A stretch of 32,402 nucleotides of DNA from positions 1-32,402 of the forward strand of contig CALWWB010000013.1 in assembly GCA_944385175.1 (NCBI GenBank). Reading direction: 5' to 3'. Within the stretch, counting starts at the first letter, position 1; every line of letters begins with the position of its first letter. A program made the translations under genes and the position numbers. The notes below the pieces were generated by a model that saw only the letters and a list, made by a program, of their open reading frames with translations, was not told the origin of the DNA and did no database searches. Shown piece by piece: positions 1 to 32,402 of the stretch. The stretch is from an uncultured Oscillospiraceae bacterium (GTDB taxonomy: Bacteria > Bacillota > Clostridia > Oscillospirales > Oscillospiraceae).

Positions 1-19
1 CTGTGTTATACTCTTACTC

Positions 20-100
20 ATGAAGGATATGGCCCCCTTTCGTTAAGTTAAGTGTCGCAACTCAACTTTAACCGATAAGGCCTTATCCTTCATCCTTTTT
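20..100 (+). terminator. Long stem-loop followed by a T run
   Basis: Arms at 20-34 and 79-93 pair as 10 bp, one T-T mismatch, then GGCC/GGCC. An inner imperfect GTTAAGTT/AACTTTAAC helix sits in the loop, and a run of seven T follows. It reads as a rho-independent terminator for a plus-strand gene left of the window. It could also be the end of a small structured RNA, because the hairpin is unusually long. Confidence 0.5.
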
Positions 101-162
101 TTCAACTGTCCAATATCTATTGTACTCCTACAATGGCATATAACCCGGGCTGAAAGGGATAG

Positions 163-191
163 TTGACCTTTGAGCCGAATGGTAATATAAT
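163..191 (+). promoter_or_regulatory. Sigma-A type promoter of the patatin gene
   Basis: TTGACC (163-168), a 17-bp spacer and TATAAT (186-191). It lies about 110 bases upstream of the phospholipase start, leaving a roughly 105-base leader. No gene was found in 94-302; this promoter and leader are all I see there. Confidence 0.65.
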
Positions 192-302
192 TAAGCAGTC
201 ATTATCTTGCTTTATGGTCCGGTTCCCAAAAAGGGATGCAGAGTTTCCCCGTTCATTCAGGGAATTTTGATACTTTAATTTTGTTTGAAAGGTGCTTGAT
301 AT

Positions 303-1214
303 ATGAGCAAAAAGCCTATTTTTTCCGGCATAGATAATCTTCCTCGTGGGCAAATCTCGGACAAAATAAGCGGCGGCTGTATAGTTCTGGAGGGCGGTGC
401 CTTTCGCGGCGTATATACCTCCGGGGTGCTTGATGCTCTTATGCAGGCGGATATAAATATGCAGTGCACCATAGGCGTGTCCGCCGGTGCCCTCAACGGC
501 ATGAACTATGTCTCGGGGCAGATAGGCCGCTCCGCCCGCATCAATCTGGAGTTTCGCCGGGATCCCCGCTATGTGGGGATACATGCCTATCGCTCCAACA
601 GGGGTATAATCGGTTTTAATTTTGTGCTTGATGAATATGATAAGGATGACCCTCTGGATCGTGACACCTTTGAGCGGCCGGACAGACGTCTGGTAGCTGT
701 GGCTACCAGCTGCCTCAGCGGCCAGCCTCTGTACTTTGAAAAAGGTTGCTGCGGTGATATCATAAAGGCCATCCAGGCTTCCGCCTCCATGCCCTATGTC
801 TCCAGGCCCGTCATTGTGGACGGCATCCCCTGCCTGGATGGGGGCTGCTCCAATGCCATCCCCTTCCAGTGGGCCCTGGATGAGGGGTATAAAAAAATAA
901 TCGTTGTACGTACCCGCCCCGCATCCTTCCGCAAGCGTGAAAGCGAACGGTCGGGCAGGCTGGCCAGGAGATTTTATAAGAGCTCCCCGGCCCTGGCCCA
1001 AGCTATCATCGACAGCGATGCCCGCTATAACCGTCAGTGCGATGAGTTGGAGCGGCTGAAAGAGGAAGGGCGCGTATACGTCATCAGTCCCAGCTCATCC
1101 ACAACTGTCAGCCGTCTGGAAAAGGACATGGAAAAGCTGGGCGAATTTTATTACCTGGGCTATTATGACGCACGAAACCATCTGGACAGCCTTCTGGCAT
1201 ATCTGGATAAATGA
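303..1214 (+). CDS. Patatin-like phospholipase family protein
   Basis: Predicted 303-residue serine lipid acyl hydrolase, cytoplasmic, with no signal peptide. It has the patatin hallmarks in order: the glycine-rich oxyanion loop GGAFRG (31-36), the nucleophile elbow GVSAG (58-62, Ser60) and the catalytic DGG (179-181, Asp179), which make the Ser-Asp dyad of the family. The length and the C-terminal helical part resemble the YjjU-like bacterial subgroup, whose physiological substrate is not settled. The ATG at 303 follows AAAGGTG at a suitable distance. It is monocistronic, with a promoter at 163-191 and a terminator at 1246-1280. The family call is firm; the substrate is unknown. Confidence 0.93.
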   Translation: MSKKPIFSGIDNLPRGQISDKISGGCIVLEGGAFRGVYTSGVLDALMQADINMQCTIGVSAGALNGMNYVSGQIGRSARINLEFRRDPRYVGIHAYRSNRGIIGFNFVLDEYDKDDPLDRDTFERPDRRLVAVATSCLSGQPLYFEKGCCGDIIKAIQASASMPYVSRPVIVDGIPCLDGGCSNAIPFQWALDEGYKKIIVVRTRPASFRKRESERSGRLARRFYKSSPALAQAIIDSDARYNRQCDELERLKEEGRVYVISPSSSTTVSRLEKDMEKLGEFYYLGYYDARNHLDSLLAYLDK

Positions 1215-1245
1215 GTTTTCAAAATACATATCCTCTTTTTAAAAA

Positions 1246-1280
1246 GAGACAGCTTCCAAAAGGCAGCTGTCTCTCCTTTT
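1246..1280 (+). terminator. Rho-independent terminator of the patatin gene
   Basis: The perfect 9-bp stem GAGACAGCT (1246-1254) / AGCTGTCTC (1265-1273) is preceded by an A run and followed by CTTTT. It lies 31 bases after the patatin stop. Confidence 0.8.
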
Positions 1281-1327
1281 ATTTCGCCGCATCCCTCTCC
1301 GCGTCCCCCGAAATAATCCGCCATATT

Positions 1328-1376
1328 AAAAGCCGCTGCAAAGCGGGGACTTCTCCCCTGCCTTGCAGCGGCTTTT
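1328..1376 (-). terminator. Terminator of the sugar transport operon
   Basis: Perfect 14-bp stem (1328-1341 with 1363-1376), A-rich and T-rich at its ends so it can act in both directions. It lies 25 bases beyond the stop of the minus-strand permease gene and closes that operon. Confidence 0.8.
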
Positions 1377-1401
1377 TGCTTGGTATGATTGTGTTCAGAG
1401 C

Positions 1402-3063
1402 TTACTTCTTCTGGACATACTTGAGGCAGTCCAGCATAACGGCAACCAGGATGATGATGCCGGAGAACACGAACTGCAGGTTAGTGTCTATGCCCAGGGT
1501 GGTCAGGGCGTAGGTCAGGGCGGTGAAGATGAACACGCCCACCACAACGCCGGATATCTTACCGATACCGCCGGTGAAAGAGATGCCGCCCACAACACAG
1601 GCTGCGATGGCGTCCATCTCCCAGCCCTGGCCGTATGCGGCGGAGCCGGAGCCCACCATGCGGATGCATTCCAGCCAGGAGCCGAAACCGTAGAGGATAC
1701 CGGCCATGACGAAAGCGCCCACGGTGACTTTGAATACGGAAATACCGGAAACGGAGGCCGCCTCCGGGTTGCCGCCCACGGCGTACAGGTTTTTACCAAA
1801 GGTTGTCTTGTTCCAGATAAACCAAACAATGACCACGGCAGCCACTGCCCACAGGATGATCGTTGGGAACTTGCCTATACGTGGGATGATCATGTTGGGT
1901 ATGGTGGTGTCAATAGCGCCAAAGGATACGCCCTTGGTGGAATAGGTCACCAAGCCGAAGATTACCAGCATATTGGCCATGGTGGATATAAAGGGGTGCA
2001 TCTTGAACCGGGCTGTAAAGAAACCGGCAATGGTAGTGAACACGGTGCAGAGCACGATACATACCACCAGGGCCAGGAACACCCGGGCCAGAACAGGCAT
2101 GGTGCTGAAGTCAAAGGCATGTCCGAACACGGAGCCGGTGTTGGGGCCATTGTGCATGACTATGGTTGCGGCGGTCATGCCCATGCCCACCATACGGCCA
2201 ATGGACAGGTCGGTGCCGGCCAGGAGGATCAGGCCGGCTACGCCAAGGGCCAGGAACATTCTGGGTGAAGCCTGCTGAAGGATATTCAGGATATTGTTAA
2301 CAGTCAGCAGCTGCACATTGGGGCCCTTGACTATTGGTGTGATGATACACAGCCCAATGAAGATAATGATAATGGCTATGTACAGACCGTTTCTCAGCAT
2401 GAAGTTGCGGCGGTTGAAGGTATACTTATAGTTCTCCCAGCGCTGGGACATTGATTCACCAAAGGTGAATCTGGACATACGCAGCAGATCAATGAGATGG
2501 AACTTATAGTCAAAGGCGGCATGCTGCCTGTCCTTTACCTCCTGCAGCTCCTTTGCCCGCTGCATTTTGGCATCGAAAAGGCGGTTCTTATGGACGTATT
2601 TCTCGTCCTTTATCTCCTGGGCATCGCTGAGCTTGGACAGATTGCTCTGGTGCTCCTGGTTCAGCTTTGCCACTGCGGCATGATAATTTTCCTCCGCCAG
2701 GGCTTTTTCTTCCTTGCAGCTGGCCACCACGGCCTGATAATAATCTGTTTTGAAATGGGCCTTCAAATAAGCTTCCGCATCGGCTATAAGTGCGGAGACC
2801 TCAGCCTTGTTTTGGTTCTCCACAGCCTTTGCCTTTTCCAGCTCTGCCCGGAGCTTATTGGTTCTCTCAGCCTTTTCCTGGGGAGTATAGATCTTATCCC
2901 TTTTCAGGCCGTCCAGAACATTCTGAATCTCCAGCACTCTGTCCGTGCCTTCGGCACGGAGCTGGTTGATTTTATCCTGGACATTGCCGACATATTCGTC
3001 GATTGGCTGGCGGAGCTGTGCTTCCTGCTCAGCCGAAAGTATTTTTGTTTTCTCTGCTACCAT
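1402..3063 (-). CDS. mglC: Galactose/methylgalactoside-type ABC permease (MglC-like) with a long N-terminal coiled-coil extension
   Basis: Membrane subunit of a sugar importer, 553 residues. Residues from about 227 onward form a canonical BPD_transp_2 permease (RbsC/MglC family). Recognisable stretches are the membrane segment near 227-245, GTDLSIGRMVGMGM, the NPEAASVSG region, and GGISFTGGIGK followed by a final hydrophobic helix. E. coli MglC is about 336 residues. The extra ~220 residues at the N terminus are charged, rich in Glu/Lys/Gln/Ala, without membrane segments, and look like long helices or coiled coil, so they should lie on the cytoplasmic side. The start at 3063 has GGGAG ten bases upstream and lies 15 bases after the mglA stop. 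It is the last gene of the operon. Galactose or glucose as substrate is inferred from the MglB homologue. Confidence 0.9.
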   Translation of the reverse strand: MVAEKTKILSAEQEAQLRQPIDEYVGNVQDKINQLRAEGTDRVLEIQNVLDGLKRDKIYTPQEKAERTNKLRAELEKAKAVENQNKAEVSALIADAEAYLKAHFKTDYYQAVVASCKEEKALAEENYHAAVAKLNQEHQSNLSKLSDAQEIKDEKYVHKNRLFDAKMQRAKELQEVKDRQHAAFDYKFHLIDLLRMSRFTFGESMSQRWENYKYTFNRRNFMLRNGLYIAIIIIFIGLCIITPIVKGPNVQLLTVNNILNILQQASPRMFLALGVAGLILLAGTDLSIGRMVGMGMTAATIVMHNGPNTGSVFGHAFDFSTMPVLARVFLALVVCIVLCTVFTTIAGFFTARFKMHPFISTMANMLVIFGLVTYSTKGVSFGAIDTTIPNMIIPRIGKFPTIILWAVAAVVIVWFIWNKTTFGKNLYAVGGNPEAASVSGISVFKVTVGAFVMAGILYGFGSWLECIRMVGSGSAAYGQGWEMDAIAACVVGGISFTGGIGKISGVVVGVFIFTALTYALTTLGIDTNLQFVFSGIIILVAVMLDCLKYVQKK

Positions 3064-3078
3064 AAGCGATTTCTCCCA

Positions 3079-4587
3079 TTACAGATATTTTGCGCTCAGG
3101 CGCAAAAGCTCTTCCTGATTGGTGTCTTTGGTGTTCACAATTCCGGAGAGGTGCCCGTTGGACATTACGCCGATTCGGTTGGTGATGCCCAGGATCTCGG
3201 GCATTTCCGAGGAGACGACGATAATGGTCTTCCCCTGTTTTGCCATACGTATAATCAGCTCATAGATCTCATATTTGGCTCCCACATCGATGCCGCGGGT
3301 GGGCTCATCCATCATGAAGATCTGGGGTTCCCGCTCCAGCCACTTTCCGAATATCACCTTCTGCTGGTTGCCGCCGGAAAGGCTGGTTATCATATCGTCG
3401 GGGCCCATGCACTTGGTATGCATGGTCTTGATTTGCTTGTTGGTGGCCTTCACCATCTTTGCATCGGACAGGGCCAGACCGGCCTTATACTGCTCCAGAT
3501 TGGCAATGGTGGTATTGAAAGTGAGGTCACATTTGAGGAACAGGCCGTTGGCCTTGCGCTCCTCGGTTATCATTGCAAAGCCATGTTCAATGGCCTCTCT
3601 GGCGCTGTTGAAGTTCATCAGCCGGTTTTTAAAATACACGCGTCCCGCTGCTCTCGTGCGCACGCCGAAGATTGTCTCCAGCAGTTCGGTGCGCCCGGCG
3701 CCCACCAGGCCGTAGAGGCCGAAGATTTCCCCTTCCTTCACATCAAAGCTGATGTCCTGGAGGTAGGGGGCGTACTTGGTGGACAGGTGCTGCACGGACA
3801 GTATGGTATCTCCCGGGGTGTTGTCCACCGGCGGGAAGCGGCTTTCCAGAGAGCGGCCCACCATGGCGGTGATCAGCTCGTTCATGTTTGTCTCCCCGGC
3901 GGGCTTGGTCATTACCAGATTACCGTCGCGAAGGACGGAGATCTCATCGCATATCTCGAAGATCTCGTCCATCTTGTGGGAGATATATATCAGGGCTATG
4001 CCCTGCTCCTTCAGCATCCTCATCATCTCAAAGAGCTTGTCCACTTCCTGAACCGTGAGGGAGGAGGTGGGCTCATCCAGAACGATGACCTGGGAATTAT
4101 AGGAAATTGCTTTGGCAATTTCACACATTTGGCGCTGGGACACGGACATGTTCCGCATGGGCTGGTTCAGATTCACCGTCATGCCCAGCTTACGAAACAG
4201 CTCCGAAGCCTTTTTCTTCATGCCGCCTTCGTCGATAACACCCACGGAGTTGATGGGATAACGGCCCAAAAACAGGTTATCGGTCACATTGCGCTCCAGG
4301 CACTGGTTCAGCTCCTGATGCACCATGGCGATTCCGTTTTCCAGGGCGTCCTTGGGTCCGGAAAAACTTATCTCCTTTCCGTTGAGATATATCTTCCCTT
4401 CATCCTTCTGATAGGTGCCGAACAGGCATTTCATCATTGTGGACTTGCCCGCGCCGTTTTCGCCCATCAGCCCCATGACCGTCCCGCGCTTCACATCCAG
4501 ATTGATGTGGTCCAGCACGCGGTTGCGGCCGAAGGACTTGCTCATACCGCGTATGGACAGAACAATATCGTCTTTCGCATCTGCCAT
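3079..4587 (-). CDS. mglA: Sugar ABC transporter ATPase, two-domain (MglA-like)
   Basis: Energises sugar import. The 502-residue protein carries two fused ABC cassettes, as in MglA/RbsA/XylG. The first has Walker A GENGAGKST (42-50), a signature at MSVSQRQ and Walker B VIVLDEP (167-173). The second has the usual degenerate Walker A (GLVGAGRTE, Lys replaced by Arg), the signature LSGGNQQK and MMDEPTRGIDVG. I chose the ATG at 4587 because GGGAG lies 8 bases before it; the GTG and ATG at 4596 and 4593 sit inside or against that ribosome site. It lies between mglB (186-base gap with hairpins) and mglC (15-base gap). Confidence 0.95.
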   Translation of the reverse strand: MADAKDDIVLSIRGMSKSFGRNRVLDHINLDVKRGTVMGLMGENGAGKSTMMKCLFGTYQKDEGKIYLNGKEISFSGPKDALENGIAMVHQELNQCLERNVTDNLFLGRYPINSVGVIDEGGMKKKASELFRKLGMTVNLNQPMRNMSVSQRQMCEIAKAISYNSQVIVLDEPTSSLTVQEVDKLFEMMRMLKEQGIALIYISHKMDEIFEICDEISVLRDGNLVMTKPAGETNMNELITAMVGRSLESRFPPVDNTPGDTILSVQHLSTKYAPYLQDISFDVKEGEIFGLYGLVGAGRTELLETIFGVRTRAAGRVYFKNRLMNFNSAREAIEHGFAMITEERKANGLFLKCDLTFNTTIANLEQYKAGLALSDAKMVKATNKQIKTMHTKCMGPDDMITSLSGGNQQKVIFGKWLEREPQIFMMDEPTRGIDVGAKYEIYELIIRMAKQGKTIIVVSSEMPEILGITNRIGVMSNGHLSGIVNTKDTNQEELLRLSAKYL

Positions 4588-4620
4588 TCTCATCACTCCC
4601 GTTTATGCAATATTGGCCGG

Positions 4621-4706
4621 CCGGGCGCGCCGGAGGGTACGCCCGGTCTGCCTTGGAAAAGTGCGACGAGGGAGAGGGTTTCTTCGGCACGGAGAAACCC
4701 CTCCCC
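4621..4706 (-). promoter_or_regulatory. Intercistronic hairpins between mglB and mglA
   Basis: Two stem-loops: CCGGGCG/CGCCCGG (4621-4646) and a longer one pairing 4670-4683 with 4693-4705 with a single bulge. Neither has a long T run on the minus strand. Such hairpins after a binding-protein gene often stabilise its message and damp expression of the membrane genes. That role is inferred. Confidence 0.5.
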
Positions 4707-4773
4707 AATGACGGAGAATATCCCTCTCCCCGTTCGCATTTGCTGTTACTTGATGTTCAAGCCTGAAACCGGA

Positions 4774-6069
4774 TCACTGGCTGAGCAGAGCGGTGTAGGA
4801 TGCAGCGTTGTCGGTCTTGACCATGTTGATGGCAAAGGCGTCGTAAGCGCTGGGATTGCTCAGACGGTTGGTGATGTTGGCCTCGGTCTGGCCGTCGCCG
4901 CCGATGTACTCCACCTTCAGGTTGAGCAGATCGTCGTAGTTCTGGAGCAGGGGCTGATAGGTAGCGCTGAGGAAGTTATCGGCAGCGTTGTAGATGTTCA
5001 GCCATACGCTCTTCTGGGGGTGAGCAGTAGCATCCAGCTGGTTGCCAACGGGAGCATAGACCTTGGTGGAATCCAGGAAGTCCTGATAGTTGTCAGCAGT
5101 GACAGCCACGTTCAGTGCGTAGTAGGAACGGGCGGCCTCGTCGTAGTAGTAGACTTCGGAGCTGAGCACGTTGCCGGCATCGTCGGCGGTGCCTATGCCG
5201 GTGTCGATATCCACACCGTCAAGGGCGTTGCGCAGCACACGCAGAGTCAGGTAAGCCTGCACGTCGGCGTGCTGGCTGATGGTTCCGCCGTAGCCCTCAG
5301 CGATGGCTGCCACGGCGTCGGCGTTGGCGTCATAACCGAAGGTGGGGACACCCTCAGCCTGGGACCAGGCGTTGAACATGGACATGCCCATGCCGTCGTT
5401 GTTGGAAGCGACGATGTCTATCTGATCGCCGAAGGAGGCGGACCAGGTGCCGATGGCATTACCGGCGGTAGCGGCATCCCAAGTGGCACCGGCGGAGTTC
5501 TTCATCTCCTGAGAGGCCAGCTCACGGACGATGTAGGTCTTGCCGTCCACTTCCAGGGTACCGTCCTGAACGGCGGTAGCGGAACCGTCGGCATTGGTGC
5601 CTATGGGATCGCTGTTGATAACGCCGTCTGCCTCAACGGCAGTGCCCAGAGCGGCACGGACGCCGCGGGTACGGGCGATGGAGTCGTTGTGGCCGATATC
5701 GCCGATGGCCAGCACGTAGCCGATGATGCCGTCGCCGTTGCGGTCGATGGTGTCAATGTTGGCCTTGATGTAGTCCAGGATCATGGTGCCCTGGAGCTCG
5801 GCGCCCTGGTTGGCGTCAAAGCCCACATAGTAGGTGTTCTCATTGAAGGTGAGAGCGTTCATATCCAGCTCGCCGGTGGAGCTGTTGGAGGGCTGGCGGT
5901 TGAACCATACCAGGGGCTTGTCCTTGTTGGCAACGGTTGCAGTCTCTGCGGCGGTGTCGGCGGCCTCGGTGCTGCCGGTATCGGCGGTCTGGGTATCTCC
6001 GCCGGAGGAGCAGGCAGCCAGGCTGAATACCAGCAGAGCTGCAAGAACAAGTGCGAGTAACTTCTTCAT
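4774..6069 (-). CDS. mglB: Circularly permuted galactose/glucose-binding lipoprotein (MglB-like)
   Basis: Extracytoplasmic sugar receptor of the Mgl importer, 431 residues. A lipoprotein signal ends in LAAC (Cys20), followed by a Thr/Ala-rich linker to about residue 50. The mature domain then starts at LVWFNRQPS, which corresponds to E. coli MglB residue ~88, not to its N terminus. The equivalent of E. coli residues ~4-84 is found at the C terminus, about 353-431 (DNFLS at 364-368, AFAINMV at 411-417). E. coli sugar contacts map as N91->N57, H152->H127, D154->D129, R158->R133, W183->W197, N211->N224, D236->D247, N256->Q266, D14->D364 and F16->F366. A calcium-loop-like DRNGDG lies at 109-114. 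ATG 6069 is 7 bases after AGGAG; ATG 6072 is the alternative. Confidence 0.93.
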   Translation of the reverse strand: MKKLLALVLAALLVFSLAACSSGGDTQTADTGSTEAADTAAETATVANKDKPLVWFNRQPSNSSTGELDMNALTFNENTYYVGFDANQGAELQGTMILDYIKANIDTIDRNGDGIIGYVLAIGDIGHNDSIARTRGVRAALGTAVEADGVINSDPIGTNADGSATAVQDGTLEVDGKTYIVRELASQEMKNSAGATWDAATAGNAIGTWSASFGDQIDIVASNNDGMGMSMFNAWSQAEGVPTFGYDANADAVAAIAEGYGGTISQHADVQAYLTLRVLRNALDGVDIDTGIGTADDAGNVLSSEVYYYDEAARSYYALNVAVTADNYQDFLDSTKVYAPVGNQLDATAHPQKSVWLNIYNAADNFLSATYQPLLQNYDDLLNLKVEYIGGDGQTEANITNRLSNPSAYDAFAINMVKTDNAASYTALLSQ

Positions 6070-6104
6070 CATGATTCTCCTTTTCAAAAATAAACTTTTG
6101 CCTC

Positions 6105-6133
6105 GGGCGGGTTTTGTGCAGAAAAGCCCGCCC
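6105..6133 (-). promoter_or_regulatory. Hairpin in the mglB leader
   Basis: Perfect GGGCGGG/CCCGCCC stem (6105-6111 and 6127-6133) with a 15-base loop, 36 bases upstream of the mglB start. It may be an mRNA-stabilising or regulatory leader hairpin. No T run follows on the minus strand. Confidence 0.45.
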
Positions 6134-6144
6134 TGTTGATTTTA

Positions 6145-6173
6145 ATCTTAGAGGAAAATCCCTGCAAAAACAA
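6145..6173 (-). promoter_or_regulatory. Possible mglB promoter
   Basis: On the minus strand TTGTTT (6168-6173), 17 bp, TAAGAT (6145-6150). The match is modest, but the 182-base gap before mglB fits a separate promoter for the transporter genes, perhaps the target of the upstream response regulator. Confidence 0.35.
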
Positions 6174-6251
6174 GGTGAAAAATCACCGTAAAAGTACAAA
6201 TTTCCATTGCGATGTAAAAAATGCGGCCACTTTTTTGTGCAACTTGTCCAG

Positions 6252-7226
6252 TCAGCCGGAGTTAAAAGCGAACAGGACCTTCTGGCTGTCCATGGTAAAG
6301 AGGTTGTCCCTGTCTACGGTCTGGGTGGAAGTATCCACCACCCGCTCCATACCGGCATCCTGGCCCGTTAGCAGCCTGTAGGCGCTCTCCACACCCAGGT
6401 AGCCCATGGCATAAGGGTTCTGGACGATGAGGGCATCCACCGAGCCCTCCTGCAGTCCGTCCACGGTCTCCACATTGGAGTCAAAGCCCACGAGGAAAAC
6501 CGTGTCCGAGAGGCCCAGCTCCTCTACAGCCTGAGCGGCACCCACGCTGGTGGGCTCGTTAAAGGCCAGCAGCACGTTTATCTCCGGGAACAGATTCAGC
6601 ATTTCCACGGTATCGTCCCGGGCGGGTTCCGCATCCGCCAGGGTATTTATGACGGAAACTATCTCCGCCCTTCCGCTTTCCTCCAGCACATCCAGAGCGC
6701 CCTGCTGGCGTTGCTGGCCGTTGGCGCTGCTGATGTCATAATTCACCACGCCCACCTTCAGCTTCCCCTCCACTCTGTCCAGGGCGGCCTGGGCCGCCAT
6801 TTCTCCGGCGGCATAGTTGTCGGTGCCTATGTAGGTGCACACCATCTGGGAGGCAACGCCGCTGTCTATGGCTACGATCTTCACTCCGGCCTTGGCGGCC
6901 TGGTCGATGGCGGAGGCGTTGTTCTCATAGTCGATGGCGGAGAAAACTATGGCCTCTGCCCCATCCTCCACTGCCTGGGCGACCATGAGGTTTTGCGTCT
7001 CATAGTCCTCTTCTGTCTCCGGGCCGATGATGCTCAGTTTCATGTTATACTCCGCAGCGGCAGCCTCCGCCCCGGCAAAGACCGACAGCCAGAATTCCGT
7101 CTGGGTGGACTTGGCCACCAGGGCCACGGTGTGCTGCCGGGAGTATTCCCCGCTTGAGCTGCATCCCCCCAGCAGCAGTGTGAACAGCAGGGCCGCCAGC
7201 AGGGCGGAAACTCTATTTATCCTCAT
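6252..7226 (-). CDS. Sugar-binding lipoprotein of a three-component sensing system
   Basis: 324-residue Peripla_BP_4-type binding protein with a lipobox LLGGC (Cys22). The domain order is the normal one, beginning VALVAKSTQTEFWLSV and continuing through AIDSGV, YIGTDNY and VGFDSN. It is therefore not permuted, unlike its downstream neighbour. The ATG at 7226 lies inside the end of the kinase gene (14-base overlap) behind AGGAGGG, so translation is coupled to the kinase. In XylFII-LytS-YesN-like systems a binding protein presents the sugar to the kinase; the gene order supports that role here. It could instead feed the Mgl permease. Its ligand is unknown. Confidence 0.88.
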   Translation of the reverse strand: MRINRVSALLAALLFTLLLGGCSSSGEYSRQHTVALVAKSTQTEFWLSVFAGAEAAAAEYNMKLSIIGPETEEDYETQNLMVAQAVEDGAEAIVFSAIDYENNASAIDQAAKAGVKIVAIDSGVASQMVCTYIGTDNYAAGEMAAQAALDRVEGKLKVGVVNYDISSANGQQRQQGALDVLEESGRAEIVSVINTLADAEPARDDTVEMLNLFPEINVLLAFNEPTSVGAAQAVEELGLSDTVFLVGFDSNVETVDGLQEGSVDALIVQNPYAMGYLGVESAYRLLTGQDAGMERVVDTSTQTVDRDNLFTMDSQKVLFAFNSG

Positions 7227-8931
7227 ATTCACCCTCCTGTATCTTGGGCATGCGTATCTCCACGCAGGTGCCCACGTCCGGCTCGCTGGTGATATGCAGG
7301 CCGTACTGCTTGCCGAAGTATATTTGCAGCCTGTCATTTACGTTTCTGATGCCTATGCCGGTGCGATCCTTGGGCCCCTGTTCCAGGATGGATTCGATAA
7401 GCTCCCGGCTCATTCCCACCCCGTTGTCCCTGACGGTAAATACTATGTCCTCCCCGTCCTGTCTCACCTGAACGGTTATGCGCCCCTCCTCCACCAGCAG
7501 ATCCAGGCCGTGGTTTATGGCGTTTTCTATAATGGGCTGGAGGGTGATCTTGTTGCAGTAGTAATCCAGGCAGGCCGGGTCCACGTCAAATTCATAGGTA
7601 AACTGGTTTTTATATCGGTATTTCTGTATTTGCAGATAGCTCTCCGCGTGCTGTATCTCCTTGGATATGGGGATGAGCTCATGGCCCTTGCTGATACTGA
7701 TGCGGAAAAGCCGCGCCAGGGCGTGGACCATTTTCACCGCGTCGGCGTTGCGGCCCTGCTCGCACATCCAGGCGATGGAATCCAGGGTGTTATACAGGAA
7801 GTGGGGATTAATCTGGGCCTGGAGGGCTTTGAGCTCGGTCTTGCGCAGATTGATTTCCTCTTCCCTCACGGTGCTCATGAGCTGCTGTATCCGCAGCACC
7901 ATATGCCGGAAGGAGCCGGAGAGTTCCTGCACCTCCCGTGTGCCTCCCACGGGGCGGTACGTGAAGTGGTCGGCATCCCTCTCAAAGCTCCCCATGGCCT
8001 CGGCCAGAGCCCGCAGGGGCTGGGCCAGCAGCCGGGACAGCAGCCAGCTGGTGAGCAGGGCCGCCAGCAGCACCGCCGCCCCAAGCAGTATTGTCAGGCG
8101 TATCATATCGCTGACGTTGCGGTTTACCAGCTCGTCCACATAGCTGACGCCCACTACCCGCCAGTCGCTGTCCGGAACGCTGGTGACGGCGTATATAACC
8201 GTGTCGTCGGCATAGGAGCCGTCTTCCAGGGCGGCCAGGGCGGCGCTGTTTTCGGTTTTCAGCCCGGCATACAGCAGCTGCTGCTGGGGATGATAGACAA
8301 TACCGCCCTCCCCGTCCATGAGGAAGCAGTAGCCCCTCTGGCCTATACTCACATTGTTTATATAGCTTGATATGCTGGAAAAGCTGAGATCCAGGGAGAC
8401 CCAGGCCATACTGTTGCCCTGTTCCAGGGGGGCGGTCATCGTTACCACCCAGGGATAGTAGCCCTCAAATATACTCTCCACGTGGGGTGCGGTCATGTAG
8501 GAACTGCCGGTTGAGCGGGCCCTTTCCAGGTCAAAGGAGAGGTTACGGTAAATATTCTCCCGTGGCTCCCTGTCCAGGCACCAGCAGTCCATAAGCTCCC
8601 CGGAATGGGAGTAGCCGGTGACGGCCACCACATCCGGCCGGAATATGAGAAAGGCCGTGAGCATACGGTCCCGGTCTTCGTCGCTCTCCAGCAGAGACCA
8701 CTCCACCATAGACATGGCCTGGTTCATACCCTGGAGGTAGCTGCCCACGGTATTGGACACCTGGGACACCGCCTGGGCGGTGCTGGTGCGGGCACTCTGG
8801 ACCATGGCGCTGCGGTAGCGGTTCAGGAACAGAATGATACAGCAGCACAGTATCACCGCCACCACCCCCACCACCATGGATACAAGTATGGTGGTGATGC
8901 GCAGCCCTGTGCGGGAAACTCCGTCCTTCAT
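7213..8931 (-). CDS. Sensor histidine kinase, YesM/LytS-like
   Basis: Membrane sensor kinase of 572 residues. Membrane segments at about 10-36 and 278-300 enclose an extracellular Cache-like sensor region. A HAMP linker follows at ~300-355. The His_kinase domain (PF06580 type) has LQAQINPHFLYNTL with phospho-acceptor His377. The ATPase domain has N box QPIIENAINHG (Asn470), DNGVGM (502-507) and GIGIRNVNDRL. Its ATG at 8931 overlaps the regulator's TGA (ATGA), so the pair is translationally coupled. It should phosphorylate the response regulator in reply to a sugar, probably through the downstream binding protein. Confidence 0.93.
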   Translation of the reverse strand: MKDGVSRTGLRITTILVSMVVGVVAVILCCCIILFLNRYRSAMVQSARTSTAQAVSQVSNTVGSYLQGMNQAMSMVEWSLLESDEDRDRMLTAFLIFRPDVVAVTGYSHSGELMDCWCLDREPRENIYRNLSFDLERARSTGSSYMTAPHVESIFEGYYPWVVTMTAPLEQGNSMAWVSLDLSFSSISSYINNVSIGQRGYCFLMDGEGGIVYHPQQQLLYAGLKTENSAALAALEDGSYADDTVIYAVTSVPDSDWRVVGVSYVDELVNRNVSDMIRLTILLGAAVLLAALLTSWLLSRLLAQPLRALAEAMGSFERDADHFTYRPVGGTREVQELSGSFRHMVLRIQQLMSTVREEEINLRKTELKALQAQINPHFLYNTLDSIAWMCEQGRNADAVKMVHALARLFRISISKGHELIPISKEIQHAESYLQIQKYRYKNQFTYEFDVDPACLDYYCNKITLQPIIENAINHGLDLLVEEGRITVQVRQDGEDIVFTVRDNGVGMSRELIESILEQGPKDRTGIGIRNVNDRLQIYFGKQYGLHITSEPDVGTCVEIRMPKIQEGEYEDK

Positions 8932-10208
8932 ACCGTCTCACCCGCCCTTTCCCGCTCCAGCCGCCGGCGCATGGCGTTGGGGGATTCGCCGCAGTATTTC
9001 TTGAAGCAGTAGCTGAAATAGTGCTGGTCTATGTAGCCGCAGCGCTGGGCGATCTCGTTGATTTTCAGCTGTGAAGATTCCAGCAGCTGGCGGGCAGCCT
9101 CCATGCGCTTGCGTATGAGTATGTTGATAAAAGTTTCCCCGGTGCATTTTTTCAGGCAGGATGACAGGTGGTTCGGGCTCACTGCCAGCATGCCGCTGAG
9201 AGACACCAGGGACAGGTCCGGGTCCATATAGTGGCTGTCCAGCGTCTCCAGGGCCCGCTTGCACAGCCGGTTCCCACCGCTGACGGCAGGGGCCAGGTCG
9301 TTTATGAACTGGGCGCCGCTCTCGCTTTTATCCCCTTGGCGCAGGGCGACCATGGCCTCCCGGTAGGCGCCGTGGAGAGCGGTGAGGCTGTCCACAGCCC
9401 GGCTTATGCCGATGCGGCAGCATCTGCCCAGCACCCTGTCGGCCATCTGGGGTATCTCGTCGGCCAGGATGTGCAGGTATTCTTCAAAGTCGGAGGGATT
9501 TCCCAGCAGCACGGAGATCACCTTTCCGGAGGCGAAGAAATGGGCGGCCCGGAAATATTTCGCGGCCAGCCTGTCCACGGAGGACACGAAGCTGGGTGCG
9601 GTACAGTTGCTCCCATCCTCCCTGAACAGGTTGGACACCATGACCACATAGCCGGGGCTGTCCCCCATATCCCGCAGCAAGCCGCATCTGTAGGCGTAAT
9701 CCCTGGCCTGTTCCTCCTCCGCCTCTCCGTAACCGTCCAGCACCAGTGACATGAGCATGGCGGTTTTCAGCTCCATGCCCCCATGGCGTGGGAAACTCTG
9801 GCGGAACATGGCGTATTGGGAATCTATTTTTTCCCGGATGATGTGCAGCTCCCTGCACAGGCCCTCCATGGTCAGGGGCTTGAGCATATAGCTGATGATA
9901 TTGTACTGGATGGCCTGCTTGGCATATTCAAAATCGTCATGGCCGCTGAGGAAGGCGATGTTTGTGGCAGGGCGCACCTCACGCACCTGGCGGGCCAGTT
10001 CTATTCCTGAGATAAAGGGCATACGGATATCGGTCAGGAGCAGGTCAGGTTCCAGCTTCTCCACCAGCTGCAAGGCATCCAGCCCGTTGCTGGCGTTGCC
10101 CACCAGCCTGAAACCGCATTCCTCCCAAGGGATCATGGTACATACCGCTTCCCTCAGCTCGTCCTCATCGTCTGCCACGATAACGGTGTATAATGTCTTG
10201 TCCGCCAT
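8928..10208 (-). CDS. AraC-type response regulator, YesN-like
   Basis: 426-residue DNA-binding regulator. The receiver domain has acidic residues D13/D14, phospho-acceptor Asp60 in LLLTDIRMP, and Lys110 in YMLKPL. A helical middle region follows, and the C-terminal AraC helix-turn-helix pair lies at about 330-422, with GYIDQHYFSYCFKKYCGESP the typical AraC ending. The ATG at 10208 has AGGAGG 6 bases upstream. It is first in the operon and is likely to activate the downstream mgl genes; its targets are inferred only from position. Confidence 0.94.
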   Translation of the reverse strand: MADKTLYTVIVADDEDELREAVCTMIPWEECGFRLVGNASNGLDALQLVEKLEPDLLLTDIRMPFISGIELARQVREVRPATNIAFLSGHDDFEYAKQAIQYNIISYMLKPLTMEGLCRELHIIREKIDSQYAMFRQSFPRHGGMELKTAMLMSLVLDGYGEAEEEQARDYAYRCGLLRDMGDSPGYVVMVSNLFREDGSNCTAPSFVSSVDRLAAKYFRAAHFFASGKVISVLLGNPSDFEEYLHILADEIPQMADRVLGRCCRIGISRAVDSLTALHGAYREAMVALRQGDKSESGAQFINDLAPAVSGGNRLCKRALETLDSHYMDPDLSLVSLSGMLAVSPNHLSSCLKKCTGETFINILIRKRMEAARQLLESSQLKINEIAQRCGYIDQHYFSYCFKKYCGESPNAMRRRLERERAGETV

Positions 10209-10265
10209 GGCGGCCCTCCTATCTCTCTATGGCATCTACCCGGTGCCGGGTTTGACATTTTTTTG

Positions 10266-10294
10266 ATTATACCAGAAATTTCCCTCAACTACAA
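10266..10294 (-). promoter_or_regulatory. Promoter of the sensing/transport operon
   Basis: On the minus strand TTGTAG (10289-10294), 17 bp, TATAAT (10266-10271), 58 bases before the response regulator start. The -10 is perfect and the -35 is poor, which is common for activated promoters. An ATACTA/TAGTAT inverted repeat lies just upstream at about 10323-10338. Confidence 0.55.
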
Positions 10295-10438
10295 TTCTTT
10301 ATGTCCTATACGATTTTTATAAATACTAAAAATAGTATATTATTATAAATGTAGACAGGCAAGCACTTTTTCGCTTTAAACCGTATACTTCTTTCAAAGG
10401 TGCTCCCTCTGCGGAGGGGGGCTGCCCGCGTCGGGCTT

Positions 10439-10637
10439 GAGGCTGTCGAAAAAGCCTCGCAGAGTTTTTTCGCCGCAGCGAAAAAATAAATTCAATCGTT
10501 TTCTGCGGCGGCGTGTACGTCGCGGAAAACACTTCTCACGGAGCGAAGTGTCGAATTGTGCGCCTTCGGCGTACAACCGAGGCATGAAGCGAAGTGCAAG
10601 CTCTTTTTTGTCAAAGAAGGCATGCCTTCTTTGACAA
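10439..10637 (+). repeat. Structured ~200-bp interspersed repeat, copy A
   Basis: Roughly 90% identical by eye to the inverse complement of 24752-24948. It is built of hairpins: GAGGC/GCCTC (10439-10458), a TTTTCTGCG/CGCGGAAAA helix, CACTTC/GAAGTG, GTGCGCC/GGCGTAC, and a terminal 13-bp stem at 10608-10637. Several differences from copy B are paired changes that keep the stems. Short reading frames on both strands look incidental. It fills most of the gap between the sensing operon and the zinc-ribbon gene. Confidence 0.8.
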
Positions 10638-10640
10638 GCT

Positions 10641-10669
10641 GAGCCCGGCGGCAGGAGGCCGTCGGGCTT
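10641..10669 (-). terminator. GC-rich hairpin after the zinc-ribbon gene
   Basis: Arms of about AGCCCGGCGGC and GCCGTCGGGCTT enclose AGGAG, at 10642-10669. It lies just beyond the minus-strand zinc-ribbon stop, between that gene and the repeat. The following sequence is not T-rich on the minus strand, so termination is uncertain. Confidence 0.4.
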
Positions 10670-10697
10670 ACATATAATGGACAGCGGGGCTAAACTT

Positions 10698-10907
10698 TCA
10701 TAGCTCCATGACCCGGGCTCTTTTGAAGTAACGCCAGTCCAGGGCCTGGCCGCAGCGGTCGCAGTAATTCTGGTATTCCCGATCCATGGTGCGGCCGCAT
10801 TTCGGGCATATGGGATAGCTGCTGGCCTTTGGCCCGCTGCCTATCAGGCGCACGGTGCGCACGGCCATGGGTACCCGGTAGCTCTCCGCTCTCAGCGCCT
10901 CATCCAT
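10698..10907 (-). CDS. Small zinc-ribbon protein
   Basis: 69 residues. The C-terminal half has two CxxC knuckles (CPKCGRT and YCDRCGQ) spaced as in a zinc ribbon. I do not recognise a family or function. The start overlaps the stop of the upstream XRE gene by 8 bases (ATGGATGA), so the two are translated together. It may be a partner or zinc-sensing adaptor of that regulator. Confidence 0.7.
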   Translation of the reverse strand: MDEALRAESYRVPMAVRTVRLIGSGPKASSYPICPKCGRTMDREYQNYCDRCGQALDWRYFKRARVMEL

Positions 10908-11244
10908 GCCTCTGCCTGCCTTTCATTTTGGTGGGCACTCCGCAGGCATACAGAATATCGGACATGCGCAGCATATCCTCTATAAAGGGTTCAAACAGGG
11001 GATGCATTTTCTCCCGTCCGGGCAATTCCGTTTCCGGTGTGCCCGACACCAGCTCCGCCACACTGACCCCCAGCTTTTCCGCCAGCAGCTCCAGGGTGTC
11101 CGCTCTGGGGTTGGAATGGGCCTTTACATAGCTTTGCAGTGCGGTGCGGGAAATGCACAATTCCTCCGAAGCCTCCTCCAGGCTCAGCCCCCTCTCTTTC
11201 ATAATGGTCTGTATTGTGGCCGCCAGGTTATCTCGTATCTTCAA
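10900..11244 (-). CDS. XRE-family transcriptional regulator
   Basis: 114-residue cytoplasmic repressor-type protein. The N-terminal helix-turn-helix (about 5-60) includes LSLEEASEELCISRTALQSYVKAH. The C-terminal tail has no recognised effector domain. I chose TTG 11244 because AGGAGG (11253-11258) is 8 bases upstream, whereas the GTG at 11253 overlaps the ribosome site. A perfect palindrome at 11258-11272 covers the start region and suggests autoregulation. It is coupled to the downstream zinc-ribbon gene. Confidence 0.85.
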   Translation of the reverse strand: MKIRDNLAATIQTIMKERGLSLEEASEELCISRTALQSYVKAHSNPRADTLELLAEKLGVSVAELVSGTPETELPGREKMHPLFEPFIEDMLRMSDILYACGVPTKMKGRQRHG

Positions 11245-11257
11245 GCAAACCACCTCC

Positions 11258-11272
11258 TTATGCTAAGCATAA
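11258..11272 (-). promoter_or_regulatory. Palindromic operator candidate of the XRE gene
   Basis: TTATGCTAAGCATAA is a perfect 7-1-7 inverted repeat just before the XRE ribosome site. Its position fits autorepression by the XRE protein. Confidence 0.5.
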
Positions 11273-11436
11273 AAAAACGGCGCCTTGGGGTAAATGCCAA
11301 CATAATGGCAGACGGGCCAATATAAAGGCAGGCGGCCTTATCGGCGCCGGAGAGCGCCTGCCGGGCCATGGACCGGCCCTCCCTCCGGAGCCCGTCCGCC
11401 CCTGGGGAGAGGGGCGCGCTCCGGTCTCAGAAAAAC

Positions 11437-11463
11437 CCCCTGCAATTTTTACTCTTGCAGGGG
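11437..11463 (-). terminator. Terminator-like hairpin in the 11259-11636 gap
   Basis: CCCCTGCAA (11437-11445) pairs with TTGCAGGGG (11455-11463) and is followed on the minus strand by GTTTTT. It lies just downstream of the tiny ORF at 11488-11523. The rest of 11273-11436 is GC-rich with no gene that I can support. Confidence 0.6.
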
Positions 11464-11487
11464 CGGGGGCTGCCGCTCTCTTATTCA

Positions 11488-11523
11488 CTAATGTAGTGTA
11501 GCGAAGCGGCCGAAATTGGACAT
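11488..11523 (-). other. Tiny ORF resembling the one after the sigma gene
   Basis: Encodes MSNFGRFATLH. It closely matches MSNFDRMRTLHN at 12907-12945, and the bases just upstream are also similar (A/T-rich with GAAAAAATTTAAG). It may be the remnant of a duplicated sigma-operon junction or a leader peptide. There is no proof of translation. Confidence 0.35.
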
Positions 11524-11550
11524 AATTTCTTAAATTTTTTCAAAATAGCG

Positions 11551-11586
11551 AAAAGCACAAAACCAGGCTTGTGGTTTTGTGCTTTT
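11551..11586 (-). terminator. Terminator of the sigma/anti-sigma operon
   Basis: Perfect 15-bp stem (11551-11565 with 11572-11586) with T-rich ends on both strands, 50 bases after the secreted-protein stop. It is the main end point of the 13440-11637 transcript. Confidence 0.75.
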
Positions 11587-11636
11587 TGCTAGGGGATTTA
11601 TAGGCAGGATATCTGTTTATACAACTATCTTTTAAT

Positions 11637-12050
11637 TTATGGACCTACTGAAGTAGTATGAACATATGTAGTGCTTTCTCCATCCTTTACAGCATAGAAC
11701 GTAATATTGGCATAATATTTTTCTCCATCAGTTCCTGGATAGTCTACACTACTCATATAAGAGTAATTATCCTGTGTTAACATTGTAACGTATGCATCTG
11801 AATAAAATGTCTTTTTAAAGGCACCATTTGAAGAATACAAATCTATCTGACTGGCACCTATAGTTGAGCATTCTCCTTTTGCTAACACATAAAATGTAAT
11901 TATTATATTGCCATTCCCACCATCACCTATACTACCGTATGTATAGCTTATTATTGGGTTAGACCTAACATCCCATGCAAAAGCTGGCACACTTAAGCAG
12001 AAAGAGAATATTAGTGCTAAAGCAATTACTGTAATTATTTTCTTTCTCAT
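11637..12050 (-). CDS. Small secreted protein of unknown function
   Basis: 137 residues with a clear signal peptide (MRKKIITVIALALIFSFCLS, cleavage near PAFA-W at 25/26). The mature part of about 110 residues is rich in Tyr, Ser, Thr and Gly with alternating hydrophobic residues, suggesting a beta fold. I recognise no family. GGGAG lies 8 bases before the ATG and 12 bases separate it from the anti-sigma gene, so it shares that operon and may be the exported product the sigma factor controls. It is AT-richer than its neighbours. Confidence 0.75.
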   Translation of the reverse strand: MRKKIITVIALALIFSFCLSVPAFAWDVRSNPIISYTYGSIGDGGNGNIIITFYVLAKGECSTIGASQIDLYSSNGAFKKTFYSDAYVTMLTQDNYSYMSSVDYPGTDGEKYYANITFYAVKDGESTTYVHTTSVGP

Positions 12051-12062
12051 AACGTTTTCTCC

Positions 12063-12890
12063 CTATCCAATGGATTTTATTACTTTCTCTATTTCACTTT
12101 TTGGAAGACCTGTTATAAGTCCTTCTATCCTTCCATTTACCCATGCAACAACACTCTCTTCATTATTTTCGAAAACGTAGTATAGAATTCCTTTAAAATT
12201 AATAATGTCTGGGGAATTCTTGTCCTTCTGGGATTGTCCAAAATCTATTTTTTCTCCATGGATAATATATAGAAAAATGATTTCATCTTTTCCATTAGTT
12301 AAATTAATATCACAGCTAAACATGTCTTTACTTTGGTAGATGTTCTCACTCACCAGCTCATAGCCCTCGGGCAGATAGCCGGGTATGACCTTCTCCGTCA
12401 CTCCCTGTCTCTCCAATTCCTCCGCAAGCCCTGCCAGCTGTTGGGGTACGCCCTCTGTCCCCGGTTCCCCCGGCCTCACAAAGGTAAAGGTCTCCTGCGT
12501 CCAGCCGGCGATAGCCTGCAGCACGTCTATTCCCGCCGCATAGGCCCCTGCCGAGCCAAGGACAAGCAGCCCGGCAAATACCGCGGCCAAGCCTGCCGCC
12601 CGCCTCGCCAGGCGGCTGCCGCCGTGGCCGTGCTTCCTCTCCCGCTCCTCAGGGTCCCTCAGATATCCCTCGCTGAAACGCTCCCAGCCCTCTTGGGCTG
12701 TGCCCACGTTTTCCCTGATGCTCAGGGCATCCCGCTCGGTAATCACCTCCAGTATGTATTCCACCAGTTCCGGGTCGGCCCCGTCACTGTCCAGCAGGAA
12801 GTCCGCCCCCAGTATCGCCTCCAGCTCTTCTGTGGACATGTCCCTGTATTTTGAAAAGTCCCCGTTGCAAGGTTTGGTGTCTGTGCCCAT
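12063..12890 (-). CDS. Membrane anti-sigma-type protein with a DUF4367-like C-terminal domain
   Basis: 275 residues. The cytoplasmic N-terminal ~95 residues are acidic and helical. One membrane segment lies at about 96-119, followed by GWTQETFTF. The extracellular C terminus begins GYLPEGYELV, the start pattern of DUF4367-type domains. A gene of this kind directly after a sigma factor usually encodes its membrane anti-sigma partner, which would hold the sigma factor until a surface signal arrives. I start at ATG 12890, preceded by AAAGGTGG. The reading frame is open further upstream to 12965, but that start would lie inside the sigma gene and lacks a ribosome site. Confidence 0.75.
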   Translation of the reverse strand: MGTDTKPCNGDFSKYRDMSTEELEAILGADFLLDSDGADPELVEYILEVITERDALSIRENVGTAQEGWERFSEGYLRDPEERERKHGHGGSRLARRAAGLAAVFAGLLVLGSAGAYAAGIDVLQAIAGWTQETFTFVRPGEPGTEGVPQQLAGLAEELERQGVTEKVIPGYLPEGYELVSENIYQSKDMFSCDINLTNGKDEIIFLYIIHGEKIDFGQSQKDKNSPDIINFKGILYYVFENNEESVVAWVNGRIEGLITGLPKSEIEKVIKSIG

Positions 12891-12906
12891 TACCTGGTTC
12901 CACCTT

Positions 12907-12945
12907 TCAATTATGTAGTGTCCGCATCCGGTCAAAATTGGACAT
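12907..12945 (-). other. Tiny ORF between sigma and anti-sigma genes
   Basis: Encodes MSNFDRMRTLHN. Its ATG directly follows the sigma stop (TAA-ATG) and its stop lies 16 bases before the anti-sigma start. A near copy exists at 11488-11523. It might be a translated coupling peptide or the old N terminus of the anti-sigma gene cut off by a frameshift. Confidence 0.4.
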
Positions 12946-13440
12946 TTATTTTTCCATTTCTTCAAAAAAATTTTTAAGCCTCTTTTTAGTCCGCTCTATT
13001 CGCTTGCGACAGGCCCACACGCCCATGTCATACATTCTGGCCACTTCCCTACTGGTGTAGCCGTTTACCGCCACCTGCACGAAGATTTCAAAATCCCTCC
13101 GGTTCATATCCCTTGGCCTTATATGCTGCAGGCTCTCCTCCATGGGCGCCGCATACAGCAGCTTCTCCCCGTCCTCCGGCATCATGCATATTATCCTCTC
13201 CCGGCGCAGTCTCTCCCTCATCATGTTGCGCAGGACGTTCTTCATTATCTCCATCAGCCAGCCCAGAGGGCGCTCCACCTTGTTTATATCATCGGCCTTG
13301 CGGCAGGCCACTTCAAAGGTCTTCTGCACCGCATCCTCCGCCAGCTGCCAGTCGTGGAGTATGCTGTAGGCATAGCGGTTGAGATTTTCATAATATTCCA
13401 TATACAGCAGCTCAAACAGCTTTCTCTGAATCGTATTCAT
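12946..13440 (-). CDS. ECF-type RNA polymerase sigma factor
   Basis: 164 residues, the usual size of an ECF sigma factor. The region 2-like part spans about 8-75 (YMEYYENLNRYAYSILHDWQLAEDAVQKTF). The region 4 helix-turn-helix lies at about 115-158 (VNGYTSREVARMYDMGVWACRKRIERTKKRL). It is first gene of an operon with the anti-sigma and secreted-protein genes. The ATG at 13440 has GAGAGG upstream, and the promoter lies at 13476-13504. Confidence 0.92.
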   Translation of the reverse strand: MNTIQRKLFELLYMEYYENLNRYAYSILHDWQLAEDAVQKTFEVACRKADDINKVERPLGWLMEIMKNVLRNMMRERLRRERIICMMPEDGEKLLYAAPMEESLQHIRPRDMNRRDFEIFVQVAVNGYTSREVARMYDMGVWACRKRIERTKKRLKNFFEEMEK

Positions 13441-13475
13441 CCCGCAAACCTCTCGGCTAATTTTTAATATATCAA

Positions 13476-13504
13476 ATTATAAATTTATCTTAGAATATTT
13501 ACAA
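13476..13504 (-). promoter_or_regulatory. Promoter of the sigma operon
   Basis: On the minus strand TTGTAA (13499-13504), 17 bp, TATAAT (13476-13481), 35 bases before the sigma gene. Confidence 0.6.
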
Positions 13505-13528
13505 GCGTAGTATATTTGGGGTAAAACT

Positions 13529-13555
13529 ATAGAGGGTAATATAAATACCCTCTAT
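13529..13555 (-). terminator. Hairpin after the second XRE gene
   Basis: Perfect 10-bp stem ATAGAGGGTA/TACCCTCTAT with a 7-base loop, 15 bases beyond the XRE stop, followed on the minus strand by AGTTTTA. It is a weak terminator, or an operator for the sigma promoter just downstream. Confidence 0.5.
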
Positions 13556-13569
13556 CCTCCAGCATATAT

Positions 13570-13875
13570 CTATTCGTTGTACAATTCGATGATTTTAAGC
13601 ACCGCTTTTTTCTGTTCCGGGGAGAGCAGCGCCCAGCCGTCAAACAGTTCCTTCAGCTCCGGCGTCAGTTCCACCATGTCGTTCTCGGAAAAGAACTGGG
13701 CCAGGGATATTCCCAATCCCTGGCATATTGCCTCCAAAGTCGAGATCGACGGCATGGTGTTGCGCCGGAATATGTTGGCAAGAGTGGATTCGGATAAGTT
13801 GCATTTTTTCGCCAGTCGGTAGGCCGTCCAACCCTTGCTGTCCAGCAACTGCTGGAGTCTTTTTTGCGCGTCCAT
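13570..13875 (-). CDS. XRE-family transcriptional regulator
   Basis: 101 residues with a compact helix-turn-helix at about 5-62 (YRLAKKCNLSESTLANIFRRNTMPSISTLEAICQGLG). A short helical tail follows (LTPELKELFDGWALLSPEQKKAVLKIIELYNE), as in many small Clostridial XRE proteins. The ribosome site is weak (GGCGGG). Three spaced repeats lie upstream at 13898-13956 and are the likely operator. It stands alone between the sigma and tup operons; its targets are unknown. Confidence 0.87.
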   Translation of the reverse strand: MDAQKRLQQLLDSKGWTAYRLAKKCNLSESTLANIFRRNTMPSISTLEAICQGLGISLAQFFSENDMVELTPELKELFDGWALLSPEQKKAVLKIIELYNE

Positions 13876-13897
13876 ATAACACCCGCCTTCCGGAAAC

Positions 13898-13956
13898 TAT
13901 TTTACCGTTCCAGTTGGCGCTTTTATACCGTTAATATGTACTTATTTTACAGTTAA
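13898..13956 (-). repeat. Three direct repeats upstream of the XRE gene
   Basis: TATTTTACCGTTCC (13898-13911), TTTTATACCGTTAA (13921-13934) and TATTTTACAGTTAA (13943-13956). The centres are 23 and 22 bp apart, about two helical turns, so all three present the same DNA face. They are probably binding sites for the XRE protein. Confidence 0.5.
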
Positions 13957-13989
13957 ATTGAATTATATGTTACAAATCGCCTGGATTGG

Positions 13990-14658
13990 TCATCGTCCGT
14001 CTCCCATGCCGTAAAAGTACAGGAAGCGGCGCAGCTCAAGGCAGGCCGGTGCAGCCAGCAGCCTTTGCTTCTCGCCCTGTTCCAGCAGCTGTCCCTCGTG
14101 GAAAAACAGCAGCATATCCGCCACGCGCTCCGCCTGGGGCAGGCTGTGGGTGATGAGCACCAGGGTGCAGCCGGTGCGGCGGCAGTAATCGGCCATCAGC
14201 CCCTCGGCTTTCAGGCTGCTCTCCATATCCATGGCGGCAGTGGGTTCGTCCAAAATCAACAGGTCAAAGTCCTTCATCATTAGCCTTGCCAGGGCCATCC
14301 TGGCCGTCTCCCCGCCGGAGAGGGACTTTGCCCCCTTATCCGCCAGCTGCTCTATTCCCAGGGCATCCATAAGGCTTTCGGCCCTGGCCCTGTCCCGGCT
14401 GCCCAGCATAATATTCTTTTTGACGCTCATGCGGAAGGCATAGTTTTTCTGGGGCATGTAGCCCAGGCTCAGGCCCTTTTCCGTCTTTGGGCCCGGCTGA
14501 TCCGCTGACGTTATCCCCGCCAGGACCTTTGCAAAGGTGGATTTTCCGCTGCCGTTGGCGCCAATTACGCCGTATATCTTTCCCCGCTCCAGCTCCAGCC
14601 CCGGCAAATCCAGCACCCGGCGGCCGCCGTAGCTCTTGGTAAAAGACTGTATCTTCAC
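13990..14658 (-). CDS. tupC: Tungstate ABC transporter ATPase (TupC-like)
   Basis: 222-residue single-cassette ATPase powering tungstate import. It has Walker A GANGSGKST (33-41), signature LSGGE (113-117), Walker B LLILDEP (133-139) and switch His171. It starts at GTG 14658, which overlaps the tupB stop (GTGA) behind GGGGG. The same frame stays open to 15285, but that upstream part is the tupB gene read out of frame. It is the last gene of the tup operon. Molybdate rather than tungstate is possible from this subunit alone. Confidence 0.92.
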   Translation of the reverse strand: MKIQSFTKSYGGRRVLDLPGLELERGKIYGVIGANGSGKSTFAKVLAGITSADQPGPKTEKGLSLGYMPQKNYAFRMSVKKNIMLGSRDRARAESLMDALGIEQLADKGAKSLSGGETARMALARLMMKDFDLLILDEPTAAMDMESSLKAEGLMADYCRRTGCTLVLITHSLPQAERVADMLLFFHEGQLLEQGEKQRLLAAPACLELRRFLYFYGMGDGR

Positions 14659-15341
14659 CGGCTCAGCCCCCTTTGCAGCAGTGATACGCCCAGATTGACC
14701 AGCAGGGACAGGCACAGCAGTATCATCCCCAGGGCAATGCCCAGGGAGAAATCCCCCCGGTTGGTATACTGCATTATGGCGGTGGTCATTACGTTGGTTT
14801 TCCAGGCTATGGCCCCGCCCACCATGGACACCGCACCCACCTCCGCAATGGCCCGGGAAAAGGCCAGCAGGTAGGCCGAGCATATCTGATAGCTGCACTC
14901 GTTCATCAGCAGGGCCAGGGTTTTCCCGCCCCCCAGGCCCAGGCCCCTTGCCGTCTCCCGCACCGCCGGGGCCAGGGAGGCCACGTAGCTCTCCATGCTG
15001 CCCACCACTATGGGCGTTATGAGCACCACCTGGGCCAGCACCATTATCTCCACCGTGAACAGCAGCTTGAACTGGCGGAAGGGGCCCACCCCGGAAAAAA
15101 GCATGTAGAATATCAGGCCGCACACCACCGGCGGCAGGCCCATCAGTGTGCGGTTCAAAATCAGCAGCACACCCCGGCCTTTGAAGCGGCAGGCCCCCAG
15201 CCACACGCCCAGGGGCAGCCCTATGAGCAGGGCCAGCAGGGAGCTGGCAAGGCTCATGCGCCCAGTGACGGAGAGTATATTGCAAAGCTCCCTGTCGGCC
15301 GTGAGTATAAGTTCCAGGGCCTTTTCCGCTGCACTTGTCAT
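14655..15341 (-). CDS. tupB: Tungstate ABC transporter permease (TupB-like)
   Basis: 228-residue integral membrane subunit with about five or six membrane helices. The BPD_transp_1 coupling loop has RETARGLGLGGGKTLALL, and AFSRAIAEVGAVSMVGG is characteristic of TupB/WtpB permeases. ATG 15341 follows GAGGTGAG at 5 bases; an upstream frame to 15407 lacks a ribosome site. It lies between tupA (78-base gap containing a hairpin) and tupC (4-base overlap). Confidence 0.94.
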   Translation of the reverse strand: MTSAAEKALELILTADRELCNILSVTGRMSLASSLLALLIGLPLGVWLGACRFKGRGVLLILNRTLMGLPPVVCGLIFYMLFSGVGPFRQFKLLFTVEIMVLAQVVLITPIVVGSMESYVASLAPAVRETARGLGLGGGKTLALLMNECSYQICSAYLLAFSRAIAEVGAVSMVGGAIAWKTNVMTTAIMQYTNRGDFSLGIALGMILLCLSLLVNLGVSLLQRGLSR

Positions 15342-15359
15342 CTTCTCACCTCTCTGAGC

Positions 15360-15399
15360 AAATTTCCCCAGAAAGAGCCTGGCTCCCCCGGGGAAATTT
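15360..15399 (-). promoter_or_regulatory. tupA-tupB intercistronic hairpin
   Basis: Perfect 10-bp stem AAATTTCCCC (15360-15369) / GGGGAAATTT (15390-15399) right after tupA. No long T run follows. It probably protects the binding-protein message and lowers read-through. Confidence 0.5.
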
Positions 15400-15419
15400 C
15401 GTATCATCCGTATTCAGCT

Positions 15420-16448
15420 TCAGGCAGCCTGTCCGCCGTTGGCCGCAAAGGCCAGGAAGGTGGCCTTGTCGGTAAGGATGTAGGCCCCCATCTCCTCGGC
15501 CATCACCAGGCAGGTGCCCATACCCGCATTGGCGGAGATGTACCAGTCGGTGTAATCGGCAAAGGATTCCGCCTCGGCGCTGATGCCCAGCTCCTCCGGC
15601 CAGAGGGACAGCTCCTTGGTGTGAGTGCCGGAACCGTCACCCCGGGAGATAAAGCTATATTTGCCCTCCGCTATGGCGGCAAAGGCATCCTTCACACTGG
15701 GGCAGTCGGCGGCGCCGGCCGGGTCGGCAGAGGGGCCGCAGAGCACGAAGTAGTTATAGATGAAGGACAGGCGCTCAGTCTCAAAGCCCTCCAGGCAGCG
15801 GGCATAGCCAGCCTCCACAAAGGCCTCCTCCTGGGACTTGGAATGGACAAGGATAAGGTCTGCGTTGCCGTACTGGGCGGCGGCTATGGCTTTGCCCGTA
15901 CCGGCGGACTGGACTTCCACCGTGTAGCCGTATTCCTCCTGGAAGATGGGCAGAAGGTAGCCCAGCAGTCCCGAGTCGTTTACGGAAGTGGTGGTGGACA
16001 GGCGCACGGTCTTTGTCTCCTCCGTGGCGGGGGCTATCTCCCCCTCATATACGGGGGCCTCATCCAGCACATAAAAGAGCTTTTCGCCGTAGTCCTCCAC
16101 GCCGTAATTCCCTGCCAGCTCCAGAGCCTCCGGGCTCAGCAGCCAGCGTACAAGGGCCTCTGCCCCCGCTGCATTCACTGCCACATCCCCAACCGGGTTC
16201 CCGTCGGCATCGGTAAAGGGGGCCTCAGGGGAGGCGGCAATGAGGGTGTAGGTGTTGAGCATGCTCTCGTCCTCCTCATAGAGGATACATGTGTCCACTG
16301 AGGCGGCGGCTTCTGGGGCCTGCTGCTCCTCCTGGGCGGCAGGCCCCTGGGCGGGGCTCTCCTCCGCCGGGGTCTCGCTCCGGGCCCCGCAGGCGCAGAG
16401 GGCAAAACTCATACACAGAGCCAATAAAAGTGCAAGTATCTTTTTCAT
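15420..16448 (-). CDS. tupA: Circularly permuted tungstate-binding lipoprotein (TupA-like)
   Basis: 342-residue extracytoplasmic tungstate receptor. Its lipoprotein signal ends in LCAC (Cys20), with a Glu/Pro/Ala-rich linker to ~50. Residues ~146-342 match the first two thirds of canonical TupA: VRLSTTTSVNDSGLL (the STTTS oxyanion loop at 151-155), SAGTGKAIA, GNADLILVHS, YNYFVLCGP, SRGDGSGTH (268-276) and AYILTDKATF. In ordinary TupA this is followed by ~75 residues of the pattern EGDxxLxNxYxVIAxNP...WLTSPEGQ...LF. Here that segment stands before it, at ~53-130 (YEEDESMLNTYTLIAASP, RWLLSPEALELAGNYG, EKLFYVLD). The gene is therefore a circular permutant. The start has GGAGG upstream and a strong promoter at 16502-16530. 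Confidence 0.93.
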   Translation of the reverse strand: MKKILALLLALCMSFALCACGARSETPAEESPAQGPAAQEEQQAPEAAASVDTCILYEEDESMLNTYTLIAASPEAPFTDADGNPVGDVAVNAAGAEALVRWLLSPEALELAGNYGVEDYGEKLFYVLDEAPVYEGEIAPATEETKTVRLSTTTSVNDSGLLGYLLPIFQEEYGYTVEVQSAGTGKAIAAAQYGNADLILVHSKSQEEAFVEAGYARCLEGFETERLSFIYNYFVLCGPSADPAGAADCPSVKDAFAAIAEGKYSFISRGDGSGTHTKELSLWPEELGISAEAESFADYTDWYISANAGMGTCLVMAEEMGAYILTDKATFLAFAANGGQAA

Positions 16449-16501
16449 TCTTTCCTCCGTAGAAATTCCGGTTTATCTATGCTTTTCGGATATATGGAGG
16501 G

Positions 16502-16530
16502 ATTATACCACAGAAACGGCACTCTTTCAA
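16502..16530 (-). promoter_or_regulatory. Promoter of the tup operon
   Basis: On the minus strand TTGAAA (16525-16530), 17 bp, TATAAT (16502-16507), 54 bases before tupA. Confidence 0.7.
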
Positions 16531-16563
16531 CTTTTTCTCCTTTTCTTTTCCCCTTCCCTGAGG

Positions 16564-16569
16564 TATAAT
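16564..16569 (+). promoter_or_regulatory. -10 element of the moaE-like gene
   Basis: TATAAT 38 bases before the start, with only a poor -35 (TTTTCT) 17 bp upstream. It is divergent from the tup promoter. Confidence 0.45.
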
Positions 16570-16606
16570 TGCCCCGGGCTTGACCCAAGGAAAGGACGGG
16601 ATGTAA

Positions 16607-16999
16607 ATGGGCATGACCATGCCTTCAATGGATCTGTGGATGAAAGCGGCCAAGGAGCACGAGAGCGCCCCGCAAATAGGCATGTATCTTTTTCACAACG
16701 GCGTGGTGCGCCGCAGCCCCAAGGCCCAGGTACGGGGCCTGGGCGGCAGTGCCGAACCCGTTACCGGCATGTTCTTTTCCTACGACAAGGAAAAGGTGGA
16801 TGCCGCCGTTGCCGACGCCTATAAGATGGAGGGTATCTACTATATACGGGTGTGGCTCAATGAGGGTGAACTGAAAACCGGGGATGACATCATGCTGGTG
16901 CTCATAGGCGGCGACATCCGTCCCCGGGTGGTAGAGGCCCTGCAATATCTGGTGGGGCGTCTCAAAAACGAGTGTGTCACCGAAAAGGAACTCAACTGA
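16607..16999 (+). CDS. MoaE-like molybdopterin synthase large subunit homologue
   Basis: 130 residues. MoaE-type features are HNGVVRRS (Arg35, like FxGxVR of MoaE), an acidic helix at ~60-73, and RPRVVEALQYLVGRLK with Lys120 and Lys127 in the places of the two MoaE lysines. The usual HRxG motif is replaced by WLNEGEL, so this is a divergent member. True MoaE joins MoaD to convert cPMP to molybdopterin; no moaD is seen in the window. It is transcribed alone toward the mog gene and shares a bidirectional terminator with it. The function is probable but the divergence leaves room for another role. Confidence 0.75.
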   Translation: MGMTMPSMDLWMKAAKEHESAPQIGMYLFHNGVVRRSPKAQVRGLGGSAEPVTGMFFSYDKEKVDAAVADAYKMEGIYYIRVWLNEGELKTGDDIMLVLIGGDIRPRVVEALQYLVGRLKNECVTEKELN

Positions 17000-17009
17000 A
17001 CATACATAA

Positions 17010-17048
17010 AGTCCCGGCCGCGATGGTCAGTAAATCGCGGCCGGGACT
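17010..17048. terminator. Bidirectional terminator between moaE-like and mog genes
   Basis: Perfect 15-bp stem (17010-17024 with 17034-17048) between the two convergent stops. Confidence 0.75.
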
Positions 17049-17071
17049 CTATGCTTATGCTCCTGCCCTGG

Positions 17072-17572
17072 CTATCTGTCCCCGGCGCAGTTTGCGCTGC
17101 CCTCTCCCTGGAGCATCTCCAGGCCGTGGGCCATGGGTTCCAGCACCGCCAGCAGGTTTTCCTGGGCAGCCTTTCTGCTGCCCGGCAGGTTCACTATCAG
17201 GCTGCGGCCCCTTATCCCCGCCGCCGAACGGGACAGGCAGCCCCTGGGGGTTATCTTCATGCTCTCGGCCCTCATGGCCTCCGGTATGCCCGGGGTCAGG
17301 CGCTCCACCACCTCCAGGGTGGCCTCCGGAGTAATGTCCCTGGGGGAAAAGCCGGTGCCTCCCGTGGTGAGCACCAGGGCAATGCCCAGCTCGTCGGCAC
17401 ACTTTAAAAGCTCCGCCTTTATAAGCTCCCGCTCATCGGGCACCATGGCGGTGTACTCCACACGGAAGCCCTTCTCCTCCAGGAGCCTGCACAGGTTCGG
17501 GCCGCTGGTGTCCTCTCGCTCCCCCCTGTAACCCTTGTCGCTGACGGTTATCACTGCGGCACTGTAGTTCAT
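17072..17572 (-). CDS. mog: Molybdopterin adenylyltransferase (MogA/MoaB family)
   Basis: 166 residues. It adenylylates molybdopterin before metal insertion by MoeA. The family motifs are ITVSDKGYRGEREDTSGP, the substrate loop TTGGTGFSPRDITPEAT and NLPGSRKAAQEN. The start overlaps the moaC stop (ATGA). It is the last gene of the cofactor operon. MogA and MoaB share this fold and cannot be told apart with certainty here. Confidence 0.93.
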   Translation of the reverse strand: MNYSAAVITVSDKGYRGEREDTSGPNLCRLLEEKGFRVEYTAMVPDERELIKAELLKCADELGIALVLTTGGTGFSPRDITPEATLEVVERLTPGIPEAMRAESMKITPRGCLSRSAAGIRGRSLIVNLPGSRKAAQENLLAVLEPMAHGLEMLQGEGSANCAGDR

Positions 17573-18054
17573 ATCCCTGCCTCCCTCTCAAAATCTCCGT
17601 GGACACCGCCGCTCTTTCGTATAAGGCGGATGTCATCTATCACCATGTCCTTCTGCACGGCCTTGCACATGTCATACACCGTGAGAGCCGCGGCACTCAC
17701 GGCGGTGAGGGCTTCCATCTCCACCCCGGTCCTGCCGTCGCAGCTCACCGTGGCCTCTATCTCCACGGAGAGGCGCTCACGGTCCAGACAGAGCTTCAGG
17801 TCTATGCCGTCAATGAGTATGGGGTGGCACATGGGGATCAGCTCCGGGGTGCGCTTTGCCCCCATCACGCCGGCCACCTGGGCCACCGTGAGCACGTCCC
17901 CCTTTTTCATGCCTCCGCTCTCTATGAGCCGGAAGGTCTCCTCATTCATCAGCACCCGGCCCGCCGCCGTTGCGCTGCGCCGGGTCGGTGGCTTTTCCCC
18001 CACGTCCACCATCTTTGCCCGGCCCTGGTCGTTAAAATGGGTGAAGTCTCCCAT
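17569..18054 (-). CDS. moaC: Cyclic pyranopterin monophosphate synthase MoaC
   Basis: 161 residues, full length. It converts the MoaA product 3',8-cH2GTP into cPMP. Conserved blocks are VDVGEKPPTRRSATA, GDVLTVAQVAGVMGAKRTPELIPMCHP (ending at 78), DGRTGVEMEAL (106-116), YDMCKA (Asp128, Lys131) and IRKSGG. Two bases separate it from moaA, and it overlaps mog. Confidence 0.97.
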   Translation of the reverse strand: MGDFTHFNDQGRAKMVDVGEKPPTRRSATAAGRVLMNEETFRLIESGGMKKGDVLTVAQVAGVMGAKRTPELIPMCHPILIDGIDLKLCLDRERLSVEIEATVSCDGRTGVEMEALTAVSAAALTVYDMCKAVQKDMVIDDIRLIRKSGGVHGDFEREAGI

Positions 18055-18056
18055 GC

Positions 18057-19010
18057 TCAGCCTCCTATCTGGTTCATGTTCCGCCCGGCGTGGCTGCGGT
18101 TGTCTGCATCCAGCAGCCCGTGCCAGGCGGGCTTTTCGTATATCACCTTTTCCATCACCCTGCGCATCTGCTCAAAGTCCAGGCCCTTTATGGGGTACTC
18201 CCTGTCCGAGTGGAGACAGGGTTTCAGCTTCCCGTCCGCCGTGAGGCGTATGCGGTTGCACTCGGCGCAGAAGTGGGCGTTCACCGGGCTTATAAGCCCC
18301 ACGTTCCCCAGGGCCCCCGGCAGCCGGTAGAGCCTGGCCACCCCGCCGTCCGGCTCCACGCTCTCCAGCTCCGGCAGCTGCTCCAGCACCCGGGTATAGG
18401 GTATGAAGGCTTCCCTGCCGAAGTCCCCGCCGTCATACATGGGCATCATCTCTATGAAGCGCAGGTCTATGGGATAGTACCTTGTCAGTTCCGCCAGGGT
18501 TCCTATCTCGTCGTCGTTGAAACCGCCTATGAGCACGGTGTTGATCTTTATTTTTTCAAAGCCCGCCTCCAGAGCGGCCCTTATTCCGGCCATTGCCTGC
18601 TCCAGCCGACCTATCCGGGTTATATAGGCATACTTCTCCCCGTTCAGAGTGTCCAGGCTGATGTTCAGCCGACGGACTCCCGCCTCCCGCAGAGGTTTTG
18701 CCAGCTCCGGCAGTCTGAGCCCGTTGGTGGTCAGGCAGACTTCCCCTATCCCCTCCACCGCCGCAGCCCGGCGGCAGATGGACAGTATGTTCTTTTTAAC
18801 CAGAGGTTCGCCCCCTGTAATGCGCAGCTTGTTCACGCCCAGGGAGGCGGCGGCCTCCACCGCCCTTATCATCTCGTCCTCGGTGAGCATATCCTCATGG
18901 CTCTTTTTGCACACGCCCTCCGCCGGCATGCAGTAGCGGCAGCGGAGATTGCACAGTTCCGTCACCGAAATGCGCATGTAATTTATCTGCCGCCCGTATT
19001 GATCCGTCAT
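18057..19010 (-). CDS. moaA: GTP 3',8-cyclase MoaA
   Basis: 317-residue radical SAM enzyme that starts pterin cofactor synthesis from GTP. The N-terminal cluster motif is CNLRCRYC (Cys20, 24, 27), followed by ITGGEP. The C-terminal second cluster has FCAECNRIRL and PCLHS, and the protein ends in the essential Gly-Gly. I start at ATG 19010 behind AGAGG/AAGGGG; an upstream in-frame start at 19043 lacks a site. It lies 56 bases after the moeA fusion gene. Confidence 0.97.
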   Translation of the reverse strand: MTDQYGRQINYMRISVTELCNLRCRYCMPAEGVCKKSHEDMLTEDEMIRAVEAAASLGVNKLRITGGEPLVKKNILSICRRAAAVEGIGEVCLTTNGLRLPELAKPLREAGVRRLNISLDTLNGEKYAYITRIGRLEQAMAGIRAALEAGFEKIKINTVLIGGFNDDEIGTLAELTRYYPIDLRFIEMMPMYDGGDFGREAFIPYTRVLEQLPELESVEPDGGVARLYRLPGALGNVGLISPVNAHFCAECNRIRLTADGKLKPCLHSDREYPIKGLDFEQMRRVMEKVIYEKPAWHGLLDADNRSHAGRNMNQIGG

Positions 19011-19066
19011 TCCCCTTCCCTTCCTCTCGCTATCCTCAGTCAAAGCCGCTCTCTACGCTCCGGCTT

Positions 19067-20980
19067 TTAAAAGTCGATCTCTATAAGCTCCCCCGGATTC
19101 TCCAGGGTATAGCCCCCCAGCTCCTCCATCCGTTTTCGGAAAGCGGGGCTTTTCAGTGTGGATACAAGCTGCTGTACCAGCGGCTCATCCCAGGACTGTT
19201 CATTTATCAGCAGGTCGTATTCCTCGGTGCATACCGGCAGGAAATCCAGTCCGTACAGCTTTGCCGCCGAAAAGATTCCCATGCCCGCATCCGCCGAGTC
19301 CCCGGCTATCTGTGCCGCCACACTGGTGTGGGTCAGCTCCTCCCGCTCATATCCGTAAATTTTTCCCGGGTCCAATCCCTCTCTACGGCACAGGTAATCT
19401 GCCAATATCCTGGTTCCCGAGCCCTTCTGCCGATTTACATAACGTACATTTTCTTTGATTATGTCTCCAAATCCCCTGATTCCCAGGGGGTTGCCCTTCT
19501 GCAGCATGAGCCCCTGGGTACGCCCAACGCAGCGCAGCAGCTTCACTCCGCCTCTGGGGAAGTATTTTTTTATATAGCTTATGTTGTATTCTCCGGTTTC
19601 CGTATCCAGCAGGTGGCACCCGGCGGCGTGAGCCTCTCCCCGGCGCAGGGCCATTATACCGCCCATGGAACCCACATGGGTGGAACTCATGTAGACCTCC
19701 GGGTTTGCTAGGTGCATCAGGTTCGCCGCCTCATCCAGCAGCGGGTCATGGCTGCCGATGATAACCAGAGTGTTCTTCAGCCTGTCCTCCCGGCTCAGCA
19801 GCCGCAGCTCCACCTGCTCCCCTGCCTCATAACCCTCCAAGCCCTGGGGCACGGTCAAAATTCCGTCGGCCTTCACAAAGGAACTGACCACACCGCTGCC
19901 CCGGCTTAGAGGTGAAGCAATGAGCCTGCTGCCCACATAACCCAGGCGCACTCTTACGAACTCCCGGTATTTGAGGCCGGACACCACCGGCCGGGCCAGG
20001 GTGGCAACAGCCTTTTCCTCCCGGCGGGCAGAGCGGTAAAACCAGCGGTCTATAAGGGGTTTGAGAAACTCCTCGACCACTATTATGCCGGACACCGGAT
20101 AGCCCGGTACTCCCAGCACCGGCGTGCTGCCCACGGCCCCCAGAATGGCAGGCTTGCCCGGCTTTATGGCTATGCCGTGGCACAGCACCCGGCCCAGGGC
20201 CTCTATGGCCTCGGCGGAATAGTCCTCCCGTCCTGCAGAGGAGCCAGCGTTCAGTATGACGATGTCGCACTGGGATGAAGCCTGCTTCAAAGCCGCCTTT
20301 ATCTTCTCCGGGTCATCCGGTACTATGGGATAGCAGCGGCTCTCCGCCCCCCATTCCTTCACCATTGCGGAAAAGATGGAGGAGTTGAACTCCAGTATGT
20401 CCCCGGGCTTGGGGTCGGGGCAGGGCGGCACTATCTCATCCCCTGTGGGTATAATGCCCACCAGCGGCTTTTTGAGAACCTGTATCTCCGTGACTCCCCC
20501 GGCTATCATGGCGCCTATGGCGGCGGGCCGTACCTCCATATGGGCGGGCAATATCATTTCCCCTGCACATACATCCTCTCCTATCTGGCGTATGTGCTGC
20601 CAGGGGGCTGCAGCTGCGTGGAGGCTTATGGAGCCGTCATGCTCCCTCACAATGTCCTCCACCATGATTACCGCGTCCATTCCCTGGGGGATAGGGTCCC
20701 CGGTATCCAGTTCCACAAACTTGTCCGGCCCAAGCTTCACCGGCGTGGTCTCCGTCGCGCCGAAGCTGTCCGCCGCCCTTATTGCCACGCCGTCCATGGC
20801 GCTGGCGGCATAGTGAGGCGCACAGATATGGGCGTATACCGCCCCGGCAGTTATTCGTCCGCAGGACGACTGCACCGGCACAGACTCGCGTCCCGGGATA
20901 AATCCCATTTCTTCAATAAAAGTCGTATATTTTTCTCTCGCCTGCTCCAGAGGCAGATTGGTCAAATATTTAAAAGGCAT
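19067..20980 (-). CDS. MoeA-type molybdotransferase fused to a binding-protein-like domain
   Basis: 637 residues. The N-terminal ~400 are MoeA: AMDGVAI (61-67), IIPTGDEIVPP, LNAGSSAGREDYS, IKPGKPAILG and GVPGYPVSG. The C-terminal ~410-620 form a PBP_like_2 domain (LVIIGSHDPLLDEAANLM, GSMGGIMALRRGEAH, GSGTRILADYL, GDSADAGMGIFSAA), related to ModA/TupA-type ligand folds. MoeA inserts the metal into adenylylated molybdopterin; the added domain may bind the oxyanion or a cofactor intermediate. This fusion is known in Clostridia and archaea. Its ATG overlaps the stop of the preceding moeA by one base (TAATG). Confidence 0.94.
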   Translation of the reverse strand: MPFKYLTNLPLEQAREKYTTFIEEMGFIPGRESVPVQSSCGRITAGAVYAHICAPHYAASAMDGVAIRAADSFGATETTPVKLGPDKFVELDTGDPIPQGMDAVIMVEDIVREHDGSISLHAAAAPWQHIRQIGEDVCAGEMILPAHMEVRPAAIGAMIAGGVTEIQVLKKPLVGIIPTGDEIVPPCPDPKPGDILEFNSSIFSAMVKEWGAESRCYPIVPDDPEKIKAALKQASSQCDIVILNAGSSAGREDYSAEAIEALGRVLCHGIAIKPGKPAILGAVGSTPVLGVPGYPVSGIIVVEEFLKPLIDRWFYRSARREEKAVATLARPVVSGLKYREFVRVRLGYVGSRLIASPLSRGSGVVSSFVKADGILTVPQGLEGYEAGEQVELRLLSREDRLKNTLVIIGSHDPLLDEAANLMHLANPEVYMSSTHVGSMGGIMALRRGEAHAAGCHLLDTETGEYNISYIKKYFPRGGVKLLRCVGRTQGLMLQKGNPLGIRGFGDIIKENVRYVNRQKGSGTRILADYLCRREGLDPGKIYGYEREELTHTSVAAQIAGDSADAGMGIFSAAKLYGLDFLPVCTEEYDLLINEQSWDEPLVQQLVSTLKSPAFRKRMEELGGYTLENPGELIEIDF

Positions 20981-22200
20981 TAAAAGTCCCCCACGCTAAG
21001 CTGTATCTCCGCGCCCTCGTGCATTCCCTCACAGTCGCTGTCTATGCAGAAGTAGGCATCCGCACCTGCAAGGTCGCTTATAAGCCCGGACTTGCTGTGT
21101 ATGGGCCAGGCGATCAATTTCTCTCCCTGCTTTTCCAGTCTCACTCCCTGGTACTGGGCCCGGCCGTGGTTTGCACTGACGCTCCTGGCCAGCCGGGCAG
21201 TCACCGTGAAGCTGCGCTGCTGCCGGCCCATGAGCTTTGCAAGCAAAGGGAGCACAAAGACCCGGGCCACAAACCATGCCGCCGCCGGGTGCCCGGGCAG
21301 CCCCACCACCGGCTTTCCCTCTATTCTGCCAAGGATCGTGGGTTTTCCCGGCTTGATGGCTATGCCGTGGAGCAGCAGCTCCCCCATATCCTCGATTATC
21401 CGGGAAGCTGCGTCCTTTGCTCCTACGCTGCTGCCTCCCGACATCAGCACTGCATCGCATTGCTCAAGGGCGCTCCCCAGCACCTGCCGGAGCTTCTCTT
21501 CGTCATCAGGCACGATACCGTAATTCACCGTACGCACCCCAAAAGCCACAAGCAGGGCACTGAGCATAGGGCCGTTCACATCCCGCACCTGTCCGGCTTT
21601 CGGCTCCTCTCCCGGCGCCACCAGCTCATCACCTGTGGAAATCACCCCCACGTAGAGCTTTTTCACCACCGGTACCATGGGCCTGCCAATAGCCGCCAGG
21701 GCACCTATATCCCGGGACGTTAGCACCCGGCCCTTTTTCAGCAAGAGCTTCCCCGGGTAAACGTCGTCCCCTCGGAATATCATATTCTCGCCCGGCGCCA
21801 CAGGCTTTAAGACAGCGATCAACCCGTCTCCGAAGTCCTGGGTATGCTCCAGCATAGCCACACAATCTGCCCCAGCGGGTACGGCGCCGCCTGTGGGCAC
21901 CGCCCGGCAGCAGCCCTCACCCAGCTCCGGTCCGGCGGCCTGCCCCATAAGGATTTCCCCGCTCTGCTCCAGCATAGCCGGTATTGATTCGGAGCAGCCG
22001 AAGGTATCCCTTGCCCGCAGAGCATAGCCGTCCACGGTAGAGCGGTCAAAGTCAGGCACATATTCCCCGGCGTAAATGTTCTCTGCCAGTACCCTGCCCA
22101 GAGCCTGTTCCAGAGGCAGAAGTTCCCGTAGCCCGGGCAGTTCCCGGAATTCACAGTCTATTATATTAAGCACTTCCTCCGGGGTCTTTACATTGAGCAT
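20980..22200 (-). CDS. moeA: Molybdopterin molybdenumtransferase MoeA
   Basis: 406 residues, standard MoeA length. Motifs are FDRSTVDGYALRARD (51-65), GVISTGDELVAPGE, MSGGSSVGAKDA, IKPGKPTILG and GLPGHPAAAW. It is the first gene of the cofactor operon. I start at ATG 22200 behind GGAGGTG; longer in-frame starts reach the promoter itself and can be excluded. Together with the fused paralogue this gives two MoeA proteins, which in some organisms divide molybdenum and tungsten insertion between them. Confidence 0.96.
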   Translation of the reverse strand: MLNVKTPEEVLNIIDCEFRELPGLRELLPLEQALGRVLAENIYAGEYVPDFDRSTVDGYALRARDTFGCSESIPAMLEQSGEILMGQAAGPELGEGCCRAVPTGGAVPAGADCVAMLEHTQDFGDGLIAVLKPVAPGENMIFRGDDVYPGKLLLKKGRVLTSRDIGALAAIGRPMVPVVKKLYVGVISTGDELVAPGEEPKAGQVRDVNGPMLSALLVAFGVRTVNYGIVPDDEEKLRQVLGSALEQCDAVLMSGGSSVGAKDAASRIIEDMGELLLHGIAIKPGKPTILGRIEGKPVVGLPGHPAAAWFVARVFVLPLLAKLMGRQQRSFTVTARLARSVSANHGRAQYQGVRLEKQGEKLIAWPIHSKSGLISDLAGADAYFCIDSDCEGMHEGAEIQLSVGDF

Positions 22201-22269
22201 TACACACCTCCGCCGTACTTCAAAAACGCCCTTTCCGGGCCACAAATCACTTTTCAGTATTTTTATATA

Positions 22270-22298
22270 ATTATACCTCTCTCGCCTGGCGTACACAA
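22270..22298 (-). promoter_or_regulatory. Promoter of the moeA-moaAC-mog operon
   Basis: On the minus strand TTGTGT (22293-22298), 17 bp, TATAAT (22270-22275). The leader is about 62 bases and contains only a GCCC/GGGC hairpin. Confidence 0.6.
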
Positions 22299-22306
22299 GC
22301 CCTTAA

Positions 22307-22335
22307 AAAAATCCCCGACTATACCCGGGGATTTA
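22307..22335 (-). terminator. Terminator upstream of the moe promoter
   Basis: AAATCCCCGGG...GGGGATTT stem followed on the minus strand by a T run. It insulates the moe promoter from antisense transcription coming from the right. Confidence 0.6.
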
Positions 22336-22361
22336 TCTCCGATTTTTGTTAAAAAGTCCCT

Positions 22362-22390
22362 TTGAAAAAATTTTCTAACGGGTTTATAAT
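22362..22390 (+). promoter_or_regulatory. Promoter of the small-protein/MATE operon
   Basis: TTGAAA (22362-22367), 17 bp, TATAAT (22385-22390). Confidence 0.7.
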
Positions 22391-22398
22391 CTAATCAA

Positions 22399-22446
22399 CA
22401 ACGTGTGGCTCAGTGCGTAATTCCGGTTGCGCTGAGCCACACGTTA
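22399..22446 (+). promoter_or_regulatory. 5'-terminal mRNA hairpin
   Basis: AACGTGTGGCTCAG pairs with CTGAGCCACACGTT over 14 bp, starting a few bases after the predicted transcription start. It would cap the mRNA 5' end. It may stabilise the transcript or be a regulatory leader; ATTTTTAT follows, so early termination is also possible. Confidence 0.55.
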
Positions 22447-22472
22447 TTTTTATCGCAAGGAGTTGTGAAAAT

Positions 22473-22712
22473 ATGAAACGAGTAAAGGCCGCCTGCATTT
22501 GTCAGACACTGCATTTCATGCTGAAAGAGGACATGAGCCGGGACTATGCTCTGTCACTGGTCAAGCGGGAAGTTGAGCAGTACAAAAAATGGCTGGAGCA
22601 GGGCTCATCCAAATACCGAATCGTAGAAGAAACCCGGCAGGAGGACGGCTCGGTGATCATTAAGGTTATCCGCCAGTATAATGCCGTACCTGTGGGAAAT
22701 TATCTTGATTAA
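22473..22712 (+). CDS. Small conserved-looking protein upstream of a MATE gene
   Basis: 79 residues, basic, no signal or membrane segment. It starts MKRVKAACICQTLHF (a CxC pair at 8-10), has an amphipathic helix around 27-43 and an ending SVIIKVIRQYNAVPVGNYLD that looks like a beta hairpin. AAGGAG lies 10 bases before ATG 22473. I cannot name its function. It is first in a transcript with a MATE gene, separated from it by a terminator-like hairpin. Confidence 0.7.
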   Translation: MKRVKAACICQTLHFMLKEDMSRDYALSLVKREVEQYKKWLEQGSSKYRIVEETRQEDGSVIIKVIRQYNAVPVGNYLD

Positions 22713-22719
22713 AGCAAAC

Positions 22720-22756
22720 GTGTGCGGCCTGCCGTAAAAGGGGCCGCACACTTTTT
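22720..22756 (+). terminator. Terminator/attenuator between small protein and MATE gene
   Basis: Perfect GTGTGCGGCC/GGCCGCACAC stem (22720-22729 and 22742-22751) followed by five T. It would limit read-through into the MATE gene. Confidence 0.7.
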
Positions 22757-22774
22757 CAATGGAGGATCAGCACA

Positions 22775-23479
22775 ATGGACAATTCAAATCTGTATCTTGG
22801 GACAGAAAAGATAGGAAAGCTGATGAAGCAGTACACCATCCCCTGCATCATCTCCCTTCTGGTGGGAGCTCTTTACAACATCGTAGACCAGATATTTATT
22901 GCCAACGCTTCTTATCTGGGCTCTTACGGCAATGCGGCAAATACCGTGGTCTTTCCTCTGACGGTGGTGGCCCTGGCCCTGGCCGTCATGATAGGCGACG
23001 GCTGCTGTGCCTATGTGAGCATATGCCTCGGCCAGGGCGAAAAGGAGAGGGCCCGGCACAGTGTTGGCAATGCCATCGTCCTGAGCATTGTCGTCAGCCT
23101 GGTTCTTACCGCCCTGTACCTCGGTTCCCAAAACGGGCTTATCAGTCTTTTCGGCGGCACTGTGAATCAGGAGACTTTTGACTATTCCAGAGAATACTTT
23201 TTCTATATCTGCCTTGGCATCCCTTTTTATATGTTCGGGCAGGCCATGGGCAAGGCAGCGGCCTCCACAGCCCTGTCCATGATCCGGGAAGTGGTGTTCG
23301 GTGTGGGCTTTGCCCTTTTGCTGCCGGTCTTTTTCGGGCTGGACGGCATACTGCTGTCCATGCCGGTATCAGACCTGCTCAGTTTTATTATTGCCGTCTT
23401 TCTGATAATCTCCAGCTACAGGGAACTGGGGCGGGACAGAACTTCCCTGCCCTTGAGCCGCCCGGTGTCCCTCACATGA
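22775..23479 (+). CDS. MATE-family transporter with an in-frame internal deletion
   Basis: 234 residues instead of the usual ~450. Residues 1 to about 170 match the first half of a MATE exporter: LGTEKIGKLMKQYTIPCIISLLV, LYNIVDQIFI, then YFFYICLGIPFYMFGQAM. Normally NPIIRADG and a second bundle follow. Here the chain passes directly to GKAAASTALSMIREVVF...FFGLDGILLSMPVSDLLSF, which is the very C-terminal end of MATE proteins. About 210 residues (roughly helices 5-10) are missing, without a frameshift. The product is unlikely to be a normal drug/cation antiporter; it is either decaying or a reduced variant. GGAGG precedes ATG 22775. The stop overlaps the convergent lysE gene by 8 bases. Confidence 0.8.
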   Translation: MDNSNLYLGTEKIGKLMKQYTIPCIISLLVGALYNIVDQIFIANASYLGSYGNAANTVVFPLTVVALALAVMIGDGCCAYVSICLGQGEKERARHSVGNAIVLSIVVSLVLTALYLGSQNGLISLFGGTVNQETFDYSREYFFYICLGIPFYMFGQAMGKAAASTALSMIREVVFGVGFALLLPVFFGLDGILLSMPVSDLLSFIIAVFLIISSYRELGRDRTSLPLSRPVSLT

Positions 23480-24053
23480 ACAGGGATACCGCACAATAGA
23501 CCAGCAGCAGAGCCATGATGGAATTTACCAGCTTGGCGTGCCTGGAGAAAATCAACTTGAAAAGGGAGCCGAAGGCTGACCAGCACAATGTAAACACAAA
23601 GCCGATAAAGGCCAGCAGCAGGGCATACCCCGCCAGAGGCAGGATCTGGCCCTGGTACACAGGCAGTATGTAGGCTTCCATTGACATTATGCCGTATATG
23701 TAGATCTTGGCATTGACAAACTGTAAAAACAGCCCGGACAGGAAGCCCTCCCTGGCCTGGCCCTCCTCTATGCTGCCGCTGCTGCGGAAAGTCTCCCAGG
23801 CCAGGTACAGCATATACGCCGCCCCCAGCAGCAGCATGGGCAGTCTTATCTTAGGTATCAGCGCTCCCAGCAGCTCACACAGCGCCGTGCAAAACAGCAT
23901 CACTACGGAAAACCCGGTCCATATCCCCAGGTTAAAGGGCAGGGCGGCTTTGAAACCTTTGCGTGCCCCGTTGGACATGGACATGATATTATTTGGCCCG
24001 GGAGTGGCCGCCGTGATAACGGCATAGGTGAGAAAGGAAAACCAGTTGAACAT
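23472..24053 (-). CDS. LysE/RhtB-family amino acid exporter
   Basis: 193-residue membrane protein with about six helices and the family signature TPGPNNIMSMSNGARKG near residue 20. It exports amino acids or related small compounds; the substrate cannot be read from sequence. I chose ATG 24053 over TTG 24062, which abuts the G-rich ribosome site. It is divergent from the XRE-cupin regulator, with a promoter and operator at 24121-24149. Confidence 0.9.
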   Translation of the reverse strand: MFNWFSFLTYAVITAATPGPNNIMSMSNGARKGFKAALPFNLGIWTGFSVVMLFCTALCELLGALIPKIRLPMLLLGAAYMLYLAWETFRSSGSIEEGQAREGFLSGLFLQFVNAKIYIYGIMSMEAYILPVYQGQILPLAGYALLLAFIGFVFTLCWSAFGSLFKLIFSRHAKLVNSIMALLLVYCAVSLFM

Positions 24054-24120
24054 GATTGACAATGCCCCCCGTCGATGTTAGTATGTTGAAACAACAGTCC
24101 ACTATATTGTTTTCTTGTAT

Positions 24121-24149
24121 ATAATACTATTAGTCTAATATACTGTCAA
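24121..24149 (-). promoter_or_regulatory. lysE promoter with an operator in its spacer
   Basis: On the minus strand perfect TTGACA (24144-24149), 17 bp, TATTAT (24121-24126). The spacer contains the perfect palindrome TATTAGTCTAATA (24128-24140), an obvious site for the divergent XRE-cupin regulator to block RNA polymerase. Confidence 0.65.
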
Positions 24150-24167
24150 TAGCCGGGAGGAAATAAA

Positions 24168-24719
24168 ATGGATGTAACCAGCACCGTGGCCGCCAACGCC
24201 AGAGAGATACGGGAACATAAGGGTCTTACCCTGGATCGCGCCGCTGCCCTCACCGGGGTGTCCCGCAGCATGTTGGCCCAGATAGAAAAGGGAGAGGTCA
24301 ATCCCACTATTTCCGTGCTGTGGAAGATGGCCAATGGCTATAAAGTTTCTTTTACTTCCCTGGTAGAAAATCGATGCGGTACCGCCTCCGTCTTGCGCCT
24401 TTCGGACTCCGAACCCCTGGCGGAAGACAGCGGGCGCTATCTTAACTATCCCATCTTCCCCTTTGACGAGAGCCGCCTTTTTGAAACCTACCGCATAGTT
24501 ATAAAGGCCGGAGGAGCTCTCAGCGCCCAGGCCCACCTGAAAGGGGCAGAGGAATATATCACCGTTTTTTCCGGCCGGGTGGAAATCTGTGCCGGGGAGG
24601 ACAGCTTCCTGCTCTCCAAGGGGGACTCAATCCGCTTTGCTGCCGACCAGCCCCACGCCTATAAAAACGCCGGCGAGGACACGGCGGAGCTGAGCATGAT
24701 AATATATTACAGCCGCTGA
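24168..24719 (+). CDS. XRE-family regulator with C-terminal cupin sensor domain
   Basis: 183 residues. Helix-turn-helix at about 10-65 (LTLDRAAALTGVSRSMLAQIEKGEVNPTISVLWKMANG). The small-molecule-binding cupin is at about 105-182 (HLKGAEEYITVFSGRVEICAGEDSFLLSKGDSIRFAADQPHAYKN is the core, cited by motif ends HLKGAEEY and QPHAYKN). Regulators of this type commonly sit divergent from amino acid exporters and control them. GGGAGG precedes ATG 24168. Confidence 0.92.
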   Translation: MDVTSTVAANAREIREHKGLTLDRAAALTGVSRSMLAQIEKGEVNPTISVLWKMANGYKVSFTSLVENRCGTASVLRLSDSEPLAEDSGRYLNYPIFPFDESRLFETYRIVIKAGGALSAQAHLKGAEEYITVFSGRVEICAGEDSFLLSKGDSIRFAADQPHAYKNAGEDTAELSMIIYYSR

Positions 24720-24749
24720 AAAATCCGGCCCCGATCGGGGCCGGATTTT
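24720..24749 (+). terminator. Terminator palindrome copy 1
   Basis: A 30-base perfect palindrome with A and T ends, core ATCCGGCCCCGATCGGGG, directly after the XRE-cupin stop. An almost identical copy lies at 24949-24976, so the structured repeat is bracketed by two copies. Confidence 0.75.
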
Positions 24750-24751
24750 GG

Positions 24752-24948
24752 TTTGTCGAAGAAGACTTTGTCTTCTTCGACAAAAGGGATTGCACTACGC
24801 TCCATGCCTCGGTTGTACGCCAGAGGCGTACAATTCGACACTTCGCTCCGTGAGAAGTGTTTTCTGCGACGTACACGCCGCCGCAGAAAACGATTGAATT
24901 TATTTTTTGCTGCGGCGAAAAAACTCTGCGAGACTTTTTGACAGTCTC
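24752..24948 (-). repeat. Structured ~200-bp interspersed repeat, copy B
   Basis: Inverted relative to copy A (10439-10637). The terminal hairpin at 24752-24784 has 15 bp with a 3-base loop. It also holds GTACGCC/GGCGTAC, a TTTTCTGCG/CGCAGAAAA helix and GAGAC/GTCTC at the other end (24930-24948). It sits between two convergent genes, flanked by matching terminators. Confidence 0.8.
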
Positions 24949-24978
24949 AAATCCGGCCCCGATCGGGGCCGGATTTTT
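24949..24978 (-). terminator. Terminator palindrome copy 2
   Basis: Same palindrome as at 24720-24749, here following the stop of the minus-strand membrane-protein gene. Confidence 0.75.
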
Positions 24979-25460
24979 CATAAGTATTTACCTGTCTTTC
25001 TACCAAATGGCACAAAGAGCAGCGGCGCAAGGGCGCGCAGTACCCTGGGCAGCAAATCCTCTATATCCATGCCCAGTCTGTAAAGAAGCTGGAGAATAAA
25101 AATACTCCACTCCGTGAGTTCTCCCCAATAAAAGTCCAATAATTCCATGTCTGTCCAGGCTTTGAGCATCATGTAAAAATCCAGCATGATCATTAAAAAA
25201 GCCGAGAGCAGCAAATCCTTCCGGCTGATTTTCCGAAAGAAGCACAGGCCGCCAATAAGCACAACGGCAAAGAACAGGGTTCCGTGCATTATCAGTAAAC
25301 GGGTGTTATCCGCACTGATGCTGCCGTCTGGCATGGTGACTATGGTGAGTTGCAGCAAGCACCATACTTCCAGATGGAAGCAAATCCAGCTGGCCGCCAG
25401 GCAATAGACCGGTACTCTCCACCAGGTTTTTTCACAGTAACTCCCCCTCTTTAGAACCAA
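24978..25460 (-). CDS. Membrane protein of unknown function
   Basis: 160 residues with four predicted membrane helices (about 15-40, 58-75, 84-100, 115-130) and a positively charged C terminus. I recognise no family. The start is uncertain: TTG 25460 is the only plausible in-frame initiator and lacks a strong ribosome site. It lies 20 bases after the glycosylase gene and may be cotranscribed. Confidence 0.6.
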   Translation of the reverse strand: MVLKRGSYCEKTWWRVPVYCLAASWICFHLEVWCLLQLTIVTMPDGSISADNTRLLIMHGTLFFAVVLIGGLCFFRKISRKDLLLSAFLMIMLDFYMMLKAWTDMELLDFYWGELTEWSIFILQLLYRLGMDIEDLLPRVLRALAPLLFVPFGRKTGKYL

Positions 25461-25480
25461 GCTCTCTGCTTCAAAGCCTT

Positions 25481-26089
25481 TTATCTGAAGACCTTCCAGC
25501 CCTTGGGTGAGGCAGAGATATAACCGCTGCCCCGTAGCAGGAAGCGCCAGGGGTAATCCGCCGCCTCCCCGGCATAGTCGATGTTTATCCGTTTGTCGGT
25601 GCAGATCTCCGCCTCCGGCCCCTCCACGCTTTCAATATACAACTCATCGCCGCAGAGATCCATGCCGTAGTGCTCCATGCCTATGGCCATGGCCCGGCAC
25701 AGGTTTCCCGGCCCCTTACAGAGTTTGGTGATATCCTCCGTGCCCCGGCGTCCCGTCATCAGCTCTATACCTTCCACAGGCTCCAAGGCCCGTATAAGTA
25801 TGGCTTCCGGCCGCTCCTCCGGGGCAGCCACCACGTTCATGCAGCTGTGCAGGCCGTATATCCTGTACACATAGGCAAAGCCCCCGGGACCGTACTGTAT
25901 AGCTGTGCGCTTAGTACGCCGGGCCTTATAGGCATGGGAACCGGCATCCTCCGGCCCGATATAGGCCTCCGTCTCTACTATTATCCCGGCAGCAAGGCCC
26001 TCCGGGCTCCGGTGTACCAGCTTCTTTCCTATAAGCTCCCGAGCCACCGTCAGGCCGTCTCTTAAGTAGAATTCCCGCTCCAGCTTCAT
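25481..26089 (-). CDS. 3-methyladenine DNA glycosylase (AAG/MPG family)
   Basis: 202-residue base-excision repair enzyme that removes alkylated purines. The family blocks are IIVETEAYIGPEDAGSHAYKARRTKRT, GPGGFAYVYRIYGLHSCMNVV, AILIRALEPVEG and LCKGPGNLCRAMAI. Length matches the family. GGAGAG precedes ATG 26089, rather far upstream. Confidence 0.95.
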   Translation of the reverse strand: MKLEREFYLRDGLTVARELIGKKLVHRSPEGLAAGIIVETEAYIGPEDAGSHAYKARRTKRTAIQYGPGGFAYVYRIYGLHSCMNVVAAPEERPEAILIRALEPVEGIELMTGRRGTEDITKLCKGPGNLCRAMAIGMEHYGMDLCGDELYIESVEGPEAEICTDKRINIDYAGEAADYPWRFLLRGSGYISASPKGWKVFR

Positions 26090-26210
26090 GTCAGCTCATC
26101 TCTCCGGTTTTGATTTTGTCTATAGGATACAATGGGAATGGTTAAAAATCAACAACAATCCGGGAGCTTCAATGAGGCTCCCGGATGATCTTCTCTTATC
26201 AGCTACAAGC

Positions 26211-27404
26211 TCAGTAGTTTTCGCTCCTCAATTCGAAGTAGCTCTGGGGATGCAGGCAGGTGGGGCAGACTTGGGGAGCGGCAGTACCCACAACGATGTG
26301 TCCGCAATTGCGGCACTCCCACACCTTTACCTGGCTCTTTTCAAATACCTGAGCTGTCTCCACATTGTGCAGCAGAGCTCTGTAGCGTTCCTCATGGTGC
26401 TTTTCTATGGCTGCTACCATGCGGAACTTGGCAGCCAGCTCAGTGAATCCCTCCTCCTGAGCGGTCTTGGCAAAGCCTTCATACATATCCGTCCACTCAT
26501 AATTCTCGCCTTGGGCAGCATGTAAAAGGTTCTGGGCGGTATCACCCAGCTCTCCCAGCTCCTTGAACCAGAGCTTGGCATGCTCTTTCTCATTATCGGC
26601 AGTCTTCTGGAACAGCTCGGCTATCTGCTCATAGCCTTCCTTCTTGGCCACTGAGGCAAAATAGCTGTATTTATTCCTGGCCTGGGATTCGCCGGAAAAA
26701 GCCTCCATCAGGTTCTTCTCGGTTTTTGTTCCGGCATATTTATTTTTGGAAGCGGCGGGAGTCTCTTCCAGCTTTTCAAAAGCCGAGGCGGGCTGCTTGC
26801 ACACCGGGCATCTGAAGTCATCAGGCAGGCTTTCGCCCTCATAGATGTATCCGCATATGCTGCACTTCCATTTGCTCATTTGTTTTGCGTCTCCTTTTTT
26901 CTCTATATTTTCATTGCAGGGTATCAGCTCCAGCAGTTCCCTTACCGCATCCCCCGGGAAACCGGAGGCAGGAGGCTCCTTGGCCCAGCTCTTCAAGAGC
27001 TCACGTGTATTGGCGCTCTGGGGCAGCATATATCCCGACTCCCTCAGCAAATCCTCGTTCACCAGACGGACCGACCTCTCCACCGCCTTCATCAGCCGCC
27101 CCAATCCCGGTGCCTGCTCATCCCCGGCCAGCTGCCGGGCTACGCTCTCTTGGGCAGCTTTGCTGCCCGCCATGGCCTTTGCCAGAGCTACTACACCATC
27201 GGTCTTCTTCTGCTGGGGAGGGTATTCCTCAGGCACCATTGATATGGCGCCGCTGGGGCAGGCATCAGCGCAGACGCCGCAGCCGATGCATTTGCCTGTA
27301 TCTATTATGCTGTTTTCCGTATCGGTTGCCCCGGTGGGACATACATACAGGCACAAGCAGTCCTTTGTACACAGGCGGAGGTTCCTAACAGCTATCTTCT
27401 TCAT
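26211..27404 (-). CDS. Ferredoxin-rubredoxin-rubrerythrin fusion protein
   Basis: 397-residue redox protein likely to reduce peroxide in the cytoplasm. Domains in order: two 4Fe-4S motifs (about 1-58; [11 protein letters not shown], unusually spaced, and [11 protein letters not shown]); a helical linker (60-175); rubredoxin (177-214, [10 protein letters not shown] and CPVC); the rubrerythrin di-iron four-helix domain (about 226-348; [25 protein letters not shown]); and a C-terminal rubredoxin-like iron site (363-383, CRNC and CPTC). The rubrerythrin part has its own AAAAGGAG and ATG at 26879, so a short product may also be made. It follows the double-rubredoxin gene by 14 bases, downstream of perR. 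Confidence 0.92.
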
Positions 27405-27418
27405 TCTCAGCGCCTCCC

Positions 27419-28042
27419 TTACACTTTCTCAAATTTCCAGTCCGGCACCTTGCATACCGGGCAGAGTTTCGGCGGTTCATCCCCAACGTAGACAAAGCCG
27501 CACACGGTGCATACCCAAACCTGAGTGTTTTCCAGGAAAGCCTCGCCCTCCCGCTTATACCGACTGAGCAGGGATTCCAGGATGCGGCTCACCTTCTCCC
27601 CCCAGACGCAGATGCGCTGGGTTCCCCTGTCTCCCTCCGCCTTGGCGGCAGAGCTGAGGGCGGGATAACCCAGGTTGAGGTCCTTTTTGATAAGCTCCAT
27701 CAGCTTATCAAAGCCGGGGTCCGGCTCCGCCGGAGCGGCAGCAGAAAAGAAGTCCGCCAGTTCTCTGAACAGCGCCGCCTCCCTGTCCTTATACTGTTTT
27801 TCACAGCCCCGGGCCAGATTGGAACACAGGGCCGATAGCTCTCCCGGCCCCAGCTGCTTCATATCTCCACCAAGCTCCACCGGCACGGCAGGGGCCGCAG
27901 ACTTTTGCTGCTCCTGGGAGAACATATTCTTGTCCGCCCCGCAGAGTGGACAGACCCAGTCCTCCGGCAGCTGCTGGAAAGGCTTGCCCTCCTTCTCCTC
28001 ATCGTAGACATATCCGCAGATACTGCAGATCCATTTGCTCAT
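27419..28042 (-). CDS. Protein with two rubredoxin-type domains
   Basis: 207 residues. An N-terminal rubredoxin ([11 protein letters not shown] and CPLCGADK), a helical centre of about 120 residues, and a C-terminal rubredoxin-like ribbon ([10 protein letters not shown] and CPVCKVP). The centre could be a di-iron-less relative of rubrerythrin, but I see no E/H iron motifs. It is probably an electron carrier to the rubrerythrin encoded next. I chose ATG 28042 (AGGAGG at 7 bases) over ATG 28048, which sits too close to the ribosome site. Confidence 0.82.
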
Positions 28043-28149
28043 GGTCATTCCTCCTTATTTACGTTCTATACTCGCTTATATTAAGGCTCCCAGGTTCTTC
28101 CTAAACCGTGTTAGCCTCAAGCTCCTGATAAATCCATCCACAGGCAGAC

Positions 28150-28539
28150 TCAGTTTTCTCCCTGCTCCTCCACCTTTCTTCTACACTCATTGCAGAGATA
28201 AAGCAGCTTCAGGTCGTAGGCCAGTATGGGTATGCCGGTCTCCTTTTCCAGCCAGGCAGTAAGATCCGACAATCTGATGTCTGCCAAAGCACCACAGCGC
28301 CTGCACAGCAGATGGTCATGGCGCTGTGTACGGTCAAATCTATCCGGCATGCCCTCCACCGACAGCCGTCGTATGTGCCCCTCCTCCGCAAGACGATTGA
28401 GGTTGTTGTACACAGTGGCCAGCGCTACCCGGGGGAAGTCACGCCGCAGCCGGTCAAAGACCTGCTCCGCCGTCATGTGGCAGTCCGAGTGCTCCACTAT
28501 ATCCAAAATTTTCTCGGCGTATTTGGTCATCTTCATCAT
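28150..28539 (-). CDS. perR: PerR-type peroxide-sensing repressor (Fur family)
   Basis: 129 residues. The winged helix includes ATVYNNLNRLAEEGHI (41-56). The PerR regulatory metal ligands appear in place: H21, D69 (RFD), H74, H76 and D92, matching B. subtilis H37, D85, H91, H93 and D104. The structural zinc site has Cys79/82 and Cys116/119. The N-terminal helix is shorter than in B. subtilis. It carries a perfect Per box at its promoter, so it is probably autoregulated, and it heads a likely operon with the two redox genes. ATG 28539, 28536 or 28530 could be used. Confidence 0.9.
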   Translation of the reverse strand: MMKMTKYAEKILDIVEHSDCHMTAEQVFDRLRRDFPRVALATVYNNLNRLAEEGHIRRLSVEGMPDRFDRTQRHDHLLCRRCGALADIRLSDLTAWLEKETGIPILAYDLKLLYLCNECRRKVEEQGEN

Positions 28540-28546
28540 CCGCTTT

Positions 28547-28561
28547 TTAGAATAATTCTAA
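28547..28561. promoter_or_regulatory. Per/Fur box
   Basis: TTAGAATAATTCTAA, a perfect 7-1-7 inverted repeat 8 bases upstream of perR, very close to the PerR consensus TTATAATNATTATAA. Confidence 0.8.
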
Positions 28562-28566
28562 TTCTT

Positions 28567-28594
28567 ATTGTGCATATTAATTGAAATTTGTCAA
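28567..28594 (-). promoter_or_regulatory. perR promoter
   Basis: On the minus strand TTGACA (28589-28594), 16 bp, CACAAT (28567-28572). The Per box lies just downstream, where bound repressor would block transcription. Confidence 0.55.
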
Positions 28595-28647
28595 GGGCAG
28601 ATTTGAAGATTTTTTTATTTTTGCGTAAAGGACGACAGAAAAACTGA

Positions 28648-28689
28648 CAGCCCTGGGCGGCTTGCATAGCCGCCCAGGGCTGCCGGTTT
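28648..28689. terminator. Bidirectional terminator
   Basis: Perfect 14-bp stem (28648-28661 with 28669-28682), T-rich on both sides. It ends the minus-strand small membrane gene pair. A second imperfect hairpin lies at about 28703-28732. The rest of 28595-28860 contains only the doubtful ORF below. Confidence 0.7.
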
Positions 28690-28734
28690 TTAATACAGGC
28701 GTCAGCTTTTTGGCCTTAGGAGCCTAAAAGCTTT

Positions 28735-28818
28735 TTAGGTACATATACCGCCGAGGTAAACAATGGAGCTTTCTCCCCGGCAAAATCCCTGCAAGGCTTC
28801 TTGCAGCATTTCTTCCAT
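28735..28818 (-). other. Possible 27-codon ORF after the small membrane gene
   Basis: Starts MEEMLQEALQGF behind GGGAGAG. It is in the same frame as the upstream membrane gene, and the frame between that gene's TGA and this ATG is also open, so the 41 codons past the stop read as a plausible amphipathic tail. It could be a small protein or the cut-off tail of a once longer gene. Confidence 0.3.
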
Positions 28819-28860
28819 GCTCTCCCTGCCCGATGCAATCCCAAGCCTGACGTCTGCCTC

Positions 28861-29136
28861 TCAGACGCCGAACCTCGTAATGAGGCCCACCACTATCACC
28901 ACGGCTCCGGCAATACGGGAGTCTCTGGCCATTTTCTTTTCGTCTCCGGCATATCTCCACTTTGCCGATTCCGGCACTATGGGATGGACTATAAACATCA
29001 GCCCAGCCAAGACCCAGCCCACATTGGAGGCTATGGACCAGCCTGTAAGCCGGGCCAAGATAAAACCGAAAAGCACTATGCCCACGGCCAGCCAACACTG
29101 TCTTTTATAATTCAGCCTGTCAAAAAGTTTTTTCAT
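28861..29136 (-). CDS. Small membrane protein
   Basis: 91 residues with membrane helices at about 14-30, 37-52 and 74-90. The basic N terminus (MKKLFDRLNYKRQ) should face the cytoplasm. GGGGG lies 10 bases before the ATG. It follows another small membrane gene by 24 bases, so the two form an operon. Function unknown. Confidence 0.72.
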   Translation of the reverse strand: MKKLFDRLNYKRQCWLAVGIVLFGFILARLTGWSIASNVGWVLAGLMFIVHPIVPESAKWRYAGDEKKMARDSRIAGAVVIVVGLITRFGV

Positions 29137-29160
29137 AGGTTATAAGCCCCCGTTATCCTT

Positions 29161-29469
29161 TTAAACTCCATCCCCATCCCCTTTCCGTTCTTTCAGCCAC
29201 CGCCGCCAAAGGCTTGCCGTCATATAGGCAAAGGCCCCCAGGGAGGCCAGGACAAGTGAGGCAAAGAACAGCTTGTCCCCACTGGACACACCGCTGTTCA
29301 GCACTTCATGCAAGGCATATATGAGTAAGGCGCAATAGGCCGTCGCCAGTACGCTGACAATTATATTGACCGGCAGCTGGATACATCTATAAAATTTAGG
29401 GAATCTTTTACCCATCCCCCTGTCAAAGGCAAACAGAGCAACGAGGAAAATAATCGTCCAGGCATACAT
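29161..29469 (-). CDS. Small membrane protein
   Basis: 102 residues with about three membrane helices (3-14, 30-54, 67-87) and a charged C-terminal tail (RRWLKERKGDGDG). AGGAGG lies 7 bases before ATG 29469. First of a two-gene operon. No family recognised. Confidence 0.72.
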   Translation of the reverse strand: MYAWTIIFLVALFAFDRGMGKRFPKFYRCIQLPVNIIVSVLATAYCALLIYALHEVLNSGVSSGDKLFFASLVLASLGAFAYMTASLWRRWLKERKGDGDGV

Positions 29470-29536
29470 GTTTCAGCCTCCTAGTTTCTGAATCGGCCTT
29501 AATAAAAATTATAGCATGGAGGATATAACAAAACAA

Positions 29537-29568
29537 GCCGGGATAAGCGCCATAGACCTTACCCCGGC
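29537..29568 (-). terminator. Terminator of the acetyltransferase gene
   Basis: GCCGGGATAAG/CTTACCCCGGC stem with one mismatch, followed on the minus strand by TTGTTTTGTT. It lies 76 bases after the GNAT stop. Confidence 0.6.
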
Positions 29569-29643
29569 AATAGAAACTATTATTTTTCAATACCTGAAAG
29601 TCCCTGATGTCAACAAATCTTTTTTACTGCCACAGAGCGTATT

Positions 29644-30231
29644 TCATATTTGCACCTTATTGGGACGCCGTTGCCAATCCCACTCTCTTTTCAAAATGGC
29701 ATACTGTACAGTGTTTTCATATCTGGGTGTACCGTCCGGATTTTTCACAAATGACACAAATTCCAGGAAAACTCCCTCACGGCGCATGCCCAGTTTTTCA
29801 CATAAATGCTGGCTTGAACGATTGTAGTCCTCTGTATAGGCATAGATACGCCTTGCACCCTTTTGTTGAAACAAATAATCAAAAAAAGCATATGCGGCCT
29901 CAAAAGCGTAGCCTTTGCCTTGGTAGTTTATATTAAGCATCCAGCATGGGCTGAATGTATCCCTCACGGCATTCTCATCAGCGTGGGGTTCTCCTGTTTC
30001 CGGATATGCCTCTATCTCCCCTATCACCTTGCCGCTTTCTTTCAAGACAATGGCAAAATAATACTCAGTCTCTCCGATACGCTTTTTTTTTTTTTTCTCA
30101 GCTTCGTCAAGCGAGTTCAGCTTCATGTAGGCGAAGCAGTTCACAGCGGGCTCTCTCAGATATTCATATACATCCGCTGCATCGGTTTGCAAAAATGGGC
30201 GTAAAATCAGTCTTTCTGTTTCGATAATCAT
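29644..30231 (-). CDS. GNAT acetyltransferase, RimJ/RimL-like
   Basis: 195 residues. N-terminal IIETERLILRPF and NYQGKGYAFEAAYAFFDYLF (the acetyl-CoA loop QGKGYA) with NRSSQHLCEKLGMRREG are typical of RimJ/RimL-like N-acetyltransferases that act on protein N termini or small amines. The gene contains an unbroken run of 14 A (sense strand; about 30083-30096) encoding a Lys stretch near residue 46-50, a slippage-prone tract. GAGGTG precedes ATG 30231. Substrate unknown. Confidence 0.9.
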   Translation of the reverse strand: MIIETERLILRPFLQTDAADVYEYLREPAVNCFAYMKLNSLDEAEKKKKKRIGETEYYFAIVLKESGKVIGEIEAYPETGEPHADENAVRDTFSPCWMLNINYQGKGYAFEAAYAFFDYLFQQKGARRIYAYTEDYNRSSQHLCEKLGMRREGVFLEFVSFVKNPDGTPRYENTVQYAILKREWDWQRRPNKVQI

Positions 30232-30247
30232 GTTCTAACACCTCATA

Positions 30248-30275
30248 AAAAAAAGCAATAACTCAGATTGCTTTA
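30248..30275 (-). terminator. Terminator upstream of the acetyltransferase
   Basis: AAAGCAAT/ATTGCTTT stem followed by eight T on the minus strand, just before the GNAT ribosome site. It would terminate a transcript of the structured segment to its right. Confidence 0.6.
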
Positions 30276-30281
30276 TCTTCA

Positions 30282-30384
30282 ATGGCACAGCAGCTGGATT
30301 TGAACCGGTGGCGCTTACGCCGCCTTGGCCGCTCTGCGGCCATTATTTTAATTTCAAGAGGCCGCCGGTTCATGCTGCCGCATC
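30282..30384 (-). ncRNA. Structured non-coding segment, tRNA-like pieces
   Basis: On the minus strand TGAACCGG pairs with CCGGTTCA and GCAGC with GCTGC to close a ~95-base unit. Inside are GGCCGC/GCGGCC (3-base loop) and GGCG/CGCC hairpins. The end CCGGTTCAAATCCAGC resembles a tRNA T arm, but no anticodon arm or CCA fits. A terminator follows. It may be a small RNA, a degenerate tRNA or a palindromic repeat. Confidence 0.35.
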
Positions 30385-30406
30385 TTTATTGCTTCAGGCA
30401 ATAAAA

Positions 30407-30442
30407 AAACAGGAAGCATCAAAAGATGCTTCCTGTTGGTCC
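30407..30442 (-). terminator. Strong hairpin terminator beside direct repeat 1
   Basis: Perfect 12-bp stem ACAGGAAGCATC/GATGCTTCCTGT followed on the minus strand by seven T. Confidence 0.65.
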
Positions 30443-30631
30443 GAGTGACATTATAGGACTTCAGATTTCCGGGAAACAAAAACCAAATCGAAGCCCAGCG
30501 CAAGCGGGTTCGATTTGGAGAGGAGGAGCAAGGGAGCGGGCGGATGACGTTTTTTTGCCGTAGGCATAAAAAATACGTCGGAGCAAAGCGGACTTTGCTC
30601 CGACGTTGGTCGGAGTGTAATTATAGGACTT
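30435..30631. repeat. Pair of 27-bp direct repeats, each joined to a hairpin
   Basis: 30435-30461 and 30605-30631 share 24 of 27 bases (common parts GTTGGTC, GAGTG and ATTATAGGACTT). Each directly follows, on the plus strand, a perfect stem: 12 bp at about 30410-30437 and ACGTCGGAGCAAAG/CTTTGCTCCGACGT at about 30575-30606. On the minus strand repeat 1 ends TCACTCGGACCA, like a tRNA 3' end. Between them a CCAAATCGAA/TTCGATTTGG hairpin occurs. No gene is seen in 30232-30818. Confidence 0.6.
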
Positions 30632-30720
30632 GGAAAAATCCAGTCATATCAATGGTTTTAGCGCAGTAAGCAAGAGGTTTTTATCCCTAAATTTCCCTTT
30701 TTAGGATTGCGCCGCCCATT

Positions 30721-30736
30721 AGGACTACGGGCGGCG
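30721..30736. repeat. Direct repeat flanking the accessory gene, left copy
   Basis: AGGACTACGGGCGGCG, also at 31605-31620. This copy is the right side of a perfect GCGCCGCCC/GGGCGGCGC hairpin (from about 30709). Sequence after both copies is also alike (CTTCCATACCTCA against TTTTCATATATCTCA). Confidence 0.6.
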
Positions 30737-30818
30737 CTTCCATACCTCATAATACGAATAGTGTGGAACTTTAGATTGGGTTTTCAAACCCATTGGTCAC
30801 ACTCTCGTAACTGTGGGG

Positions 30819-31532
30819 TTAATTTTCAATATCATTTTCTGCATGTAACCCTTGCACTTTGGCTGAAACATTGGTCGGCTTACTTTTCCCAATCCCAAGA
30901 GGTATAGCCGAATATACTCTTGGGTATACGATGCTTTCTCCCATTAAGAGTGAATAGTCCCGTTTTGCTGCCTGTATAACTTTTCGAGCGTTCTCGTAAA
31001 ACTCCATGTTTGACAAATACAGGTGTTCAAAATACTGATAAGTTACAAATTGATAATGCGTTATTTCTACGGGGTTCATCGGAAACTCCATTGTTCCAGC
31101 TCGTACCATATCCATTTCAGCAATCAATAATGATTCTGGAACATGGTTCTGCCAGTTTCGCATTTTGTTGAACGCTGACAGTAGCTCTGATACTTCAGGC
31201 GAGATTGTAGCCAGGGGTATGTCAACACTTCCACGGTTTATCCTCTTTTGAATTTGTTGACGATACTTGAAATATGAAATTGAAGTAGTCTGACAATCAC
31301 CTAACAAGTTGAGCAAGTAGGACATGACATTATAGGTTTTGTCACATAGTTCGCTATATGTATCGTGCGATATGACCTCTGCATGCTTGTTCTTTTCAAG
31401 TTCATCTTTGGTTTGAGTATTATACTTTTTGAATTTATCCATGCAGAGCTCACAGGAAGAGATAATGCGACACAAATAAATACAACAATTTTCCTTGCTA
31501 TCTAACGGAAATTGTTTTTGCTCCTTTCCCAT
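30819..31532 (-). CDS. Hypothetical protein with a HEPN-like RNxxxH motif
   Basis: 237 residues, AT-rich, largely helical, no signal or membrane segment. The motif RNWQNH (125-130) in AFNKMRNWQNHVPESLL fits the R(N)xxxH active site of HEPN ribonucleases, which serve in toxin-antitoxin and phage-defence systems. I recognise no overall family, so this is a lead only. ATG 31532 has GGAGG 6 bases upstream; an upstream ATG at 31553 has none. It is inserted between two copies of a short direct repeat and points away from the parB gene. Confidence 0.65.
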   Translation of the reverse strand: MGKEQKQFPLDSKENCCIYLCRIISSCELCMDKFKKYNTQTKDELEKNKHAEVISHDTYSELCDKTYNVMSYLLNLLGDCQTTSISYFKYRQQIQKRINRGSVDIPLATISPEVSELLSAFNKMRNWQNHVPESLLIAEMDMVRAGTMEFPMNPVEITHYQFVTYQYFEHLYLSNMEFYENARKVIQAAKRDYSLLMGESIVYPRVYSAIPLGIGKSKPTNVSAKVQGLHAENDIEN

Positions 31533-31604
31533 ATCCAGCCTCCATAGTTCCAATCAAGTTATATAAAAATTATATCATATCACATAGGTATTCGCTACCC
31601 AAAC

Positions 31605-31620
31605 AGGACTACGGGCGGCG
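31605..31620. repeat. Direct repeat flanking the accessory gene, right copy
   Basis: AGGACTACGGGCGGCG, identical to 30721-30736. The pairing strand next to it is degenerate here, so the hairpin is weakened. Confidence 0.6.
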
Positions 31621-31662
31621 TTTTCATATATCTCAACGAGAAAGGAGGGGTGCTCCCCACTT

Positions 31663-31685
31663 GCCAGCCATTGGGCTGGCTTTTT
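31663..31685 (+). terminator. Terminator-like hairpin in the parB leader
   Basis: GCCAGCC/GGCTGGC stem followed by TTTTTCT, 28 bases before the parB start. It either ends an upstream transcript or acts as an attenuator. Confidence 0.5.
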
Positions 31686-31712
31686 CTATTTCACAACGAA
31701 GGAGGTTTTTAG

Positions 31713-32402
31713 GTGGCTGACGATAAAAAGAATATTCCCGACGCCGGGAAGGTAGACGAGCCCCCCAAGCCGGGAAAGGTAGAGCCTGTCAAAGCTGATC
31801 CCCCGGTGCAGGATCAGCCCGCTCCGGCCAAGGCGGATGCCTCCGTGGTAGAGGGTGCGTCCAAAGTGGCAACGCCCCCTGCGGCGGAGCAACCGGCTCC
31901 GGCGGATAAGGAGGCTCCCAAAAATAAGGACGCTCCTGCTCCGTCTATGGAGGGTGCGCCACCGGGCAAGAACGAGAAACAGACCACGATCCTCGGCATG
32001 GGAGATCCCGCCCCTGCTGGAAAGGTGGTGGATTTTACCGCTGCCCGGGATGGGGCGACGAAGGGCAAGCCCCCGGAAAAGGCTGTGGCCCAGGATAAAG
32101 ACAAGCAGACGGACAAAGCAAAGGATGCGGCCAAGCCCCGCAGGGGCCGCCCACCCAAGGCGGACAAGACGGCCCCCGACAAGGCCAAGCCGCAACCTCG
32201 GGACAAAATGTCCCAAAGCAAACCGCCTGCCGGGAAAGGCGCTCCCGCTATGACGAAGGCCCCGGCTGCAGCCGAGCAGCCGCCCGCCCCTCGGGACGCT
32301 GCCCGTGGCGTGAAAGAGGAGATTGTCTATCTCAATCTTTCCGAGCTGCACCCGTTCAAAAACCACCCCTTTGGCGTCCCGGACCATCCCGAAATCGATG
32401 GG
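31713..32402 (+). CDS. ParB-like partition protein, truncated by the window end
   Basis: 230 codons visible, open to the edge. It starts at GTG 31713 with GGAGG 7 bases upstream. The first ~195 residues are a low-complexity Pro/Ala/Lys/Asp-rich tail with an AT-hook core PRRGRPPK (142-149). From about 204 it enters the ParB/Srx N-terminal domain (IVYLNLSELHPFKNHPF). ParB proteins of this style belong to conjugative elements of gut Firmicutes, where they take part in segregation or gene control. No parA precedes it within the window. Confidence 0.82.
   Translation, partial: MADDKKNIPDAGKVDEPPKPGKVEPVKADPPVQDQPAPAKADASVVEGASKVATPPAAEQPAPADKEAPKNKDAPAPSMEGAPPGKNEKQTTILGMGDPAPAGKVVDFTAARDGATKGKPPEKAVAQDKDKQTDKAKDAAKPRRGRPPKADKTAPDKAKPQPRDKMSQSKPPAGKGAPAMTKAPAAAEQPPAPRDAARGVKEEIVYLNLSELHPFKNHPFGVPDHPEIDG

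Follow-up and report, generated by a model that had tools for sequence, protein, structure and literature searches.

The window, i.e., the whole stretch of 32,402 nucleotides analysed here, carries on its minus strand a sugar-transport operon of the mglB-mglA-mglC type. Genes for a response regulator, a sensor histidine kinase and a second sugar-binding protein lie, in this order, upstream of mglB, which is followed by mglA and mglC (Table 1). The preliminary description of the gene at 4774-6069 gave no strand; reading of its open frame places it on the minus strand, with the start ATG at 6069 and the stop codon at 4776-4774. A second in-frame ATG is found at 6072, one codon upstream of this start, and an 11-pair G+C-rich inverted repeat (6105-6133) immediately precedes the mglB ribosome-binding site. 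A plus-strand open frame of 1187 codons (2497-6060), antisense to mglA and mglB, most likely reflects nothing more than codon composition.

Table 1. Genes and protein segments of the mgl locus.
Feature	Position in the window	Strand	Size or match
mglC, permease	1402..3063	minus	553 aa; BPD_transp_2 at residues 257-541
N-terminal extension of MglC	2424..3063	minus	213 aa as used in the genome searches; about 215 aa
mglA, sugar ABC transporter ATPase	3079..4596	minus	NF008215, E = 2.4e-198, 660 bits, under the 828-bit cut-off
mglB, permuted MglB-type glucose/galactose-binding putative lipoprotein	4774..6069	minus	431 aa; PF18610 and PF13407; match to 5JX2
C-terminal, moved N-lobe segment of MglB (E. 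coli MglB strands 1-3)	4804..5016	minus	PF18610, 140.5 bits
Second, non-permuted type I sugar-binding protein	6252..7337	minus	PF13407, E = 2.8e-53, profile 1-257 of 258
Sensor histidine kinase	7213..8931	minus	Pfam: dCache, HAMP, His_kinase, HATPase_c
Response regulator with AraC-type helix-turn-helix domain	8928..10208	minus	Pfam

The mglB product starts with a signal peptide that closes in the lipobox LAAC, whose cysteine (C20) is kept in at least 90% of 38 aligned MglB sequences, namely the window protein and 37 relatives picked from the best 80 of 464 loci (see below). Pfam divides the protein into the same two blocks that had been recognized in the preliminary description: positions 94-256 of the 258 of Peripla_BP_4 (PF13407) match residues 77-285, and the entire Peripla_BP_7 profile (PF18610, 71 positions) matches residues 352-422 (E = 6.3e-40). 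The NCBIfam profile of canonical MglB, NF011924, reaches 84.7 bits in two stretches, far below its cut-off of 420 bits. This cut-off is strict, since all 299 genomes of our phylum sample miss it as well. For annotation purposes, PF18610 marks the permuted class. A search for Peripla_BP_7 in the open-licence literature gave no paper.

The arrangement of the two blocks had been read as a circular permutation of MglB, with N-lobe strands 1-3 transferred to the C-terminus and the cut placed between N-lobe helix 3 and strand 4. Comparison with solved structures bears out both the permutation and the position of the cut. In a phmmer search of the PDB, the best match is Tp0684/MglB-2 of Treponema pallidum (5JX2, E = 3e-92), and the alignment is colinear, pairing residues 47-429 of the 431 of the window protein with residues 18-385 of 387. 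Coverage is 89% for the complete precursor and nearly complete for the domain past signal peptide and linker. The 5JX2 chain ends with the three strands that come first in the N-lobe of E. coli MglB (Brautigam et al., 2016; PMC4990184). On the other hand, canonical glucose/galactose-binding proteins, the best of which is 8FXU (E = 6e-21), match either in two pieces or in a single piece without the C-terminal block.

An AlphaFold model built from the 38-sequence alignment (mean pLDDT 75.0, pTM 0.73; pLDDT below 50 at residues 19-42, 60-64, and 419-422) predicts strands at 353-359, 384-390, and 411-415 of the moved segment. When this model is used as a Foldseek query, TpMglB-2 is the best match (E = 1.1e-35). 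Its four chains (5JX2, two chains of 6BGC, and 6BGD) rank first, with TM scores of 0.80-0.85 by target length and 43-44% identity, while ranks 5-16 are occupied by E. coli, Salmonella and related glucose/galactose-binding entries, aligned in sequence order with TM scores of 0.55-0.59. Because the match to the solved permuted 5JX2 is colinear over nearly the whole mature protein and the predicted fold agrees with it, we consider the permutation settled.

Taken by itself and at the level of sequence, the pairwise similarity of the moved block to the N-terminus of E. coli MglB is weak. The alignment with a doubled E. coli MglB, proposed in the preliminary description, did improve the local score, from 221 to 241, but 300 shuffles yielded gains of up to 21, so that the increase of 20 was not used as proof. 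Against E. coli MglB 1-100, the last 85 residues of the window protein score 45; of 1000 shuffles, 4 score at least as high, with a maximum of 56. When 503 targets, 500 of them shuffles, are searched with a profile built on the C-terminal block, E. coli MglB 1-82 comes out on top, although at an E-value of only 0.055, and the full linear E. coli MglB scores about level with the best shuffles. There is also no sign of a linear N-terminal match, as the first 100 mature residues score 19 against E. coli MglB 1-80. This weak similarity, together with the assignment of the C-terminal part to a Pfam family of its own, would fit a canonical MglB whose first strands were lost and to whose C-terminus an unrelated domain was added. 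We regard such an origin as very improbable: in the solved colinear relative the corresponding residues are N-lobe strands 1-3 (PMC4990184), so that by analogy residues 353-431 would complete the N-lobe instead of forming a separate domain, and two sugar contacts, D364 and F366, lie inside the segment and are invariant in all 38 aligned sequences. As for the route to the permutation, an incidental look at the MglB frames of the best 80 of 464 loci revealed none that resembled an intermediate of tandem duplication.

The suggestion that this permutation may not have been described does not hold. The structure of T. pallidum MglB-2, its permutation and its binding of D-glucose were reported in 2016 (Brautigam et al., 2016; PMC4990184). 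These authors propose the name "Type Ic / Cluster Bc" for a subclass of permuted binding proteins, which they place in treponemes and in bacteria that are for the most part Gram-positive, with many gut commensals among them. They recognize members of the family by a colinear match with aligned N-termini and a coverage above 90%. The window MglB shows the colinear match, as well as C-terminal N-lobe strands 1-3, assigned by homology and prediction, and the conserved glucose contacts. Thus, it is one more member of the already known TpMglB-2 family, with which it shares the permuted order, the cut, the predicted lipoprotein character and a glutamine at the position of E. coli N256. As another member of a published class, the permutation is of little importance alone.

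The sugar contacts were compared using the list in Table 2 of PMC4990184 and a pairwise alignment of E. coli MglB with the window protein. In agreement with the preliminary description, nine of the ten contacts are identical (E. coli/window: D14/D364, F16/F366, N91/N57, H152/H127, D154/D129, R158/R133, W183/W197, N211/N224, and D236/D247) and the tenth is an asparagine-to-glutamine change (N256/Q266). The site is divided between the two blocks, as D364 and F366 belong to the moved segment and the other contacts to the first block. All ten columns are invariant in the 38 aligned sequences. The same N256-to-Q change is found in TpMglB-2, for which a possible link of the permuted topology to membrane tethering has also been discussed (PMC4990184). 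On the other hand, TpMglB-2 has N311 at the position of E. coli D14, where the window protein keeps D364; therefore, the sugar affinities of the two proteins may differ. By ITC, T. pallidum MglB-2 binds D-glucose with a KD of 1.1 μM and D-galactose with a KD of 33 μM (PMC4990184). By analogy, the ligand of the window MglB is most likely D-glucose, with D-galactose bound more weakly.

The window MglB is almost certainly the substrate-binding lipoprotein of a sugar-importing ABC transporter encoded by mglB-mglA-mglC, within the T. pallidum MglB-2 family. Its chain would begin at N-lobe strand 4 and then pass through the C-lobe; a linker at about residues 335-352 would make a fourth crossing back to the N-lobe, where the chain would end with strands 1-3. 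Both chain ends would sit at the place taken in E. coli MglB by the turn that connects helix 3 to strand 4. D-glucose and, more weakly, D-galactose would be bound between the lobes, and MglB would close and pass the sugar to MglC/MglA. A lipid on C20 would tether the protein to the membrane, the linker (about residues 21-46) being probably flexible. E. coli MglB, which is soluble in the periplasm, has the same fold elements, all but one of the same contacts and the same type of operon, whereas the window MglB has a rotated order, the fourth crossing and a putative lipid anchor.

A survey of genome contigs returned 503 pattern-matching stretches, 464 of which encode a relative; the best 80 of these 464 loci were analysed. 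Their titles include Agathobaculum, Flavonifractor, Gemmiger, Lachnoclostridium, Hungatella, Dorea, Erysipelotrichaceae and others. The window genome is assembled in 146 contigs, which could raise the suspicion of an assembly artefact or a chimaeric gene. This hardly credible reading is already refuted by other assemblies: the same order occurs in all 80 relatives, with a best-segment identity of 76-92% and matches extending to query residue 429-431, and some of them come from cultured isolates, Gemmiger formicilis An812 for example. PF18610 was detected in 6 of 60 relatives, in 2 of 299 of the phylum sample and in 5 of 393 of the class sample, the window genome being counted each time, and in none of 14 named control genomes. 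Permuted relatives are widespread but patchy in Clostridia. The window genome (assembly 90.6% complete) contains no second permuted copy, the other 13 matches covering only query residues 1-90, mostly signal peptide, and the only hits of the canonical MglB model in this genome are two fragments of the same permuted gene.

Seven loci with a permuted mglB were recovered from whole genomes, two of which appear to repeat named loci. Six of them have mglA and an extended mglC (see below). The seventh, from genome G644 (L134:9639-10901), encodes a divergent MglB of 57% identity that stands alone, with neither mglA nor mglC in the 16 kb of sequence analysed, and adjoins genes resembling, by eye, HD-type and GGDEF-type proteins. 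This orphan, along with the chemotaxis role discussed for TpMglB-2 (PMC4990184), could indicate that the main role of the permuted MglB is that of a sensor or chemoreceptor protein, rather than one in transport. We find this very unlikely for the window protein, considering that, both in the window and at 75 of the best 80 of 464 loci, mglA follows mglB on the same strand, and that in the other five the contig ends at most 420 bases from mglB. A patatin-like gene is present both in the window (303-1214) and at the orphan locus. Its linkage to mglBAC was rejected: besides the orphan locus, it was found only at L024, i.e., in 1 of the best 80 of 464 loci, 58 of which have at least 1.5 kb past mglC.

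To return to the transporter operon, a tree was built of 37 MglA-type ATPases, with RbsA and AraG as outgroup. Twenty-three belong to permuted operons (the window, 16 from the best 80 of 464 loci and 6 from whole genomes) and 12 are canonical, including E. coli MglA. The permuted ATPases all fall on one side of a single branch with a support of 100/100 and a length of 1.46. The canonical ones do not form a single group, and the branch linking E. coli MglA to the permuted ATPases is weak (87/69). This topology is consistent with a single origin of the permuted operons, which we consider possible from these sequences.

The permease also differs from its E. coli counterpart. MglC has 553 residues in the window and 336 in E. 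coli, and the BPD_transp_2 core is common to both, whereas the N-terminal extension is found only in the window protein. The canonical MglC profile NF007014 fits the C-terminal part (profile 10-336 on residues 219-553, 269 bits) and misses its cut-off of 386 bits. Among the best 80 of 464 loci, the extension is present in 70. A full-length mglC with extension (548-563 aa) occurs in 64 loci, and in 5 the extension is present and the 3′ end of mglC is lost at the contig end. The 10 loci without mglC are those where the available sequence stops within mglA or at most 420 bases past the last gene. At the Eubacterium plexicaudatum locus (L075:12014-12702), the extension is divided over two reading frames. 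None of 11 canonical operons (11 of the 15 loci L097-L111), with an MglC of 333-360 aa, has a match to the extension at E 1e-8. With the window genome counted in both, the extension occurs in 2 of 299 genomes of the phylum sample and in 4 of 393 of the class sample. Every one of these also has PF18610, and the one remaining genome with PF18610 in the class sample, G644, has no extension.

In the MglC model, extension residues 11-195 are predicted to be mostly helical (block pLDDT 82-93); the overall model has a mean pLDDT of 58.3 and a pTM of 0.37, with a poor membrane part. Since no signal peptide was seen by eye, the extension is probably cytoplasmic. Its sole match among solved structures, to GrpE, has an E-value of 0.26 and was not accepted as a relation. 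We found no description of the extension in the open-licence literature, nor in a search of PMC4990184 for MglC. The permuted MglB and the extended MglC may mark a transporter lineage of their own, perhaps with one origin, where the shift of the tether and the extension would be coupled adaptations, for instance in ATPase docking or regulation; we put this forward tentatively, as a doubtful proposal. If the coupling is real, it would become testable why these transporters depart from E. coli Mgl in two places at once.

As for the genes upstream, the second binding protein is the probable sensor partner of the kinase and, with the kinase and the AraC-type regulator, it probably controls the mgl operon. 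All three genes lie upstream of mglB in 34 of the best 80 of 464 loci. When these 80 are restricted to the 64 loci whose mglB frame starts beyond base 5500, the count is 32, with other arrangements elsewhere. Further along the window, the minus strand between 13993 and 22296 groups an ABC ATPase and a PBP-like protein with a set of molybdenum-cofactor genes encoding MoCF_biosynth, MoaC, a MoaA-like radical SAM protein and two MoeA-type proteins, one of which is fused to a PBP-like domain.
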